NCBI GenBank assembly: GCA_014695345.1 | Contig: JACJOC010000098.1 | Span: 1-64,000, forward strand | Reading direction: 5' to 3' | DNA from: Cyanobacteria bacterium FACHB-471 | Lineage (GTDB): Bacteria > Cyanobacteriota > Cyanobacteriia > Elainellales > Elainellaceae | Length of the DNA stretch: 64,000 nucleotides | Shown here: one piece after another, positions 1 through 64,000 of the stretch | How the letters are laid out: each line of letters opens with the position of its first letter | Numbering within the stretch: the first letter of the stretch is position 1 | Position numbers and translations under genes: made by a program | The notes under the pieces: model-generated | Seen by the model: only the letters and a program-made list of their open reading frames with translations | What the model was told of the DNA's origin: nothing | Database searches by the model: none

Positions 1-104
1 TAATCCAGTAAGGTCACGGGTAGAACACCCGTTGATAGGCTCTAAGTGGAAGCCCAGTAATGGGTGAAGCTGAGGAGTACTAACAGACCGAGGGCTTGAC
101 CTCT
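1..104 (+). rRNA. 23S rRNA, 3' end (partial)
   Basis: The window opens inside the last part of a large-subunit rRNA gene. The stretch with 'gaggagtactaacagaccga' near 70-90, followed by 'gggcttgacctc', is the conserved 3' terminus of cyanobacterial 23S rRNA. The 5' part lies left of the window. The exact 3' end is estimated from the loss of rRNA-like sequence. It is followed by an 85-base spacer and the 5S gene in the same orientation, as expected for the tail of an rrn operon. Confidence 0.9.
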
Positions 105-189
105 TCCATTGGTCTAACTAAAACAAAAATCTTCTTTTATTCGCTATGCAGCCTTCAGGGTTCCTGTCCTCGTACACACCCAACAAGTT

Positions 190-308
190 TCCTGGTGCCT
201 ATGGCGCAATGGAACCACTCCGAACCCATCCCGAACTCGGTCGTGAAACATCGCTGCGGCAAAGATAGTTGAGGGGTTGCCCTCCGCAAAAATAGCTCGG
301 CGCCAGGT
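190..308 (+). rRNA. 5S rRNA
   Basis: This is a 119-base 5S rRNA. The 5' end 'tcctggtgcctatggcg' pairs with the 3' end 'cgccagg' to form helix I. The internal blocks 'ggaaccactccgaacccatc' and 'ccgaactcggtcgtgaaaca' are the universally conserved loop B/C sequences. It is the last gene of the rRNA operon, and ends are placed by helix I. Confidence 0.93.
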
Positions 309-322
309 TATTAATTAAAAGA

Positions 323-360
323 GCTAAAGTCTCCTTCGCTTTGTTGAAGGAGGCTTTAGC
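323..360 (+). terminator. Hairpin after the rRNA operon
   Basis: An inverted repeat 'gctaaagtctccttc' / 'gaaggaggctttagc' is separated by an 8-base loop. It begins 15 bases after the 5S gene and is followed by 'cctttaaa'. Position and strength fit a terminator of the rrn operon. The downstream T-tract is weak. It also lies beyond the 3' end of menF on the other strand and could serve both. Confidence 0.75.
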
Positions 361-403
361 CCTTTAAACATATTGTTCTTCTTAAACAATGTTGTTTGGT
401 TAT

Positions 404-1819
404 CTAAACTAGTGCTTGAAGTAGAGTTTGCAGCTTCAGTTTGACTTCTGCTAGCTCTCGGTTTGGGTTAGAACCTGCGACGATTCCTGCTCCAGCGTAG
501 AGACGAGCATGATGTCCGTCAATGAGGGCAGAGCGGATTCCGACGATAAATTCAGCATTCCCTTGAGCATCAATCCAGCCAAGTGGAGCGGCGTAGAGCG
601 ATCGCTCAAATTTTTCATAACGTCGAATTTCTTCACAAGCAAAGTCCCTGGGCATCCCGGCAACAGCAGGGGTTGGGTGGAGCTGAGCCAGAATTTTTAG
701 TGGATGCAGATATTTTGGGAGAGTTGCCTGAATCGGAGTGTGCAAGTGTTGAATATTAGTTAGCTGGCGCAATTTTGGTACGGCTGGGATTTGGGGGTTA
801 AGTCCAAAGCGAGATAGTTGTTGAGCAATGAAGTCTACTACGACCTGATGCTCATGCCGTTCTTTGGAGCTATTCAGCAACCGATTCGCCAGGTCTGCGT
901 CTGCTGTCACTGTTTTACCTCTGGGTGCAGAACCTGCTAGAGCCTCTGTATTGAGCTGGCGATCACAAATTCTGATGAGGCATTCTGGACTAGCTCCAAT
1001 AAAATTTTGACCTTTGCCATTGCCTGTTGAGAAAGTGTAGCAATCAGGATAAATTTTGCGGAGGTGATGTAGTGAGTCAATCCATTGAAAAGGGAATTTT
1101 GAGACTATATCTACTGCATGGGCTAATACAAGCTTATTTAAGTGATGAATTTGAATAGACTTTAATGCTGAGGCTACGGCTACTTTAAAGTTATTGGTGT
1201 CATTTACGTTCCAGTGATTCAATTTATATTGAATGTTGCTTGAAAGGTTAAAAATTCCGTACTTTGCTAGACAAATATTTTGAAATTCACGACAAACTTG
1301 TTCAATCAAAAGCTCCAAATTAGAATTAGCGTGGATTGCTAGGTTCAAAATCACGGTCGATTGATCCGCTTTTGAAGAAACTTGCCACTTTGGTAAAAAA
1401 ATAGTGGCTTCTGAGAAAGTGGCTTCTGAAGTAGCTCCCTGGTCGAAAAAGCTAAAGCTACAGAAGCAACGTGGTAATAAATAGTTTGAGGAAGTGGCTG
1501 AAACTAGATGATTGAAACAGGATTCAGTAAAATTTTGAGCTTGGAAAAAACGCGTTTTCCCTGACGTTTTTAGGGATGAAACTGCTCCAATAGCAGCGAT
1601 CGCTTCATCTTCGGCGGGATTTTCGATGTAGAAATGAAGCTGATCTGGTGTTGCAATTTCGTGTAGCACAGCAAGCGGATCAACCCGATCAACTTTTAAG
1701 GAAATACTAGCGATTTGCGTCTCATTCTGCTCAATTGATTTCTGCTGACAAATTGAAAGAAATTGAAAAAACTGCTTACAGTCCTGAAAGAGATTGACAG
1801 AATGGGGTATGACTGGCAT
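404..1819 (-). CDS. menF: Isochorismate synthase (phylloquinone pathway)
   Basis: It isomerises chorismate to isochorismate, the entry step to the naphthoquinone head of phylloquinone, the photosystem I electron carrier. The protein (about 471 residues) carries the chorismate-binding fold. Visible motifs are TEALAGSAPRG near residue 300, ERHEHQVVVDF just after it, HPTPAVAGMPRDF near 385, ERSLYAAPLGWID near 410 and the C-terminal LYAGAGIVAGSNPNRE. The open frame extends nine codons further upstream, but only to a TTG; the ATG beginning MPVIPHSVNLF is preferred. It is divergent from menA, a pathway neighbour, across about 530 bases. MenF and salicylate or anthranilate-type relatives share the fold; the menA neighbour supports MenF. 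Confidence 0.88.
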   Translation of the reverse strand: MPVIPHSVNLFQDCKQFFQFLSICQQKSIEQNETQIASISLKVDRVDPLAVLHEIATPDQLHFYIENPAEDEAIAAIGAVSSLKTSGKTRFFQAQNFTESCFNHLVSATSSNYLLPRCFCSFSFFDQGATSEATFSEATIFLPKWQVSSKADQSTVILNLAIHANSNLELLIEQVCREFQNICLAKYGIFNLSSNIQYKLNHWNVNDTNNFKVAVASALKSIQIHHLNKLVLAHAVDIVSKFPFQWIDSLHHLRKIYPDCYTFSTGNGKGQNFIGASPECLIRICDRQLNTEALAGSAPRGKTVTADADLANRLLNSSKERHEHQVVVDFIAQQLSRFGLNPQIPAVPKLRQLTNIQHLHTPIQATLPKYLHPLKILAQLHPTPAVAGMPRDFACEEIRRYEKFERSLYAAPLGWIDAQGNAEFIVGIRSALIDGHHARLYAGAGIVAGSNPNRELAEVKLKLQTLLQALV

Positions 1820-2353
1820 GGACGCAAAAAGGTCAGATTTTCCCAAAATGGATCAGCTTTAAGTAGATAGAAATGAGCAAACTAAACGCTTTTTGGATGA
1901 AGTGTTTAGTTTAATCCGATTAGACTACCTATGAATACAGGTAGCACACTTCCAATTGCTGTAACCACTGCACCCGATTCTCTGAGAAGCTGGCTTAGAG
2001 CAAGCAGTCAAGCAGTTTCTCGGTTAGATTATCGTAAAAAGCCGAGTTCTAGCATGGTTTCTGTGGCATCTTGTGGACTGAACCAGCCTGACATAGCTGC
2101 CTCCGTTCGCTGGAGCAAGAGTCACAAATCTTTGAAAACTGACACGTTGCACTGCTGCTCAGCTTCCCGTAGGGTGGATTTGGGAGGAAAAACAGTTATT
2201 CCCGCCTTATCTCTGTCTCCGATTCCCGTAACCGTGTTCTTCGCCTCAACACCTCGGTAGGATTCCGAGAATGCGAGCGGGAGGGACACAAGGAATGTTT
2301 GAGACAAGCTGTCCGTGTCTCTTGCTGAGTTTTAAGTTGCTGAGTTTTAAGCC
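1820..2353. other. menF-menA intergenic region
   Basis: About 530 bases lie between the divergent menF and menA. Both strands carry short open frames (a 109-codon frame on + and a 61-codon frame on -), but neither has recognisable protein features. Small hairpins are present, for example CTACCT/AGGTAG at 1925-1944. The region must contain both promoters. Just before menA there is an exact 15-base tandem duplication (2322-2351). I tested it by eye for RNase P RNA and tmRNA hallmarks and found none. Confidence 0.5.
2322..2351 (+). repeat. 15-bp exact tandem duplication in the menA leader
   Basis: The unit 'ttgctgagttttaag' occurs twice head to tail, the second copy ending two bases before the menA ATG. 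The duplication sits where the ribosome-binding site should be, and neither copy contains a Shine-Dalgarno-like AGGAG. It may be a recent slippage event or affect leader structure. Confidence 0.85.
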
Positions 2354-3250
2354 ATGACCACAAAGTCTCTTAGTTACCCCGAATCTAAGCTCTGGTTAGC
2401 AGCCATCAAGCCGCCAATGTATAGTGTTGCAGTGATTCCGATTTGGGTTGGAACAGCCATTGCATTTGCTGAAACAGGAACGATTCAAAGCGGAATATTT
2501 TTAACTTTTTTACTTGCGGCTATTTTAATTGTGGCGTGGATAAACTTGAGCAACGATGTGTTTGATTCGGAAACAGGAATTGATCAAAACAAAGCTCATT
2601 CTTTGGTTAATTTGACAGGCAACAAATCTCTAATTTTTTGGTTAGGAAACTTGTTTTTAGGGCTAGGCGTATCTGGAGTCTTAGCGATCGCCTGGCTCCA
2701 GCGTGACTTCACTATTCCTGGTATTGTTCTGCTCTGTTGTGCTTTGGGCTATAGCTATCAAGGACCGCCCTTTCGCTTGGGCTATCAAGGATTGGGTGAA
2801 ATAATTTGTTTTGTTTGCTTTGGTCCCCTTGCGATCGCTGCTGCTTACTATAGCCAAACTCAGTCCTGGTCGATTTCTGCACTGGTTGCTTCGATTATTA
2901 TTGGCATCAGCACCAGTTTGATTTTGTTTTGCTCGCACTTCCATCAGGTTAAAGATGACCTGGCGGCAGGTAAGCGATCGCCTATTGTGCGTTTGGGAAC
3001 TGCCAGAGGGGCTAGCCTCCTGCCCTGGCTTTGTGGCAGTATCTACGGGTTGACGGGGTTGTGTGTGGCGCTGCAGGTTTTTCCGAGTTGGACGCTGCTA
3101 ATTTTCCTCAGCCTGCCACCTGCGGTCAAACTTTGCCGTCATGTTGCTCAACACCACGACCAGCCAGAGCGAGTAAGCAACTGCAAATTTATTGCGGTTA
3201 CCTTGCATTTCTGGAGTGGGCTATTGCTAGGTCTAGGATTTGTCTTGTGA
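2354..3250 (+). CDS. menA: 1,4-dihydroxy-2-naphthoate phytyltransferase
   Basis: MenA attaches the phytyl chain to 1,4-dihydroxy-2-naphthoate in phylloquinone synthesis, in the membrane. The 298-residue protein is a UbiA-family prenyltransferase with about eight hydrophobic helices. The first Asp-rich motif reads NDVFDSETGID near residues 66-76, and the second active-site loop reads HFHQVKDDLAAGKRSP near residues 196-211. These bind the Mg-diphosphate donor. The stop codon overlaps a GTG start of the following gene (GTGA), suggesting translational coupling. It is divergent from menF. Confidence 0.92.
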   Translation: MTTKSLSYPESKLWLAAIKPPMYSVAVIPIWVGTAIAFAETGTIQSGIFLTFLLAAILIVAWINLSNDVFDSETGIDQNKAHSLVNLTGNKSLIFWLGNLFLGLGVSGVLAIAWLQRDFTIPGIVLLCCALGYSYQGPPFRLGYQGLGEIICFVCFGPLAIAAAYYSQTQSWSISALVASIIIGISTSLILFCSHFHQVKDDLAAGKRSPIVRLGTARGASLLPWLCGSIYGLTGLCVALQVFPSWTLLIFLSLPPAVKLCRHVAQHHDQPERVSNCKFIAVTLHFWSGLLLGLGFVL

Positions 3251-4320
3251 GAAATGTGAACCGGATTGCGGGAATGGCGATGTGCTGGTTTCCTTTAGCG
3301 ATCGCTCCCGCTTTAGCATTGGCACCTGAAGTGCAGGCAGACCTTCAAACTTCAAGCATAGAGTCTGCAGAGATGACTGCTGTAGCCACATCGGATCTAG
3401 ATCTGGTTACATCAGAGGCCGTTACTTCCGAAATAGCTGAATTGGATGCAATTTCTCAAGTCGAAGTGCCTCAATCTGCTGCGATCGCTAATCCTTCAAC
3501 GCTGCCGCCATTAGGAGAAGCTGCTGATTTAGGATTTTCAGGCGAATTGACTCAGGCTTCTTTTACTGAGGCTTCTTTTAGTGCGATCGCTTCCAATGCT
3601 GAAGCTGCTGAAATCGGTTATACCGTCGAATTGCCAGAAATAGAAGCGATCGCCCAAACTTCTCCTTCACCAGAATCGTCTGAACCACAAGATTCTGATG
3701 ATTCAAGCAATTCTGACGCGACCGAACAAGTGGATTTAGATTCAGAGACGATCGAAAATAGCCCAGTTCTTCAACGCTGGCTGGAAGACATTCCCGATGT
3801 ATTGTCTGAGATTCGCAGCGATCCAAGCTTTCGGACGCGGCTGCGGCTGGGCTATTCGCAGTTTCCCTCTACCGATCAGGCGGGTGGGTTTAATGTCGGC
3901 ATTGAGGACGTGTTCATCGGTCAAACGGGGCTGACGGTCAGCGCTGACTATCAAGCAACCTTCGAGGGCGATCGCCAGGCTTACGGCGCCGATTTGCGTT
4001 ACTACATTCGTCCATTGGGTAGCTATATCAACGTCGCTCCTGTGATTGGCTACCGCTACCTGGAAACCGATGAATACACTACCGACGACCTCAACCTAGG
4101 ACTGCGCTTTTTGCTTGCCCTCTCACGTACAGGAGTGGCTGATATTTCATTGACTCAAACTTGGGTGGCACCTGGTCGGGATGAGGAAGTAGGAATAACA
4201 ACGCTATCAGTTGGCTATGCGCTGACTGAAGATTTGAGAATTTCAACGGATATTCAAAAGCAAAATTCTTCGTTTAATAAAGACAGCCGAGTGGGAATTG
4301 TGCTGGAGTGGATGCTTTAG
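3247..4320 (+). CDS. Probable secreted/outer-membrane beta-barrel protein
   Basis: This 357-residue protein has no recognised name. The open frame runs back into menA, but the likely start is the GTG at 3247 that overlaps the menA stop. It gives a short basic N-terminus, a hydrophobic stretch (AMCWFPLAIAPALALAP) and a signal-peptidase-like site after VQA. An alternative ATG lies at 3274. Residues ~40-170 are Ala/Glu/Ser-rich and look disordered. From about residue 170 there are alternating hydrophobic strands with Gly and Tyr, ending in a terminal strand VGIVLEWML, as expected for an outer-membrane barrel. The coupling to menA may be mere operon packing. Confidence 0.7.
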   Translation: MRNVNRIAGMAMCWFPLAIAPALALAPEVQADLQTSSIESAEMTAVATSDLDLVTSEAVTSEIAELDAISQVEVPQSAAIANPSTLPPLGEAADLGFSGELTQASFTEASFSAIASNAEAAEIGYTVELPEIEAIAQTSPSPESSEPQDSDDSSNSDATEQVDLDSETIENSPVLQRWLEDIPDVLSEIRSDPSFRTRLRLGYSQFPSTDQAGGFNVGIEDVFIGQTGLTVSADYQATFEGDRQAYGADLRYYIRPLGSYINVAPVIGYRYLETDEYTTDDLNLGLRFLLALSRTGVADISLTQTWVAPGRDEEVGITTLSVGYALTEDLRISTDIQKQNSSFNKDSRVGIVLEWML

Positions 4321-4368
4321 TTCTTAACAAAAAAGCGATCGCCACAATTCAGTTAGGAAGAATAATCT

Positions 4369-4752
4369 ATGACCACTTCACCAAAGCTTGGCAACATTAG
4401 CCCGTTTATTCCAGCAGGTCAGGATGTAGAAAAGGCGATCGCCTTTTATGAACAGCAGCTTGGATTTACGACAGTTTACCGGGAAGGTGCGCCTGTCACA
4501 ATGGCGATCGTGAAACGTGACTCAGCCCAAATTGTTCTACAGCAAAATGACGACAAACATTTAGCAGAATGGACAACCTTTCGCATTCAAGTTGAACAGA
4601 TTGAACAGCTTTATCAGGAGTTTCAAGCAAAAGGGGGAATAATGATTCATCCCAATGGCAAACTACAAACTAAACCTTGGAGAACAAAAGAGTTTGCTGT
4701 CATTGATCTAGCTGGGGTCTGTATCACCTTTTATGAACCAGACAGCAACTAA
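4369..4752 (+). CDS. VOC (glyoxalase/bleomycin-resistance) family protein
   Basis: This 127-residue, single-domain vicinal-oxygen-chelate protein has the pattern of paired beta-alpha-beta-beta-beta modules: FIPAGQDVEKAIAFYEQQLGF at the N-terminus and FAVIDLAGVCITFYEP at the end. The final Glu (TFYEP) is a usual metal ligand position. The His expected in the first strand is missing (ISPFIPAGQ), so it may bind ligand rather than catalyse. Substrate is unknown. It starts 48 bases after the barrel gene and converges with the next one. Confidence 0.8.
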   Translation: MTTSPKLGNISPFIPAGQDVEKAIAFYEQQLGFTTVYREGAPVTMAIVKRDSAQIVLQQNDDKHLAEWTTFRIQVEQIEQLYQEFQAKGGIMIHPNGKLQTKPWRTKEFAVIDLAGVCITFYEPDSN

Positions 4753-4770
4753 ACAATTCCTGTCCTTCTT

Positions 4771-5196
4771 CTATAGCCACTGTCCGCCTCGAAAGCGCGA
4801 TCGCAAAAATACCACTCGCATTAAAGTTTGTGACATTGTAAAGACTGCTAGCCAGATCAGGCTATAGTGCAGTGCAAACCAACCGATTGGGGTAGTTCTG
4901 GCAATTCCTGGCAATCCAATTGTCTTAAACAGTAAGAGAATAAATATTGCTTCCCAGATGCCTGCTAAGAGCTGAAACGCAGCTGGCCAGTCTCGATCCC
5001 AGCGAAATTTTTGTAGATAATCGTAGAGCAGGTCCCACCCTATTCCAAAGACGGCAACATAGCCCAACACCCACAGAAAAACTGGATACGAACCGAGCAC
5101 AATCCAACCCATTGAGAAGGGTAGCGTTACCAATAGCCCAACTGTAGCGAGGAGTAACAGTCGAGATTGCCAGCGACCGAGAAGCGTGGGGGTCAT
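4771..5196 (-). CDS. Small integral membrane protein, function unknown
   Basis: The 141-residue protein has four hydrophobic segments (about residues 12-35, 38-60, 74-92 and 105-130). A cytoplasmic-type loop with charged residues (YLQKFRWDRDWPAA) separates segments two and three. I do not recognise a family. It lies 33 bases downstream of the FHA-oxidoreductase gene in the same direction and may be co-transcribed. The short gap contains one of the 'gctagggg'-type repeats. Confidence 0.7.
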   Translation of the reverse strand: MTPTLLGRWQSRLLLLATVGLLVTLPFSMGWIVLGSYPVFLWVLGYVAVFGIGWDLLYDYLQKFRWDRDWPAAFQLLAGIWEAIFILLLFKTIGLPGIARTTPIGWFALHYSLIWLAVFTMSQTLMRVVFLRSRFRGGQWL

Positions 5197-5229
5197 AGGG
5201 GAAAGGGGTTAGGAACTGGGGGCTGGGAG

Positions 5230-7227
5230 CTAGGGCTGGTTGGGAGCTTGATTCGTGACCCATCTAAGCCATTGAGTCAGGGAAGTGAGTCCGTTGAGGT
5301 AGCGGAGGTTGGGAGCGCGGGTAGAGACGAGGCTATCAACGGCAGCGAGGGCGGCGTACTGTAGTCCCAGAAAGCTATCGACAGCAGCGTGAGGTCCACC
5401 CAGAGTGGCTGCTCCTGCGGCATAGACGCGCCCCTGCCCGGAGGAACGCATTTCGACTAGCTCGAAATCATTAGCCACGCTGAGACGACCCAGAGCATTA
5501 ATAGGCAGATCGTAGTGTGTTACCAGATCTTCGAGCAGTGGGTTGGCGTTAACTTTGGCATCCAACCCAGTAGCATCAATGATGAAGTCTGCCTCTAGTT
5601 GAGTTTTGCCTTTGAAGTCCTTTTCCTGAATGTAGGTGATGGTACCTTTTTGCCCGTCTTGCTCGACGCGCTCGACTTCACCAAAGGCAATCTTGTACCA
5701 GCCCTGGTTTAGCCCTTCCTGGACGATACGCTGCCAGGCGTGGCGGTCGGCGGTGGTGGTGCCGCCCCAGTCAGCGAGCAGGCGCGATCGCTGCTGTGGG
5801 TCAGCGGACTCTAGCACAGCGCGGAACTCTCCACCCCAGCAGGCTTTGGGCCAGTTAAACGGCTGAAATTCGTAGTGATGTTTGACCTGACGCTGAGCTT
5901 TACCAAATTTGTTGCCTTGCGGTTTGGGCGATCGCATCAGATGCAGCAGCGAGATATGAGGATTTTTCTTCCGGGCTTCATAGATGCGCTGAACAATGCG
6001 GGAAGCGACAATGCCACGACCACGGATTAGCACGGTACCGCCGTACTGTTCTAATTTCTGGTAAACGTGTTCGTGTTCTTCGTAGGCATTGACGACAGAT
6101 TTGAAGTCGCCCGTTTTTTCACGGTAAGCCTGCAAGTCAGGGAGGAATTGAATTGCCGGATAGCCTGTTGCCAGGTGCAGGTAGCGCGACACAATGAAGG
6201 CATGTTCTCGGTGGCTAGCGGTCGAGCGGGAATAGGCGATCGCATACCGTCCATCATTCGTTTGGCGAATTGATAAAACACGCCCATAGCGAAAAATCTG
6301 CTGCCAGCCAATTCGCTGTGCCTCTCGGTCAATTGAGGCAAACACACTGCCAGAGCGAGGCGTATAGGTTTCTGCTAGGGTTGGTTCGGCAAACACCTGC
6401 CACAGATATTTCAGTGCAGAACCGATTTGCCCTTGGCGAAAGCTGTGCCACGATTCTCGAAAGGCGTAGCTAGGAAATCCCCAAATGTTATCGGGGCAAG
6501 AATCAGAGTTTGACCGCAACCGTTCGTGCAGCGGAATTTGGGAATTCTGGCAAAGGCGTTGGTAGCGGGCGTAGGGCTGTGGTTCCATGCCGATCGCCAC
6601 GACTTGATTCAACCGTGCCCCACAAAGCCGCAGCAAATCTACCCAAATGAAGCTGCCCAGTCCTGCCCCAATTGCTGCATAGTCAAACTCATGCACCATC
6701 AACTCGGTGTCCATCAGGTCACGCATCGATACTTGCTGAGCCTGAAAGAAGGGGGGTGGAAAGTTTGAGCGTGCCGCAGGTGCCGTTGGGGTCGATTCGG
6801 ATGGGGTGGATGTAGCATCAGGTACAGGCAGGTCTGTTTCAGAATGAAACAGGATGGTCGAATCACCAATTGGAGTGGCAGCCGACTGAATATCTAGAAA
6901 AACGGAAATTTGGTAAGGACCAATTTGAATGGTGTCGCCATTGGTAAGGAAGCTTCGAGTTTGGCGGGTGCCGTTGACAAAGGTGCCATTGCTGCTGTTC
7001 TGGTCGGCGATCGCCACCCCCACGCTATCCTGCTCAATCAGCGCATGAAATCGCGAAACCTGGCCACTGTCCAGCATAATCCGCGCAACTCGCTGTTCCC
7101 TCAAGGAAGCAGGCATCTGGGCAAATTCCCGTCCTAGAGCAATTGGCACGGACAGAATGGGCTCTCGTCGTTCTCCTGTGGCAGGATCATCCCAACGCAA
7201 GCGAATTTGCAGAAGTCCGGGATTCAT
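5230..7227 (-). CDS. FHA domain fused to a flavin/NAD(P)-type oxidoreductase
   Basis: A 665-residue fusion. Residues ~25-115 form a phosphothreonine-binding FHA domain with the GR, SRFHALIEQ and NSSNGTFVNG signatures. A Ser/Thr/Pro-rich linker follows. Residues ~180-640 look like a two-dinucleotide-domain monooxygenase fold: a first Rossmann motif (AAIGAGLGSFIW), an LATGYPAIQ motif typical of flavin-dependent monooxygenase-like proteins, a second Rossmann loop (IRGRGIVASRIVQ) and a late DFIIDATGLDAKV with a final AAGAATLGGPHAAVDS. The substrate is unknown. It follows a second FHA gene by 26 bases; the two probably form an operon responding to Ser/Thr kinase signalling. Confidence 0.82.
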   Translation of the reverse strand: MNPGLLQIRLRWDDPATGERREPILSVPIALGREFAQMPASLREQRVARIMLDSGQVSRFHALIEQDSVGVAIADQNSSNGTFVNGTRQTRSFLTNGDTIQIGPYQISVFLDIQSAATPIGDSTILFHSETDLPVPDATSTPSESTPTAPAARSNFPPPFFQAQQVSMRDLMDTELMVHEFDYAAIGAGLGSFIWVDLLRLCGARLNQVVAIGMEPQPYARYQRLCQNSQIPLHERLRSNSDSCPDNIWGFPSYAFRESWHSFRQGQIGSALKYLWQVFAEPTLAETYTPRSGSVFASIDREAQRIGWQQIFRYGRVLSIRQTNDGRYAIAYSRSTASHREHAFIVSRYLHLATGYPAIQFLPDLQAYREKTGDFKSVVNAYEEHEHVYQKLEQYGGTVLIRGRGIVASRIVQRIYEARKKNPHISLLHLMRSPKPQGNKFGKAQRQVKHHYEFQPFNWPKACWGGEFRAVLESADPQQRSRLLADWGGTTTADRHAWQRIVQEGLNQGWYKIAFGEVERVEQDGQKGTITYIQEKDFKGKTQLEADFIIDATGLDAKVNANPLLEDLVTHYDLPINALGRLSVANDFELVEMRSSGQGRVYAAGAATLGGPHAAVDSFLGLQYAALAAVDSLVSTRAPNLRYLNGLTSLTQWLRWVTNQAPNQP

Positions 7228-7253
7228 AGGGTAGAAGGATAGGACTTAGGCGA

Positions 7254-7805
7254 TTATTTTTCTCCCGGAACCATCAGCACGCTAACGGCAGCAGCTAGAG
7301 ACGTGCCGCACCAGGGACAGCCAAGACTAAGCCGCTCATAGGGCGAAACTTGATGACATCTAGGACACTTCAGTCCATACGATGTGCTTGCCTGGGAAGC
7401 CGCAGGATGCTCCGTCGGTTGTACTGGTGTCGTTGCAGTAGGTGGCGGTACGGCGACCGTATTAGCAACGCTTGAGGCGATCGCCACCACCTGAAGCTCA
7501 ACCTGCCCCAAATAGATACTGGTACCCTGACGCAGCGCTACTTCACCCTCAGTCAGCTTTTGCCGATTGACAAGGGGAGGGTTTGTATCTCGCAAATTTC
7601 GCAAGTAAAACCCGCCGTGCTGGGGATTATAAAAAATTTCGACGTGCAAACCCGATACTGTTGGATGAGTCAATACCAGGTCACATCGCACCGGATCACG
7701 CCCAATCCGAATGCCTCCAGACGAGTTAATTGACTGCTGTTTATCAGCAATGGTGTAGGTCTTGACGTGACCTGCCTCTACCCATTGCAGCGTTAATTGA
7801 TTCAT
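7254..7805 (-). CDS. FHA domain protein with C-terminal zinc ribbon
   Basis: About 183 residues. An FHA domain spans roughly residues 20-105, with IRIGRDPVRCDLVL, SGLHVEI and DTNPPLVNRQKL matching the GR, SxxH and N-x-N positions. A Pro/Thr-rich linker follows, then a CPRCHQ...CPWCG pair near residues 150-170 that should bind one zinc. The frame opens at a TTG five codons upstream; the ATG (MNQLTLQW) is preferred. It probably recruits phosphothreonine partners and heads the operon with the FHA-oxidoreductase. Confidence 0.8.
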   Translation of the reverse strand: MNQLTLQWVEAGHVKTYTIADKQQSINSSGGIRIGRDPVRCDLVLTHPTVSGLHVEIFYNPQHGGFYLRNLRDTNPPLVNRQKLTEGEVALRQGTSIYLGQVELQVVAIASSVANTVAVPPPTATTPVQPTEHPAASQASTSYGLKCPRCHQVSPYERLSLGCPWCGTSLAAAVSVLMVPGEK

Positions 7806-7905
7806 GCGCCCAATGCTCAATGCTAAGACTTGCTACAGCAGGTTATTCTCTGATTTCTAACATGATCTTGCATGAGAAACAGAAAATATGGGCGGAATCT
7901 TAATA

Positions 7906-7995
7906 GGGGCTAGGAGCTAGGGGCTAGGGTTATGGAGGACCCAGAAGATAATTTATCTCCTCCCCCTCTAGCCCCTAGTTCCTAGCTCCTAATCC
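7906..7995. repeat. Imperfect inverted repeat built from 'gctagggg' units
   Basis: The left arm (7906-7928) is rich in 'ggggctaggagctagg' and the right arm (7967-7995) reads its complement ('ctagcccctagttcctagct'). The arms can fold into a long stem around a 40-base centre that itself contains 'ggagga'/'tcctcc'. It lies just downstream of the pyrophosphorylase gene end (the right arm approaches 8002). Similar sequence occurs at 5203-5246 and more weakly at 61200-61240. This is a dispersed intergenic repeat. Confidence 0.7.
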
Positions 7996-8001
7996 CTTCT
8001 C

Positions 8002-9165
8002 TTATCCCTTCCCTAGTAGCTCGGCGATCGCCTGTCGCTCGGCAGGGGGTTGCGAGGGGAGAACTTGACGAGTATCGGTGATCAACCAATCTAATGCGGC
8101 TGCCTGTACATCGATGGCAGCTCCAGTCTTGTCGATACAGTGGCGACCAAACACTAGCTTATCGACTAAGCGCACTCCGGGACCAAGGCGAGAATATTCA
8201 AAGATGACGCTGTTGTCTACGGTCGCGCCGCTGCAAATGTAGCAATTTGGGCCAATCATTGTTGGTCCAATAATTGTGGCTCCGTCTTCAATGTGAGTCA
8301 TGCCGCCGATGTAAACCGGGCCTTTGATGTCAACTTTGTCCCAATTCACTGAAACATTTAGCCCCGTGTAAATGCCGGGGGCAACCTGGTGCCCAGGAAT
8401 ATCTACGTTCTTGACCTCACCTAGCAAGACACTGCGAATTGCGCGCCAGTAATCAGGTACTTTACCGATGTCTACCCATTCAAAGTCCATTGAGATGCCG
8501 TAGAAGGGCGCACCCATTTCTACCAACTTGGGGAAAAGTTGTCCGCCAATATCGTATTCCTCACCAGAGGGAATGTAATCTAAGATTTCTGGCTCAAAAA
8601 TGTAAATACCCGTGTTGATGTCAGTACTTAGGGCTTCTTCAACGGAGGGCTTTTCCTGAAAGGCTTTGATCCGCCCTTCCTCATCTGTGACAACCACACC
8701 GTAGCTGGAAACTTCTTCGCGGGGTACGGGCATCATAACGACTGTGGCGATCGCACCCTTTTCACGATGCCAGCGCACGGCTGCGCTCAAATCTAAGTCG
8801 ATTAGGGCATCACCGCAAAGCACCACAAAAGTGTCATCAAAAAATGGAGAAAAATCTTGGATGCGCTTCATTCCTCCAGCGGAGCCGAGCGCTGCGCCAA
8901 CCAGAGTTCCGTCTGGCTCAATTCGCCCTTCAAAGGAATAGGCAATCTGAACGCCAAATCGTTGACCATCTCGAAAATAGCCTTCGATTTCGTTGGCAAG
9001 ATGGCTGACGTTCACCATGATTTCGTCAAAGCCATGCTGACGCAGTAGTTCCAGCAAAAACTCCATTACTGGCTTCTGCAAAATCGGAATCATTGGCTTA
9101 GGGATGGTGTAGGTAATAGGGCGTACACGAGTACCCTTACCTGCTGCCAGAATCATGGCTTTCAT
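8002..9165 (-). CDS. Sugar-phosphate nucleotidyltransferase (mannose-1-phosphate guanylyltransferase-like)
   Basis: A 387-residue NDP-sugar pyrophosphorylase. The N-terminal nucleotidyltransferase domain opens with MKAMILAAGKGTRVRPIT and KPMIPI, the nucleotide-binding loop. VVLCGDALIDLD near residue 115 carries the metal-binding Asp, and FEWVDIGKVPDYW near residue 230 is the usual end of the domain. Residues ~260-350 contain hexapeptide repeats of a left-handed beta-helix (IGPTMIGPNCYICSGATV). The family makes GDP-mannose or dTDP/UDP-glucose for surface polysaccharides. The exact substrate cannot be read from the sequence. It stands alone, with about 245 bases upstream to scpA. Confidence 0.85.
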   Translation of the reverse strand: MKAMILAAGKGTRVRPITYTIPKPMIPILQKPVMEFLLELLRQHGFDEIMVNVSHLANEIEGYFRDGQRFGVQIAYSFEGRIEPDGTLVGAALGSAGGMKRIQDFSPFFDDTFVVLCGDALIDLDLSAAVRWHREKGAIATVVMMPVPREEVSSYGVVVTDEEGRIKAFQEKPSVEEALSTDINTGIYIFEPEILDYIPSGEEYDIGGQLFPKLVEMGAPFYGISMDFEWVDIGKVPDYWRAIRSVLLGEVKNVDIPGHQVAPGIYTGLNVSVNWDKVDIKGPVYIGGMTHIEDGATIIGPTMIGPNCYICSGATVDNSVIFEYSRLGPGVRLVDKLVFGRHCIDKTGAAIDVQAAALDWLITDTRQVLPSQPPAERQAIAELLGKG

Positions 9166-9411
9166 AAGTATTTTCTCTCAATCCTGGGCTAGGTTAGCTT
9201 CTGCTTAGTTGATGTCGATTTGGTCAACTTGTTCCAGTTTTCCATAATCTCTGGGAATTACTGGATACAAAATAGCAATTTTGCACAATCTACATTAAGC
9301 CTGTTAGCAAAACCGGAATTTACTTAATGGAAACTGCAGAAAAGCTTACAGGCAAGACAGTTGCACGACGTTCAATATCACCCGCAGCGAGTGAAAGATT
9401 TAGCGATCGCT

Positions 9412-10269
9412 TCAGTCTGGCAAGGCGATCGCTGGGAATTCTGGCTCAGTTGTTGCATCACGGCTTAAGCTCCGAACTTTCAAATCTTGGTAAAACTCCT
9501 CTTGAGATAGCTCCACCTTGGATTGGGACGAAAGAAACAGCAGTGCCCAAAACACGGCAACCCGATCACCCTGAGGAGAATGACTGTGCAAATCAACAGG
9601 CTTAGTAAATTCTGCCACTCCATTTCCAGTTGGATTAATCCAAACGTCTAGAAGCGACTCAAAATCTAGCCAGTCTTGCCCCTGACTAATCTCATCCCAA
9701 TGCTCAGCAAGAAACTGGTCGATTGCGGCTGCAACCTCTGACAGGTTTTCCTGGTGAGCAAGCTGGGCGATCGCCCGCACCGCCTGTGAGCGAGATTGTG
9801 AGCGAGGGCGGCGCACCCGCGAACGGGGCTTTTGATCCACCATTGCGGTCGCCATCAGCTCAAGTTGAGCAATCAGCTCCTGGAGCGTGACCCGCCGCTG
9901 TTGGGGTGGACGGGCCACCGCCCGTCGCCGAATCCGTCGCTCTAAATGCAGCGGCAAGGGTTGACCTGCCCCTGCCTCATCTAACAATTCAGGTTCTTCG
10001 ACGATCTCTGCTTCGGCTCCTGCCTCCAGGCGAGCCAGACTGTCTGCCTTCAGCAAAACCAGCATCGATGCATACAGGAAAGCCTGTCCTGATTGCGATA
10101 GGTCAGCCTCATAGGGTGCTCGACCTGACTCGACGGTTTGCGTCGGTTTGAGTTGACTCAGAAACCGATCGATGACTTCAATCACTTGCACATCCCAGGG
10201 ATCTACTTCTCCTCGCTCTGCCAGGTCAATCAGCAGGGCGATCGCATTTTGTGCCAGGGATTGGGTCAT
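9412..10269 (-). CDS. scpA: Segregation and condensation protein A
   Basis: ScpA is the kleisin subunit of the SMC-ScpAB condensin. The preferred start (MTQSLAQNAIALLIDLAERG) gives about 285 residues; the open frame extends upstream but into the 38-residue gene. N-terminal LIDLAERGEVDPWDVQVIEVIDRFL is the classic SMC-neck-binding helix. The region SGQAFLYASMLVLLKADSLARLE follows near residue 70. The centre is Arg-rich, and the C-terminal winged helix includes VAVFWALLFLSSQSKVELSQEEFYQDLKV. It lies 11 bases after the small membrane-protein gene, with no strong Shine-Dalgarno. Cyanobacterial ScpA is often only weakly similar to firmicute forms. Confidence 0.85.
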   Translation of the reverse strand: MTQSLAQNAIALLIDLAERGEVDPWDVQVIEVIDRFLSQLKPTQTVESGRAPYEADLSQSGQAFLYASMLVLLKADSLARLEAGAEAEIVEEPELLDEAGAGQPLPLHLERRIRRRAVARPPQQRRVTLQELIAQLELMATAMVDQKPRSRVRRPRSQSRSQAVRAIAQLAHQENLSEVAAAIDQFLAEHWDEISQGQDWLDFESLLDVWINPTGNGVAEFTKPVDLHSHSPQGDRVAVFWALLFLSSQSKVELSQEEFYQDLKVRSLSRDATTEPEFPAIALPD

Positions 10270-10280
10270 AGGAGAGAAGC

Positions 10281-10397
10281 TTACCTGATACGAATCCGGA
10301 CAAAATACACCGCTGCTATCACAATCAGGTTGAGAAACAAAAGCGGCACCCACAGGCTCCAAGGGCTGAGCGGATCAATTAGGGCAGAAGCATTCAT
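10281..10397 (-). CDS. 38-residue single-helix membrane protein
   Basis: A short gene between a LapA-like gene and scpA, all on the minus strand. The frame encodes 38 residues: a short lead (MNASALIDPLSPWS), one hydrophobic helix (WVPLLFLNLIVIAAVYF) and a basic end (VRIRIR). In-frame ATGs further upstream (10400, 10409) are possible starts. Composition is strongly membrane-like and not random. Size and shape are like single-helix subunits of thylakoid complexes; an NdhP-like subunit of NDH-1 is my best guess but rests on memory of size and layout only. Linked by an 11-base gap to scpA. Confidence 0.6.
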   Translation of the reverse strand: MNASALIDPLSPWSLWVPLLFLNLIVIAAVYFVRIRIR

Positions 10398-10450
10398 CAT
10401 CAATAGCATTGGTAGCATTATCGTCAACAGCATCTAGCAGGGTAGACAAG

Positions 10451-10819
10451 CTATTTAGCTGCAAACACCTCAGTGACTTCGACATCTTCAGTTCGAGATT
10501 GGGAGGCAGGCAAAAGCCGTTGCTGCTCTTCTAGCTCTACCTTATAGCGCTGTACATCTTGCTCCAACTCTTCAATTCGAACGTCACGCTGACGAATTTC
10601 TCTCCCTGATTCCAACACCCGCTGAATCTGCGTCCAAACGCTAAAGACCCAGGCTAATGTTGCCCCAATTCCCATTGCCAAAAGCAACTCAACCGACAGG
10701 GGCGCTTGTAGCTCAACTCCTTCAACAACATGAATGACAGCAGGTTCTGTATTCTCAATCCCAAACAGGACGAGAGCCAGGCAGAAGACAAAGATAATTA
10801 CAAAGTTAATTTGGCGCAT
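10451..10819 (-). CDS. LapA/DUF1049-domain membrane protein
   Basis: A 122-residue protein with two N-terminal transmembrane helices (residues ~4-20 and ~44-62), separated by a short loop NTEPAVIHVVEGVELQAPLSVE. This 'N-x-x-P-V' loop plus two helices is the LapA (lipopolysaccharide assembly A) domain. Residues ~68-105 form a coiled coil (QRVLESGREIRQRDVRIEELEQDVQ region). It is the first gene of a probable operon with the 38-residue protein and scpA. The role in cyanobacteria is unknown. A second LapA-domain protein is at 20141. Confidence 0.8.
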   Translation of the reverse strand: MRQINFVIIFVFCLALVLFGIENTEPAVIHVVEGVELQAPLSVELLLAMGIGATLAWVFSVWTQIQRVLESGREIRQRDVRIEELEQDVQRYKVELEEQQRLLPASQSRTEDVEVTEVFAAK

Positions 10820-11210
10820 TGGTTAAAACCTCACTCTTGCGGATGACCAATCCAAATTGCCAGTAAGGTAGAACACACGTCAAGGTAGTCATGAAAGCAA
10901 CAACCTTGAAACAGAGTCTAACAGCTTAATGATAGTAATACGTCTGATCCAATATGAGTGAAGACATGAGAATTAATTGAGGGTGTAAGGAATAAGGGTT
11001 TAAGGAAAGTCATCAGTTAAAGATTTCCTACGCGACCTGACGCTTGAGACCCTCTTGTTCAAAGAATTGTAAAGTCGTTCGCCTCTTAGATACCTAGATC
11101 TAGAAAGCGGGGGATCTGCTAGCAGATCCCCCGCTTGTTAAGCCACATACTTGTTCCAACAAATCTCAGTCAATAGCCAATCTCAGAAGCCAATCTCAGA
11201 GCTATTTCAA
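10820..11210. other. lexA - LapA-gene intergenic region
   Basis: About 390 bases between two minus-strand genes. It contains a perfect 32-base palindrome (11105-11136), described separately, and the promoter of the LapA operon. I see no coding frame with support. Confidence 0.5.
11105..11136 (-). terminator. Perfect 32-bp palindrome, probable lexA terminator
   Basis: Each half is 'aagcgggggatctgct' read on opposite strands, so the sequence is perfectly self-complementary with no loop bases. It lies about 75 bases downstream of the lexA stop in the direction of transcription. On the minus strand it is followed by TTTCT, consistent with an intrinsic terminator. As a palindrome it could act in both directions. 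Confidence 0.7.
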
Positions 11211-11828
11211 CTATTTTATGGAACCGTAGTCACGCCATACGCCAACCAAGACGCCTTGAACTGTAACTCTCTCTAGGGGTTCTTTGATCACGTCATACTT
11301 GGAATTTCCGGGCTTTAGCAGAACGTGATCTTGTTCGCGATAGAAATATTTCAGCGTATTGCCTGCTCCTTCAACTCGGGCAGCAACAATGGTGCCATCC
11401 TTCAGGCGGTCGGGTTCTTGCACAGGGCGCATGATGACAAAGTCACCATCGGCAATCATTGCCTCGATCATGCTGTCTCCTGTGACCCTTAGCGCATAGT
11501 CTTGGGGACGAAGCTGTAGCCCTGCAATGTCAAGATAGGTCGTGTCGTCATCAGTAGCAGGTTCAAGCGCACCCCCTGCAAAAACTTCACCCCTAATTGG
11601 CACACCTTGAGCAATGCTGTGGATCAGCCGAATTGTTCTTGCCTTGCCTTCTGTCCAGTCAATGTAGCCTTTGGTTCGCAAATGCTCAAGACGGCTTTGA
11701 ATAGGAGCGGGAGATTTAAGCCCCATCGCTTTCATCATTTGCCGAATAGAAGGAGAGTGCTGATATTCTTTGATGTAGCTGGCTAGCCAATCATAAAGCT
11801 GTTGCTGGACTTCAGTAAGGCGTTCCAT
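11211..11828 (-). CDS. lexA: LexA repressor
   Basis: The 205-residue protein has an N-terminal winged-helix DNA-binding domain (MERLTEVQQQLYDWLASYI, then SPSIRQMMKAMGLKSPAPIQSRLEHLRTKG region) and a C-terminal S24 peptidase domain. The autocleavage Ala-Gly is present in GEVFAGGALEP. The nucleophile Ser is in TGDSMIEAMI near residue 118 and the Lys in TLKYFYRE near residue 157. Thus all elements for RecA-stimulated self-cleavage are intact, unlike the Synechocystis protein. A LexA box lies 47-60 bases upstream of the start, implying autoregulation. Alone in its transcription unit. Confidence 0.95.
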   Translation of the reverse strand: MERLTEVQQQLYDWLASYIKEYQHSPSIRQMMKAMGLKSPAPIQSRLEHLRTKGYIDWTEGKARTIRLIHSIAQGVPIRGEVFAGGALEPATDDDTTYLDIAGLQLRPQDYALRVTGDSMIEAMIADGDFVIMRPVQEPDRLKDGTIVAARVEGAGNTLKYFYREQDHVLLKPGNSKYDVIKEPLERVTVQGVLVGVWRDYGSIK

Positions 11829-11874
11829 AGGAGTAGTGTTGGGAGCGGTGGCTAAGAGCGACGGATCACTCCAT

Positions 11875-11888
11875 AGAACATTTGTACC
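11875..11888 (-). promoter_or_regulatory. LexA box upstream of lexA
   Basis: On the minus strand the 14-mer GGTACAAATGTTCT matches every position of the cyanobacterial LexA consensus RGTACNNNDGTWCB (established for Anabaena and relatives). It lies about 47 bases before the lexA ATG, in the expected promoter zone. Inference: LexA represses its own gene. Confidence 0.8.
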
Positions 11889-12096
11889 ACCAAAACCTAG
11901 TGTTGTCTAGCCTTTTTGAAAATTTAAAAGAAAAGCTGAAGAGACTTCTGACGATTTGCACCTTATTAAGCTCTTCTCTACTAGGCTCTTAAGGTCTAGC
12001 TGTTAGAGCTGAAGATGTCTTGCAAGATTAGAAGTTTTTAGAGGCTTAGCGTGGGGAAGTCTCTTAGTTGAAATTTTGAATTTCTAATTTCTAACT

Positions 12097-13227
12097 CTAA
12101 GTAAGATTACCACGCTTAATCTGTTCACGTTCGATCGCCTCAAACAAGGCTCGGAAATTACCTTCCCCAAATCCTTCTGCCTGGGTCAAACGTTCGGCGT
12201 AGCAGTAGGTTTGGCGCTCAATGATCTCAAAGAAAAAGGTAGGTTGCTCAAAGATTGGTTGAGTGAAAGCTTGTAGCAGCATTGCCTGGGGGGTGTCTTC
12301 TGACCAGTCTGCTAGCACTTGCTGTTGGGCGATCGCCTGCCACTCTGATTCTGCTAGGCAAAACCCAGGTCGCTGGCGCAACTGGCTGTAATAAGTGAGG
12401 GGAACGGGCAGAAAGTTTAGCCCCCGTTGGCGCAGATGGGCAATGGTCTGCACGATATCCTCAGTCTGGAGGGCAATGTGCTGTACTCCAGAACCCTGAT
12501 GAACATCTAAAAATTCTTGAATTTGGGAGGTCGCTGAAGCAGGTTCGTTGATTGGAAACTTTACCCCACTTTCGGGGTGAACTAGAACCTGACTGGACAA
12601 ACCTGAACGTTCTGTCTGGATTGCAAAGGTTTGCTGTCGTTCAAATCCCAATGTTTTTTCGTACCAAAGTACAGCGTCTGCTAAACTTCCGGCTGCAACA
12701 TTCAACACGACATGGTCAATGTCAATGAAGTTGGGTAACACCTCTTGTTGGGTGGAAAGATACTGGCTCAGATCCAGCCTGATGAGTTGTTCAACTTCCT
12801 GTCCTGGCTCAGCCCGGTGAGGGAGTAGGGATGTAAATCCTGATCGCTCTACTAAAGTGTGCGTCAGGTCGCCCCAACCGGATATGCTGGCCCATTTCAA
12901 ACAGCCTTGAGATTGCTGTTCTATTTGAATGGGGTGCAGCAGTTGCGCTCCGTGAGCAGTTGCGGTAGCGATCGCCTGCTCTAAATTCACAACCTGAAAA
13001 GCAACGTCTGCAATGCCAGCAGGGTGCAAGCTGAGATAGTCAGAGGCGGGGCTAGAATCAGTCAGCGGTGACGAAATGACAAAGTGGATTTTGCCGTTTC
13101 TAACAACCTCTGTGTGAGTGTGAAGCGTAGAGTGCCCTGCAATTGAGTAGAAGCCGAGAGTATAAACAAACCAATCGCGCCACGCTATTGCGTCTTCAAC
13201 ATAGAAATGAACGTGATCGATGTTCAT
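12097..13227 (-). CDS. 4-hydroxyphenylpyruvate dioxygenase
   Basis: This non-haem iron enzyme converts 4-hydroxyphenylpyruvate to homogentisate, the head-group precursor of tocopherols in cyanobacteria. The 376-residue protein consists of two VOC domains. The three iron ligands are visible in the C-terminal domain: His in DIDHVVLNV near residue 155, His in SGVQHIALQTEDI near residue 238, and Glu in FFFEIIERQ near residue 338. The N-terminal domain (MNIDHVHFYVEDAIAW) is degenerate. An ATG eight codons upstream also exists; the start at MNIDHV is preferred by comparison with the family. Stands 268 bases upstream of lexA; probably independent. Confidence 0.92.
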   Translation of the reverse strand: MNIDHVHFYVEDAIAWRDWFVYTLGFYSIAGHSTLHTHTEVVRNGKIHFVISSPLTDSSPASDYLSLHPAGIADVAFQVVNLEQAIATATAHGAQLLHPIQIEQQSQGCLKWASISGWGDLTHTLVERSGFTSLLPHRAEPGQEVEQLIRLDLSQYLSTQQEVLPNFIDIDHVVLNVAAGSLADAVLWYEKTLGFERQQTFAIQTERSGLSSQVLVHPESGVKFPINEPASATSQIQEFLDVHQGSGVQHIALQTEDIVQTIAHLRQRGLNFLPVPLTYYSQLRQRPGFCLAESEWQAIAQQQVLADWSEDTPQAMLLQAFTQPIFEQPTFFFEIIERQTYCYAERLTQAEGFGEGNFRALFEAIEREQIKRGNLT

Positions 13228-13414
13228 ACTGTTTGAAAAGTTCGTCCCCAAAGCGAGGGTTGCTGTTGCTTATGAACTTAACTTTGCATCATTAAGCTGA
13301 GCTGTAAGTCATTCTCTAGGTAGAAAATCGTTCTATTTCGGTTTAATCACCAAAATCAAGTGGCTTTCTGGCTAAATATTAGCCTTTTGTGGCAATAGTT
13401 GAATTTTGCATTCC

Positions 13415-14203
13415 TTATCGCTGTGCGATCGCCACGACTCGATCGATGCTATTAGCCTTGTATTGACCCGGCAAGTATTGGTCGATGTGACGAAATAGGG
13501 CAATAGGGGCAACAGTGCGACAAGTAAAAAACTCGATTGCTGCCTGGTCTGGCAAGAGCCGTACTTTAGGCGAGAGGTCTTTGGGCTGCTCGGTGCTCCA
13601 CTGCCAGTTGACCTGAGCAGGTGGCTCATCAATTAAACGGTGATGGCTCCAGTTGCGGTGTTGACCTAGTGCCCCAATTTCTAGCAATTCTCGCCGTAGG
13701 AGTGAGGCGATGATAAAAGACTGAGGAGAGCGATCGCCCTCAATCGCCTGCATAAAATCTGTCAGGGCCGATTCGGGTTTAGGTGGTTGATCGAGAGCGC
13801 CCGCGGCGGCGATCGCCTTTTCAAGCTGGGCTGTCGTCCCAAACGCCTCTGGAATTGCCCAGACAACCCCCGCACCGTCTACCTCAGCTCGGTAGAGATA
13901 GCTAATGAGCCGAAATCCTGGTTTCAGCTTCAATCCCGGCAGCTTTGCCAGGGCGGTGCCAGGGTTAAGGGTGCTAACTAGCCAATGACCAGACGGTCTA
14001 GGAGAGGTCAACTGGCTTTCAATCACTCCCCCAAACTTAAACAAGTCGCCTAGAGCATCTAAAGAATTTGGTTCAGGCAATTCATCTGCCGACTTAGAGC
14101 TAGTCCAAGTCCAATGTTGCTCCGACTTGGGTAGGACTAACGTATTTTTGATGTACTGTCTAACCTTTTGCAGAGTTGCCAGCGGAAATTTTTGAATCGC
14201 CAT
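13415..14203 (-). CDS. Conserved hypothetical protein, function unknown
   Basis: About 262 residues from the ATG of MAIQKFPLATLQKVRQY (the frame opens seven codons earlier at a TTG). No signal peptide, membrane helix or known catalytic motif is visible. The sequence is mixed alpha/beta, with an internal Pro-rich QPPKPES segment near residue 140 and a histidine-containing stretch LGQHRNWSHHRLIDEPP near residue 185 whose role I cannot name. The coding pattern is clean and HIP1 sites fall in it as in neighbouring genes. It lies downstream of a single-helix protein gene on the same strand. Confidence 0.65.
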   Translation of the reverse strand: MAIQKFPLATLQKVRQYIKNTLVLPKSEQHWTWTSSKSADELPEPNSLDALGDLFKFGGVIESQLTSPRPSGHWLVSTLNPGTALAKLPGLKLKPGFRLISYLYRAEVDGAGVVWAIPEAFGTTAQLEKAIAAAGALDQPPKPESALTDFMQAIEGDRSPQSFIIASLLRRELLEIGALGQHRNWSHHRLIDEPPAQVNWQWSTEQPKDLSPKVRLLPDQAAIEFFTCRTVAPIALFRHIDQYLPGQYKANSIDRVVAIAQR

Positions 14204-14317
14204 GACCGAAAGGGGGGCTGTCAAAACAGAATAGCTGCCTGTGTAGCCAAGGCTACTAGAGACATACTACCCGTGCCAAGGGAGGGACTCCCTTCAATCT
14301 CCCAATCCCTCGTTGTG

Positions 14318-14725
14318 TCATTGCGCACTAGAGTCGGAGCTAGGCGGATCAACCCAGACGATAGGACGTTGCCCAGGTTCAATTCTGCTAGTTTGCTCCT
14401 GCATCACACTGGTCGCCTGACGCGGATCAAAATGTCGGTTAAAGTCTGTCTGGATCTGATCAACACGCCCTTCAACCGCAGCAACCTCAGTCGTTAGCTC
14501 ACGCAGCTTTGCTTGCTGGGTCAAATTGTAGGGAATGAGCTTGACCAAAGCAGAAACAGCAGCGATCGCCAAAACCACGTTCACTGCCAGCTTTACTCCA
14601 ACTTCAGTCGCCACAACTTGATGGGGTTGGTGGCGCTGCTGCGGTTGTCGCCTTGTCCGAGGTACAGAGCGTTGAGCGGGGGGCGCGATGTGGAGTGGAG
14701 GTCTAGAGGGCTGGGTTGCGTTCAT
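14318..14725 (-). CDS. Single-pass membrane protein with coiled coil
   Basis: About 135 residues from MNATQPSRPPLHIAPP; the open frame is longer but the upstream part is not protein-like. The N-terminal 45 residues are Pro/Arg/Gln-rich and basic, presumably cytoplasmic. A transmembrane helix follows (VKLAVNVVLAIAAVSALVKLIPY, stop-transfer near residue 70). A coiled coil (LRELTTEVAAVEGRVDQIQ) and a Pro-rich tail with PIVWVDPP end it. The architecture recalls division or wall-scaffold proteins of the FtsL type, but I do not recognise a family. Confidence 0.65.
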   Translation of the reverse strand: MNATQPSRPPLHIAPPAQRSVPRTRRQPQQRHQPHQVVATEVGVKLAVNVVLAIAAVSALVKLIPYNLTQQAKLRELTTEVAAVEGRVDQIQTDFNRHFDPRQATSVMQEQTSRIEPGQRPIVWVDPPSSDSSAQ

Positions 14726-14981
14726 GATGTTGAATATTGCTCTATCCAAGGGGACTGCCGAATCCGAGAAAACCCCTAATTGAGAGCATACTCGCCTCGG
14801 AAAAGGAATCAAAACACCCCGAAGGGGTATGAGCTGAACTAACAGGTTGAGGCTAGATCAGATGGGACAGTAAAAGCAACCCTTTTGAAAATTCCTTTTG
14901 AAAATTAAAGACAGCTTTCGGGCATTTCTAGAAAATGACTATAACTCTGTGAGCCGTTGTGAGCTGAAGTATAGCAACTTC

Positions 14982-15032
14982 AAATGGATTGTGAGCGTTA
15001 CACTGAAAAAATGTACCTCTCACAATCCATTT
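14982..15032. repeat. 14-bp perfect inverted repeat
   Basis: AAATGGATTGTGAG (14982-14995) is matched by CTCACAATCCATTT (15019-15032) with a 23-base centre. It lies about 100 bases downstream of psaM. No T-tract follows, so a terminator is not obvious; it may be an operator or the trace of a small mobile repeat. Confidence 0.7.
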
Positions 15033-15061
15033 ATCTCTAACTGATTTCAGTCTCCCTATAC

Positions 15062-15101
15062 AAATTCTGGACGCGGAAATAAATTTCTACGCCCAGAATT
15101 T
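15062..15101 (-). terminator. Hairpin downstream of psaM
   Basis: A 9-base inverted repeat, AAATTCTGG and CCAGAATTT, encloses 22 bases. It begins about 30 bases after the psaM stop in the direction of transcription and has T-rich flanks on the minus strand. Plausible but weak as a terminator. Confidence 0.4.
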
Positions 15102-15133
15102 ATGAACGGGGTAGCGCTTCGCGCCACAGAGCG

Positions 15134-15229
15134 TTACTTGTAGAGCTCTGTAGAGAGCCGAAACGCCATAACGCCAGGGATTAAAGCAACGACCAATGCA
15201 ATAAAGATTTGGGTATCTGATAATGACAT
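15134..15229 (-). CDS. psaM: Photosystem I reaction centre subunit XII
   Basis: A 31-residue protein beginning [19 protein letters not shown] and ending [11 protein letters not shown]. The single helix and the C-terminal motif [10 protein letters not shown] are diagnostic of PsaM, which sits at the trimer-facing edge of photosystem I. An AGGAG Shine-Dalgarno stands ten bases before the ATG. A candidate RpaB (HLR1) site lies about 100 bases upstream. The gene is too short for standard open-frame thresholds. It is divergent from phoU. Confidence 0.95.
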
Positions 15230-15327
15230 AGCTGAAAAACTCCTGATTTGATGGGCAATATGTTCTACTTCGTAGGCTTTGCGCCAACGTTCATCACTGT
15301 CGGCTAAATCACGTCATTCTTGAACAA

Positions 15328-15345
15328 TTTGTCACATGATGTAAC
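15328..15345 (-). promoter_or_regulatory. Candidate HLR1 (RpaB) site upstream of psaM
   Basis: On the minus strand GTTACATCATGTGACAAA matches the HLR1 consensus (G/T)TTACA(T/A)(T/A)NN(G/T)TTACA(T/A)(T/A) at 14 of the 16 defined positions, with correct half-site spacing. It lies about 100 bases before the psaM start. RpaB/HLR1 control of photosystem I genes is established in Synechocystis and Synechococcus. The site is inferred. Confidence 0.5.
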
Positions 15346-15354
15346 AGAGGCAAG

Positions 15355-15384
15355 CTTAACCTGTGCTGTCTTATCGCTAACCCG
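15355..15384 (+). promoter_or_regulatory. Possible Pho box upstream of phoU
   Basis: CTTAACCT at 15355-15362 fits the cyanobacterial Pho-box half-repeat (CTTAACCT-like 8-mers separated by 3 bases). Two further 8-mers at the right spacing (CTGTCTTA, CTAACCCG) fit poorly. It would be about 225 bases upstream of phoU. Weak; recorded because of the gene it precedes. Confidence 0.25.
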
Positions 15385-15489
15385 CTAAAACCCCTCTCGG
15401 CTTTACCCTGTCTGCTTCGGTTCTGTTTGCTCCATACATTTTTATCTGCTCTCTTCCTGTTGAAATGTCTATACTGGTTTGAAAACTTA

Positions 15490-15527
15490 AAATTTGGGGA
15501 CTTTTAGGAAATTTGGGGACTTTTAGG
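15490..15527 (+). repeat. 19-bp exact tandem repeat upstream of phoU
   Basis: The unit 'aaatttggggacttttagg' occurs twice head to tail with no gap, about 80 bases before the phoU start codon. It could be replication slippage or a paired binding site. Confidence 0.85.
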
Positions 15528-15608
15528 GTTATCAAATCATCCAATTTTCGTGATTTGTGAATTTTCACGTTTCTGTATCTACCGCACCTAAGCTTCGCGA
15601 GAATCTCC

Positions 15609-16262
15609 TTGAACGCTTCTCAACCTACTCGAATTCAGTTTGAACGACAGATCAGGCGCTTACAGCGTGACGTTTTACGTATGGGTGCGCTAGTCGAAAA
15701 TTCCTGCTGGCTTGCCCGCAAAGCTCTATTTGAGCGAGATCTAGATGCGGCCAAGCAAATTGCCCAACAAGATAAGCAGATTGACCAATTCTACCGACAG
15801 ATTGAGCTTGACTGCGTGAATCTGATGGCGCTTCAGGCTCCTGTGACTCAAGATCTGCGATTGCTTAGTGCTCTCATGCAGCTTGTGCGCGATTTGGAAA
15901 GAATTGGCGACTATGCTGATGATCTGGGAGAAATTGCGATGAAGCTGTTTCCTTACCCAGTTCATCCCTGCATGGATCGGGTGCAGGTGATGTCTGATCG
16001 CTGTCGGGCAATGCTGGCGATGAGTCTGGCAGCACTTTCCAATCTGGATGCAGAATCAGGTTTGGATATCAAGGTCAAGGATGATGACGTTGATTCAGAC
16101 TACGAGGAATTGTATACGCTGCTGGCAAACCAAACCAACATTCAGGGGGCGATCGAGCCAATTGTGCTGCTCGTGTTAGTGATTCGTCACCTGGAGCGGA
16201 TGGCAGACCACGCTACAAATATTGGTAAGCGTGTAGCGTATATCGTGACTGGACAACGGTGA
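15609..16262 (+). CDS. phoU: Phosphate-signalling protein PhoU
   Basis: The 217-residue all-helical protein has the PhoU duplicated three-helix repeat. The metal-cluster motifs are visible in each half: LVRDLERIGDYADDLGEIA near residue 95 and VIRHLERMADHATNIGKRV near residue 195. PhoU relays the state of the Pst phosphate transporter to the PhoR/SphS sensor kinase. The start is a TTG; no in-frame ATG exists before the conserved N-terminus (RIQFERQIRRLQRDV). No pst genes or kinase adjoin it here, so it is an orphan copy in this window. Confidence 0.92.
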   Translation: MNASQPTRIQFERQIRRLQRDVLRMGALVENSCWLARKALFERDLDAAKQIAQQDKQIDQFYRQIELDCVNLMALQAPVTQDLRLLSALMQLVRDLERIGDYADDLGEIAMKLFPYPVHPCMDRVQVMSDRCRAMLAMSLAALSNLDAESGLDIKVKDDDVDSDYEELYTLLANQTNIQGAIEPIVLLVLVIRHLERMADHATNIGKRVAYIVTGQR

Positions 16263-16875
16263 GTTTTGGAGTCACGGCTATTTCGACTATCGCTATATGT
16301 TTAGTTCTGAATAGATGCAGGGTGAATTGGCTGTGCGAGGCGCACTCTAATTAGAACTTCAAGATAGATATATTATGAATCTAAGTAAATTTTTCGGCAG
16401 GATTTGACAGCTTCGCGCTAATTACGAAATATAAATACAGTGTACAGAGTGCAAATTAGCCGAAGTTTTTTGCACTTCTCCAACATAGTTGACCTAATTC
16501 GGTGTTAGCTACCGTTGTCCCCCCTTAGCTGCACTGTCGCCCACTCATTGCTGTCATTGATGTCATCGCTCCCATTTTCAGATTGCGGAGCTAAAGCATT
16601 TCAGCAGACTGATGGAACGAACGATGCAATCGCTTTTCGGGTCATTGTTTGATTTTCATGCCCTGATTGCAAGGAAAGCTGCAACAGCGGTGAGAAGGTT
16701 GGCTACGCAGAAGCAGGACTTTGAGCTGCTTGATACTGCGATCGCCAAGTTCAGATTAGGCTCGTGAGAGCATTAAAGAGGGCAATGAGCTTACTCAAGA
16801 CAGGCTCGTGGCTCACTAAGACAGCAAAAGAACAAGGTCAAAACACCAAACTTACAGAGAAGGATCAATCGCTGC
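16263..16875. other. Intergenic region, phoU to the RNase-like gene
   Basis: About 610 bases. The only candidate coding content is a 51-codon frame at 16612-16767 (separate entry). The remainder is AT-rich and shows no tRNA or strong hairpin; it should hold the promoter of the RNase-like gene. Confidence 0.5.
16612..16767 (+). CDS. Possible 51-residue protein
   Basis: An ATG-initiated frame encodes 51 residues, MERTMQSLFGSLFDFHAL at the start, then a helical, basic segment (ARKAATAVRRLATQKQ) and DFELLDTAIAKFRLGS. The amphipathic composition and an in-frame HIP1 site look coding. I recognise no family, and no clear Shine-Dalgarno precedes it. It ends 108 bases before the RNase-like gene. Confidence 0.3.
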   Translation: MERTMQSLFGSLFDFHALIARKAATAVRRLATQKQDFELLDTAIAKFRLGS

Positions 16876-19275
16876 ATGGAATTTTCGATCGCGTCGCTGC
16901 TGGCAAACTTTACGGATGACAAACTAGTAGCCCCCAAAGCTTTAGAAAAAAAGCTCAATTGTGAGGATGATGCCAGTATCCGTAAGCTACAAATTGCCCT
17001 GGATGCTTTGGAGAAGATCGGCATTTTACTGAAGGAGCGAGGCAAATACCGCCGCGTATTTGAAGAAGATGTCGTTGAGGGCAAGCTGCGCTGCTCTAGT
17101 AAAGGTTTTTGCTTTGCCATTCAAGACAAAGAAGGGGCTGAGGATATCTACGTTCGCGAGAGCCAACTGAATACAGCCTGGAATGGCGATCGCGTCCTGG
17201 TCAAAGTGACTAAGGAAGGTAGTCGCAGACGCAGCCCTGAAGGAGAGGTGCGGTTGATTTTAGAGCGGGCTAACTCTTCAGTATTGGCAAGGGTTAAACA
17301 GGCAGACAGCAGCTATCGCGCTGTTCCTTTGGATGATCGACTGCTGTTTGAGCTTGACCTTAAATCGAATGGCGGCAAACTGGAAGATGCGGTTGATCAG
17401 CTGGTTCACGTTGAAATTTTGCGCTACCCTCTGGGGCAACTGCCGCCCCTTGGCAGAGTTGCTCAGATCTTAGGAAGTGATGCTCAGGCGGCTTCTGATA
17501 TTGACATTGTTTGCTGCAAACATGACTTGCCGCGTAGCTTTTCTGAAACGGTGATAGAAGCGGCTAAAGCCCTGCCAACCAAGCTGCGTAAAGGCGATTT
17601 AAAGAAGCGGCTAGACCTACGTAGCTTGCCTGCAATTACCATTGATGGACCAAGTTCACCCTCCGGACCGGCAATTGATGATGCTTTGACCTTGGAGAAA
17701 CTCGATGGCGATCGCTGGCGCATTGGCGTTCACATTGCTGATGTCGCTTTCTATGTAGAACCTCAGTCGCCGCTAGATGTAGAAGCTCAGCGGCGAGGCA
17801 CGTCGGTTTATCTAGGCGAAACCGTGTTGCCAATGTTTCCAGAGCAAATTCGCCGCTGCTGTGCTCTAGCACCGAATCAGGACCGCCTCACGATTTCGGT
17901 ATTGCTGACAGTGGATCAGACCGGACAATTGCTCGAATTTGAAATCCAGCCCAGCGCTATTCAAATTCACCATCAGCTGAACTACCAGCAAGTTCAGGCG
18001 ATTTTGCAGCGTAACCAATCTCCCGAAACAGATCCAACCTTGAGCTATCCGCTGCCCTCTCTGGAGGAGCTACAGGAGTTTACGCCCGTTTTTGAACTGC
18101 TAGATCAACTGTTTGCTCTGAGTCAAGCCATTCGAGAGCAGCGACGGCAGCGGGGTGCATTTGAGCTAAACCTGCCCGAAAAAATCTTTCCGAATGAAAG
18201 CAACCCAGAACTCGGCAAATACCTTTCGCCCAAGTTTCAGTATGACGACGAGGGAGCGTTGGGGGCAATGGTGGTTTCGTCCCTACTGCCAGCCCGTTCT
18301 ATCGTTACGGAACTGATGATTCTGGCAAATCAGGTAGTTGCGTCTCACCTTCAGGCACTCCAGGTGCCAGGAATTTATCGAGTTCACCGTACCCCTGACC
18401 CTGCTGATGTGCAGGAATTGCTGAAGTTGGTAGGCAATATGGGTATCGACACTCACCTGGAAGAAGAGGATGCGGTACATCCACGTGACTATCAACGGTT
18501 GCTGCGGGAGTTTGCTGAATCGAGAGCAGAGAAAGTATTGACCTACCTGCTGCTGTCTACATTTAAGCCTGCAATTTACAGCACTACGCCGGGAAATCAT
18601 TTTGGATTGGCGCTGGAGCAGGGCTATACACACTTCACATCGCCGATGCGCCGCTATCCCGACTTGCTGGTGCACCGGGTGCTGAACGCGGTGTTTGAAT
18701 TTGGGCGCGATCGCCGTTCAACTCGCTCTAAAGAATCAGTGGATCTCCGCAGCAGCTCTTGTCACGGGCAGATCACCTGGAATGTGCTGCCGCCCGAAAT
18801 TCAAAGTGAGCTAGAGGAACATTTCTCTGCGGTTGCGGTGCATCTGAGTGAGCGAGAAAAGTTGGCCCAGGAAGCCGAAGCTGACCTGGAAGGGCTGAAA
18901 AAAGCCGAATTTATGCAGGAGCACACCGGGGAAGTGTTCCACGGTCTAATTACTGGAGTGCAGTCCTACGGCTTTTTTGTGGAAATTGAGGAACTGCTAG
19001 TCGAAGGACTAGTACACGTCAGTTCCCTGAAGGATGACTGGTATGAGTACCGTTCTCGTCAGCAAAAGCTGGTCGGGCGCAAAAACCGCAAGCAGTACCG
19101 ACTGGGCGATCGCGTTGAAGTTCAAGTCAAGAGCGTGGACTACTATCGTCAGCAGATTGACCTAGTGGCGGTCGGTGGCGGCAGTGAAGCCACCGATGAC
19201 GATGTAGATGATGTTTCACCCCTTGAGCCGGAGCTAGAGCCAGAAAACGAGCAACCATCAGAGGCTTATGATTAA
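16876..19275 (+). CDS. RNase II/R-family protein (Zam-like)
   Basis: A 799-residue protein with N-terminal winged-helix-like region (MEFSIASLLANFTDDKLV), cold-shock-type OB domains (~70-200), RNB catalytic domain (~235-580) and a C-terminal S1 domain (~685-770, GEVFHGLITGVQSYGFFVEI). RNB enzymes degrade RNA 3' to 5'. Expected catalytic pattern is D-x5-D-x-D-D; here it is D257, then A266, D268 and D269, with three extra residues, so one of the four Asp positions is not conserved. HIADVAFYVEP and the ...TSPMRRYPDLLVHR motif are intact. The length and N-terminus fit the cyanobacterial Zam (acetazolamide-resistance) protein. It may be catalytically altered. Confidence 0.85.
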   Translation: MEFSIASLLANFTDDKLVAPKALEKKLNCEDDASIRKLQIALDALEKIGILLKERGKYRRVFEEDVVEGKLRCSSKGFCFAIQDKEGAEDIYVRESQLNTAWNGDRVLVKVTKEGSRRRSPEGEVRLILERANSSVLARVKQADSSYRAVPLDDRLLFELDLKSNGGKLEDAVDQLVHVEILRYPLGQLPPLGRVAQILGSDAQAASDIDIVCCKHDLPRSFSETVIEAAKALPTKLRKGDLKKRLDLRSLPAITIDGPSSPSGPAIDDALTLEKLDGDRWRIGVHIADVAFYVEPQSPLDVEAQRRGTSVYLGETVLPMFPEQIRRCCALAPNQDRLTISVLLTVDQTGQLLEFEIQPSAIQIHHQLNYQQVQAILQRNQSPETDPTLSYPLPSLEELQEFTPVFELLDQLFALSQAIREQRRQRGAFELNLPEKIFPNESNPELGKYLSPKFQYDDEGALGAMVVSSLLPARSIVTELMILANQVVASHLQALQVPGIYRVHRTPDPADVQELLKLVGNMGIDTHLEEEDAVHPRDYQRLLREFAESRAEKVLTYLLLSTFKPAIYSTTPGNHFGLALEQGYTHFTSPMRRYPDLLVHRVLNAVFEFGRDRRSTRSKESVDLRSSSCHGQITWNVLPPEIQSELEEHFSAVAVHLSEREKLAQEAEADLEGLKKAEFMQEHTGEVFHGLITGVQSYGFFVEIEELLVEGLVHVSSLKDDWYEYRSRQQKLVGRKNRKQYRLGDRVEVQVKSVDYYRQQIDLVAVGGGSEATDDDVDDVSPLEPELEPENEQPSEAYD

Positions 19276-19316
19276 AAACAGGGGTATTCCCTGGTGTCAT
19301 TGCTCTGTGTAATTGC

Positions 19317-19970
19317 GTGTCTCTAACTTCACCTGCAACATCGGCTTCAAACAAACCGCTAATTTTAGGAATTACTGGAGCCTCTGGACTAATCTATGCC
19401 GTTCGTGCCCTGAAATATTTGCTGGAGGCAGACTACTCGGTTGAGTTAGTTGCCTCCAAATCGACCTACATGGTTTGGCAAGCTGAGCAAAATGTGCGAA
19501 TGCCTTTAGAAGCTGTTCAGCAAGAGCAGTTTTGGCGATCGCAAGCCCAGGTTGAAACGGGCGGCAAACTGCACTGTCATCCCTGGGGCGACGTTGGTGC
19601 AAACATTGCCAGTGGTTCATTCCGCACCCTGGGTATGGTGATTATGCCCTGTAGCATGAGTACCATTGGCAAACTAGCCGCAGGACTCAGTTCTGACCTG
19701 TTAGAACGGGCGGCAGATGTGCAGCTTAAAGAAGGGCGCAAACTGGTGCTGGTGCCCCGCGAAACACCATTTAGCCTGATTCATCTGCGAAACCTAACCA
19801 CTCTGGCAGAATCCGGAGCTAGAATCGTTCCTGCCATTCCTGCCTGGTATCACAATCCTCAAACCGTTGAGGACTTAGTCGATTTTGTTGTAGCTAGAGC
19901 GCTCGATCAGTTAGACATCAATTGTGTACCAATCAAGCGCTGGGAAGGACACTTGGGAGATGAAGCGTAG
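19317..19970 (+). CDS. ubiX: Flavin prenyltransferase UbiX
   Basis: UbiX links dimethylallyl phosphate to FMN, making the prenyl-FMN cofactor of UbiD-type decarboxylases. The 217-residue protein shows the flavoprotein fold: ILGITGASGLIYAVRAL at the start, VASKSTYMVW, DVGANIASGSF near residue 95 and MVIMPCSMSTIGKLAAGLSSDLLERAADV, followed by RKLVLVPRETPFSLIHLRNL near residues 140-160. The start is a GTG 41 bases after the RNase-like gene, so the two may be co-transcribed. Known role in cyanobacteria is plastoquinone biosynthesis with UbiD. Confidence 0.92.
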   Translation: MSLTSPATSASNKPLILGITGASGLIYAVRALKYLLEADYSVELVASKSTYMVWQAEQNVRMPLEAVQQEQFWRSQAQVETGGKLHCHPWGDVGANIASGSFRTLGMVIMPCSMSTIGKLAAGLSSDLLERAADVQLKEGRKLVLVPRETPFSLIHLRNLTTLAESGARIVPAIPAWYHNPQTVEDLVDFVVARALDQLDINCVPIKRWEGHLGDEA

Positions 19971-19980
19971 ATGTAGAGGC

Positions 19981-20005
19981 GCGATTCTCCCAAAGGGGGA
20001 ATCGC
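19981..20005 (+). terminator. Hairpin downstream of ubiX
   Basis: GCGATTCTCCC and GGGGGAATCGC form an 11-base stem with one mismatch and a three-base loop, starting 11 bases after the ubiX stop. There is no downstream T-tract; it may be a repeat-derived hairpin or a processing signal rather than a true terminator. Confidence 0.4.
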
Positions 20006-20140
20006 TTCGCATCGCTCCCCTTCCTCCTTCCCTTGATGCAACGGTTGCGCCATCAATCCTATACTGAGGATTGTGAATACCTACCGTCTATTGCCCGCTG
20101 TCCGATTATTCACAGTCGATCGCCCACTGGAGGATAAGCC

Positions 20141-21043
20141 GTGCCAGTAATTCGCCTTGCGCTGCTGCTTGCCATCCTGGGAGGGTTAACGCTATTTGCT
20201 CTGCAAAACTGGTCGCCTGCGGTGCCGCTGGTGATTTTGGGAGTACAGACGCAGGCATTTCCGCTGGCAGTGTGGATGGTAGGGGCGATCGCTGCTGGAG
20301 CCTTCACTACACTGGTTATCGCAGCACTATTTGGAATTTCTAGTACTTTTTCTGCCCCGCGCACTCGCCGTCCTGCTGCCCCACGCGAAACCAGCCGTTC
20401 TACTTCAGCCGATGAATCGTGGGACAAAGGCTGGGCTGAATCGCAGAATTCGTCTTATTCAACTGCTGCTACAGCAGGGGCAGCTTCCACTAACACAACC
20501 ACCAGCTACACCCAGTCAGCATCGCCTAAACCTAAGTCAGGCTTTGACTTTAGCAATGATTGGGAAAATGTTGGTGCTCCTGTAGAAGAGTGGGAAGACT
20601 GGCAGGATTATGAGGAACCTGTAGATACGCCACCTGCTCAGGCAAGTCCTCAAGCGAGTTCATCCTATTCGAGTTCGTCCTACAATTCCCAAACCTATAT
20701 TCAGGAGCCAGAGGAACGGGAAGAGTGGGAGGACTGGGAAGAGGAGCCGGATGCGCCTCCCCCAAGTCCTGTTCAGCCGCAGCAAACGGACTATGAGGTG
20801 CGCCGAGATCCCAAGACTAGCTATCAGTCGGGTTCGGTCTATTCCTATAGCTATCGAGAGCCGAGTGACTCTGGCGTGGGTAAAACCGAATCGGTGTACG
20901 ACGCAGACTATCGGGTAATCATTCCGCCCGCGCGATCGCTCGATGAACTGGATAATGAACCCGCTTCCCATCAAGACTCAGACGAGGAAGATTGGGATTT
21001 TGAGGACGATTTTGAAGCTGAAGGCGATCGCCCCCGTCGTTAA
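20141..21043 (+). CDS. LapA-domain protein with acidic Trp-rich repeats
   Basis: The N-terminal ~65 residues are the LapA/DUF1049 unit: helix (LALLLAILGGLTLFALQ), loop NWSPAVPLVILGVQTQAFPLA, second helix (VWMVGAIAAGAFTTLVIAAL). The remaining ~235 residues are disordered and acidic. They repeat a Trp/Glu motif: EEWEDWQDYEEPVDTPP near residue 150, REEWEDWEEEPDAPPP near residue 195 and DEEDWDFEDDFE at the C-terminus. Such tails may bind partners. Function unknown. GTG start. Lies between ubiX and aroK on the same strand. Confidence 0.75.
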   Translation: MPVIRLALLLAILGGLTLFALQNWSPAVPLVILGVQTQAFPLAVWMVGAIAAGAFTTLVIAALFGISSTFSAPRTRRPAAPRETSRSTSADESWDKGWAESQNSSYSTAATAGAASTNTTTSYTQSASPKPKSGFDFSNDWENVGAPVEEWEDWQDYEEPVDTPPAQASPQASSSYSSSSYNSQTYIQEPEEREEWEDWEEEPDAPPPSPVQPQQTDYEVRRDPKTSYQSGSVYSYSYREPSDSGVGKTESVYDADYRVIIPPARSLDELDNEPASHQDSDEEDWDFEDDFEAEGDRPRR

Positions 21044-21125
21044 TCCCTAATGCCCACAAAAGCGACCTGTAATCTTGCCATAATCTCGATAAACTAAATC
21101 TTAAGAATTTGCTGTGGCAGGAACA

Positions 21126-21728
21126 ATGGCAGGATCTTCATACGAAATTAACCCACTCAGCGATGTGACCGAGAAGCATCTGTTGAAGGGGGTCAACCTC
21201 TATCTGGTTGGCATGATGGGGGCAGGCAAGACAACCATCGGACGCATTTTGGCAAAACGGTTGAAGTATCGCTTTTTTGATACCGATGCCATGATTGAGC
21301 AGTTAACTGGAAAGTCAGTGTCGGAAGTCTTTGCAGAGTCAGGCGAAGAAGCATTTCGACGGATCGAAACGCAGGTATTGTCAGAATTATCGGCTTACAC
21401 AAGACTGGCGATCGCCACCGGAGGTGGCATTGTGCTTCAGCGGCAAAACTGGAGCTACTTGCATCACGGCATTGTGGTTTGGCTAGACGTGCCCATCGAT
21501 CAGCTTTACCTGCGGCTCAAGGGCAACACGACCCGCCCACTGCTGCAAACCCCCGACCCAATGCAAAAGCTGCAAACCCTCCTGGAACAGCGACAGCACC
21601 TCTATGCTCAGGCTGACGTGCGCGTCAGAATCAATGGCAGCGCTCCGCCTAGCTATGTCGCCAGTCGAGTTTTGGAAGAAATAGACAAAACAATCAAACC
21701 GAGCGATCGCCGTTCACCTAAAAGTTAA
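21126..21728 (+). CDS. aroK: Shikimate kinase
   Basis: It phosphorylates shikimate in the chorismate pathway, which supplies menF and aromatic amino acids. About 200 residues from the ATG (MAGSSYEINP); a GTG four codons earlier is an alternative. The Walker A loop is VGMMGAGKTTIG near residue 29. The shikimate-binding DTDAMIE follows near residue 56, then AFRRIETQVL, ATGGGIVLQRQN near residue 100 and the lid with NTTRPLLQ near residue 135. All are intact. It is followed by argB after 69 bases. Confidence 0.94.
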   Translation: MAGSSYEINPLSDVTEKHLLKGVNLYLVGMMGAGKTTIGRILAKRLKYRFFDTDAMIEQLTGKSVSEVFAESGEEAFRRIETQVLSELSAYTRLAIATGGGIVLQRQNWSYLHHGIVVWLDVPIDQLYLRLKGNTTRPLLQTPDPMQKLQTLLEQRQHLYAQADVRVRINGSAPPSYVASRVLEEIDKTIKPSDRRSPKS

Positions 21729-21797
21729 ATCTGACATTGTTGAGTGTGGCAACCTCCTCTAAACTGCATTCAACCCCTCTACAAAATTCAGTTGCCG

Positions 21798-22703
21798 ATG
21801 ATCAGCGAAGACTATCTCGATAGCGAATACATTCAAAAAGCCGAAGCAACTCGTGTCCGCGTCCTGAGTGAAGCCCTGCCCTACATTCAGCAGTTTGCCG
21901 GACGCACTGTAGTGGTCAAGTATGGCGGCGCAGCAATGAAAGATAGCATGCTCAAAGCCAAAGTGATGCGAGATATTGTGTTTCTGGCTTGCGTTGGCTT
22001 GCGTCCTGTTGTGGTTCATGGTGGCGGACCCGAAATCAACTCTTGGTTGGGCAAATTAGGCATTGAGCCGCAATTTAAGAACGGGTTGCGGGTAACGGAT
22101 GCTGCCACAATGGATGTGGTGGAAATGGTGCTGGTCGGTCGAGTCAACAAAGAAATTGTGTCCTTAATCAACCAGGCAGGAGGCTCTGCGATCGGGCTGT
22201 GTGGCAAGGATGCCAATCTGATTAAGGCGCGTCCTCAAAATGACGCAGGAATCGGTTTTGTAGGGGATGTCAGCAGCATTGATGCCAGCGTCCTGGAATC
22301 CTTGGTGAATTCCGGCTACATTCCGATTGTCTCTAGTGTGGCAGCGGATGATACGGGACAGGCTTATAACATTAACGCTGACACCGTGGCAGGTGAACTG
22401 GCGGCAGCACTGGGTGCAGAGAAACTGATTTTGTTGACTGACACACCCGGAATTTTGCAGGACTATCACGATCCGTCTAGCCTGATTGCCAAACTGGATA
22501 TTCAACAAGCTCGTCAGTTAATTGAATCGGGGGTCGTGTCAGGCGGAATGATTCCTAAAGTGAATTGCTGTGTGCGATCGCTCGCTCAAGGAGTCCGAGC
22601 GGCCCACATCATCGACGGACGCATTCCCCACGCTCTGCTGCTAGAAATCTTTACTGACGCTGGAATTGGCTCCATGCTAGTTGCATCAGAATTTATGTCT
22701 TGA
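21798..22703 (+). CDS. argB: N-acetylglutamate kinase
   Basis: ArgB phosphorylates N-acetylglutamate, the controlled step of arginine synthesis, and in cyanobacteria is activated by PII. The 301-residue protein has [12 protein letters not shown] near residue 33, [14 protein letters not shown] near residue 73, the [21 protein letters not shown] segment near residue 200 and [15 protein letters not shown] near residue 245. The N-terminal helix ([19 protein letters not shown]) is the extension associated with arginine-sensitive hexameric enzymes. The frame is open 18 codons further upstream, but the ATG at MISEDYLD fits the family. Confidence 0.95.
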
Positions 22704-22885
22704 GCATCCTCCGACAAGGCTAGAGAGAATCGCCCGAAACGGCTAAAGACGTTCCATTAGAACCTTCATACAATGATGGAGGTCTAATTTATAACATTTC
22801 CCAAGTTGTGCATCACGTTCGCGACTGGCGAGTGTGACCAGAACGGCAATTCATCACCTCTACCCCTCTCTTCCTCAACTTCCCT

Positions 22886-23914
22886 ATGCCCAGCTACTCT
22901 GCTATCACCTCAGCTGTAGTCCGTGACATCAAAGCCCGTGAAGATGCATTGCCCGTCCGCAATGAAGCCTGTCGCTCTCGCTTTTATTTTCAACCTGCGC
23001 CTGCTGCCAAAACCTGTCTGTTTTTTCATGGCTTTACGGCTGGACCATATCAGTTTGTGCCAATGGCAGAAGCACTGTTTCGGGCTGGGTACAACGTCCT
23101 AATTCCGCGAATGCCAGGACACGGATTAGCGGGTGATTGGGGTAAAGATAATCCACCCCCGCTGCCCACCAAAGCCGAAGATTACCAAAAGTTTGCTTTG
23201 CAGTGGCTTCAGCTCGCCCAAACGCTGGGTGGGCAGGTTGTGGTGGGTGGCTTATCGGGCGGGGGAACGTTGGCGGGTTGGCTAGCCGTAGAGCGTCCTC
23301 AAGTGATTTCTCGTGCCGTTTTGTATGCTGCATTTCTCAGCAGTAGCAGTAAGGTCATTGACCTGTTTGTTCGCAATCTCGACTCTTACAACGAGTGGGT
23401 GAATCCCAAGCCTGAGGCAGCGCGATATGGCTACAACGGATTTATGATTCCGGCGCTGCGAGTGTTCTTGTTGATGGGAACGGATATTTTGAAGCGATCG
23501 CGTCGAGGTCCGATCGCCCCCACGTTTGCAATTTCCAGTGAAAGTGATATTGCAGTGGGCAATCATGATCACCGATCGCTATTTGAGTCAGGCGTTAAAT
23601 ATCAGCCCAAATGCTGGTATCAGCGATTTGACCGAATTTTGGATATTCCTCACACGATGTTGACGCTGGAGGAAGGCAACAATTACCAGGATCTCTTGAT
23701 TGCGATGACTAAAGCCTACGTCGAGAGCGACCTGACCTGGGCAGAAGTGGAGGACATTGGCTATTGCATGACTCGCGGCAAAACGTTTGACATAGCCGTG
23801 TCGGAGCTTAACCTGGCACAAAAAGTCTCACGCGATATGCCTGCCATGATGACGATGGTAGATAAACGGGCGATCGCCATGTCCCGGGGTCCTCGCTCTA
23901 GGGGCGATCGCTAA
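22886..23914 (+). CDS. Alpha/beta hydrolase
   Basis: A 342-residue serine-hydrolase fold protein. Oxyanion-type motif CLFFHGFTAGPYQF near residue 45, then MPGHGLAGDWG, and the nucleophile elbow VVVGGLSGGGTLAGWLA near residue 119 (Ser in GLSGG). The His would be in DIPHTMLTLEEG near residue 255. Carboxylesterase or lipase activity is likely, substrate unknown. It stands alone after a 180-base gap from argB. No signal peptide. Confidence 0.82.
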   Translation: MPSYSAITSAVVRDIKAREDALPVRNEACRSRFYFQPAPAAKTCLFFHGFTAGPYQFVPMAEALFRAGYNVLIPRMPGHGLAGDWGKDNPPPLPTKAEDYQKFALQWLQLAQTLGGQVVVGGLSGGGTLAGWLAVERPQVISRAVLYAAFLSSSSKVIDLFVRNLDSYNEWVNPKPEAARYGYNGFMIPALRVFLLMGTDILKRSRRGPIAPTFAISSESDIAVGNHDHRSLFESGVKYQPKCWYQRFDRILDIPHTMLTLEEGNNYQDLLIAMTKAYVESDLTWAEVEDIGYCMTRGKTFDIAVSELNLAQKVSRDMPAMMTMVDKRAIAMSRGPRSRGDR

Positions 23915-23941
23915 CGTTCTATCTTGATTGAACCTACTCTT

Positions 23942-24346
23942 CTAACGTATCCGAATCGTTCTAGTGTTAACCCGGTCAGAGTTGATGATGACTGGATTGA
24001 TCAATGTCGAGTCGATGATCGTTGAGTCAACAATGACTGGATTCCTTAACGTCGAGCCGCTAGAAGAGCAGTTTACCAGTCCTGAAGTAGGACGCTCGTT
24101 AATTGGAGTCACGCCGTAATAGGGATAGCAGTAGCGTTCTGTGCGAAGGATAGTCGTCCGAGACGAGTAGTCATCGTAGATTACAGAAGGTCTAACTCGA
24201 ATCGTGCCATTCCCGCGAATGATAACTGTGTCGGACATTGCGGAGGAGGCATCAATGGCTAAAGCAGCGGCACTCAACGCTAGAGTACTGAGAGTTAGCA
24301 AGGGCTTATGCCAACTAGAGCGGAACGGATTAAGAGCTTGGAGCAT
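23942..24346 (-). CDS. Secreted protein with short hydrophobic repeats
   Basis: The 134-residue protein has a signal peptide (basic MLQALNPFRSSWHK, hydrophobic core LLTLSTLALSAAALAI, likely cleavage near SSAMS). The mature part is Ile/Val/Asn/Ser-rich. Near the end, NPVIVDSTIIDSTLINPVI shows a repeat of about seven residues (NPVI, DSTI, DSTL, NPVI) that could stack as a small beta-helix. Two Cys (ERYCYPYY and VNCSSS) may pair. No family recognised. Converges with the hydrolase gene. Confidence 0.65.
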   Translation of the reverse strand: MLQALNPFRSSWHKPLLTLSTLALSAAALAIDASSAMSDTVIIRGNGTIRVRPSVIYDDYSSRTTILRTERYCYPYYGVTPINERPTSGLVNCSSSGSTLRNPVIVDSTIIDSTLINPVIINSDRVNTRTIRIR

Positions 24347-24645
24347 TGGTCTACCTCAAGAGTCCATCAACAAAAAACGATCCTTCAATATTTCGTTCCC
24401 AAGCTTGACTTGGGAATGCCTTTAAAGTGTCTCTGCCATTTGGTTTCAGGAGGCAGAGCTTCTTACCCTCCATTTCAAGACGAAGCCTTGAAACGAGTTT
24501 TTGCATCGGGTAGAGTTCGCCCTAATTTCAATTTTAGGTTTTAGATTGGCAACTGCCTGCCCCAACCTAAAATCCGTTGCCCTTTAAAATTGAAGTAGCG
24601 ATCGCATTGACTCGATCCTTAACCGAATTCTTGACTGAGTAAATC
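24347..24645. other. Intergenic region with three consecutive hairpins
   Basis: About 300 bases between divergent genes. It holds TTCCCAAG/CTTGGGAA (24396-24416), CTCTGCC/GGCAGAG (24431-24458) and TTTCAAG/CTTGAAA (24473-24493) in series. The words 'ttccca..tggga' and 'ggcagag' recall dispersed hairpin repeats common in filamentous cyanobacteria. No coding frame is convincing. Confidence 0.5.
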
Positions 24646-25173
24646 GTGAGTTCAGAAAACCTAGAAGCTGCAAAGGTGCAGTACCAGACGGGCAAAGCGT
24701 CCTTCGAGCGAGGGGCATACCGCCAGTCGGTTCAATGTTTAGAGAAAGCTGCCAGCCTAGTAGCGCGAAACACCGCCTTTGGTGGGGAGGTACTGGTCTG
24801 GCTAATCACTGCCTATGAGGCCGCAGGACAACGCCAAGAGGCGATCGCCCTTTGCGAAACGGTCAGCCGCCATCCCGACTATGAAACCCGTAAGCAAGGC
24901 AAGCGCCTGCTCTACATTCTCAAAGCCCCCCTACTCAAGACCCGTCCCGAATGGCTGAGCGAAATTCCTGACCTGGCAGCCCTAGACGAGTCTGAAGGCA
25001 ACAAAGGCGGCACAAGCTATCCCACTCCTGCCAAACGTCCATCTCGTCCGCGCCCTCAACCTGACCCCGAACCGATTGATCTGAGCCAGGTCAACACCAA
25101 AGATAATGCTTTCATTTGGGTGGCGCTAGCGGCGATCGCCCTCACCATAGGGAGCCTGCTTTGGTTTAGTTAA
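24646..25173 (+). CDS. TPR-like protein with C-terminal membrane anchor
   Basis: A 175-residue protein. Residues 1-85 form helical tetratricopeptide-like repeats (AKVQYQTGKASFERGAYRQS; VWLITAYEAAGQRQEAIALC). A Pro/Arg-rich linker follows (~115-140). The C-terminal helix (FIWVALAAIALTIGSLLWF) is a tail anchor. The start is GTG. The protein presents a TPR scaffold to the cytoplasm from a membrane. It is followed by a TldE-like gene 39 bases downstream and may be linked to it. Confidence 0.7.
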   Translation: MSSENLEAAKVQYQTGKASFERGAYRQSVQCLEKAASLVARNTAFGGEVLVWLITAYEAAGQRQEAIALCETVSRHPDYETRKQGKRLLYILKAPLLKTRPEWLSEIPDLAALDESEGNKGGTSYPTPAKRPSRPRPQPDPEPIDLSQVNTKDNAFIWVALAAIALTIGSLLWFS

Positions 25174-25212
25174 GATCTGAATACTTCCCTTGCCCATTAC
25201 CCCCCGAACACT

Positions 25213-26526
25213 GTGAGCGATTCTACCTTAGAGCGAATTTTGAAATTGGCTGCCCCACGAACTGAGTCGGCAGAAGTGTATTACCTGTCTAGCCAAGACA
25301 CGCCAATTGAGTTTGAGAATAATCGGCTGAAAGCACTGCAAACTAAAGCCTTAAAAGGTGTAGCACTGCGGGTAATTTGCAATGGCAGGTTGGGGTTTGC
25401 TAGCTCAACTGACCTGACTCGACTCGAAGATTTGGTCGATGCGGCGGTGCAAACGGCAGAAATCGGCAGTGTGGCCGAGTTTAACTTTGCTGATGAACTG
25501 CATAGTCAGAATGGTGCGGGTAACTCGGGCTATGTGCCGCCTGCGACTCAGGAACTGGTGGAAGTGGGCGATCGCCTGATCCAATCGGTTCACGATTACA
25601 ATTCAGAGATTCTCGTAGACGTCGGTTTTCACGTCCGCTCTGGGCAAGCAAAAATCGCTACCAGCAAGGGCGTGTACGCAGAGCGGGCTAGCCAGACGAC
25701 CAGCGCCAGCATTTCAGGAAATTTGGTGCGCGGTGAAGACTTTCTTCAGGCATACAGCTACGACGTGGGGCGCGATCGCATCCCTGACTATGACCGCATT
25801 CTGGCAGAACTGCTGCAGAAATATCGCTGGGCAGAGCAAAATGCCAACATTACCAGCGGCTCTTTCCCTGTGCTGTTTACCCCCAGAGCAGCAGCCAGTT
25901 CGCTAGGTGGCTTATTTGAAACGGTGCTTTCGGGTCAGGTTGTGGCACAAAAGGCTTCACCGCTAGCCGATAAAGTTGGCGAGACGCTGTTCGACAAGCG
26001 CCTGACCGTGTTTGAAGATCCCACGATCGGCGTTTCTGCCTGTGCGTTTGATGATGAAGGTACGCCGACTCGCCGCAAAGCTTACATTGACCAGGGTACA
26101 GTCAAAGGATTTTACTGGGATCGTCGCTGGGCTGCCCGTACTGAAACGGAGCCGACTGGCAATGGCTTTCGGGGTGGATTGTCGCGTCCCGGCCCTGATA
26201 TGGTGAATTTCTGCGTTGCTCCGGGTGGCACTTCTACCGAAGACTTGATTGCCAGCATGGATGAAGGACTGATTGTCGATCAGGTTTTGGGTGCAGGACA
26301 GTCAAACCAGCTTGCTGGAGAGTTTTCGGTCAACCTGGACCTGGGCTACAAGGTGGAAAAGGGCAAAATTGTCGGTCGGGTCAAAAATACGATGGTCGCA
26401 GGTAATATTTTTGAAGCCTTCCAACACCTGGCTGACCTAGGAAGTACTCCAGAGTGGGTTGGAGGGGGGGCTTACCTGCCAAGTATGCTGTTCCAGCAGC
26501 TAGGAGTAGCTGCTCGACAAGGTTAG
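25213..26526 (+). CDS. TldD/PmbA-family protein (TldE-like)
   Basis: A 437-residue member of the TldD/TldE family, whose heterodimer is a peptidase involved in maturing modified peptides and toxin-antidote turnover. The start is a GTG. Characteristic features: EFENNRLKALQTKALKGVALRV near residue 35, GRLGFASSTDL, FTPRAAASSLGGLFETVLSG near residue 220 and FAPGGTSTEDL-type loop (VAPGGTSTEDLIASM) near residue 335, with EFSVNLDLGYKVEKGKIVG near residue 370. The HExxxH zinc site of TldD is absent, so it is the TldE/PmbA-type partner. No tldD is next to it. Confidence 0.82.
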   Translation: MSDSTLERILKLAAPRTESAEVYYLSSQDTPIEFENNRLKALQTKALKGVALRVICNGRLGFASSTDLTRLEDLVDAAVQTAEIGSVAEFNFADELHSQNGAGNSGYVPPATQELVEVGDRLIQSVHDYNSEILVDVGFHVRSGQAKIATSKGVYAERASQTTSASISGNLVRGEDFLQAYSYDVGRDRIPDYDRILAELLQKYRWAEQNANITSGSFPVLFTPRAAASSLGGLFETVLSGQVVAQKASPLADKVGETLFDKRLTVFEDPTIGVSACAFDDEGTPTRRKAYIDQGTVKGFYWDRRWAARTETEPTGNGFRGGLSRPGPDMVNFCVAPGGTSTEDLIASMDEGLIVDQVLGAGQSNQLAGEFSVNLDLGYKVEKGKIVGRVKNTMVAGNIFEAFQHLADLGSTPEWVGGGAYLPSMLFQQLGVAARQG

Positions 26527-26551
26527 AGCCGCTTAAGGCGGGCATGACGGC

Positions 26552-26620
26552 TAGGGGCGAAGCCTGCGGCAGCAAAATTTTGATGATTGCAGTATATCTT
26601 GACTAAATGCTGCGCCCCTA
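26552..26620. repeat. Inverted repeat 'taggggcg' between convergent genes
   Basis: TAGGGGCGAAGC (26552-26563) and GCTGCGCCCCTA (26609-26620) pair with one mismatch around a 45-base centre. It fills the gap between the convergent tldE-like and ycf35 genes, and may end both transcripts. The words resemble a common intergenic repeat in cyanobacteria. Confidence 0.55.
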
Positions 26621-26629
26621 CGGAATCTC

Positions 26630-27037
26630 CTACACCCATTTCCCAACCACTACTCGAATCGTGCCGTCTTCTAGAATTTCCTCTTCTTCAATGGTGAAAC
26701 CTTGCGTGGGAGCAGTTGCTATGAGGGTGTGATAGCCATAGCGTTGGGTTAATTGGTTGAGCCACTGTTGAGAATATTTGGAGCGATCATATTCAGAAAT
26801 GATTGCTTCAAAGGTGCCATCGGCCTGGCGCTGAAAACCAATGTCGTTGCTAAGCGGACCAATGTAGCGTCGTCGAACAATTATTTCAGCCGCTTGTGGA
26901 CGAATATCGCCCCGATAGCCATAAAGATGCTCGGCAGTGTCAAACACTTCAACCTGCCCTAAACCCATATCTGCTAAAGCTTTGATCAGTGCATTTTGAT
27001 CCTTGAGCTGAGTTTTGATGCAGGTGAAGTGTGACAT
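26630..27037 (-). CDS. ycf35: Ycf35/DUF1257 protein
   Basis: A 135-residue protein matching the DUF1257 (Ycf35) family: MSHFTCIKTQLKDQNALIKAL at the start, GYRGDIRPQAAEIIVRRRYIG near residue 40 and a C-terminal strand pair ending DGTIRVVVGKWV. The family is conserved in cyanobacteria and red-algal plastids; function unknown. It is 44 bases downstream of ycf46, a common pairing. Confidence 0.85.
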   Translation of the reverse strand: MSHFTCIKTQLKDQNALIKALADMGLGQVEVFDTAEHLYGYRGDIRPQAAEIIVRRRYIGPLSNDIGFQRQADGTFEAIISEYDRSKYSQQWLNQLTQRYGYHTLIATAPTQGFTIEEEEILEDGTIRVVVGKWV

Positions 27038-27081
27038 AGCGAAAAGAGGAATGAAGAACTAAAACTCAGTTCCAAAATAGC

Positions 27082-28701
27082 TCAATCGACTTCCAAAGAT
27101 TGAATTCCTTGCTGTAAGGTATATCGCTTCAATTCTTCGGTAAGCTGCACATCTTTAGAGGCTGTTCTGGCTCCAGCTTCAGCAGCCCAGCGTTTGAGTG
27201 CTTCGATTTGGTGATGGGCGATCGCCGCTAGAGGCACCGTTTCCTCGATCGCCATAATAATGTCTTCTGTGGTGAAGTCCTGTCGCTGTCCAGGTTTACC
27301 CTGACCAAATGCCCGATGCATTCCGTCAATCACCACCTGTTCGATTTCTGCACCACTAAAGTTTTTGGTTTGCCGAGCTAGCAGGCTCAAATCAAATTCT
27401 CGCAGCCGATTGGGACGAAGTCGCTGCAAATGCACCTTAAAAATTTCCTCACGCTCTGGCTCAGTTGGCAGATTCAGAAAGAAAATTTCGTCAAATCGCC
27501 CCTTTCGCAGCAGTTCGGCAGGCAGAATTTGCACATTGTTTGCCGTGGCGACGATGAAAACAGGAGCCGTTTTCTCTTGCATCCAGGTAATTAGGCTGCC
27601 AAAGACGCGACGGCTAGTGCCAGAGTCTCCATCTGCACCGCTGGTAATGTTGCCAAAGGCTTTGTCGATTTCGTCAATCCAGAGAACACAGGGGGCGATC
27701 GCCTCTGCAAGCTGAATCATCTGTCTCGTCCGGTTCTCACTTTCGCCTACGATACCGCCAAACAGCCGTCCAGAGTCCAACCGCAGCAGGGGTAAGCGCC
27801 ATTCGTGGGCGATCGTTTTGGCAGAGAGCGACTTGCCCGTGCCCTGAATGCCAACCAGCAGCACTCCCTTTGGGTTAGGAATTCCGAACCGCCGCGCTTC
27901 CTCCGTAAACACCCCCTGTCGCATCCGTACCCAAAGCTTTAGATTTTCTAGCCCGCCGACACTTTTGAGCGAATCCTGAGTTGTAAAAAATTCCAAAATC
28001 TCAGTTTGACGAATCGCCTGCTTTTTTTCCTCCAGCACATGCACGATGTCCGTCTCATTCACCTGCTGTTTTGCTGCAAGCGCCTTTGCCAAAACTCGCT
28101 GAATTTTGGTGCGGCTTAACCCCATACAGGCTTTTACAAGCTGCTCTTTGGCTAAGCCTGATACCCTCAACTTTTCGGGCGCGACCAGTTGAGCAATCAG
28201 GTAGTCAATTTCCTGGACGTTGGGCAATGGAAAATTGATGACCGTAATTTCTTCTACGAGTTCTGGCGGCAAGGAGAGCGTATGACTCAGCAAAACAATG
28301 GTCTTGCGGCTGCGCTTTAGCTCTCGTGCCAGATTCTTTAGCTCCCGCACAGTGGGCGCACTTTTGTCGCTGGTAGCGCTTTTAAGGAAAGGGTGCAAAT
28401 CTCGTAGCACAAAGATTGTGGTTTCTTCGACATCTGCTTTACCAATTCGATTCAGCGCACCCATGACCGAACCTTTGTCTGAGCCGCTGTCTTCCCAACC
28501 GCGCACAATATCCCACAGCAACAGCTTTCGCGCTGGCTGAGCTTGAGCCGCAACCTGACGCAAAACTGCCTCAACGGGTTCTTCTTCGGCAGCCACGATG
28601 TAGAGTAAGGGGTAGCGTGCCCGAATCAGCAAATCTAGCTGCTCGACCAAATCTTGGTGAGGACTGTAGGAATTGAAATCCGAACGCTGAGAATGAGTCA
28701 T
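27082..28701 (-). CDS. ycf46: AAA+ ATPase Ycf46
   Basis: A 539-residue AAA protein. N-terminal half (to ~250) is the family-specific domain starting DLVEQLDLLIRARYPLLYIV. The AAA module has Walker A GIQGTGKSLSAK near residue 282, Walker B CVLWIDEIDKAFGN near residue 338, and sensor-type KGRFDEIFFLNLP near residue 400. Ycf46 homologues are retained in red-algal plastids; the Synechocystis homologue (Slr0374) is reported to affect inorganic carbon acquisition. Immediately followed by ycf35. Confidence 0.9.
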   Translation of the reverse strand: MTHSQRSDFNSYSPHQDLVEQLDLLIRARYPLLYIVAAEEEPVEAVLRQVAAQAQPARKLLLWDIVRGWEDSGSDKGSVMGALNRIGKADVEETTIFVLRDLHPFLKSATSDKSAPTVRELKNLARELKRSRKTIVLLSHTLSLPPELVEEITVINFPLPNVQEIDYLIAQLVAPEKLRVSGLAKEQLVKACMGLSRTKIQRVLAKALAAKQQVNETDIVHVLEEKKQAIRQTEILEFFTTQDSLKSVGGLENLKLWVRMRQGVFTEEARRFGIPNPKGVLLVGIQGTGKSLSAKTIAHEWRLPLLRLDSGRLFGGIVGESENRTRQMIQLAEAIAPCVLWIDEIDKAFGNITSGADGDSGTSRRVFGSLITWMQEKTAPVFIVATANNVQILPAELLRKGRFDEIFFLNLPTEPEREEIFKVHLQRLRPNRLREFDLSLLARQTKNFSGAEIEQVVIDGMHRAFGQGKPGQRQDFTTEDIIMAIEETVPLAAIAHHQIEALKRWAAEAGARTASKDVQLTEELKRYTLQQGIQSLEVD

Positions 28702-28778
28702 TGAACATTGATGCCTAGAATTTAGGGTTGCCTAGAATTTAGCCACTGGACAGCGCCAACCTATCCTAGCTTCTACCT

Positions 28779-29459
28779 ATGAGCTACATCCTCAAAAATC
28801 CTGGAATCGTTTGGAATCTGGTGCTACAGCACCTCCAGATGACGAGTTTGACGTTGGTCATTGCCGTAGCGATCGCCCTCCCCTTAGCGCTGCTGATTAC
28901 CCGCTATCGCTGGCTAAACGTGCCAGTTCTGGGAGTGCTGGGGATTCTCTACACGGTTCCCAGTTTGGCACTGATTATTCTGCTGGTGCCGATTTTTGGA
29001 CTGGACGCACAGTCAGTCATTGCGGCAATGGTGATCTACACACAGGTGATTCTGGTACGAAATCTGGCAGTCGGGCTGCAATCGATTAAGCCAGCCATTT
29101 TAGAAGCAGCCAGAGGCATGGGAATGAGTCCTTGGCAGCGCTGGTGGCGAGTTCAGGTACCGCTGATTTTGCCCATCTTCTTGGCGGGGCTGCGAATTGC
29201 AGCGATCGTAGCGATCGCCATTGCCACCATTGGCGCAAAGTTTGGTGCAGGCGGGTTAGGCACTCTGCTGTTTGACGGAATCAACCAGGCAGGACGCTAC
29301 GACAAAATTTGGGCAGGGGCGATCGCCGTCTCCCTACTCGCCTTCATCATCAATGGTGCATTGCTAGCCCTAGAATGGGCAGCAAATCCCGGTAGACGCA
29401 TTCAACAAACTACTCGTGCTCAAAAGAGACAGTTAGATAAATTGCCCAATCCGAGCTAG
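28779..29459 (+). CDS. Betaine/choline-type ABC transporter permease
   Basis: A 226-residue membrane protein with about six helices. It has the binding-protein-dependent permease loop EAARGMGMSPWQRWWRVQVP near residue 110 and AKFGAGGLGTLLFDGI near residue 157, characteristic of the OpuBB/ProW-like family for quaternary-ammonium solutes. No ATPase or substrate-binding gene is adjacent. A second permease of the same family converges with it. Substrate unknown. Confidence 0.85.
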   Translation: MSYILKNPGIVWNLVLQHLQMTSLTLVIAVAIALPLALLITRYRWLNVPVLGVLGILYTVPSLALIILLVPIFGLDAQSVIAAMVIYTQVILVRNLAVGLQSIKPAILEAARGMGMSPWQRWWRVQVPLILPIFLAGLRIAAIVAIAIATIGAKFGAGGLGTLLFDGINQAGRYDKIWAGAIAVSLLAFIINGALLALEWAANPGRRIQQTTRAQKRQLDKLPNPS

Positions 29460-29534
29460 AGATCCTTCAGGCGAGCACTTGCTGATAAAGGCTGATATTT
29501 TTTGTTCAAATCGCATCTTTGCTTGTGATTCAGC

Positions 29535-30176
29535 TCAACCCGTAGGTGGCTGTAGAAATCTTTGCAATGTTCCTAACCCGATTTCAGCTAATAGTGCCAG
29601 AAGCGCAACTGGGATCGCTCCAACCAACAAAACAGAATTGTCGTAAAGGGCAAATCCTAAGACAATGAAACTTCCTAGCCCGCCTGCTCCAATGAAAGCT
29701 GCAAGGGTGGCGCTAGCAATCACTTCTACGGTTGCCGTCTTGATCCCAGCGATGATCACGGGCAACGCCAGTGGAATCTCGACCAGGCGAAGTACCTGTC
29801 CCGGAGCCATTCCCATGCCGTAAGCAGCTTCTCGGATCATCGGGTCGATGTTACGAAAGGCGACATCGGTGCTAATTAAGATGGGGGGCATGACTAGCAG
29901 GGTAAGAGCGATCGCCGCTGACTGAAAACTCAGCCCAAAATAGGGAATTGCCAGAAATAGAATCGCCAGACTGGGGATCACCCGCAGCGCATTAAAGCCA
30001 TTGATCAGAACCGTGGACGCTGAACGCGATCGCGCGCTCCACAACCCCAGCGGCAAACCCACAATCAGTCCAATCGCCAGCGGCACCAGCACCAGCAAAA
30101 AGTGTTGTCTCAGTGCAGTAATTAACTCGCCTACGTTGGTAGCGGCATATTCGTAAGCCTGAGCAAACACTTCCAC
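29535..30176 (-). CDS. Betaine/choline-type ABC transporter permease
   Basis: A 213-residue, six-helix permease. The loop REAAYGMGMAPGQVLRLVEI is near residue 118 and AFIGAGGLGSFIVLGF near residue 163. It is paralogous to the protein at 28779 (GMGM..P...RL.E.P and GAGGLG in the same order). The start is a GTG. It is downstream of a ribbon-helix-helix gene on the same strand. The pairing suggests that the two permeases assemble together (as in OpuB/OpuC, with two permeases) although they are convergent here. Confidence 0.83.
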   Translation of the reverse strand: MEVFAQAYEYAATNVGELITALRQHFLLVLVPLAIGLIVGLPLGLWSARSRSASTVLINGFNALRVIPSLAILFLAIPYFGLSFQSAAIALTLLVMPPILISTDVAFRNIDPMIREAAYGMGMAPGQVLRLVEIPLALPVIIAGIKTATVEVIASATLAAFIGAGGLGSFIVLGFALYDNSVLLVGAIPVALLALLAEIGLGTLQRFLQPPTG

Positions 30177-30202
30177 GGTTGCGCTCCCTCTACATCGACC
30201 AA

Positions 30203-30421
30203 CTACACTAACCAGCCTGTTTCGTCATTGTCATGGCGCTGCTGATGCACCTGAGCCGACCGTTGCAGTATCTTACCCACGTTGTTAGACTGCTGGTCAC
30301 ACCAGAGCCGAATGGCAGACTCAATCGCTTGATTGCGATCGCCCGTTAACCGATCTAACCGCTCTAAAAGCTCAGCCTCTATTTTGATCACAACCTGCTG
30401 CTTGCCTGAATCGGAATGCAT
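30203..30421 (-). CDS. Ribbon-helix-helix (CopG-like) small protein
   Basis: About 72 residues from MHSDSGKQQVVIKIEAELL; an ATG-less upstream extension is possible. The pattern is a beta-strand (QVVIKIEAELL), helix (LERLDRLTGDRNQAIESAIRLWCDQQ) typical of the ribbon-helix-helix DNA-binding fold, with a polar tail (RHDNDETGWLV). Such proteins are commonly repressors or antitoxins; no toxin adjoins it. It lies 26 bases before a permease gene, so it may regulate it. Confidence 0.65.
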   Translation of the reverse strand: MHSDSGKQQVVIKIEAELLERLDRLTGDRNQAIESAIRLWCDQQSNNVGKILQRSAQVHQQRHDNDETGWLV

Positions 30422-30727
30422 TCTAAAACCTGATCTTTCTACCAAATCGTTCTACCGGCACGTCCATCACTTTACCCTACGGCAAAGACCCGTATTAAGA
30501 ATCACATCAACTTGTTTAGAAACACATCAATTTATAGCAATGCCTTTCTCTCCAGGGCAGTCTAGAAAATAAGCGACAGAATTATCACGATCCCCCCAAA
30601 TTTAGACCTCTTATCTAGCTAATCCCCTAAACTTAGAGTCGCTTTAACTAGCCACCTTTCCCGCATTTGCAGGTAGGGTCTTTAGCCCTCAGTTTGGATC
30701 ACACTCTTCACTTGATCTCAGCTTGTT
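30422..30727. other. Divergent promoter region, ribbon-helix-helix gene to phycobiliprotein-like gene
   Basis: About 300 bases between divergent genes. I see no coding frame with support and no clear hairpin. It must hold the promoter of the phycobiliprotein-like/linker-like cassette; I did not find an HLR1 or NtcA-like site by eye. Confidence 0.45.
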
Positions 30728-31201
30728 ATGCATACTCTCAATCGAATTTTGGAGCAAAAAGTTTTAGAGGCAGATGGCAGTTACCTTGATGCTCAAGGGC
30801 TCCAACCCCTAGAGCACTATCTTCAAAGCTATACAACTCGCCTGGAAACTTATCAGTACTTACGTGACCAAAACCAAAAGCTGGTTTTACAAGCACTGCG
30901 AAAACTAGCCCAAGTTTATCCAGAACTGATTCAGAAACATGGGCAGCGCTGTCAATACGACATGACAGAAGTTCTTCGTTATGTTGCTCTATCAATCTTA
31001 CGGGACGATGAAATTTTCTTTAAAGAGCAGATGATGTCCTGGTTGGACACCATTCTCGTGGCCCACAAGAAAAATGCTCAATGTATGGTGGCCTATCGTT
31101 ACCTTCAAGAAGCGATTCACACCAACTTACCCGCTATAAGCAGTAGCTTGGTTCGCCCCTACTTAGAGAGCGTCATTACCTCTCTCCAATCTCACGCTTA
31201 A
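30728..31201 (+). CDS. Phycobiliprotein-like (globin-fold phycobilisome) protein
   Basis: The 157-residue, all-helical protein has the size of an allophycocyanin subunit. The segment CQYDMTEVLRYVALSILRDD (about residues 77-96) aligns in register with phycobiliproteins (C-x-x-D-x5-RY...I..xD): the chromophore Cys and the Asp three residues on are conserved, while the usual Arg between them is Tyr. The N-terminus (MHTLNRILEQKVLEADG) resembles the start of the family. Whether it binds bilin is unknown. It precedes a linker-like gene by 80 bases on the same strand; the pair lies outside any phycobilisome operon. Alternative: a phycobilisome-associated chaperone-like relative. Confidence 0.75.
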   Translation: MHTLNRILEQKVLEADGSYLDAQGLQPLEHYLQSYTTRLETYQYLRDQNQKLVLQALRKLAQVYPELIQKHGQRCQYDMTEVLRYVALSILRDDEIFFKEQMMSWLDTILVAHKKNAQCMVAYRYLQEAIHTNLPAISSSLVRPYLESVITSLQSHA

Positions 31202-31281
31202 ATTTACGCTTTCCTAACCACACCTGCGATCTTCAGCCATTCCATTCAACCCTAAACGCAATCAATGGAGCGGTCTTTCGT

Positions 31282-32007
31282 ATGGAAAATGTTACCCCAG
31301 TTACAGTTAGTCGCCATTCTCCAGTTGAAGAACGGCAATCTGCGCTGCATCAGATTTATCAACAAGTTCTCGAACGACAGCCCTACAGTTTCGAGCGAAG
31401 AAGTCTGGCGCAAGCAGAGAAAAACTTTCTCACCGATAAGATTGGAGTACGGCGATTTCTTAAAGAATTAGGTCAGTCTGAAGCTTATCTCAAAGCGTTT
31501 TATTTTAATTGCTCTAACCTAAAATTCCTGGATTGGTGCTTTAAGCATTTCATGGGTCGCGCACCGTTTGACCAGACGGAGATTGAACTTTATAGCAACA
31601 TCTTGCTAAAGCAAGGAGTAAAACAAATCATTATAGCCCTGCTCGATTCGGAAGAATATCGCAAGGCGTTTGGCTGTTTTACCGTTCCCTATCCCCGGCA
31701 GCAAAAGCAGTACGAATCTCCCAAGGCATATCTGGAGTCGAGTCTGCTGAATCATGAATATTTTGGGCAACGGGGCTGGGTTGTACCAACGCTTTACTGG
31801 CGACAGTTGGGGCTGAATTGTGACGCTGGAGTATGCCGACACCCAGAAGTTGATGAGTCACATATACCCGTTTCCTCAACTGCGGAAATGCTACAAGCAG
31901 AGCTACTATCACTGCTACGCACAATGGATGTCGCTCAAGCGAAACAGATTATTGGCTCTCTGTCACCCCAGCAACGAGAACTACTGCGGCGATCGCTGCG
32001 GTCTTAG
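31282..32007 (+). CDS. Phycobilisome linker-domain protein with C-terminal extension
   Basis: The 241-residue protein has one phycobilisome linker domain (residues ~10-140). Landmarks: ALHQIYQQVLERQPY, a phase with ALSQSEAY-like residues (ELGQSEAYLKAFYFNCSNL), WCFKHFMGRAPFDQTEIELYS near residue 90 and LLDSEEYRKAFGCFTVPYPR near residue 120. The FKH-x-x-GRAP spelling is closest to ApcE repeats rather than rod linkers. After residue 140 a family-unlike region has a Cys-rich loop (NCDAGVCRHP) and a helical end (MLQAELLSLLRTMDVAQA). It is the second gene of a pair with a phycobiliprotein-like protein; together they resemble parts of ApcE. Confidence 0.8.
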   Translation: MENVTPVTVSRHSPVEERQSALHQIYQQVLERQPYSFERRSLAQAEKNFLTDKIGVRRFLKELGQSEAYLKAFYFNCSNLKFLDWCFKHFMGRAPFDQTEIELYSNILLKQGVKQIIIALLDSEEYRKAFGCFTVPYPRQQKQYESPKAYLESSLLNHEYFGQRGWVVPTLYWRQLGLNCDAGVCRHPEVDESHIPVSSTAEMLQAELLSLLRTMDVAQAKQIIGSLSPQQRELLRRSLRS

Positions 32008-32043
32008 GACTAATCGCTATAGCCACGCCAATCAAAAGAGACA

Positions 32044-32066
32044 GGGGCAGAACTTGCCACTGCCCC
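32044..32066. terminator. Terminator-like hairpin between convergent genes
   Basis: GGGGCAG (32044-32050) and CTGCCCC (32060-32066) make a 7-base G/C stem with a 9-base loop. It sits about 37 bases after the linker-like gene and 12 bases after the hydrolase gene end on the other strand. T-rich sequence follows on the minus strand (CTGTCTCTTTT), so it is likely bidirectional. Confidence 0.5.
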
Positions 32067-32077
32067 ATTTGCAAAAG

Positions 32078-32917
32078 CTACGAAGGGGCTGTGGACAGTA
32101 CAGCCGTAGAGCCTTCTGGACTCATAGAACGGCTGTCCTCCATAAAATTGCGGTCTTGCATCAGTTGATACAAATTGATGTCTGACTCCAGCAGACAGGC
32201 ATGACCGCTATTAGGCAAAATCAGAACCCTCGCATTGGGTAGGTGTTGCGCCAATAGCTGTACTTCTGAGGCAGAAGGCAGAAGGCGATCGCGCCGACTG
32301 CCAATCAGCAAAACAGGCTGTTTTAGCTGCTTTAACTGATTGGCAGTAACCCTGAACTCGCGTAAGAGCGACAGCCGCCAAATAGACGCCTGCTGGGGAA
32401 CTGATAGCATTGCTTCAATCAGGGCACGGCGATCGCCTGCCTCAATTTGCCCCAACGACGACAGAAACGGCAGCAACCCATAGCAGGACAAATCGTATAG
32501 AGGCTCTGGCAGCCATTGAGTAACCAGCGAGCCCCATTGCATCCAGGGGCGACGGGCAAAAGAAGAGGCAGGGTTAACTAGAATAAGTCGATGAAACAAT
32601 TGGGGCGATCGCAACGCTACTTTCATTGCCAGACAGCCACCAAACGATTCTCCACAGAGGTAAATAGGGCGATGATGCTCACCCTCCAGCTCTGTCCGAA
32701 TTAGCGCCACAACCTGTTCGGCAAGCTGATCCCAGCCCGTCATGTCGGTTGGGGGAATCGCCAAGCAGCGAATATCAAAGGTGGGTTCCAAGCCTTCGGT
32801 CTGCACACGCAGCAGTTCACCCGTGCCATCTAAACCGGGAAGGAAAACAAACAAAGGCGCTTCAGGTTTAGTTTTGCGAGGAGTGCGGAAATAAACCTGA
32901 CGAGGAATTGCTGACAT
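32078..32917 (-). CDS. Alpha/beta hydrolase (phytyl-ester-synthase-type N-terminal half)
   Basis: A 279-residue hydrolase with FVFLPGLDGTGELLRVQTE near residue 23, IRCLAIPPTDMTGWD, the nucleophile elbow YLCGESFGGCLAMKVAL near residue 92 and VNPASSFARRPW near residue 118. His is in NSGHACLLESD near residue 238. FxPGLDGTG, (D/E)SFGGCLA and NPA(S/T)SF match the hydrolase half of plant phytyl-ester synthases (PES1/2). It follows the acyltransferase gene by one base and is probably co-translated with it. Confidence 0.75.
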   Translation of the reverse strand: MSAIPRQVYFRTPRKTKPEAPLFVFLPGLDGTGELLRVQTEGLEPTFDIRCLAIPPTDMTGWDQLAEQVVALIRTELEGEHHRPIYLCGESFGGCLAMKVALRSPQLFHRLILVNPASSFARRPWMQWGSLVTQWLPEPLYDLSCYGLLPFLSSLGQIEAGDRRALIEAMLSVPQQASIWRLSLLREFRVTANQLKQLKQPVLLIGSRRDRLLPSASEVQLLAQHLPNARVLILPNSGHACLLESDINLYQLMQDRNFMEDSRSMSPEGSTAVLSTAPS

Positions 32918-32918
32918 G

Positions 32919-33638
32919 TTAATAACCCTGGCTTAACAAGCTGCTGATTTCTGAATGGCAATGAGCGGTTAAATCTGCGACGACTGTTCTTGCCTGCTTT
33001 CCCTGATAACTTTGGCGCTGAGACGCTGTAATCCACAAAGGTCGTCCCACCAAAATATGTACCCGCTGGTAAACCACCATTGGGTGCCAACCGTCCTGGT
33101 CAAATAGCGGTTCGGATGGGTCAAACCAGCTCAAAAGCTTGAGTGGGACTGCAGAATTGATACTTTCCTCGTACGAGGCGATCGCCACTGGCAAAACCGC
33201 CAGTTCTTGAATTGGGGCACGTAAAGCTAAATGAGCAAAGCCACGATGAAACTCCCCTAACTTTTCTGCTGCTGTGACCTGAATCATCGGCTGTGCCCCT
33301 TCTGGAAACACACCTACAGCCTGTTTAGTTTGCAAAAGTCGGGTCGCCTGATCAAAAAACGCCTGTTGACGCTGTTGGGGTGCATCTAACGGAAAACAGC
33401 CCATTCGCGTCACCACCTCGCGCATTAAAGGTACTTGCCCCATGTAGTGATGACAGGCAAACCGAATCGGGCGATTAATCGCCGCCATCAGCAGGGGCGC
33501 ATCCATAAAGCTGCGATGATTGCTCACAACTAGAATCGCACTACTCTGCGGAACCTGATCTTGGTGATATGCAAACAGCCGGGTTCCTAAGACAGTAAGC
33601 AGTTGGCGGGAGATGAACAGAGGATCATGCAGCAACAT
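32919..33638 (-). CDS. PlsC-type lysophospholipid/neutral-lipid acyltransferase
   Basis: The 239-residue protein has the acyltransferase motif NHRSFMDAPLL (NHx4D) near residue 40, followed by the FPEGAQP motif near residue 115. The open frame begins at a TTG two codons before the preferred ATG (MLLHDPLFIS). The transfer of an acyl chain to glycerolipid or isoprenoid alcohol is likely. It is separated from the hydrolase gene by one base. Synechocystis Slr2103 is the known cyanobacterial acyltransferase of this group making acyl plastoquinols; orthology is not shown. Confidence 0.78.
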   Translation of the reverse strand: MLLHDPLFISRQLLTVLGTRLFAYHQDQVPQSSAILVVSNHRSFMDAPLLMAAINRPIRFACHHYMGQVPLMREVVTRMGCFPLDAPQQRQQAFFDQATRLLQTKQAVGVFPEGAQPMIQVTAAEKLGEFHRGFAHLALRAPIQELAVLPVAIASYEESINSAVPLKLLSWFDPSEPLFDQDGWHPMVVYQRVHILVGRPLWITASQRQSYQGKQARTVVADLTAHCHSEISSLLSQGY

Positions 33639-33644
33639 ACGCAA

Positions 33645-34218
33645 CCATCAAAACTATCCTGCTAACTCGTCGCTGGCGAAACATGGAATCAACTACCATG
33701 TCCACGAATTCAGTAGCTTGAGGAGGCTAAGACGGAGAAAAAAGCAACTTTGACTTTCAACCTCAACACAGAAGCACTAGAATTAGTACGAGCTTAATAT
33801 TAATTTACACTATCAAATTAACCTCTAGCCCTAGAGACCGATAGATTCTCAAGCTCTTGCTCTAGTCCTCTGGAATGATTTTCATCCGTTTTTAAATTGC
33901 TCATACCCTTCCACAACCTCTCGTCCTATTTTGAGCAATATTAGTCCTCGTTGACTCTAATTTGAGCAATATCTGAGCATCCGGTTACCGTGACTGAGTT
34001 AACTTAAGATTTTTTGCATTATTTTGAGTAAAGTTTACGCATAAAATGAGAATGTTTACACTCCAACTATCACATTGAATTACGTGCTACTCCTAGTGTC
34101 AGTTCAATGCGTCTAAGCTGGAAGAGCTAAGGTAAACATAAGCGATACAGCATCCGTGTACTAGTTTTCTTTGTTTAATAGCTGATGACGGCTTTTAGGA
34201 GTACGGTTTAAGATTTCC
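33645..34218. other. metG upstream region
   Basis: About 570 AT-rich bases between the divergent acyltransferase and metG. TTGAGCAATAT occurs twice, 31 bases apart (33931-33941, 33962-33972). I find no riboswitch, T-box or coding frame that I can support. The metG start is preceded by no strong Shine-Dalgarno. Confidence 0.45.
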
Positions 34219-35811
34219 ATGAGTTCTACCGCTACGGGCAATCATACTTTTTCAATAACTACACCGATTTACTATGTAAATGATGTACCTCACATTGGCA
34301 GTGCTTACACCACGATTGCAGCCGATGTGATTACTCGTTTTCATCGTCTTCAAGGAATTCCTGCCCTGATGATCACGGGTACGGATGAGCATGGACAAAA
34401 GATTCAACGTACTGCCGAAGCATTAGGGCGATCGCCCCAAGACCATTGCGACTTGATTGCAGGTAGCTTTCAAGACCTCTGGAAGCTGTTAAACATCCAG
34501 CCCGATCGATTTATTCGCACAACCTCACCCCGCCACGAGGCGATTGTGCGAGAGTTTTTTGATCGCGTCTGGCAGAATGGCGATATTTACATGGGACAGC
34601 AGCAGGGCTGGTATTGCGTTTCTTGTGAAGAATTCAAGGAAGAGCGAGATCTTTTAGAGGGGCACCGCTGTTCGATTCACACCAACAAGGAAGCGGAATG
34701 GCGCGATGAGCAGAATTATTTCTTCCGTCTATCTAAATATCAGGGTCCATTAGAGGCGCTTTACCAACAGCAGTCTGATTTCATTCAGCCTGAGAGTCGT
34801 CGCAATGAGGTGCTGAGCTTTGTAGAACGTGGTCTTCAGGATTTCTCAATTTCCCGAGTCAGCGTGGATTGGGGTTTCCCGGTGCCCGTTGACCCCAAGC
34901 ACACGATCTATGTCTGGTTTGATGCGCTGCTAGCCTACATTACGGCTCTGCTTGAGCCCGACGATGAGCCGACGCTAGACAACGCCTTGTCTCGCTGGTG
35001 GCCAATGAATCTGCACCTGATTGGCAAAGACATTTTGCGGTTTCATGCGGTTTACTGGCCGGCTATGTTAATGTCGGCAGGGGTATCTATCCCAAGACAA
35101 GTTTTTGGTCACGGTTTTTTGACCAAGGACGGGCAGAAGATGGGTAAAACGCTGGGAAACACGCTTGACCCGGTAGAGTTGACCAACCGTTATGGCTCCG
35201 ATGCCGTTCGATACTATTTCCTTAAGGAAATTGAATTTGGGCGGGATGGTGACTTCAACGAAACTCGATTTATCAATATCCTCAACGCTGATTTAGCCAA
35301 TGATCTGGGCAATCTGCTCAATCGCACTCTAAAGATGGCGCAGAAATATTGCGATCGCCGCGTTCCCAACGTTTCTGCTGAAGATATCTCTATCGAAGAC
35401 ATCCTCAAGTCGAAGGGTTTAGCTCTTGGTAATCAGGTCATTCAGGCGTATCAGTCTTTAGCATTTAGCCGTGCTTGCGACAGCATCCTAGCTCTAGTTC
35501 GAGCTAGCAACAAATACGTAGATGAGCAAGCCCCCTGGACGCTTTACAAAAAGGGGGATCAGGCTGCGGTCGAACGGGTGCTGTACAGCGTTTTAGAGTC
35601 CGTTAGGCTGGCGGCTTATTTGCTGTCGCCCATTATTCCTGACATCAGTACTGCAATCTACCAACAGCTCGGTTTTTCTGTTGACTTTAACAATCGGGAT
35701 ACAAATGCCCTTGTCCCGTTTACGATCCACACCGATTGGGGAACTCTACCAGCTAATCAGTTGCTCGGTGATCCCCAACCCATTTTTCAACGGCTTGAGC
35801 CTCCACTTTAG
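34219..35811 (+). CDS. metG: Methionyl-tRNA synthetase
   Basis: It charges tRNA-Met. The 530-residue class I synthetase has the HIGH-type motif HIGSAY near residue 21, the KMSKS loop as KMGKTLGN near residue 310, and DEHGQKI near residue 56. The connective peptide has a CVSCEEF...CSIH zinc knuckle near residues 133-155. The anticodon-binding domain follows; no C-terminal tRNA-binding domain is present (the protein ends at ~530, as in many cyanobacteria). A neighbouring labA-like gene follows after 110 bases. Confidence 0.95.
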   Translation: MSSTATGNHTFSITTPIYYVNDVPHIGSAYTTIAADVITRFHRLQGIPALMITGTDEHGQKIQRTAEALGRSPQDHCDLIAGSFQDLWKLLNIQPDRFIRTTSPRHEAIVREFFDRVWQNGDIYMGQQQGWYCVSCEEFKEERDLLEGHRCSIHTNKEAEWRDEQNYFFRLSKYQGPLEALYQQQSDFIQPESRRNEVLSFVERGLQDFSISRVSVDWGFPVPVDPKHTIYVWFDALLAYITALLEPDDEPTLDNALSRWWPMNLHLIGKDILRFHAVYWPAMLMSAGVSIPRQVFGHGFLTKDGQKMGKTLGNTLDPVELTNRYGSDAVRYYFLKEIEFGRDGDFNETRFINILNADLANDLGNLLNRTLKMAQKYCDRRVPNVSAEDISIEDILKSKGLALGNQVIQAYQSLAFSRACDSILALVRASNKYVDEQAPWTLYKKGDQAAVERVLYSVLESVRLAAYLLSPIIPDISTAIYQQLGFSVDFNNRDTNALVPFTIHTDWGTLPANQLLGDPQPIFQRLEPPL

Positions 35812-35921
35812 ATCCACTTTAGACCTGATTTCTGCTTTATATTAAGCGATCGCCCCTATCAGCCTAAATTCTTTCAGCTCTATAAACTATTCACTTTTTC
35901 ATAAAATGAGGTCTTAAAACC

Positions 35922-36527
35922 ATGTTTAATAATGTAGAAAATGACTCTGTTTTTACACCAGAGCAGGTATTAGAAAATCGCGGACGAGTAGCCATTTTCA
36001 TCGATGGCTCGAATTTGTTTTATGCCGCCCTACAGTTGGGAATTGAGATTGATTACACTAAGCTGCTTTGCCGTTTGACGGCTGGCTCTCGCCTGTTGCG
36101 CTCTTTCTTTTACACCGGAGTCGATCGCACCAATGAAAAGCAGCAGGGTTTTCTGCTATGGATGCGCCGTAATGGTTATCGAGTAATTTCCAAGGATTTA
36201 GTACAACTACCCGATGGTTCAAAGAAGGCAAATTTGGACGTTGAAATCGCAGTAGACATGATGGCATTGGTTGGCGCTTATGACACAGCCATTCTCGTCA
36301 GCGGCGACGGTGATCTTGCCTATGCAGTTGATGCAGTCAGCTATCGCGGAGTACGCGTCGAAGTTGTTAGTCTTCGCTCGATGACTAGCGACAGTTTGAT
36401 CAATGTTGCCGATCGCTACATCGATTTAGATAACATCAAAGAAGATATCCAGAAAACGCCCCGACAAAACTACACCTACCGTCCCCTCTCTAGCATCGGC
36501 ATTACAGACGACCAGACTGAAGGTTAA
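35922..36527 (+). CDS. NYN-domain protein, LabA-like
   Basis: A 201-residue PIN/NYN (DUF88) protein. Acidic sites expected for a nuclease are present: FIDGSNLFYAAL near residue 27, NLDVEIAVDMMAL near residue 107 and LVSGDGDLAYAVDAV near residue 128. The family includes LabA, which affects circadian output in Synechococcus through KaiC. Orthology is not demonstrated here. It ends four bases before lptC and is likely in an operon with it. Confidence 0.85.
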   Translation: MFNNVENDSVFTPEQVLENRGRVAIFIDGSNLFYAALQLGIEIDYTKLLCRLTAGSRLLRSFFYTGVDRTNEKQQGFLLWMRRNGYRVISKDLVQLPDGSKKANLDVEIAVDMMALVGAYDTAILVSGDGDLAYAVDAVSYRGVRVEVVSLRSMTSDSLINVADRYIDLDNIKEDIQKTPRQNYTYRPLSSIGITDDQTEG

Positions 36528-36531
36528 AAGA

Positions 36532-37689
36532 ATGCGTCTCAAACCATTGCCCTTGAGTCGGTCCGTAGCGTGGTCGCTTGTTGTTCTAATGCTGTTGGTC
36601 ACCCTTCCTGGATGCAGGAGGGGCAATCGGGCATCTGAACAACTCGCAGAAGACAGTTCTGCGGTGCAAAACCTGGAAAGTAACCTGACGTTTAACAACA
36701 TCACCCTAAACCAGGCAGACGACCAAGGGCAAACGCTCTGGAAGATTGAAGCGGATCAAGCGACTTACAGTCAGGATCAACAGGTTGCTAGAGTTGAAAA
36801 CCCTGAGGGAGAGCTATTTCAAGACGGTAAAGCCGTTTTCCAAATCCGTGCCCAGAGCGGAGAAGTGCAGCAAGATGGGGAAAAAGTTGTTCTAAACGGA
36901 CAAATTGTAGCCACAGATTTGCGGGATGGAATGGTGTTGCGGGGCAATCAGCTAGAGTGGCGTCCTGAGGAGGATCTGCTGGTTGTGCGAAACAATCTCA
37001 GTGCAACCCATCCTCAGCTTCGAGTTTCGGCGACAGAAGCGCGAGCCTACAGTCGGGATCGCCGAGTAGAGCTATTAGGCAAAGTGGTTGCGACTTCACG
37101 TGACCCAGCTTTGCGGCTCAATGCTGAGCATTTGACCTGGAGGCCACAAGACCAAAGGATTGTGAGCGATCGCCGCATTCAGGTTGAGCGTCTGAATGGC
37201 AATCGAGTAACGGATCGAGCAAACGCCGATCGAGCAGAAGTCAATCTCAAGACCAAAGTTGCTACCCTCAGGCAAAGAGCGAACCTGGCTCTGCAAGACC
37301 CTCCAGTGGTAGTCACCAGCAACCTACTGGTGTGGAATCTGCAGAACGAGACTCTAGTTTCCACCCAACCTGTCACAGTGCAGCAGCGTCAACAGCAAAT
37401 CACTCTGACGGCTGACCAGGGACGCATGGACATCAACCGCAAAATCGTTTACCTGAATCGCAACGTCACAGCAGTCAGCCAGCGCAACCAGTCAGAACTG
37501 GATTCAGATAGCTTGACGTGGAATATGAACAACCAACAGGTTGTCGCTGAAGGGAACGTAACCTACAACCAGTCTAATCCGCCGCTGAATTTGCGAGGTC
37601 CTAGAGCCGTTGGTAGGCTTCAGGACCGAACAGTTGTTGTGAGCGGTGGGCGAGTCGTTACAGAGATTATTCCTGGAAGTATTAATTGA
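36532..37689 (+). CDS. lptC: LPS-transport protein LptC, cyanobacterial long form
   Basis: A 385-residue periplasmic lipopolysaccharide-export protein. The lipobox is VTLPGC (Cys near residue 22), so it is probably lipidated at the inner membrane. The beta-jellyroll repeats (LTFNNITLNQADDQGQTLWK ... and DADQATYSQDQ) recur through the whole length, giving the LptA/LptC-like twisted fold. It is twice as long as the Escherichia protein (about 190 residues), which is typical of cyanobacteria. The labA-like gene is four bases upstream. It converges with tsaB. Confidence 0.85.
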   Translation: MRLKPLPLSRSVAWSLVVLMLLVTLPGCRRGNRASEQLAEDSSAVQNLESNLTFNNITLNQADDQGQTLWKIEADQATYSQDQQVARVENPEGELFQDGKAVFQIRAQSGEVQQDGEKVVLNGQIVATDLRDGMVLRGNQLEWRPEEDLLVVRNNLSATHPQLRVSATEARAYSRDRRVELLGKVVATSRDPALRLNAEHLTWRPQDQRIVSDRRIQVERLNGNRVTDRANADRAEVNLKTKVATLRQRANLALQDPPVVVTSNLLVWNLQNETLVSTQPVTVQQRQQQITLTADQGRMDINRKIVYLNRNVTAVSQRNQSELDSDSLTWNMNNQQVVAEGNVTYNQSNPPLNLRGPRAVGRLQDRTVVVSGGRVVTEIIPGSIN

Positions 37690-37698
37690 GTTAGCTCA

Positions 37699-38376
37699 TT
37701 AAGCAGAAACAGGATGCTGTCCATAAAATGGTAAGACGGTTGACCAGTCAGGGCGCAATTCTTGTTGCCAGCCAAGGTGAGCTAACTCCAGCAAACTCGT
37801 AGCAGTCATTCCTAAACCGCCTTCAGCTTGAATCAAGCGATAGGGACGTGTCCAGGTCGGTAACATCTGCTGCCATTTTTCCTCCGCCATAACGGTATCT
37901 GGCAGAAGCTCAACTAGTCCTGCATCACTAATGCCATAGATGGCAACAAACAGCTCTCCTCGCTGGGCAAGCATTTGTACGGCTACATCAGTCCTACTAG
38001 CTTGATCAATCAAAGCAGTAGAACTAGCTTCAACGCTGGCAGGGTTTAAACCAATCGTTTGCGATCGCCCATGCCACGCTACTGCTGCCAGAGATGAAAT
38101 ACCGAAGAGCGGAAGATTAAGCTGCTGTGCCAAAGTTCGAGCGGCAACGACACCAATTCGCGTTCCAGTGAAGCCGCCTGGACCTTTAGCAACAGCAATG
38201 TACTGTAGATCTGCCCAGGTTTGAGGTTGCATAAAGTCGATCAAATATTGATGTAGGTGACTGGAGAGCGATCGCCCCAAATCCCAATGCTGCGATCGCC
38301 CTTCTCCAGCAAAGTTGCTTAACGCCAACCCTAAATCAGAACTACTAGTATGAATCGCCAATCCATAGCTGCTCAA
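37699..38376 (-). CDS. tsaB: tRNA threonylcarbamoyladenosine-synthesis protein TsaB
   Basis: TsaB supports formation of t6A37 in ANN-decoding tRNAs, with TsaD and TsaE. The 225-residue protein has the family's ASKHA fold: MSSYGLAIHTSSSDLGLAL at the start and YIAVAKGPGGFTGTRIGVVAARTLAQQL near residue 62. It lacks the metal-binding His pair of TsaD, as expected. The stop is nine bases from lptC (convergent). The N-terminus is 72 bases from the kinase gene, both on minus. Confidence 0.88.
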   Translation of the reverse strand: MSSYGLAIHTSSSDLGLALSNFAGEGRSQHWDLGRSLSSHLHQYLIDFMQPQTWADLQYIAVAKGPGGFTGTRIGVVAARTLAQQLNLPLFGISSLAAVAWHGRSQTIGLNPASVEASSTALIDQASRTDVAVQMLAQRGELFVAIYGISDAGLVELLPDTVMAEEKWQQMLPTWTRPYRLIQAEGGLGMTATSLLELAHLGWQQELRPDWSTVLPFYGQHPVSA

Positions 38377-38447
38377 CTGTTATTGCTCCCTTTCATGCTT
38401 AAACGGTAAGTGATAAATCAGAAGGAATTCTTCACCCCTCATCCTGC

Positions 38448-40355
38448 TTACCTATCCTCCTGCCAAATCTTTATTTTCCGATCCCAGCCGCCGCTGGCAA
38501 ACATTCTTCCGTCCGAGCTAAAGGCGATCGCCGTTACGTTTCCAGTATGTCCCTCAAGGTCACATAACCGTTTCCCAGTTTCAAGCCGCCAAATTCTTAC
38601 CTTTTTGCCACTGCCACTAACGAGCCTTGCCCCATCAGGGCTAAACGCAATAGAGCGGATACCTGCGCCACCAGAAGCTTCTTTAGAAAATGTATTGAGA
38701 ACCCCTCCTGTACCCAAGTCCCAAAGTTTAATCGTATCTGCATAACAGGCGGCAAGCGTTCTCCCATCCGGGTTAAAGGCAAGGGCATAAACAATTTCTA
38801 AAACTCCTTTTAGCGTAAGCAGCAATTCCCCCGTATCGACCTGCCACAGGTTAACCACACAATCATATCCAGCACTGGCAAGAATTTTTCCATCTGGACT
38901 AAAGGCGATCGCTTTCACTCCATTAACCCAACCTACATGTCCTCTCAACGTGCGGATTTCCTTCCCTGTACGAAGATCCCAGAGTTTAATTGTGCAATCA
39001 TCGCTACCACTAGCCAAGATTTGCCCATCAGGATGAATTGCAACAGTAGTTATAGCTCTGGAATGTCCAGCAAAAGTACGAATCTTAGGGCCAGTTTTCA
39101 AATCCCACTGCTTAATTGTGTGGTCATAGCTACCGCTAATCAAAAACTGCCCATTTGGGCTGAAGGTTACAGCGCTTACAAAATCCAGATGTCCAGGCAA
39201 TGTCAGTTTTGCTTGCCCAAGTTGGGGATTCCACAGCCTCACATTTCTGTCCTGACCCACACTAGCTAACGTTTGCCCATCAGGACTAAAAGTCAGCGCC
39301 AGAATTGGCGTGAAAACGCTCCACTGCCCCTGCACTGTGCGGGTACACTGCCAAGTGGATGCGACAGGCGAGGTTTGCTCAACCTGATGCAAGGGTGTAA
39401 CGATGGAAACAGCTCGCGATCTTTGTATCGTTTTTGCCTGTTCCACTAACTCAAGTGAAGATACCGACGGTGAAGACTCAGCAGCGTACAAATCCTGAAG
39501 AATCTGATCGGGGGTCTGATAGCGCCTATTGGTTGCCCGTTCTAGCATTTTGTCGAGAATTTGGCCGAGGCGATCGCTCACTGGGTAACTCAAATAATCT
39601 CGCCAAATCCAAGCATCATCTCCGACACTCAGCAAATCAAACAAGTGCATTCCGGTCAGCAGGTGCACACACACAACCCCCAAGCTGTAAAGATCGCTTG
39701 AATATCCGGCTTTGCCAACCGTCTGCTCTGGTGACGCATATCCGGCACTGCCAATCATGGTGCCAGTTCTAGCCAGGGCAGTTTCTGAGGCGCGTTTAGC
39801 GGCACCAAAATCAACCAGCACCAATTGCTGATCGACCCTACGCCGAATCATATTTTCAGGTTTAATGTCTCGATGAATGACCTGATGATTGTGGACAAAC
39901 TTCAGTACAGGCAGAATCGCAATCAAAAGCTGGCGAATCTGAGCTTGATCAAAGCAGCCTACTTCCAACAACTCTTCGGACAAATTGCGTCCATCTACAA
40001 ATTCTTGAACCAGATATTGAGATTGCTCCTGTTCAAAGTAAGCAATCAGCGCTGGAATTTGAGCATGTTTGCCCAACTCATCCAAGCGGCAAGCCTCTTG
40101 ACGAAATAACTCCGCCGCCTTGTCACTATCGCGCAGGTGGGGCGTTTGTGGAAAAAACTGCTTAATTACATAGCGCTGATCCGTTGGGTCTTGCTCGTCT
40201 GTGACTAAAAAAGTTCTGCCAAAGCCGCCCTGCCCAATGGGTTCCAATGCCCGGTAGCGATCGCCCACTAGCAGTTTTGAGCCACAACTCTGACAATACT
40301 TCGCCTCAGTAGGGCTATAAGGCTTTTGACAAGCAGGATTGAAACAGTAACTCAT
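38448..40355 (-). CDS. Zinc-ribbon Ser/Thr protein kinase with WD40 propeller
   Basis: About 635 residues from MSYCFNPACQKPYSP; a longer ATG-start frame of 663 residues is possible but its leader is not family-like. N-terminal CFNPAC...CQSCG zinc ribbon (~4-28). Kinase domain ~35-290: GQGGFGRTFLV, VIKQFF, HRDIKPENMI and DFGAAKRA near 180, then GTMIGSAGYASPEQ. After a linker, seven WD40 units (each ...SPDG..LAS...D..IKLW-like) make one propeller. Typical cyanobacterial signalling kinase; targets unknown. Confidence 0.88.
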   Translation of the reverse strand: MSYCFNPACQKPYSPTEAKYCQSCGSKLLVGDRYRALEPIGQGGFGRTFLVTDEQDPTDQRYVIKQFFPQTPHLRDSDKAAELFRQEACRLDELGKHAQIPALIAYFEQEQSQYLVQEFVDGRNLSEELLEVGCFDQAQIRQLLIAILPVLKFVHNHQVIHRDIKPENMIRRRVDQQLVLVDFGAAKRASETALARTGTMIGSAGYASPEQTVGKAGYSSDLYSLGVVCVHLLTGMHLFDLLSVGDDAWIWRDYLSYPVSDRLGQILDKMLERATNRRYQTPDQILQDLYAAESSPSVSSLELVEQAKTIQRSRAVSIVTPLHQVEQTSPVASTWQCTRTVQGQWSVFTPILALTFSPDGQTLASVGQDRNVRLWNPQLGQAKLTLPGHLDFVSAVTFSPNGQFLISGSYDHTIKQWDLKTGPKIRTFAGHSRAITTVAIHPDGQILASGSDDCTIKLWDLRTGKEIRTLRGHVGWVNGVKAIAFSPDGKILASAGYDCVVNLWQVDTGELLLTLKGVLEIVYALAFNPDGRTLAACYADTIKLWDLGTGGVLNTFSKEASGGAGIRSIAFSPDGARLVSGSGKKVRIWRLETGKRLCDLEGHTGNVTAIAFSSDGRMFASGGWDRKIKIWQEDR

Positions 40356-40616
40356 GCGAAAGAGTGGCAACGAGAGCGGTGTAGGCAAAAAACCACCTAC
40401 TTTGATCATGAACAACTTTCCTAACTTGTGCAGTTCCATCTCCGTCTAAATACTGCAAGTCCTACAAAACCGTCCAAAGACTGCGTATTTCCTGCATTTC
40501 AAAGTCAAAGTCACTTTTGTTAGCTTACTTTCTGAACCAGGCTGAAAGCTGCTTTAAAACCTTTCAGTCTGACACCAAGCCAAGCTTCGCTCACCAGAAT
40601 CTGGAGTTCTAATCTT

Positions 40617-41129
40617 ATGGTTTCAGCAAACGGCCAGGGTGCGGCATGTAGCACCGATATCTTGGAGCGATCGCTACCCGTCAAAGACCTACATGGCAAC
40701 GCGCTTTATTTCCCATCCTCCATCCTAGAGTCACCTCAGAAGCTAGTGATCGTTGATTCCAGTATTGAGAACCACCGCACCTGGATGAAGCAGACTGAAA
40801 TCAAAACCAAGAAGTTTTTGCTCAATCCCGACTCAGATGGAGTTGAGCAAATTACCCAAATCCTTGACCGACATTCTGAAATCTTTGGACTTCACATCAT
40901 TTCTAGCGGAACGTCCAACCACCTCTGTCTAGGCAGTACCAAACTCGGACTCCACAACCTCGATCGCTACGCTTGGGATTTACAAGACTGGTGCAGTTCC
41001 TTTTCTGCCACAGGTAGCGGAAAGATTGTTCTTTACGGCTGTACTGTTGTAGCTGAAAGTCATGGCTTTGAGTTTGTACACCGCTTCAGTCAACTTACAG
41101 GTGTAGATGTCATCGCTTCTAGTACCTAG
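40617..41129 (+). CDS. DUF4347-domain protein, probably truncated
   Basis: A 170-residue protein with the DUF4347 domain: LVIVDSSIENHRTWM near residue 42, QILDRHSEIFGLHIISSG near residue 83, LGSTKLGLHNLDRYA, GKIVLYGCTVVAE near residue 142 and FSQLTGVDVIASST at the very end. In the usual family (giant cell-surface proteins) the domain continues past the VAAS... segment; here a stop follows at once. So this is either a stand-alone form or a decayed fragment of a giant surface gene. The region downstream shows no continuation that I can read. Confidence 0.75.
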   Translation: MVSANGQGAACSTDILERSLPVKDLHGNALYFPSSILESPQKLVIVDSSIENHRTWMKQTEIKTKKFLLNPDSDGVEQITQILDRHSEIFGLHIISSGTSNHLCLGSTKLGLHNLDRYAWDLQDWCSSFSATGSGKIVLYGCTVVAESHGFEFVHRFSQLTGVDVIASST

Positions 41130-41266
41130 TTCACAACTTTGCCTTTGAGCTTCATGATCCCTTGATAATCAGGGTTTTCTTGCTTTTGAGGGATAAAAAC
41201 TGAAGATTATCGGGCATTCTGCAAATAGTTCTGGTGGAAGTACGACCTTAATAGTGCAACCTCATC

Positions 41267-41455
41267 ATGTGCGACATTCCTGATTGCATTAGCCCAAGAG
41301 ATCTGTTTTGGCTGTGGTATAACCGGGCAACGTTACGCCAGAAGAAGAACGCACGTCAACTTTTCAAGCGGTTTGTTACAGCCGCAGAAACTGAACGGGT
41401 GCTTCAGGTAATGTTGCAGCTTGAAAGCTTGTCCGATAATTCCCCTCACCTATAG
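41267..41455 (+). CDS. Possible 62-residue protein
   Basis: A complete ATG frame encoding 62 residues with aromatic/basic content (SPRDLFWLWYNRATLRQKK... region) and a leucine-rich C-terminal helix (TERVLQVMLQLESL). No known family. It lies between a DUF4347 gene and an ABC-importer operon on the same strand. Could be spurious, but composition is helix-like. Confidence 0.35.
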   Translation: MCDIPDCISPRDLFWLWYNRATLRQKKNARQLFKRFVTAAETERVLQVMLQLESLSDNSPHL

Positions 41456-41597
41456 TCTGGCTGACATACAGTTTGCGTGACCCACATTCTGTCTGCCTTC
41501 CTGTTTGCTCCCCTCCCGGTGCATCCTATTCTGGTAGATTTAGCGATACCATCAACTCTTGGTTTATTTCTGCTAAAGAAACAAGATTGGTGCGCTA

Positions 41598-42512
41598 ATG
41601 AAAAGAACATTGCTGTCTGCTCTGCTGGTGCTGATGCTGCCCTTGGCTGCTTGTTCACCTGGTTCAGAGACAGCTTCATCGCCACAGGATTCTGTTGCCC
41701 AACCCTTTGTCACAGGTGCAATTCCTGACCAAGATCCAGAAAAGCTCCAGCGACTTTACAGCAAGCTGGCAGATTATCTGGAGGCAGAGTTGGGAGTACC
41801 TGTCGAATATCAGCCCGTCACGGACTACACAGCAGCGGTCACGGCTTTTCGAGTAGGTGACTTAGACATGGTCTGGTTTGGCGGATTAACTGGGGTGCAG
41901 GCTCGGTTGCAGGTTGAGGGATCGGAGGCGATCGCCCAGCGTGACATTGATGCTGACTTTCACAGTGTCTTCATCGCCAACAAAAATACTGGCATTGCTC
42001 CACTCAATGACCTGAATGAATTGACCAACCTCAAAGGGCGAACGTTTACCTTTGGCAGTGAGTCTTCTACGTCGGGTCGGCTGATGCCGCAATACTTCCT
42101 GGAACAAGCAGGTGTGAGCCTGGAAGATTTCCGTGGAGAAGTTGGCTTTTCACAATCACACGATGCCACAATCCAGCTTGTGGAAGCTGGCACGTATGAA
42201 GTTGGTGTGCTTAATGAGCAAGTCTGGAAGAGCCGGGTTGAGGCAGGCGATATTGATTTGAGTAAGGTGGATGTGATCTGGCGATCGCCCGCATACTTTG
42301 ACTACCACTGGGTGATCAACCCTCAAGTCAAAGAGCGTTACGGGGAAGACTTTGTCGAGCAGGTGCAGGCAGCACTGCTGAAGCTTGACCCCAATGTGCC
42401 GGAGCAAAAGGAAATTTTAGAGTTGTTTGGGGCAAATCAGTTTATCGAAACGGAGAATTCCAACTATCAGCAGATTGAGGACGTTGGGCGGGCGATCGGC
42501 AAGATTCAATGA
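41598..42512 (+). CDS. PhnD-like ABC transporter substrate-binding lipoprotein
   Basis: A 304-residue protein starting with a lipoprotein signal (KRTLLSALLVLMLPLAACS, Cys near residue 19). The mature part is a type II binding protein of the phosphonate/phosphite (PhnD) family, with AIPDQDPEKLQRLYSKLADYL near residue 40 and TFTFGSESSTSGRLMPQYF near residue 150. Relatives in cyanobacteria are annotated as phosphonate or putative selenate binding proteins; the substrate cannot be chosen from sequence. Its stop overlaps the ATPase ATG (ATGA). Confidence 0.85.
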   Translation: MKRTLLSALLVLMLPLAACSPGSETASSPQDSVAQPFVTGAIPDQDPEKLQRLYSKLADYLEAELGVPVEYQPVTDYTAAVTAFRVGDLDMVWFGGLTGVQARLQVEGSEAIAQRDIDADFHSVFIANKNTGIAPLNDLNELTNLKGRTFTFGSESSTSGRLMPQYFLEQAGVSLEDFRGEVGFSQSHDATIQLVEAGTYEVGVLNEQVWKSRVEAGDIDLSKVDVIWRSPAYFDYHWVINPQVKERYGEDFVEQVQAALLKLDPNVPEQKEILELFGANQFIETENSNYQQIEDVGRAIGKIQ

Positions 42513-43261
42513 ATTCAGATCCCATCTTTGAGCTGAGACGAGTAACTCAGCAGTTTGGACATTTCCTGGCACTCGATGACATTAACCTGCAAATTTATCC
42601 TGGTGAACGGGTAGCACTGGTGGGGTCAAGTGGTGCCGGGAAAAGCACGCTGTTGCGCTTGCTCAATGGAACTTTGTTGCCCAACCGAGGAGAAGTGTGG
42701 GCGTTGGGGAAAAATCTCAGTCGCCTCTCTTCTCGCCAACTGCGTCGTGTGCAGCGGCAGATCGGCACAATTTATCAGCAGTTTCAGTTAGTTGATAGCC
42801 TACGAGTGATTCACAATGTGAACGCTGGTCATCTGGGGCGCTGGTCATTTTGGCGGGCAGCCCTGTCCCTGGTTTACCCATTGGAGGTGAAAACTGCCGC
42901 TGCTGCCTTGCATCGAGTTGGTATTCCTGAAAAGCTCTATGCCCGAACAGATCAGCTCTCAGGGGGTCAGCAGCAGCGGGTGGCGATCGCACGAGTTTTA
43001 GTCCAAGATCCGCCAGTAGTTTTGGCGGATGAACCTGTCTCTAGCCTTGATCCAGCACTTAGCCAGGAGGTAATGAGTTTATTGCGAACTCTGGTGCAGG
43101 AATCCGGTAAGACGCTTGTGACCAGCCTCCATTCAGTGGAGCTGGCGCGAAACCATTGCGATCGCATCATTGGACTGCGAAACGGCAGAATCCTATTTGA
43201 TGCACCACCTGCTTCTGTTTCGGCTGAAATGATCGATGCCCTCTATCGGCTGAAGGAGTAA
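42509..43261 (+). CDS. PhnC-like ABC transporter ATPase
   Basis: The 250-residue ATPase has Walker A GSSGAGKSTLLRLLNG near residue 38, Q-loop TIYQQFQLVDSLRV near residue 90, signature LSGGQQQRVAIARVL near residue 150, Walker B PVVLADEPVSSLDP near residue 170 and H-loop TSLHSVEL. The sequence LVxxLxVxxNV after the Q-loop and the family context match PhnC. It starts by a four-base overlap with the PhnD-like gene and is followed after five bases by the permease. Confidence 0.92.
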   Translation: MNSDPIFELRRVTQQFGHFLALDDINLQIYPGERVALVGSSGAGKSTLLRLLNGTLLPNRGEVWALGKNLSRLSSRQLRRVQRQIGTIYQQFQLVDSLRVIHNVNAGHLGRWSFWRAALSLVYPLEVKTAAAALHRVGIPEKLYARTDQLSGGQQQRVAIARVLVQDPPVVLADEPVSSLDPALSQEVMSLLRTLVQESGKTLVTSLHSVELARNHCDRIIGLRNGRILFDAPPASVSAEMIDALYRLKE

Positions 43262-43266
43262 AGGGG

Positions 43267-45060
43267 ATGGATCAGCCGCTATCACGTCCCTCACCGCTAA
43301 ATCAGCGTGCCATCTGGGGATTGGTTGCATTCGGGGCGATCGCCCTTTCCCTTTACCAAGCAGGACTGTTTCAGCGGGACTGGCTCAACCTGGGTGGATT
43401 GTCCCAACTGGGGCGATTTTTCCAAGCTAGCGTACAGCCCGACCTCAGCCCAGAGTTTTTGCGTTTGACCCTTAATGCCATAGTCGTCACACTGGCTTAC
43501 GCGGTTTGTGGAACGTGCCTTAGTCTGCTGTTTGGGTTAGTCGGTGGTGTGCTCGTCTCAGAAGTATGGTGGCAGTCCGTCTTTCCTCGCCAAGCAAAGC
43601 AACGTTCAATTTGGCTGACGATTCGAGCAGGTTTAGCAATACCCAGGGCAATTCACGAACTGATCTGGGGATTGTTTTTAATCAATATTTTTGGCTTAGA
43701 TCCACTGGTGGCAATTGTGGCGATCGCCATTCCCTACGGGGCGATCGTTGCTAAAGTATTCTCCGAAATTCTAGATGAAACGCCCCGTCAACCGTTAATG
43801 GCGCTCCTAAGCAGTGGCGTTGCGCCGCTGACTGCTTTTACCTACAGTCTCTTACCCCAAGCATTTCTAGATTTGCTTTCCTACAGTTTTTACCGCTTTG
43901 AGTGTTCGATTCGGTCAGCGGCAGTGTTGGGGATCATCGGTGCAGGTGGGTTAGGCTATCAAATTTTGCTCAGCCTTCAGTCCCTTCGCTATGAGCAACT
44001 TTGGACACTCTTCTATGCGCTATTTGTATTGAACGGCACTGTCGATCTCACCAGCGCTGTCCTACGTCATCGTCTAGGGTCACCTAGTCGCCTAGATTTA
44101 AACTTGCGGCGGGACAATCGATCCAAGAGCCAGAAATTAGAGGAGTTGCGGGATGGTTATTCCACCAGTTCGGACGGGCAAGAGTCCCATCCCACTCAAA
44201 ATGCAGCTGATCAAGTTTCTATGCTTAAGCAACAGCGACAACCCCGCGATCGCGGGGTGATGGTAGCAGGTTTGGGAGCAGTGTTGCTCATTCCTTTCTG
44301 CTTTTGGTATGTGTCAGCCGATTTCAGCAAGCTGTGGTCACCGCGCACAATGCAGCTCTTGGCAGATATCACTCAATCCTCCCTGCCACCCAACTTTGAT
44401 GGAGAGCAGCTTCCTCAACTGCTAGCGCTCTCATGGCAAACTTTGGCGATGTCGATTTTGGCGATCGCCGCAGCAGGCATCGGCGGAATTCTGCTTTCCT
44501 TTCCAGCAGCTCACAACTTCTTCTTGCCTGGTGGATTGCTCAATCCTACACAGTCCAGTCGATTAGGTTGTCTGCTTGCCTGGGGAATGCTGCTGCTAAC
44601 CCGATCGGTTTTGCTGATTGCTCGTGCAGTGCCTGCGCCAATCTGGGCGTTAGTGGCGCTATTTGTGCTGTTTCCAGGAATATTGCCAGGGGCGATCGCC
44701 CTGGGATTACATAACCTGGGAATTCTTGGCCGGCTAATGGCAGAAGTAGCTGAAAACCTGGACCAGCGACCGCTACTAGCTTTGAAAGCGCAGGGAACGC
44801 CTGCCTCCCTGGTCTTTCTGTATGGCGTGTTGCCTACCACAATGACACGATTCCTGGCTTACATTCTTTACCGTTGGGAGGTCTGTATGCGAGAAACTGT
44901 CATTGTCGGGCTGGTCGGCGCTGGCGGATTGGGGCGTTTGTTGACTGAGCAGTTGAGCAGTTTTGATTACAGCAGTGTCATCGTGACATTGAGCAGTTTT
45001 GTTGTCCTTACGTTTATTGTGGATTGGGTCAGCGGCAGGATGAGGCGATCGCTGCGTTAA
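43267..45060 (+). CDS. PhnE-like ABC permease, two permease domains fused
   Basis: A 597-residue protein with two copies of the PhnE-type permease. The first permease half (~1-270) has VLGIIGAGGLGYQILLSLQS near residue 220; the second (~330-597) has VGLVGAGGLGRLLTEQL near residue 555. Both contain the EAA-type loop that contacts the ATPase. They are joined by a charged/disordered linker (RRDNRSKSQKLEELRDGYST ~ residues 279-298). Usual PhnE is one domain of about 260-270 residues. The fusion enforces a heterodimer-like pore. Third gene of the operon. Confidence 0.9.
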   Translation: MDQPLSRPSPLNQRAIWGLVAFGAIALSLYQAGLFQRDWLNLGGLSQLGRFFQASVQPDLSPEFLRLTLNAIVVTLAYAVCGTCLSLLFGLVGGVLVSEVWWQSVFPRQAKQRSIWLTIRAGLAIPRAIHELIWGLFLINIFGLDPLVAIVAIAIPYGAIVAKVFSEILDETPRQPLMALLSSGVAPLTAFTYSLLPQAFLDLLSYSFYRFECSIRSAAVLGIIGAGGLGYQILLSLQSLRYEQLWTLFYALFVLNGTVDLTSAVLRHRLGSPSRLDLNLRRDNRSKSQKLEELRDGYSTSSDGQESHPTQNAADQVSMLKQQRQPRDRGVMVAGLGAVLLIPFCFWYVSADFSKLWSPRTMQLLADITQSSLPPNFDGEQLPQLLALSWQTLAMSILAIAAAGIGGILLSFPAAHNFFLPGGLLNPTQSSRLGCLLAWGMLLLTRSVLLIARAVPAPIWALVALFVLFPGILPGAIALGLHNLGILGRLMAEVAENLDQRPLLALKAQGTPASLVFLYGVLPTTMTRFLAYILYRWEVCMRETVIVGLVGAGGLGRLLTEQLSSFDYSSVIVTLSSFVVLTFIVDWVSGRMRRSLR

Positions 45061-45431
45061 CCTTCAATTAAACCTTTGCTCTGCCCACACGCATCCATCA
45101 TGGATTAGCGTCTTCAAATATCAACTTGTTACAAAATTTAATAGATGAACTAACAAGCGATAAAAATATTTGTAGTTTTCTATACTATAGTTAATAAAAG
45201 AAAAGCTGGGCAATCTAAAGGGATTTAGGTTTGTGACTTTGTCTTCTGCCCCCTGTAGACTGCCTGGAACTGTAGCTGTCGTAGGGTAGTCTCTCATAGA
45301 TGGTGGCTGGTGTTTAACGCCCCACGGGGTCTTAGTAGGCAATGTCAGTGAGACAATGCCTCAGCAGATATTGAGTCTAGTCTACGCAAAACCTAAATCG
45401 CAAATCCCCAGTTTGAGAGGTATAGAGAGGC
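45061..45431. other. Intergenic region, transporter operon to UbiB-like gene
   Basis: About 370 bases. A minus-strand 73-codon frame is present without protein-like features. 'gccccacgggg' (45320s) can form a short hairpin. I did not find a coding gene or a named non-coding RNA. Confidence 0.45.
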
Positions 45432-47144
45432 GTGAGTCAGCATCCATTAAATCGGCTGAGACGCTATGATGCGGGCGCGATCGCCCAACACTATCGCTAC
45501 CGTCCCTGGAAAACCTGGTGGCGTTCTCTGATGGTTATGTTAGCGTTTGCTGGATTCATCCTGGGACTGAAGTGGGATGAGTGGCAGCACCGAGTTGAGG
45601 CAAATAAGTCTAAGCGTGCCGTTCAGCTACGTCAGTTGTTGACCCGATTGGGCCCAACCTTCATCAAAGTTGGTCAGGCGCTCTCCACTCGACCTGACCT
45701 CATTCGTAAAGACTTTTTGGAAGAACTGATCAAATTGCAAGATCAGTTACCTCCCTTCCCTACTGCTCAAGCATTTCCCATTGTCGAAACTGAGCTAAAT
45801 CGTTCTATCAGTGAAATTTTTAGCGAGATTTCACCAGAACCTATTGCTGCTGCTAGTTTAGGGCAGGTCTATCGGGCTAAGCTGCACAGCGGCGAAGAAG
45901 TAGCGGTTAAGGTGCAGCGTCCTAACCTGCTGCCAACTCTGACGTTAGATCTGTACTTGATGCGTTGGGCAGCGGGCTGGATTGCTCCCTGGCTGCCTCT
46001 AAATTTGGGGCATGACCTGACTCTGATTGTGGATGAGTTTGGTATCAAACTGTTTGAGGAAATTGATTATCTAAACGAGGGACGAAACGCCGAAAAGTTT
46101 GCTGCCAACTTTCAGGATGATCCTAACGTCAAGGTTCCTGCCATTTATTGGCGCTACAGCAGCACTCATGTCCTGACACTGGAGTGGATCAACGGCTTTA
46201 AGCTCACTGACATGCAGAAAATTCAGGAGTTTGGTCTAGATACAGATACCTTGATTCAAATTGGGGTCACTTCGGGGCTGAGGCAGCTTTTAGAGTTTGG
46301 CTTCTTTCATGCTGACCCACATCCTGGCAACCTGTTTGCGATGCCAGATGGTCGGATGGCCTATATCGACTTTGGCATGATGGATCAACTCAGCCAGGAG
46401 ATGAAAGAAACGCTGGTTGACTCCTTGGTTCATCTCGTCAATAAAGATTACCCCGAACTTGCAGAGGACTTTGTAAAGCTTGGTTTCCTTACACCGCAAA
46501 CCAACATCTGGGAAATTGTCCCAGCTCTAGAAATGGTCTTGGGTAAGGCAATTGGGGAAAGCGTTGGCAGTTTTAACTTCAAAACTATTACCGATCAGTT
46601 TTCTGAACTGATGTATGAATACCCGTTTCGGGTACCTGCTAAGTTTGCGCTGATTATCCGCTCTTTGGTAACTCAGGAAGGTCTGGCGCTTAGCCTTAAC
46701 CCCAATTTCAAAATTGTTGAGGTTGCCTACCCCTATGTGGCTCGACGGCTACTCACCGGTGAATCGCCTGAACTACGGCGCAGGCTGATTGAGATCTTGT
46801 TTAAGAATGGCAAGTTCCAGTGGGAGCGCCTAGAGGATCTGATTGCGATTGCCCGTTCTGACCAAAACTTCGACATATTGCCAACGGCTCAATTAGGTTT
46901 ACAATACCTGTTGTCTGATGAAGGTCAATTTTTGAGGCGGCAACTTGTCTTGGCATTAGTTGAAGACGATCGCCTGCATACCGACGAAGTACGACGGCTG
47001 TGGAATTTGATCAAACCAGACTTTAAGCCCTCGCGTTTATTAAACGCAGCCTTAGGAGCACTGACCGGACTATCCACTGAGGAAGTTGCTCTACTTCCAA
47101 CCTTTGCAGCCTTCTCAGGATTTCAGAACAGGGCAAATCATTAA
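45432..47144 (+). CDS. UbiB/ABC1-family atypical kinase
   Basis: The 570-residue protein (GTG start) is a UbiB/ABC1K protein, the family required for prenylquinone homeostasis in plastids and cyanobacteria. The KxGQ motif reads FIKVGQALSTRPDL near residue 78, the Ala-rich nucleotide loop is AAASLGQVYRAKL near residue 140, VAVKVQRP near 155 holds the Lys, and the HADPHPGNLF and YIDFGMM metal-binding motifs are near residues 295 and 310. It has a hydrophobic stretch near residue 35. Substrate lipid or quinone is unknown. Confidence 0.92.
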   Translation: MSQHPLNRLRRYDAGAIAQHYRYRPWKTWWRSLMVMLAFAGFILGLKWDEWQHRVEANKSKRAVQLRQLLTRLGPTFIKVGQALSTRPDLIRKDFLEELIKLQDQLPPFPTAQAFPIVETELNRSISEIFSEISPEPIAAASLGQVYRAKLHSGEEVAVKVQRPNLLPTLTLDLYLMRWAAGWIAPWLPLNLGHDLTLIVDEFGIKLFEEIDYLNEGRNAEKFAANFQDDPNVKVPAIYWRYSSTHVLTLEWINGFKLTDMQKIQEFGLDTDTLIQIGVTSGLRQLLEFGFFHADPHPGNLFAMPDGRMAYIDFGMMDQLSQEMKETLVDSLVHLVNKDYPELAEDFVKLGFLTPQTNIWEIVPALEMVLGKAIGESVGSFNFKTITDQFSELMYEYPFRVPAKFALIIRSLVTQEGLALSLNPNFKIVEVAYPYVARRLLTGESPELRRRLIEILFKNGKFQWERLEDLIAIARSDQNFDILPTAQLGLQYLLSDEGQFLRRQLVLALVEDDRLHTDEVRRLWNLIKPDFKPSRLLNAALGALTGLSTEEVALLPTFAAFSGFQNRANH

Positions 47145-47180
47145 GTAGACAAACTACTCGCATTTTTAAGGATCTACCCC

Positions 47181-47561
47181 GTGCCCGTACCCTTATACTA
47201 TTATTCTCCGCCTTATTTCCTGCTATTTGCCGGTCTTCTGGCTGGAATCGCTTCTGGAATTGCCTTTAAGACGACGCTTGAGCAGGCAGTCCAGGAGTGG
47301 TCACGAAATCGCTCGACTCGCACTTTAGCAAATTTACAGGGAATTCAACTGCTTGTGCCCTTTGTCGGAATTGGCATCGGAGCCTGTGTGTTTCTCTCAT
47401 CGGGGCTGGAGATTTTTGGCTTCCCTACTTGGTTAGCGTATGCGATCGCTCTTCCCCTCACCGCTTTCATCAGCCTTTTGGTGTGGTATCAACTCAGCAG
47501 TATTCTTGTACAGCTCGAAAAAGGTGGCTCTAAAGCACTGGACTTAGACCTATTCAACTAA
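47181..47561 (+). CDS. Small membrane protein of unknown function
   Basis: A 126-residue protein (GTG start) with three hydrophobic segments: FLLFAGLLAGIASGIAF, LLVPFVGIGIGACVFLSSG and YAIALPLTAFISLLVWYQL. The C-terminus is acidic (LDLDLFN). No family recognised. It begins 36 bases after the UbiB-like gene and may be co-transcribed with it. Confidence 0.6.
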   Translation: MPVPLYYYSPPYFLLFAGLLAGIASGIAFKTTLEQAVQEWSRNRSTRTLANLQGIQLLVPFVGIGIGACVFLSSGLEIFGFPTWLAYAIALPLTAFISLLVWYQLSSILVQLEKGGSKALDLDLFN

Positions 47562-47579
47562 ATTGGGTCATTTCTTGAA

Positions 47580-47620
47580 GCGCGAATGGGGGCACGGCTT
47601 AGGCGTGCCCCCATTCGCGC
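47580..47620. terminator. 17-bp stem hairpin between convergent genes
   Basis: GCGCGAATGGGGGCACG and its perfect complement enclose a 7-base loop (47597-47603). It lies between the convergent 47181 and 47643 genes, and so probably terminates both. A shorter relative with the same flanks ('tttcttgaag' before) occurs at 50306-50345. Confidence 0.75.
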
Positions 47621-47642
47621 AGGAACATCTAGAACGATGCTT

Positions 47643-48326
47643 TTACTTGATGGCTACTTGCTCAAGTACCTCGTAGCATTTACTCACAGGTTCAGCCTGA
47701 GTCATGGCAATCACTAGTTCTTCATAAGCAGAGCGGTGGACTTCTAGTAGCGATCGCGCTTGCAAAGATGCCCAGCGTTCCTTCGTTTCACATTCGCTCA
47801 GGGGTCGCTTAAGCTGTGTCCAGAGGATGCGTAGTTTTTGGCGATCGTCAGCGCCTCCCTCGGCATTCCCATAAACTAGCTTCTCAGCTGCCGCTCCTGC
47901 CATCCAGACCGTACAATAGCGGTCTACTAACTGAGCAGAAAGTATGCCCTTTTCCAATTCTGCATTGAGTTCCTGGCTGTCAAAACTCACACCACCTAGA
48001 CCCGGTTGTCCCTGTCGAAAAGCTTCCCAGGCGCTTAAGGTGTAGCCCGTAATTGGAATTCCTAGAAGATGAGCCACCAGAAAATGCCCAGCTTCATGAT
48101 GAATGACCCGCTCTCGGTGTTGGGGTGAAAAGCGAGCCAGCCAATCTAGCAGCAACGTACCCCCACGCCCCTGCCAACTCAGTGTGTCCAGCGTTGCTGC
48201 CCCTAATAGCCCAAAAACAGCGATCGCAGGCACCACGGGTGATAAGTTCACCAGTGGTCCTAGCAAACTTGACATCACCAGGGTAAAAATTGTGATTGCA
48301 ATTAGATTTAGAGCAGTTTGACTCAT
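47643..48326 (-). CDS. FtsH-type (M41) protease domain without AAA ATPase
   Basis: A 227-residue protein with two N-terminal hydrophobic segments (residues ~6-25, ~30-45) and a zinc-protease motif HHEAGHFLVAHLLG near residue 76. The later GGADDRQKLRILW near residue 158 fits the Asp third ligand of the M41 peptidases. There is no Walker motif, so it is the protease half without the AAA unfoldase. Such stand-alone M41-like proteins occur in cyanobacteria and plastids; role unknown. It lies three bases after a VanY-type gene. Confidence 0.8.
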   Translation of the reverse strand: MSQTALNLIAITIFTLVMSSLLGPLVNLSPVVPAIAVFGLLGAATLDTLSWQGRGGTLLLDWLARFSPQHRERVIHHEAGHFLVAHLLGIPITGYTLSAWEAFRQGQPGLGGVSFDSQELNAELEKGILSAQLVDRYCTVWMAGAAAEKLVYGNAEGGADDRQKLRILWTQLKRPLSECETKERWASLQARSLLEVHRSAYEELVIAMTQAEPVSKCYEVLEQVAIK

Positions 48327-48329
48327 CGG

Positions 48330-49142
48330 TTAGCTTCCCAATCTGGCAGTCGGGGTACGGGCTTTGTAGAAGGTTTCGAGGCTGTCGCGATCGCCCACAA
48401 AGCGCCAATGCCAAGGTTCGTAGCTAACCCCTTGAGGATTGTTTTCAGGGAAAGATAGCTCGAAATTGAAGTAAGCAGCGTTTTCCTTGAGCCACTTAAA
48501 GGCGGGTGTATTTTCAAAACTGATCTCTAAATCTGTCTCTGGTTGAGAGGAATCTGCTACGTCAACCGCATAACCTGTATGGTGTTCACTGTAACCTGGT
48601 GGGGCACTGACCTCAGCCCGCTCGGTTGAAGCCTGCCCTTGTTCAGCCTGGATGCCAAAAAACAGATATTGCTGTTCTTCAACGGTACGAAAACCAGAGA
48701 TGGTGACCAGGTCAACTCCATCGGCACGAGCTGCATTGCTCATTTCAGTAAATCGCTCTGCCGCCGCTTGCCGCAAACGGATGCTGCCATCTGTGGTGAT
48801 GGGTGCTAGTTCTGTTTCGGGTGCTTCCTCATAGGGGAGATGCCCCAGCAGCAAATCAGAAGACTGAGTGCCAGCGGGAGCCAGAGCTGTCTGAAGCCCA
48901 GCTTGTAGAGGAATAGCTGCACCACCAGTGAGGGAACCAGGGCTGATCGACTGAGTCAGCCAGGCCGCCAGACCACCTGCAATGAGGGCGATCGCAAACC
49001 CCATAAATCCCCACCAAAACAGCCGCCAGCCAGAACGAGTCGGCTTAGGCTTAAGAGCAGGAGTTTCGCGCAATGCTTCAGGAATATCATCTCCATGAGC
49101 CGATAGCCCTGGAGGCTTTCTGGGCGAACCCGCATTATTCAC
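48330..49142 (-). CDS. D-alanyl-D-alanine carboxypeptidase, VanY-type (M15)
   Basis: The protein (about 270 residues from a GTG; an upstream TTG would add 24) is anchored by a transmembrane helix (LFWWGFMGFAIALIAGG region near residue 45). The C-terminal M15 domain has SGFRTVEEQQYLFF near residue 145, the zinc-binding SEHHTGYAVDVAD near residue 185 and EPWHWRFVGD near residue 245, so His, Asp, Glu and His ligands are present. It trims peptidoglycan stem peptides. The M41-like gene follows by three bases. Confidence 0.85.
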   Translation of the reverse strand: MNNAGSPRKPPGLSAHGDDIPEALRETPALKPKPTRSGWRLFWWGFMGFAIALIAGGLAAWLTQSISPGSLTGGAAIPLQAGLQTALAPAGTQSSDLLLGHLPYEEAPETELAPITTDGSIRLRQAAAERFTEMSNAARADGVDLVTISGFRTVEEQQYLFFGIQAEQGQASTERAEVSAPPGYSEHHTGYAVDVADSSQPETDLEISFENTPAFKWLKENAAYFNFELSFPENNPQGVSYEPWHWRFVGDRDSLETFYKARTPTARLGS

Positions 49143-49236
49143 AGACCAACTCCCATACTTAGAAGTCCTCACATTAGTGATTGTAGAAGCGATTGTAAAC
49201 TGAGGCACCCCCAACCTAATTTAACTTCTGATAAAT

Positions 49237-50274
49237 ATGCCGGGTCTGGAAATAAGTCTGTTAAAACTCTATGTTCCCCTAATCGGGTGGATTGGTCTGG
49301 GTGTCCTGTTGGGGCACAAGCTGCCTAAAGCCGTTCCCCTATTTCTCGGCAAGTTCCTGTTTTGGGTTGGAGTGCCGCTTAGCATTGTATCTTTTCTACG
49401 TCAGACAGATTTGTCTGAGTCGGTTTGGCTAGCTCCCATTGCTGCCTGGACAGCGATGCTGTTAGGAGGAGGACTAGCCTGGATTTGGATACAAGGGCGA
49501 TCGCACTGGAAACACTGGCAGCAACAGCAAACTCTGCACAGCGGCAGTCAGGCAGATTCTGCACTGAGAAACTTTACACAGAGAAATTCTGCACAGAGCA
49601 AGAGGCGATCGCCCCAAGCAAACTGGAGCAAACCTACTCAAGGCAGCTTTTTACTAGCAGCAATGGTAGGCAATACAGGATACCTGGGCTATCCCGTTTC
49701 GCTAGCACTAGTTGGACCGCAGTATTTTGCTTGGGCGATTTTCTATGACACCCTCGGCAGTACATTGGGAGCTTATGGGTTAGGGGTTGCGCTAGCAGCC
49801 CGATTTGGTATGGGCGGACAGGGGCAACGACTACTGATTGAAGCCCTATTGAAGAACCCTGCTTTATGGAGTTTTTGGTTGGGTTTGGGGTTCCGCACTA
49901 TTCCATTACCAGAGCTAGCAGAGCAGGCATTAAAGGGCTGCGGTTGGGCGGTCATTGCTCTGTCTTTACTGTTGTTAGGAATGCGACTGAGCCAACTCAC
50001 CTCATGGCAAAGCGTCAAACCCGCCTCGATCAGCTTGGGCATCAAAATGCTGCTTGTCCCCTTAATGGTCGGGTTTGGGCTGTCATACTTTGGGGTGACA
50101 GGACCACCTCAATTGGCGATCGTCCTACAAATGTCCATGCCTCCAGCCTTCGCGACTCTAGTGATTGCTGAAGCTTACAATCTTGACCGAGAGTTAACGG
50201 TAACAGCATTAGCCGTCGGCTCACTGGGCTTACTGCTAACACTCCCCATCTGGTTATGGCTCTTCTCAAACTGA
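49237..50274 (+). CDS. AEC-family transporter (auxin-efflux-carrier-like)
   Basis: A 345-residue protein with ten hydrophobic helices in two sets of five, the AEC pattern (MPGLEISLLKLYVPLIGWIG near the start; MVGNTGYLGYPVSLALVG in mid-protein; MSMPPAFATLVIAEAY near residue 297). A hydrophilic insert of about 40 residues (SGSQADSALRNFTQRNSAQS...) separates the halves. Related proteins export malate or similar. Substrate not inferable. Confidence 0.82.
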   Translation: MPGLEISLLKLYVPLIGWIGLGVLLGHKLPKAVPLFLGKFLFWVGVPLSIVSFLRQTDLSESVWLAPIAAWTAMLLGGGLAWIWIQGRSHWKHWQQQQTLHSGSQADSALRNFTQRNSAQSKRRSPQANWSKPTQGSFLLAAMVGNTGYLGYPVSLALVGPQYFAWAIFYDTLGSTLGAYGLGVALAARFGMGGQGQRLLIEALLKNPALWSFWLGLGFRTIPLPELAEQALKGCGWAVIALSLLLLGMRLSQLTSWQSVKPASISLGIKMLLVPLMVGFGLSYFGVTGPPQLAIVLQMSMPPAFATLVIAEAYNLDRELTVTALAVGSLGLLLTLPIWLWLFSN

Positions 50275-50305
50275 CTCAAACTCAATAGACTCTCTGCATG
50301 AGTCC

Positions 50306-50348
50306 TTTCTTGAAGCATGAATGAAGGCGCGCCTCCATTCGTGCAGAA
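50306..50348. repeat. Shorter relative of the 47580 hairpin
   Basis: GCATGAATGaAGGCGC and GCGCCTcCATTCGTGC form an imperfect stem with the same flanks as the 47580 hairpin ('ctttcttgaag' before, 'gcag' after). The two share 'tgaagc.[c/t]gaatg...ccattcg.gcag', suggesting a common origin. Confidence 0.6.
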
Positions 50349-50358
50349 GGTCTAACAA

Positions 50359-50396
50359 AAAAGGAGGACAAACAATGCTGCACTCCTTTTCGGATT
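50359..50396. terminator. Bidirectional rho-independent terminator
   Basis: AAAAGGAG (50359-50366) and CTCCTTTT (50383-50390) form the stem. The + strand continues with CGGATTTTTT and the minus strand ends CTCCTTTTTTG, so both directions carry a T-run. It is placed between the AEC transporter (+) and the GspE-N-like gene (-). Confidence 0.65.
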
Positions 50397-50423
50397 TTTT
50401 AGCTTCATCAAAAATTAAATTAC

Positions 50424-50888
50424 CTATCCGACCCAATTCACATCTCCATCGGAAGTCCCCACTGAGGGTAGAGGCTTAGAGATCGGCAAATCTTTGCGGA
50501 CAGAAGACTGCCCTTCGGTGGAGCTAGACTGACGACCCGGTACAGAAAGGCGAGGTGGCAAAGAAATTTCATCCCCGGCTGCCTTGGAAGGTTGGTTTGC
50601 GCTCAGCCCATCAGTTCTAGATTTTGACTGACCTACCCGTTGCTTAAAGGAATGGCGCTCTGGCACCACAATTTTTTCCATCAGATAGTCAACGGTTTGC
50701 TGTTTGACCCAGCCACGCGCGGCCAAAATTTCACCAAACCGCATCCCAGTTACCTTTTGGTCGTTGAGAGCGACTTCGATTTGACCAGCGGTCAACAAAC
50801 CCGCATCGACTAGATAACTGCCTATTCGCTTCGTACCAGTGAGCGTTGGCACCGTTTTAACCCGGTAACGATCGCTCTTGTCTTGCAT
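50424..50888 (-). CDS. GspE-N-like domain protein with disordered tail
   Basis: A 154-residue protein. Residues ~18-75 read KRIGSYLVDAGLLTAGQIEVALNDQ...MRFGEILAARGWVKQQTVDYL, the N-terminal helical domain found in type II secretion/type IV pilus ATPases (GspE/PilB). Here it is not joined to an ATPase. The C-terminal half is Ser/Pro-rich. Such proteins may bind pilus regulators or c-di-GMP; I cannot be more specific. Confidence 0.7.
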   Translation of the reverse strand: MQDKSDRYRVKTVPTLTGTKRIGSYLVDAGLLTAGQIEVALNDQKVTGMRFGEILAARGWVKQQTVDYLMEKIVVPERHSFKQRVGQSKSRTDGLSANQPSKAAGDEISLPPRLSVPGRQSSSTEGQSSVRKDLPISKPLPSVGTSDGDVNWVG

Positions 50889-51512
50889 GCTCAGCTCCAG
50901 AAATCACTGTAAAAGGTGTGAGGAAGGTATCGAAACAGTCAACCGATAGTTCAAGGAGGGTGAAACGTACCAAGCTATCTGTCCTTGTATTTGCTGATAC
51001 TCGTACTTGCTGGATGTTAGAGGGGCATCTCAAGCAATTACGTACTTTAAGTGGTCAAAGGATGCAGATGTCCTAATTACTACAGCGTAATTCCACATAG
51101 TATATCAACTATTTTATGCAAGCTTCATGAATCTGTTTGTAGGTTGACAAAGAAGACTACGGAGTTGTTCCAGCCATGTTAGAGAATTTCCATAGGCGAT
51201 CGCTCTCCTTCCTATACTCTTCATGGCTTCTTCATCGTTTTCCTGACATTACTGACTGATTGCTTAACATAGCTGAGCTTTAGAGATTGTCTTGAAATTT
51301 CTTTAAAATTTTTGAGAACTCTCAATCCCTTCGACCAGCGAGCAGAAAAGCAGAGGGAATAATAAACAGATACAGCCAGCAACTCTAGAGCTTGAAGCTA
51401 GACCGATTCAACCTCGTGTGGAGTGAGACGAGCAGCGGCAAAACCATCACCAAATTGAAAGCTGTTCATTTCCATTCAAAAAGTTCTATCAAACGGATCG
51501 ACTTTTCTCATC
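50889..51512. other. Divergent promoter region, GspE-N-like gene to histidine kinase gene
   Basis: About 620 AT-rich bases between divergent genes. I see no ORF that looks coding (a 65-codon plus-strand frame at 51392-51589 runs into the kinase in another frame), no tRNA and no strong hairpin. Confidence 0.45.
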
Positions 51513-53210
51513 ATGTCAAGGCCAAATATGTCACCTCTTCAGTGGTTTGGTCGTCAGCCTCACACTGTTGCCGTTACACCCACTCCTAAAAAAACAAAAT
51601 TTATTAGCCTACGAACAAAATTGTTAGTGGGGTGCAGTTTGGCGTTTGCGGCTGTCTGGGCAGGTGTTTTCTATCGGGCCTATAGCCTTGCAACAGAGCA
51701 AGCCATCTCCCATATCAAGGATGATTTGGCTAGTACCCTAACGGCTGCGGCTAACCAGGTCGATGGCGACACATTCTTATCTTTGTACCGGGAAGGAAAA
51801 CGTAGAGAAGATGGCTACAGCAATGACCTACGTTATTGGCAACATGTCAGGTGGTTGGCAACCGTAGAGAGCATTGAACCAAGAGCCTTTACCTACACCT
51901 ATGTAGCCGCACCTGAACCAGGAGCAATCGTTTTTATCGGTAGCGGCAGTGCCATTAACCATAGGATCGACGGAGCAAAATTCCTTGAGTATTACGACGT
52001 TGAAGCAGAGGAAGGGGCAACCGAAGGCTCAATTCTCTACCAGGGACTATCCAGTCAGACGATCAGCACCGAGTCCTTCACCGATCAATGGGGAACCTGG
52101 ATTTCTGGAGTCGCACCCATTACTAATTCACAAGGTGAAAAGGTTGGCGCTTTGGGAGTTGATTTTCGTTTTGATGAGGTGCGTAAAGTTCAACAAGCAA
52201 TTCGCCATCAGTTCTTAATCTCCTTCATTCCCACCTATGGCATCATCTTCGTGCTGGTCTACATTTTGTCGAGCGAGTTGACGAAACATTTGACGAAGCT
52301 CACTGAATCGGCCGAATTCATTGGTGCAGGAAACTATGAGCAGGGACTGTCCTATTCTCGGCAAAGCCGCTTCCCAGATGAGATGGACATTCTTGCTAAG
52401 GTACTTGACCTGATGATTACCAGCATTCGTACCCGTGAGCAGTTAATTCGTGAAGGCAAACTGGTAGAAAATGAAATGCGTCATGCTCTACAGGTGGAGA
52501 AAGAACTAAGTGAACTCAAATCTCGCTTTGTCGCGATGGTTTCCCATGAACTGCGAACTCCGTTGACTGTAATCAAAACTTCTACGGAGTTGCTAGAACA
52601 CTATGGGCAAAAAATAACCGAAGAGAAAAAGCAGCAATATTTTTGCCGAATGCAGACTGCAATTCAGAATATGACGCAGTTGCTTGAGGATGTTTTGGTT
52701 GCCAATCAGGCAGAAGCTGGACAGTTGGAGTTCAATCCAATTCCACTGGATCTAGAGCAGTTTTGTCGTGAGATTACAGCAGAGATGCAGCCAGAAGAAG
52801 GCAGCAGTCCGGTCATCACATTCACCAGTCAAATGAATGGCGAACCAGCGTGTGTAGACAAAAAGCTTTTACGCTTTATTCTGATCAATCTCCTCTCAAA
52901 TGCTCTGAAGTACTCTAAAACCGGACAAACAATTGATTTTGAGCTAGTTTGCCACAAGCAGATAGCTACCTTCACGGTGCGCGATCGCGGAATTGGTATC
53001 CCTCCTGAAGATCAGCCTCATTTGTTTAAGCTATTTCACCGGGCTGGCAATGTAGAGGCCGTTCAAGGAACAGGACTGGGACTGGCAATCGCCCAGCAGT
53101 GTGTGCTCCGCCATCAGGGGGAGATCAGCTTTACCAGCCAGCTTGGGGAAGGCACGACTTTCACAGTTAAGATTCCGCTTCAAAAGACGCAGCCAGTTCT
53201 GCTGGGCTAA
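51513..53210 (+). CDS. Membrane sensor histidine kinase
   Basis: A 565-residue kinase. Residues ~30-52 and ~230-255 are membrane helices bracketing a periplasmic sensor domain of about 180 residues. A HAMP-like segment (LTKLTESAEFIGAGNYEQGL) follows, then a coiled coil, the HisKA motif SHELRTPLTVIKTS (His near 345), and ATPase-domain motifs NLLSNALKYS (N box), DRGIGIPPEDQPHLF (G1) and GTGLGLAIAQQCV (G2). No response regulator gene adjoins it. Its 3' end overlaps the phosphoribosyltransferase gene by 44 bases, in opposite orientation. Confidence 0.92.
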   Translation: MSRPNMSPLQWFGRQPHTVAVTPTPKKTKFISLRTKLLVGCSLAFAAVWAGVFYRAYSLATEQAISHIKDDLASTLTAAANQVDGDTFLSLYREGKRREDGYSNDLRYWQHVRWLATVESIEPRAFTYTYVAAPEPGAIVFIGSGSAINHRIDGAKFLEYYDVEAEEGATEGSILYQGLSSQTISTESFTDQWGTWISGVAPITNSQGEKVGALGVDFRFDEVRKVQQAIRHQFLISFIPTYGIIFVLVYILSSELTKHLTKLTESAEFIGAGNYEQGLSYSRQSRFPDEMDILAKVLDLMITSIRTREQLIREGKLVENEMRHALQVEKELSELKSRFVAMVSHELRTPLTVIKTSTELLEHYGQKITEEKKQQYFCRMQTAIQNMTQLLEDVLVANQAEAGQLEFNPIPLDLEQFCREITAEMQPEEGSSPVITFTSQMNGEPACVDKKLLRFILINLLSNALKYSKTGQTIDFELVCHKQIATFTVRDRGIGIPPEDQPHLFKLFHRAGNVEAVQGTGLGLAIAQQCVLRHQGEISFTSQLGEGTTFTVKIPLQKTQPVLLG

Positions 53211-53685
53211 TTTTTTCATACCCCTCAAACGGCTGGTGAATCCAGGGATTGTCAGACAAATAGTCAACGTAGTAGTCAGGAGCAATGACCGAGCATTCTT
53301 TGTACCACAACACGGCAGTTCGCACTTCGTCGGTGTAAAACCCGTAGTGGCGATCGAGCCAAGTCAGAGTGCGCTTTAAAGTCACACCTGAATCGACTAA
53401 ATCATCAACCAGCAGAACATGGCTGCCTAGATTGGCGGTTGTCATCGTTAAGTCGCGAGAAAAGGTGACTGAGCCTCGTACTTGATTATTGGGACCACCA
53501 TAGGAGGAAGTTGCCAGAATTGCCAGGGGTTTGTCATAGATGCGAGACAAAACGTCTCCAACTCGTAGTCCACCTTTAGCGAGACAAATAATTTGGTTGA
53601 AATTCCAACCGGACTGGTGAATTTTGACCGCGAGTTGCTCAATTTTTTGGTAGTAATCTGCCCAGGAAACGTGAAGGTCTGGCAT
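53167..53685 (-). CDS. Phosphoribosyltransferase
   Basis: A 172-residue purine-type phosphoribosyltransferase: PRPP-binding loop VLLVDDLVDSGVTLKRTL near residue 90 and the N-terminal QIICLAKGGLRVGDVLSR near residue 33. Probably salvages hypoxanthine/xanthine or guanine, but specificity cannot be read. Its last 15 codons overlap the 3' end of the convergent histidine kinase gene. Upstream lies a 20-base inverted repeat. Confidence 0.88.
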   Translation of the reverse strand: MPDLHVSWADYYQKIEQLAVKIHQSGWNFNQIICLAKGGLRVGDVLSRIYDKPLAILATSSYGGPNNQVRGSVTFSRDLTMTTANLGSHVLLVDDLVDSGVTLKRTLTWLDRHYGFYTDEVRTAVLWYKECSVIAPDYYVDYLSDNPWIHQPFEGYEKISPAELAASFEAES

Positions 53686-53735
53686 GACAGGCTCAATTCA
53701 GATTGCAAAGATGAGAAGCATCATATAGGAAACTT

Positions 53736-53790
53736 GTTTAATTTTTGAAAGGTTGTGTCCCCTTCACCGTACAACTTTCAAAAATCAAAC
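53736..53790. repeat. 20-bp imperfect inverted repeat before the phosphoribosyltransferase
   Basis: The left arm (53736-53756, GTTTAATTTTTGAAAGGTTGT) and right arm (53771-53790, ACAACTTTCAAAAATCAAAC) pair with two irregularities around a 14-base loop. On the minus strand the element lies about 50 bases before the phosphoribosyltransferase ATG. It could be a terminator remnant or a 5' leader hairpin. Confidence 0.65.
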
Positions 53791-53980
53791 TTCAAAATTC
53801 CACAAAATCATGACACCCTGAGATGATGGCACAAGGTAACTGTTTTGACATGTAACCAGACGCAATACTGGCACTTGTATCAGCACGCTGTTGCTATACC
53901 TCCCCTAACCTGCTGTTATAGGTTTGCCAGAGGAAACGCTTGCCTAAGTTCCCTATCGTTCAGCCTGCCTTAAATTCGAC

Positions 53981-55483
53981 ATGACTCAATCTGCACCTGC
54001 TGACACTCAACCATCTCAAAAGCTCAACCTTTTCACCAAGCTATCTTACGGCGCTGGAGATATGAGTGGAGGCATCACTGCAAACTTACAGGCCTGGTCG
54101 CTGCTGATTTTTCTCACTAATGTTGCTGGGTTAAATCCAGCTTTGGCAGGGCAAGTATTGCTGATCGGCAAAGTGTGGGATGCATTCAACGATCCTGCGG
54201 TGGGGGTGTTGAGCGATCGCACCCATTCTCCTCGCTGGGGCCGTCGTCATCCCTGGATGCTGTATGGCACCATTCCAATGGGGTTGAGCTTTTGCCTAAT
54301 GTGGCTAGTGCCAGATTTTAATATCACACTCAAGTTTTGGTATTACGTCCTGGTTGGCATTCTTTTTAACGCAGCTTACACCGTGGTCAATGTACCTTAC
54401 TCTGCTCTGACTGCGGAGCTAACCCAAGACTATGACGAGCGCACCAGCTTAAACAGCTTTAGGCTTGCCTTTTCACTGGGTGGTGCAGTCTTAGCCCTGG
54501 TTTTGGGCTTCGTGATGGGGGAAGTTTTCTCCAATGCCAGACAACAATATTGGGTCACGGGAATTGTGTGCGCCGTCCTGTCGATCTTGACACTGTATTG
54601 GTGTATTTGGGGCACCATTGGCAGAACGCGGCAAAACATGCAGCAAGCCAGCTTGCAGCCAGAAAACGATGCAGAATCGATGCCAATTTTAGAACAATTC
54701 AAAGTTGCCCTAAGCAATCGTCCTTTTCTCTATGTGATTGGTATTTATCTGTTCTCCTGGCTGGCACTCCAGTTTACGGCTGCAATCATTCCCTACTTTG
54801 TTGTGAGCTGGATGGGGCTGGACTCTTATTTTTTGGTAGCAGCGGCCGTCCAGGGAACGGCAATTATCATGCTGTTTGTTTGCAACGCCATTAGCAAGCG
54901 GGTTGGTAAGCGATCGCTCTATTTCATGGGCATGGGCTTGTGGATTATTGTTCAGGCAGGTCTATTCTTTGTGCAGCCTGGTCAGGTTGGGCTGATGTAT
55001 TTACTTTGTTTTGCTGCCAGTTTTGGAGTTGCCACCGCTTATCTGGTGCCCTGGGCAATGTTGCCCGACGTGATCGAGCTAGACGAGTTAGAAACCGGGC
55101 AGCGGCGAGAAGGCGTTTTCTACGCGTTTATGACCCTGCTGCAAAAAATTGGACTGGCAGTCGGACTGGCTCTGGTGGGTATCGCACTGGAGCAATCAGG
55201 CTTCATTGAAGCCACTCCTGGAGAGCCGCTTCCGGTGCAACCTGAGTCTGCGCTGTTGGCCATTCGCGTGGCGATCGGTCCATTACCTACCGTGTCACTG
55301 ATTTTAGGCGTGATTTTGGCTTACTTTTATCCAATTACCCGTGAAAAGCACGCTGAAATCCTTCTAAAGTTGCACCAGCGCAAGCAAGCTCGCCAAATCG
55401 AAGCCGCAGAAGCCGTTCCTGGCGAATTGCCTCAGCCTCCACTAGCTAGCGATGAACCGGCAGAAGATGAAACCAGACTTTAA
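53981..55483 (+). CDS. GPH-family sugar:cation symporter-like transporter
   Basis: A 500-residue transporter with twelve hydrophobic helices. Landmarks of the glycoside-pentoside-hexuronide family: KLSYGAGDMSGGI near residue 20, VGVLSDRTHSPRWGRRHPW near residue 75, and NVPYSALTAELTQDYDERT near residue 135. The C-terminal tail is acidic/Pro-rich. Substrate (sugar, or another solute) is unknown. It is divergent from the phosphoribosyltransferase, with the transferase gene on the other side of the 295-base gap. Confidence 0.88.
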   Translation: MTQSAPADTQPSQKLNLFTKLSYGAGDMSGGITANLQAWSLLIFLTNVAGLNPALAGQVLLIGKVWDAFNDPAVGVLSDRTHSPRWGRRHPWMLYGTIPMGLSFCLMWLVPDFNITLKFWYYVLVGILFNAAYTVVNVPYSALTAELTQDYDERTSLNSFRLAFSLGGAVLALVLGFVMGEVFSNARQQYWVTGIVCAVLSILTLYWCIWGTIGRTRQNMQQASLQPENDAESMPILEQFKVALSNRPFLYVIGIYLFSWLALQFTAAIIPYFVVSWMGLDSYFLVAAAVQGTAIIMLFVCNAISKRVGKRSLYFMGMGLWIIVQAGLFFVQPGQVGLMYLLCFAASFGVATAYLVPWAMLPDVIELDELETGQRREGVFYAFMTLLQKIGLAVGLALVGIALEQSGFIEATPGEPLPVQPESALLAIRVAIGPLPTVSLILGVILAYFYPITREKHAEILLKLHQRKQARQIEAAEAVPGELPQPPLASDEPAEDETRL

Positions 55484-55527
55484 GATGAACCTTGCTGAGC
55501 TACGGGCTTATCTGCTTTCACATTGTG

Positions 55528-56265
55528 ATGATGAGGCATTCTATTAGCTCTGGTTGGGGTTCTCCCCCGCTTCACCCGGTCTTAGACAAAGATCAGATTC
55601 ACCTTTGGCTAACCTGGGTTGATCAGGCGATCGCCCAAGTTCCCCAACTTCGACAAATTCTCTCTGCCGACGAGCAAGCCAGAGCCGATCGCTTCCACTT
55701 TGAGCGCGATCGCCATCGCTTCACCATCAGTCGAGGACGATTGCGGCAAATCTTGAGCCGTTATTTGAATACTTCCGCTGAACAAATTCAGTTTTGCTAT
55801 GGAATTCACGGCAAACCGTCATTAGCAGGTTCTCTTGCCAACACCGGACTGCAATTTAACCTGGCGCATTCTGGGGAAGTCGTATTGTGCGGAGTAACAC
55901 GCGATCGCCAAATCGGGGTTGATGTTGAGCAAATTCGCCCGCTGCCCAAAGTTCATCAGCTTGCAGAACGTTGCCTTTCCCCCCAAGAACAAAACTCACT
56001 CACCAATTCAAACAGCCCTGAAGAAACTTTTTTGACCTACTGGACTTGTAAAGAGGCTTACCTAAAGGCGATCGGCAGCGGTTTGAGCCAACCTATGGAT
56101 CAAATCGAATTTGCCCTAACTCCAAGGGTTCAACTGCAGAAAGTTTTAGGCAGTTCTGAAACAGCAAACCTCTGGTCGTTACAGCTACTCGATCTTTCGG
56201 CTAGCTACAAAGCAGCCCTTGCGGTAGAAGGGCCGGACTATCAGCTAAGGTGCTGGGAGATCTGA
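55528..56265 (+). CDS. 4'-phosphopantetheinyl transferase (Sfp type)
   Basis: It adds the pantetheine arm to carrier proteins of fatty-acid or polyketide/non-ribosomal peptide synthesis. The protein (about 245 residues from MMRHSISSGWG) has HLWLTWVDQAIAQVPQL near the N-terminus, LAHSGEVVLCGVTRDRQIGVDVEQIRPL near residue 110 and WTCKEAYLKAIGSGLSQ near residue 170. The Mg site D in GVDVE and E in WTCKEA are present. The frame extends 12 codons upstream to a TTG. Starts 44 bases after the GPH symporter. Confidence 0.88.
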   Translation: MMRHSISSGWGSPPLHPVLDKDQIHLWLTWVDQAIAQVPQLRQILSADEQARADRFHFERDRHRFTISRGRLRQILSRYLNTSAEQIQFCYGIHGKPSLAGSLANTGLQFNLAHSGEVVLCGVTRDRQIGVDVEQIRPLPKVHQLAERCLSPQEQNSLTNSNSPEETFLTYWTCKEAYLKAIGSGLSQPMDQIEFALTPRVQLQKVLGSSETANLWSLQLLDLSASYKAALAVEGPDYQLRCWEI

Positions 56266-56311
56266 TTAAGTTTGCCGGAAAGCAGAGGGGGAGATCGCTC
56301 CTGCACCTACC

Positions 56312-56908
56312 CTACAATTGAGAATCAATTCTTTTATCGTGCGTCAGTCGCCTCAGTCCCATAATCAGTGCAACTCCCGCCAATGCCCCACCAATGTGAG
56401 CAATCCGATTAACTCCATCTTGCAGTCCAACCTGCTGCAATTCAGTTACCACCTGCTGAATCACAAACTGCCCCAAAATCAGAACTTCTAGAATTTTGCG
56501 CCAGCTCCAGCTCAGCTTAATCAGAACACTGACCACAAACAAGCCAAATACTGCGCCAGAAGCCCCCAAAGAAAGAGTTGCTCCAGGCTGCAACAGCACA
56601 CTCAACAGGTTTGCACCCAGCCCTGTAACGAGATAGCTTGCAACAACACCTAAAATCCCTTCTTCTTCCTCAACTAGCTTGCCAAAAATGTAGAGAAAAA
56701 ACAGGTTGCCTGAAAGGTGCGCCCAATTTGCGTGAAGGAACATGGACGTAAAAAACTGATACCAAACAGGGCGAGCATGGTTTAGATAAAGAAACTGGAG
56801 CGGTAAAGCCTGATCCAGCACAAACAGGATTAAATTGATCAGAATCAGCGCAAAAACGCCATTATAAAAACGTTCTTGCTTTCGGTCAGGTCGGTTAAGT
56901 TCTAACAT
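56312..56908 (-). CDS. Rhomboid-family intramembrane serine protease
   Basis: A 198-residue six-helix protein. The catalytic Ser is in SLGASGAVFGLF near residue 118, and the His is in NRIAHIGGALAGV near residue 172. The conserved loop with HANWAHLSGNLFFLYIFG near residue 60 is the L1 signature. It converges with the phosphopantetheinyl transferase gene. Substrate unknown. Confidence 0.9.
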   Translation of the reverse strand: MLELNRPDRKQERFYNGVFALILINLILFVLDQALPLQFLYLNHARPVWYQFFTSMFLHANWAHLSGNLFFLYIFGKLVEEEEGILGVVASYLVTGLGANLLSVLLQPGATLSLGASGAVFGLFVVSVLIKLSWSWRKILEVLILGQFVIQQVVTELQQVGLQDGVNRIAHIGGALAGVALIMGLRRLTHDKRIDSQL

Positions 56909-57174
56909 CTATAGGTTTCGGTTGAGAACAGCAGAGCAGCAATTCTGTCAGGCTCAAGCGTATGCTTGCTTCTATTTTAGGAAGGCTAGAATCCAGGTTT
57001 GACTGAGGGCAGGGAGCAAGCAGGGAGAGGAAGGCGATCGCTCCAAAGCTGGCTGCTTGTATCTTAGCGAAGTGAATTAGGGTGGCGTGAATTCACAAAA
57101 TTGTACGAGAAAATAGTTCATATGTTCGTCTTGGCGATCGCTTACCCTAAAGGATGGGAACTTACAAACGCTCT

Positions 57175-59295
57175 ATGTCCTACGAACCGCTTCATCACAA
57201 ATATCGTCCGCAGACGTTTGCAGAACTGGTAGGACAGGGGGCGATCGCCACCACGCTTAGCAATGCCCTTCAGCAACAGCGAATTGCCCCTGCATACCTA
57301 TTTACTGGACCTAGAGGAACGGGAAAAACGTCCAGCGCCCGAATTTTGGCAAAATCACTGAACTGCATCAAAAGTGATGTGCCCACGGCCAAACCCTGTG
57401 GCGTGTGTGATGTGTGCCGGGCGATTGCCAGAGGTTCAGCCTTAGATGTCATCGAAATCGACGCAGCTAGCAACACAGGTGTAGACAACATCCGTGAACT
57501 GATTGAACGCGCCCAGTTTGCTCCAGTTCAGTGTCGCTTTAAGGTCTACGTCATCGATGAGTGCCACATGCTCAGCACAGCGGCGTTTAACGCTTTACTC
57601 AAGACTTTGGAGGAACCGCCCGATCGTGTTGTATTTGTTTTGGCAACAACAGATCCACAGCGGGTGCTGCCAACCATCATTTCTCGATGTCAGCGGTTCG
57701 ATTTTCGCCGGATTCCGCTAGAGGCAATAGTGGAGCACTTAGGCGTAATTGCGTCTAAGGAACAGATCAACATTGCCCCCGATGCCGTGCAACTGGTTGC
57801 CCAAATCTCCCAAGGCGGACTGCGAGATGCCGAAAGCTTGCTCGATCAGTTGAGCTTACTGGAAGGCGAAATCACAGTTGAGCGGGTTTGGGAACTGGTA
57901 GGCGCGGTGCCAGAACGAGATCTACTAGAGCTGGTGCGGGCGATCGCCCAGGATGATCCTGCAAGGCTGCTAGACCAAGCGCGTCACCTGATGGATCGAG
58001 GTCGGGAGCCGCTGATCGTGCTGCAAAACCTCGCTAGCTTTTATCGAGATTTGCTGATTGCCAAAACTGCCCCCAATCGTAACGATCTAGTTGCCATTAC
58101 ACCGCCAACTTGGGCTGAGCTACGAGAATTTGTGCAAGATCTGGAGCTCGCGATCATTCTGATGGGGCAGCAGCATCTTCGGGCCGCTGAGGTACAGGTC
58201 AAAAACACAACTCAGCCTCGGCTTTGGCTAGAGGTGATTTTGATGGGGCTGTTGCCTTCTGCGATCGCCAGTCAAGCTGCACCCGTCCAGCAGCGGAGTA
58301 CAGCAGTTCAACCAGTTAGCAGGGTGCGATCGCCATCCACAGCCCCTGTCGCTCAAACACCCAATCCTGCCGCTATTCCTACTCCCGTCAAACCAGATCT
58401 TGCTAAACCGGAACAAGTTGCAGCGCAGGAAACAGCTGCTCCTTCCCAAGAAACTGGTGAAGCAGTGCAGCAACCTTCAGAGGTTGCTGCCTTACCCGTC
58501 GAAGACATTGAACCACTTACAGAAGAAATTTCTGAAGAGCCTGAAACTGACCCGATAGTTTCTCAACCTACCACTAGCTCTACTGAGCAAACAGATCTCA
58601 ACCAGCTTTGGCAAGAAGTTTTGTCCTACTTGCAGCCGCCCTCAACTCAGATGCTCTTACGCCAACAGGGTAACTTGGTTAGCTTCGATGGTCAGGTTGC
58701 CCAGATTGCAATTAGCGCCAAGTGGCATCCGACCGTCAAAGAGAGAGCATCTAGAGTTGAAGCTGCTTTCCAGAAAGCCTGCAATCATCCAGTTGTTGTC
58801 AGAATCGATGCTACAGGTTCGCCGCCACCGCAATTGGGTAATACAGACTCCGCGAAAGGAATTTCTTCTGCTTCACACCCCCTCCCCTCAAACCTAGCCA
58901 ATCATACAGACACAAACCATCCAGCAGCTTTCAGCCCCCCATCCTCAACTCCTGCTCCTGCCAAACCCAGTTTCATCCAGAAGGAGCCTACCAACGGGCA
59001 AACTTACCCATCAAAAAATGGACATGTCCAACCGCTCGAACAGCCCTCAAATCTGCCACTAGCAAAATTTTCGGTTGATGCGCCTGATGTCGGACTGTCT
59101 CTACCTGCCTGGGAAGCAGAGGATAAAGTGACGGAGGCAGCTAAAAGTTTAGCCAACTTTTTTAATGGGCAAGTTGTTAGCTTAGAGGGCGATATTGAGC
59201 TACCTCAAAGCTCCGAAGTTTTCTCGACCGATGGCGATGGAGCCGGAATCAATGAAAACGACCTGGATGCTGAAGACGATGAGCTTCCCTTTTAA
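57175..59295 (+). CDS. dnaX: DNA polymerase III gamma/tau subunit
   Basis: DnaX loads the sliding clamp. About 706 residues from MSYEPLHHKYRPQTF; an in-frame ATG seven codons earlier is less likely. AAA motor: FTGPRGTGKTSSARILAKSLNC (Walker A near residue 43), a four-Cys zinc module CGVCDVC, VIDECHMLS (Walker B near residue 120) and the arginine finger DQLSLL region. The C-terminal third is Pro/Gln/Ser-rich as in tau. No intein interrupts the Walker A loop, unlike Synechocystis DnaX. A 26-base hairpin follows the stop. Confidence 0.95.
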   Translation: MSYEPLHHKYRPQTFAELVGQGAIATTLSNALQQQRIAPAYLFTGPRGTGKTSSARILAKSLNCIKSDVPTAKPCGVCDVCRAIARGSALDVIEIDAASNTGVDNIRELIERAQFAPVQCRFKVYVIDECHMLSTAAFNALLKTLEEPPDRVVFVLATTDPQRVLPTIISRCQRFDFRRIPLEAIVEHLGVIASKEQINIAPDAVQLVAQISQGGLRDAESLLDQLSLLEGEITVERVWELVGAVPERDLLELVRAIAQDDPARLLDQARHLMDRGREPLIVLQNLASFYRDLLIAKTAPNRNDLVAITPPTWAELREFVQDLELAIILMGQQHLRAAEVQVKNTTQPRLWLEVILMGLLPSAIASQAAPVQQRSTAVQPVSRVRSPSTAPVAQTPNPAAIPTPVKPDLAKPEQVAAQETAAPSQETGEAVQQPSEVAALPVEDIEPLTEEISEEPETDPIVSQPTTSSTEQTDLNQLWQEVLSYLQPPSTQMLLRQQGNLVSFDGQVAQIAISAKWHPTVKERASRVEAAFQKACNHPVVVRIDATGSPPPQLGNTDSAKGISSASHPLPSNLANHTDTNHPAAFSPPSSTPAPAKPSFIQKEPTNGQTYPSKNGHVQPLEQPSNLPLAKFSVDAPDVGLSLPAWEAEDKVTEAAKSLANFFNGQVVSLEGDIELPQSSEVFSTDGDGAGINENDLDAEDDELPF

Positions 59296-59314
59296 TACCA
59301 CTTCCAAAAATTAG

Positions 59315-59369
59315 AGCTACAGAATGGAAGGGCACCCCGCTAAGCGGGGTGCCCTTCCATTCTGTAGCT
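59315..59369 (+). terminator. 26-bp perfect stem-loop after dnaX
   Basis: Left arm 59315-59340 and right arm 59344-59369 are exact complements of 26 bases around 'taa'. TGTTTTTG follows on the plus strand. It starts 20 bases past the dnaX stop, so it is a strong intrinsic terminator. It is also well placed to end the opposite transcript. Confidence 0.8.
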
Positions 59370-59450
59370 TGTTTTTGTAGAAACAGTATAAGAGCATCTT
59401 CTAGGGTCGAAAGGCATTACTCTGATTCGCCAGCCAGCACAACATCGGCA

Positions 59451-60206
59451 CTATAGCTGCAATAACTGACGGCGACGAGCAAGAATTTGCTCCGGCTCGA
59501 TCTGGACAACGGCTTCTGCTAGCGGCAGTGCCCGTTTTGCCCCTTGAAATACGTTCACCTGATAAACCCGCTGGTTGGTCATATCCACTCCAGTCAACCA
59601 ACCGCTTTTGGGATGATACGCGCCCGTGTCGATGTCTAACCAGCCTCGCCCCTGCGCTAGCGCACCAGGAGTTACGTTCGGCAACGTAAAGGTAATCGTG
59701 TGCCCTGTAACAATCAGCTTGTCTGGAAAGTAGGGTTTTTGAATGCTGTGAAACTCTTCCCGAATCCAGCAGTAGTCCTGCACGGTCTGGTCAACCAGTG
59801 GCACGCCCGGATGTACTCCCGCATGAACCAGCCAAACGTCTCCCAAGTCTAAATGGGTTGGCAGTTGACGAATCCAGTCTAAATGTTCAAGCAGTGCTTC
59901 GGGTTGCTTGTAGCTAGAGATTGTTGTCTGTCCGCCGCTGTAGAGCCATGCTTGAAGCGCATTGGGACAAACTTTGCCTTGAGGGAAAGAGTCAACCAAA
60001 AGCTGTTCATGGTTTCCAAGCAGGCAAGTATAACCATTTTGCCTGACAAAACTGACTACCTGAGCACTTTTTGGACCTCGGTCAATCAGGTCGCCTAGAA
60101 AATAGACTTGGTCTGCTGAGCTTGGAGCGATCGCCTCCAACAGTCTCATCAAGCCATCGTAGTGACCATGTACATCACCAATAAAAATGCGACGACCACT
60201 AACCAC
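59451..60206 (-). CDS. Metallophosphoesterase / protein phosphatase-like
   Basis: The 251-residue protein (GTG start; a TTG two codons earlier is possible) has the calcineurin-type motifs: FIGDVHGHYDGL at the start, FLGDLIDRGPKSAQV near residue 40, CLLGNHEQLLV near residue 70, WLVHAGVHP near residue 130 and VTGHTITF near residue 175. These bind two metals. It is a PPP/diadenosine-type or Ser/Thr phosphatase; substrate unknown. Converges with dnaX. Confidence 0.88.
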   Translation of the reverse strand: MVSGRRIFIGDVHGHYDGLMRLLEAIAPSSADQVYFLGDLIDRGPKSAQVVSFVRQNGYTCLLGNHEQLLVDSFPQGKVCPNALQAWLYSGGQTTISSYKQPEALLEHLDWIRQLPTHLDLGDVWLVHAGVHPGVPLVDQTVQDYCWIREEFHSIQKPYFPDKLIVTGHTITFTLPNVTPGALAQGRGWLDIDTGAYHPKSGWLTGVDMTNQRVYQVNVFQGAKRALPLAEAVVQIEPEQILARRRQLLQL

Positions 60207-60482
60207 GCTCAATCAGTCCTTCTACTAAAAACACTAGATAGGATCACGGGGCCAAGGGCCATGAACCCACTCTGAAACCTAGAACCAGCTTCTCAGTGCG
60301 ACGGCTCTATAAAAAATTACGCGCTTCCGAGAGAATTTCAGGAAATCAGTTTTGATTGTTCACAGTCGTTGTTTTTGCCGGGAAAAAGGAATGCTGGATA
60401 AAGCCCCATTTATTCAATTATGCCCAACAGAATCAACAACTATCACGATTAGAGTGTTAAATATGATACCTACACTCAATCT

Positions 60483-61193
60483 TCATTGGCTTAAAGCTCG
60501 TAAAAACTGCTGTAAACCAGACAACAGCCCTTTTCGGGAAGTTTGTTGAGCAGTTGGTTGCCCTGTTCCTCTTGCAAAGATTTCATCTAGAGCTTCTCCC
60601 ACAGGTTTCTGTGGTTCCTCTGCAATCAACTGATATCCTGTATCTTTTTCTATCCAAACTTGCCAGGGATCAGGGAAAGAGCGCAACAGGGCGGCACCCT
60701 CTAGGGGTTTGAGGTAGTAGCAAGACTCAAAGGTGCTGAGCAAGCGATCGCGAAGCTGTCGTCCAGCATAGCCAATCCCAATTGTGGCAATGTCTTCCAG
60801 GCGGGGATTGAGCAAAACAACGGGACGATCCAACGCTGTTTCACACAGTTTTTCGACTTGTGCAATTTCTACAGCGGAAGGTTCTACAAAAACAAATAGC
60901 TTGTCTTCTGGCTGAATTTCGGCTTTGATTTCTCCCATTGCCCGAATTGAGTAGGGCTTTTCGCCCCAATCTCGCCGTGCCAGAGCCGCTGAGCCGGCGT
61001 CTGGGAAAAACACCCTCAGTTGACTGCCCAAATCCTCGAAAGCCGGAATAAATTTCTCGGCAACAGGAAGAATTTTGAGTTCTGGGAAGGCTAGTTCTAC
61101 CTGAAGCCGGGTACGACCAGCAGCGATCGCCGCTTGGGTCGCTTGCTGCGCCTGAGCGATCGCGTCATCAAGGGTGTTGGGAAGTTCGGACAT
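60483..61193 (-). CDS. DUF1995-family protein
   Basis: A 236-residue protein conserved in cyanobacteria and chloroplasts (DUF1995). It begins SELPNTLDDAIAQAQQAT, has LQVELAFPELKILPVAEKF near residue 28 and LFVFVEPSAVEIAQVEKLC near residue 100, and a C-terminal basic, Ser-rich end. Plant relatives include photosystem II accumulation factors (LPA3-like), but orthology cannot be shown here. 45 bases upstream of the next gene on the same strand. Confidence 0.78.
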   Translation of the reverse strand: MSELPNTLDDAIAQAQQATQAAIAAGRTRLQVELAFPELKILPVAEKFIPAFEDLGSQLRVFFPDAGSAALARRDWGEKPYSIRAMGEIKAEIQPEDKLFVFVEPSAVEIAQVEKLCETALDRPVVLLNPRLEDIATIGIGYAGRQLRDRLLSTFESCYYLKPLEGAALLRSFPDPWQVWIEKDTGYQLIAEEPQKPVGEALDEIFARGTGQPTAQQTSRKGLLSGLQQFLRALSQ

Positions 61194-61237
61194 GAGGGGT
61201 GAAGGGGGGCTAGGAATTAAGGACTGGAGATCAGGGG

Positions 61238-61750
61238 TTAAGCAGTGGGATCGACGTAGCCCTGGATGTTTTCGGGATCGAATTGTTTGAGGATGCGGGT
61301 AGCCTGGTTGGTGATGTTGGGCGAACCATTGACCACCACTAAATATTTGCCTGCTTTGAGACGATTACGGTAGGGAAGTGAGTCGCCGCTACCAAAAGCG
61401 AGTCCTACGCCACCGCCAATAAAATAGCTGCCCATTGCACCAGCGATCGCCCCAAAAACACCACCAATAAGGTGGTTGCCTAGAGAACCCGCCCAGTTGA
61501 ATAGCTCAATCCCAGTCAGTGAGTTGAAGACAAAGCCTGAAATGAAGCCAAACGGCACTAGCCAGTAAGACATCAGCGTTGCTTGTTTTTGAGCCTGCTG
61601 CTTGGGGTCAATTAAGCCATACTCGTCAGCAGTTTTGTAGCCCTTGCCTAAAATGCTGACCTTCTCCATAGGCAATCCTTCTCTTTCAAGGGCGGAGTAG
61701 GCTTCTTCTGCCTGAATGCGGTCTGGTAGAACGGCGATCAAATAGTTCAT
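61238..61750 (-). CDS. Conserved glycine-rich membrane protein
   Basis: A 170-residue protein. N-terminal domain MNYLIAVLPDRIQAEEAYSAL is a ferredoxin-like fold of the general-stress-protein 17M type. A central hydrophobic part (WLVPFGFISGFVFNSLTGIE, then HLIGGVFGAIAGAMGSYFIG) forms two helices rich in glycine. The C-terminal strand LKAGKYLVVVNGSP repeats the fold. Function unknown. Confidence 0.7.
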   Translation of the reverse strand: MNYLIAVLPDRIQAEEAYSALEREGLPMEKVSILGKGYKTADEYGLIDPKQQAQKQATLMSYWLVPFGFISGFVFNSLTGIELFNWAGSLGNHLIGGVFGAIAGAMGSYFIGGGVGLAFGSGDSLPYRNRLKAGKYLVVVNGSPNITNQATRILKQFDPENIQGYVDPTA

Positions 61751-61888
61751 ATCTCAAGCACGATAGGAGCTTGTAGCTTTAATAATCAGGATACTAAAGC
61801 TTGGCTGCTTGATTTAAGAAAAAACTTGGACTTGGAAGTTTAGCGTCAAACCCAAATTTCTCCTTGGCGTACAAATCATCTGGAGTAT

Positions 61889-62197
61889 CTATGGTTTGAC
61901 AGTTGTTTTCTTAGCTCGGCTGTATCGCAATTTCAATACCAAGATAATTGAGGACAAGACCAGGGTTACGATATTTGCCAAGATTACGGGCAGATCATGA
62001 ACGTAAGTTCCGTAAATGAGCCAAAGGACAATGCCGACACAGAGCGTGATCAACATGCTCCAGGAGAGGTCTTCGGCTGATTTTGACTTCCAAGTTTTGA
62101 TTAACTGGGGCAGATAAGCAATGGTGGTCAAAGCTCCTGCCACGAGTCCCAGAACAGTTGTAAAATCCGTCGTTTCTAGAACTTTTGCAAAATCCAT
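61889..62197 (-). CDS. SemiSWEET sugar transporter
   Basis: About 102 residues from MDFAKVLETTDFTTVLGLVAG; the open frame is 19 codons longer. It has three helices. The PQ-loop motif TIAYLPQLIKTWKSKSAEDLS is near residue 25, characteristic of bacterial SemiSWEETs (one PQ triple-helix that dimerises). Transports a sugar, identity unknown. Confidence 0.85.
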   Translation of the reverse strand: MDFAKVLETTDFTTVLGLVAGALTTIAYLPQLIKTWKSKSAEDLSWSMLITLCVGIVLWLIYGTYVHDLPVILANIVTLVLSSIILVLKLRYSRAKKTTVKP

Positions 62198-62395
62198 AGG
62201 TGGGTTAAAAGAACGATTAGAGGATGGTTGTGAGTATAGAGGTGAGCAGATCAATTGAGAGCTTGCAAACCAATCTATAGTCTGCCTGCGATCTTAAGTC
62301 TGCCCGCAATCTTAAATTTTTTGTCGATAGAATCGATTGTAAACACAACTACAGAGTTGTGAAAATTCGTCGCAAGGGTGAGAGTGCCCGTAAAT

Positions 62396-63190
62396 ATGAC
62401 TATGTCTATTCAGCAATATATGCGGGTGCTACGGCTATTTTGGGGAGCGGCGATCGCAGCCGAGTTAGAATACCGCCTCAATTTTCTAATTGCTGCACTC
62501 ACTAGCTTGTTTAGTCTGACGGGGAGTCTGTTTTCACTATTCCTGTTCTACCGAACGGGCTATACCTTTGAAGATTGGTCGTGGGAAGAAGCGCTAATCG
62601 TATTGGGCATGTTCACGCTCTTGCAAGGGTTTGCGGCAACTTTTTTAGCCCCCAACCTAAATCAAATTGTGCGGCAGGTTCAGGAAGGAACGTTAGATTT
62701 TGTGTTGCTCAAGCCAATTAGCTCCCAGTTCTGGCTGTCTACTCGCACGGTTTCCCCTTGGGGATTGCCGGACTTGATTTTTGGCGTGATTCTAATTGGT
62801 TATGCGGGCGGGCGTTTAGGGCTTGACGGAAGTAACTATTTGCTAGGCGTGGCCCCGATCCTGCTGGGTTTTCTGAGCCTTTATAGTCTCTGGTTTATGC
62901 TGGGTGCAACGAGTATTTGGTTTGTCAAGATTTATAACGTGACCGAGGTGCTGCGTGGGTTGCTGGAGGCAGGCAGATTTCCGATGGTGGCTTATCCAGT
63001 TGCCTATCGGGTTTTCTTCACCTTTGTGATTCCGGTTGCTTTTTTGACAACAGTTCCCGCAGAGGCGTTGCTCAACCAGTCCGAGGTGGAGTGGGTATTG
63101 GGTGCGGCTGGATTGGCGCTCGCCCTCCTCTTTGCTTCACGCCAATTCTGGCGGTTTGCTCTACGTTTCTATACCAGTGCATCTTCCTGA
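62396..63190 (+). CDS. ABC-2-type transporter permease subunit
   Basis: About 264 residues with six hydrophobic segments (SIQQYMRVLRLFWGAAIAAELEYRLNFL leads). The pattern FLAPNLNQIVRQVQEGTLDFVLLKPIS near residue 85 is typical of the daunorubicin-like/DUF990 ABC-2 permeases, which act with a second permease and an ATPase. Neither is adjacent. GTG and ATG starts upstream are possible. Substrate unknown. Confidence 0.8.
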   Translation: MTMSIQQYMRVLRLFWGAAIAAELEYRLNFLIAALTSLFSLTGSLFSLFLFYRTGYTFEDWSWEEALIVLGMFTLLQGFAATFLAPNLNQIVRQVQEGTLDFVLLKPISSQFWLSTRTVSPWGLPDLIFGVILIGYAGGRLGLDGSNYLLGVAPILLGFLSLYSLWFMLGATSIWFVKIYNVTEVLRGLLEAGRFPMVAYPVAYRVFFTFVIPVAFLTTVPAEALLNQSEVEWVLGAAGLALALLFASRQFWRFALRFYTSASS

Positions 63191-63211
63191 ATTTCTGGAC
63201 AACCACAAAAG

Positions 63212-63240
63212 CTTGGGACGCGATTGAATCGCGTCCCAAG
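63212..63240. terminator. 13-bp stem hairpin between convergent genes
   Basis: CTTGGGACGCGAT and ATCGCGTCCCAAG are perfect complements around TGA. It stands 22 bases after the ABC-2 permease stop and just before the end of the last minus-strand gene. Likely a bidirectional terminator. Confidence 0.65.
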
Positions 63241-63263
63241 AGGGAAACCAATAAGTTTAGGTT

Positions 63264-64000
63264 TTAGCGGGGAAACGTTGGTAGTTTAACCGCAGCTAAA
63301 GATTCAATCTTTTTAGATGTTCGCAAGGGATAAACGATTGGTGACGGCCAATTTGAATGGGTGGTGAAGGCAGCAGGTACCTTTTGCTCCGATTCACTGG
63401 TTTTAGGGTCAGACGTATCGGGTGCAGGTGTGGGCTGTTCGGCGGCCGTTGCTTGGGCAGAAGAAAGCAGCAGTTTGGCAATCGAAATTCCCTCGGCAAT
63501 TTGTTGCTCTACATCAAGCAATGTCGATTGAGGCTGATTTGAAGGGGTTTCTGCGGGTAAATCGGTCAGTGATGGAGCAGGCTGAGGTTCTGAAGATGGG
63601 GCGATCGCCTCAAAAGAATCAAAATCGTCCGATACGCTGACCTTCACCACGTCATCCGTTGAAACATCGATCAGGCGAGCTAGGTCTTGCCAAAGTGCGT
63701 CTTCAGCTTCGCTTGGTTGCGACGGTACAGATTCTTCAGAAAAGGTTGGGGTTGTGTGCAGATCGTTCTCAGCCGCTTCTACTGAAATTGGAGCTGAAAT
63801 TGAGGTTTCTGAGGATGTCGCTGGATAATCTACCTGCTGAATCTCTGAGCGCGTTTGGTCTGCTTGGGGTAATTTTGGCGCTAAGTTAGCAGATTTCGGC
63901 TGGGACGCTGCCTCATTCCACCAACCCGCAGATTTTTTCAAATCATAGCTGAGAGGCTGCAAGTTGACAGGGGTAGCAGCGTTACTCGCTGTAGACGGCG
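63264..64000 (-). CDS. Disordered Ser/Pro/Glu-rich protein (cut by window edge)
   Basis: The frame is open to the right window edge, so the true start is outside. The visible ~245 residues are Ser-, Pro-, Thr- and Glu-rich (VSVSDDFDSFEAIAPSSEPQ, QPTPAPDTSDPKTSESEQK) with few hydrophobic residues and a basic C-terminus (IVYPLRTSKKIESLAAVK region, LPTFPR end). Function unknown. Could be a disordered region of a larger enzyme or scaffold. Confidence 0.6.
   Translation of the reverse strand, partial: PSTASNAATPVNLQPLSYDLKKSAGWWNEAASQPKSANLAPKLPQADQTRSEIQQVDYPATSSETSISAPISVEAAENDLHTTPTFSEESVPSQPSEAEDALWQDLARLIDVSTDDVVKVSVSDDFDSFEAIAPSSEPQPAPSLTDLPAETPSNQPQSTLLDVEQQIAEGISIAKLLLSSAQATAAEQPTPAPDTSDPKTSESEQKVPAAFTTHSNWPSPIVYPLRTSKKIESLAAVKLPTFPR

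Follow-up and report, generated by a model that had tools for sequence, protein, structure and literature searches.

The stretch of DNA analyzed here, referred to as the window, comprises 64,000 nucleotides from Cyanobacteria bacterium FACHB-471, and contains two adjacent genes on the forward strand. The first (30728–31201) encodes a divergent phycobilisome-fold globin of 157 amino acids, and the second (31282–32007) a single-domain phycobilisome (PBS) linker protein of 241 amino acids. They are separated by an intergenic gap of 80 bp (31202–31281). Coordinates, reading frames and gap had been given by an earlier sequence-only reading of the window, and all were exact on rechecking. A scan of the + strand of the gap revealed no terminator-like site, and judged from the sequence the two genes are likely to be co-transcribed. 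A scan for sigma-70-like promoters between 30400 and 32120 returned no site and was uninformative. Two ABC-transporter permease-like genes in opposite orientations lie at 28779–30176, and in several relatives, including the linker-only genome G014, homologues of these neighbour the globin or the linker.

The globin, which we assign to a clade D resembling the bilin biosynthesis-associated globins (BBAGs) on the basis of profile, structural comparison and tree, matches PF00502 at 9.4e-20, scoring 71.6 bits where the cut-off is 22.2. With the NCBIfam allophycocyanin and phycocyanin models, whose cut-offs are all at least 228 bits, its scores do not exceed 31. The AlphaFold model (pLDDT 87.8) aligns with allophycocyanin and phycocyanin subunits in Foldseek with TM about 0.76, at an identity of just 12–24%. 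The phycobiliprotein register noted in the sequence-only reading is present as R74-C75-Q76-Y77-D78 at the phycobilin-attachment position (30947–30961), together with Arg84-Tyr85. That reading was also right that Tyr stands where Arg is expected after the Cys, because the light-harvesting relatives have CxRD; the residue replaced corresponds to phycobiliprotein Arg86. Arg74, Cys75, Tyr77, Asp78, Trp105, Cys119 and Tyr123 are invariant in 58 distinct globin sequences, and Arg84-Tyr85 is nearly so. The globin thus departs from the light-harvesting motif in a uniform way: with CxYD in 58/58 sequences, the chromophore Cys and Asp have been kept under constraint while the Arg is always Tyr. Compared by group, the harvesting phycobiliproteins have CxRD, the ApcE domains KSLRD and the Slr0149-type BBAGs often KWKRD, while the window globin has RCxYD. 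The second invariant cysteine, Cys119 (31082–31084; 58/58), falls in a column where the ApcA/B/D/F, CpcA/B and ApcE rows have no Cys, and the loop ahead of the chromophore Cys is shorter than in the harvesting proteins. In phycobiliproteins the Asp of the chromophore motif contacts the bilin nitrogens. A bilin is probably attached to Cys75 of the globin, with Asp78 holding it in place.

Where does this globin belong? The sequence-only reading had suggested a tree with the Apc proteins and the ApcE domains, and the tree that we constructed, comprising ApcA, B, D and F, CpcA and B, ApcE domains and cyanobacterial BBAGs, places it outside the known apc and cpc families. The harvesting phycobiliproteins lie on one side, and the window globin and the BBAGs on the other (SH-aLRT 99 with ApcE included, 100 without), so that the globin is not a member of the clade formed by ApcA/B/D/F, CpcA/B and ApcE. 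Its closest relatives by both tree and alignment score are cyanobacterial BBAGs of the Slr0149 type, which score far above any Apc, Cpc or ApcE protein. It may nest inside the BBAGs or branch between them and the phycobiliproteins, the second arrangement not being rejected (AU p 0.75) in this tree, whose BBAGs are all cyanobacterial. As described in PMC10151467, BBAGs form a branch next to the phycobiliproteins, are globins that self-assemble with bilins and fluoresce weakly (3–7% yield), and have no known function. The window globin is like the cyanobacterial BBAGs in having a phycobilisome fold outside the light-harvesting clade; it is unlike them in its invariant CxYD in place of CxRD (many cyanobacterial BBAGs have KWKRD, without the Cys). 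A further group of orphan globins occurs in six of the loci examined (L022 and L028–L032, e.g. L028:4768–5235 on the + strand), with ~33–42% identity to the window globin and CKRD-type motifs; no PBS linker of the window's family was found within the stretches examined. The window's genome also contains a divergent solitary ApcA paralogue apart from apcAB (L146, G000:C23:254785–255246).

The linker has the PBS linker polypeptide domain and fold. PF00427 matches residues 16–139 (31327–31698) at 2.4e-36, scoring 125 bits where the cut-off is 28.7, and Foldseek aligns the domain with solved PBS linker domains at TMt 0.94–0.95. The ~100 residues that follow form a C-terminal extension (31699–32004) that alignments show to be peculiar to this family, with RGxxxPTxYWHxLGLxCxxGVC followed by predicted helices. 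Searched alone against the PDB, the extension had no sequence relatives at E<=10, and its AlphaFold confidence is low (pLDDT about 47–75). The Cys pair to which the sequence-only reading drew attention is Cys180-x4-Cys185 (31819–31836), with both cysteines present in 49 of 50 linkers; it is predicted to lie on a beta-hairpin (E179-181/E184-186), modelled at low confidence. A tandem version exists in family f36 of G226 and G378, where the PBS domain occurs twice in one open reading frame and a separate Cys-x4-Cys tail follows each copy (L071:4462–5784 and L077:5130–6440).

The linker shares the PF00427 fold with the CpcG/CpcL rod-core linkers and the CpcC-type rod linkers, but differs from them in its own Cys-x4-Cys tail, its separate clade and the absence of a CpcD domain match in the profile search. 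It is not a member of CpcG/CpcL by either tree or family model, scoring only 61–63 bits with the NCBIfam CpcG models against cut-offs of 420 or more. The window-type linker domains form a clade of their own (SH-aLRT 96), joined at 99 by the linkers of G028 and G364, two deep-branching genomes of one genus that we infer to belong to the Thermostichales; these are the only relatives of the family. Topology tests left standing each of the joint branches with ApcE, with CpcG/L and with the rod linkers, and affinity to these three is indistinguishable over the 128 columns of the alignment. The stretch FKHFMGRAPFDQTEI, which the sequence-only reading placed nearest to ApcE repeats, is at linker residues 87–101. 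By pairwise score the linker is indeed nearest to ApcE/CpcN repeats, but the trees give no ApcE placement.

One explanation of the pair offered by the sequence-only reading was a core-membrane linker (ApcE) in split and miniature form. Its alternative, a module for phycobilisome assembly or stress, may still hold. The two domain types combined in ApcE do stand adjacent here, the linker scores highest with the ApcE/CpcN repeats, and forcing the globin together with ApcE is not formally rejected (AU p 0.08). That grouping nevertheless costs 35 log units, the alignment scores of the globin favour the BBAGs by far, and the globin lies outside the harvesting phycobiliproteins, ApcE domains included (SH-aLRT 99), with RCxYD in place of KSLRD. 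In ApcE the phycobiliprotein domain is fused to linker repeats; here there are separate genes for two proteins, a single linker domain, another chromophore site and another position in the tree. Moreover, the window's genome encodes a complete ApcE of about 1,135 amino acids with the normal four linker repeats, for which the pair is thus no substitute. With a full ApcE present and the trees in disagreement, we regard descent from a split ApcE as very improbable, and the least likely of the explanations considered.

How constant is the pairing? The orthologue loci in 20 other genomes have just two genes in common, the globin and the linker, in neighbourhoods that otherwise differ, and in 13 of the 20 genomes the linker is directly 3′ of the globin on the same strand. 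Wherever the two are co-located they are co-directional (51/51 pairs, some of the loci being the same genome obtained twice) and about 0–350 bp apart. Among 386 evenly drawn cyanobacterial genomes (globin at least 161 bits, linker at least 262 bits) the 16 genomes with the globin are the identical 16 with the linker, spanning 12 of 143 genera, and at these cut-offs no genome had only one of the two genes. At a looser cut-off the linker family is confined to the same 16 plus the two Thermostichales-type genomes. Presence or absence of the two genes is concordant in 37 of the 40 nearest relatives. The globin is found without the linker in G001 and G002, which belong to the same genus as the window and are fragmented assemblies, and the linker without the globin in G014. 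Both genes are present on separate contigs in five genomes (G039 of the 16; G030, G011, G005 and G023 of the 40). Chance adjacency or artefact is excluded by the uniform orientation, the matching co-occurrence and the differing flanks. The neighbours in other cyanobacteria, to which the sequence-only reading had looked for evidence of a genuine pair, thus show an association far above chance, and the two genes form one real unit. Named carriers include Leptolyngbyaceae, Oculatella, Stenomitos, Tildeniella, Kaiparowitsia, Roseofilum, Microcoleus, Laspinema and Planktothricoides, which are filamentous and mostly mat-forming or benthic. The hydrolase gene found downstream in the window follows the globin without an intervening linker in G030, in G011 and in two genomes from the genus of the window, with syntenic outer flanks (window 30728–32917 compared with L046, L047, L048 and L049); G030 and G011 have the linker elsewhere in the genome.

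Two other associations were considered and rejected. A tie to phycoerythrin is contradicted by the distribution of CpeB, which just 3 of the 16 carriers have and the window's genome lacks, and a phage or viral origin by viral contigs that have no relatives of either protein.

The pair had been described as standing outside any antenna operon. This is true of the window, but not of three relatives, where the linker lies inside phycocyanin clusters. In G030 (L078, contig C17) the linker gene is surrounded by cpcE, cpcB, pebB, pebA, cpcD and rod linkers, away from the globin. In G011 and G039 (L068 and L080) it shares its direction with the two gene sets that flank it, one of cpcBA, linkers and cpcD, the other a second set of cpcB with cpcE. 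The three contexts may stem from a single relocation or transfer. The cluster of G030 also contains, on the opposite strand, an orphan PF00502 protein (L078, 8709–9335, + strand; 170 bits) whose best NCBIfam match is ApcA at 82 bits against a cut-off of 270.

These contexts bear on whether the globin might be an accessory antenna subunit, a true light-harvesting pigment protein which, in the manner of ApcD, ApcF or ApcE, takes the place of one subunit of allophycocyanin or phycocyanin within a special disc that its linker threads. The phycobiliprotein fold, the retained chromophore Cys and Asp, the LRY segment and the phycocyanin-cluster contexts would all be consistent with such a role. We nonetheless think it rather unlikely, given the position of the globin outside the harvesting phycobiliproteins, the loss of Arg86 and the shortened loop, and the lack of a partner subunit encoded alongside; the BBAGs tested elsewhere, moreover, have quantum yields of 3–7% (PMC10151467).

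A second kind of context is found in G028 and G364. There the sister linker is divergent from an adjoining cluster of Fer2, V4R and two phycobilisome-family globins, which corresponds to the slr0144–slr0149-like BBAG cluster type described by Rockwell et al. (PMC10151467). A deep-branching relative of the linker thus adjoins a BBAG-type cluster, and while the phycocyanin clusters tie the linker to the antenna, this context ties it to the BBAGs. The window pair differs from the BBAGs in having no adjoining V4R or Fe-S genes; the neighbourhood comparison revealed neither these nor pre-PcyA beside the globin–linker pair, which does not share the BBAG gene association. It also differs in having a dedicated PBS linker, of which the accessible text on BBAGs (PMC10151467) makes no mention. 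A separate Slr0149-type globin adjoining a Fer2 gene is present in the window's genome.

The proteins Slr0144–Slr0149 interact mutually and are located at the thylakoid (PMC9880817), and Slr0144–Slr0152 have been implicated in Photosystem II function (PMC9145668). Kinship of the window globin with the Slr0149 type, and the deep-branching linker beside such a cluster, could therefore point to an assembly or repair factor for Photosystem II or chlorophyll–bilin complexes, in which the linker domain would be a mere protein–protein adaptor outside phycobilisomes. Against this, the linker is found inside cpc clusters in three genomes. To our knowledge the PBS linker fold has no role away from phycobiliproteins, and we consider this explanation unlikely.

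We favour a different reading, to which we give a probability of about 0.5: that the pair provides a BBAG-like, probably bilin-binding globin on a dedicated phycobilisome-docking linker, and that it serves in quenching, assembly or sensing and not in bulk light harvesting. A globin from a lineage outside the harvesting phycobiliproteins, near the Slr0149-type BBAGs, would hold a bilin at Cys75/Asp78. The PBS domain of the linker would insert into or cap a phycobiliprotein ring, like other such domains, and its Cys-x4-Cys tail may bind the globin or work as a redox switch. A bilin globin and a ring-docking linker whose tail binds it would therefore constitute a module fixing a weakly fluorescent bilin globin to phycobilisomes. 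Once mounted, the globin would most likely be a local quencher, a sensor or an assembly or repair factor, and less likely bulk antenna. This reading is supported by the co-occurrence and adjacency of the genes, by their links to both antenna and BBAGs, and by the position of the globin outside the phycobiliproteins. It is weakened by the replacement of the CxRD Arg by Tyr, and by the existence of the globin-only and linker-only genomes. More tentatively, as a minority possibility, the pair could be a relic of the ancestral bilin-globin cluster, its BBAG-type globin physically attached to the phycobilisome through a dedicated linker. Bulk antenna subunits and quenchers of the OCP type being the other two, this would be a third way to place a bilin or quenching unit on the antenna.

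Our literature search, from whose scope subscription journals and preprints were largely absent, found no description of an orphan phycobiliprotein paired with a linker. Although each kind of protein is known, the constant pairing of the two seems to be new, as do the CxYD subtype and the Cys-x4-Cys tail. The occurrence of the pair in many filamentous, mat-forming cyanobacteria suggests that their antenna has an accessory part, or a regulator acting on it, that has not been described before, and the pair would mark this unannotated component in their genomes. The stable co-inheritance of a BBAG-like globin with a phycobilisome linker provides a concrete and testable lead, namely that globins of this kind may work within the antenna or act upon it, and the pair may shed light on the first association of linkers with bilin globins. 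If a BBAG-type globin is indeed mounted by its own linker, the pair would be a living link between the BBAGs and the architecture of the phycobilisome.
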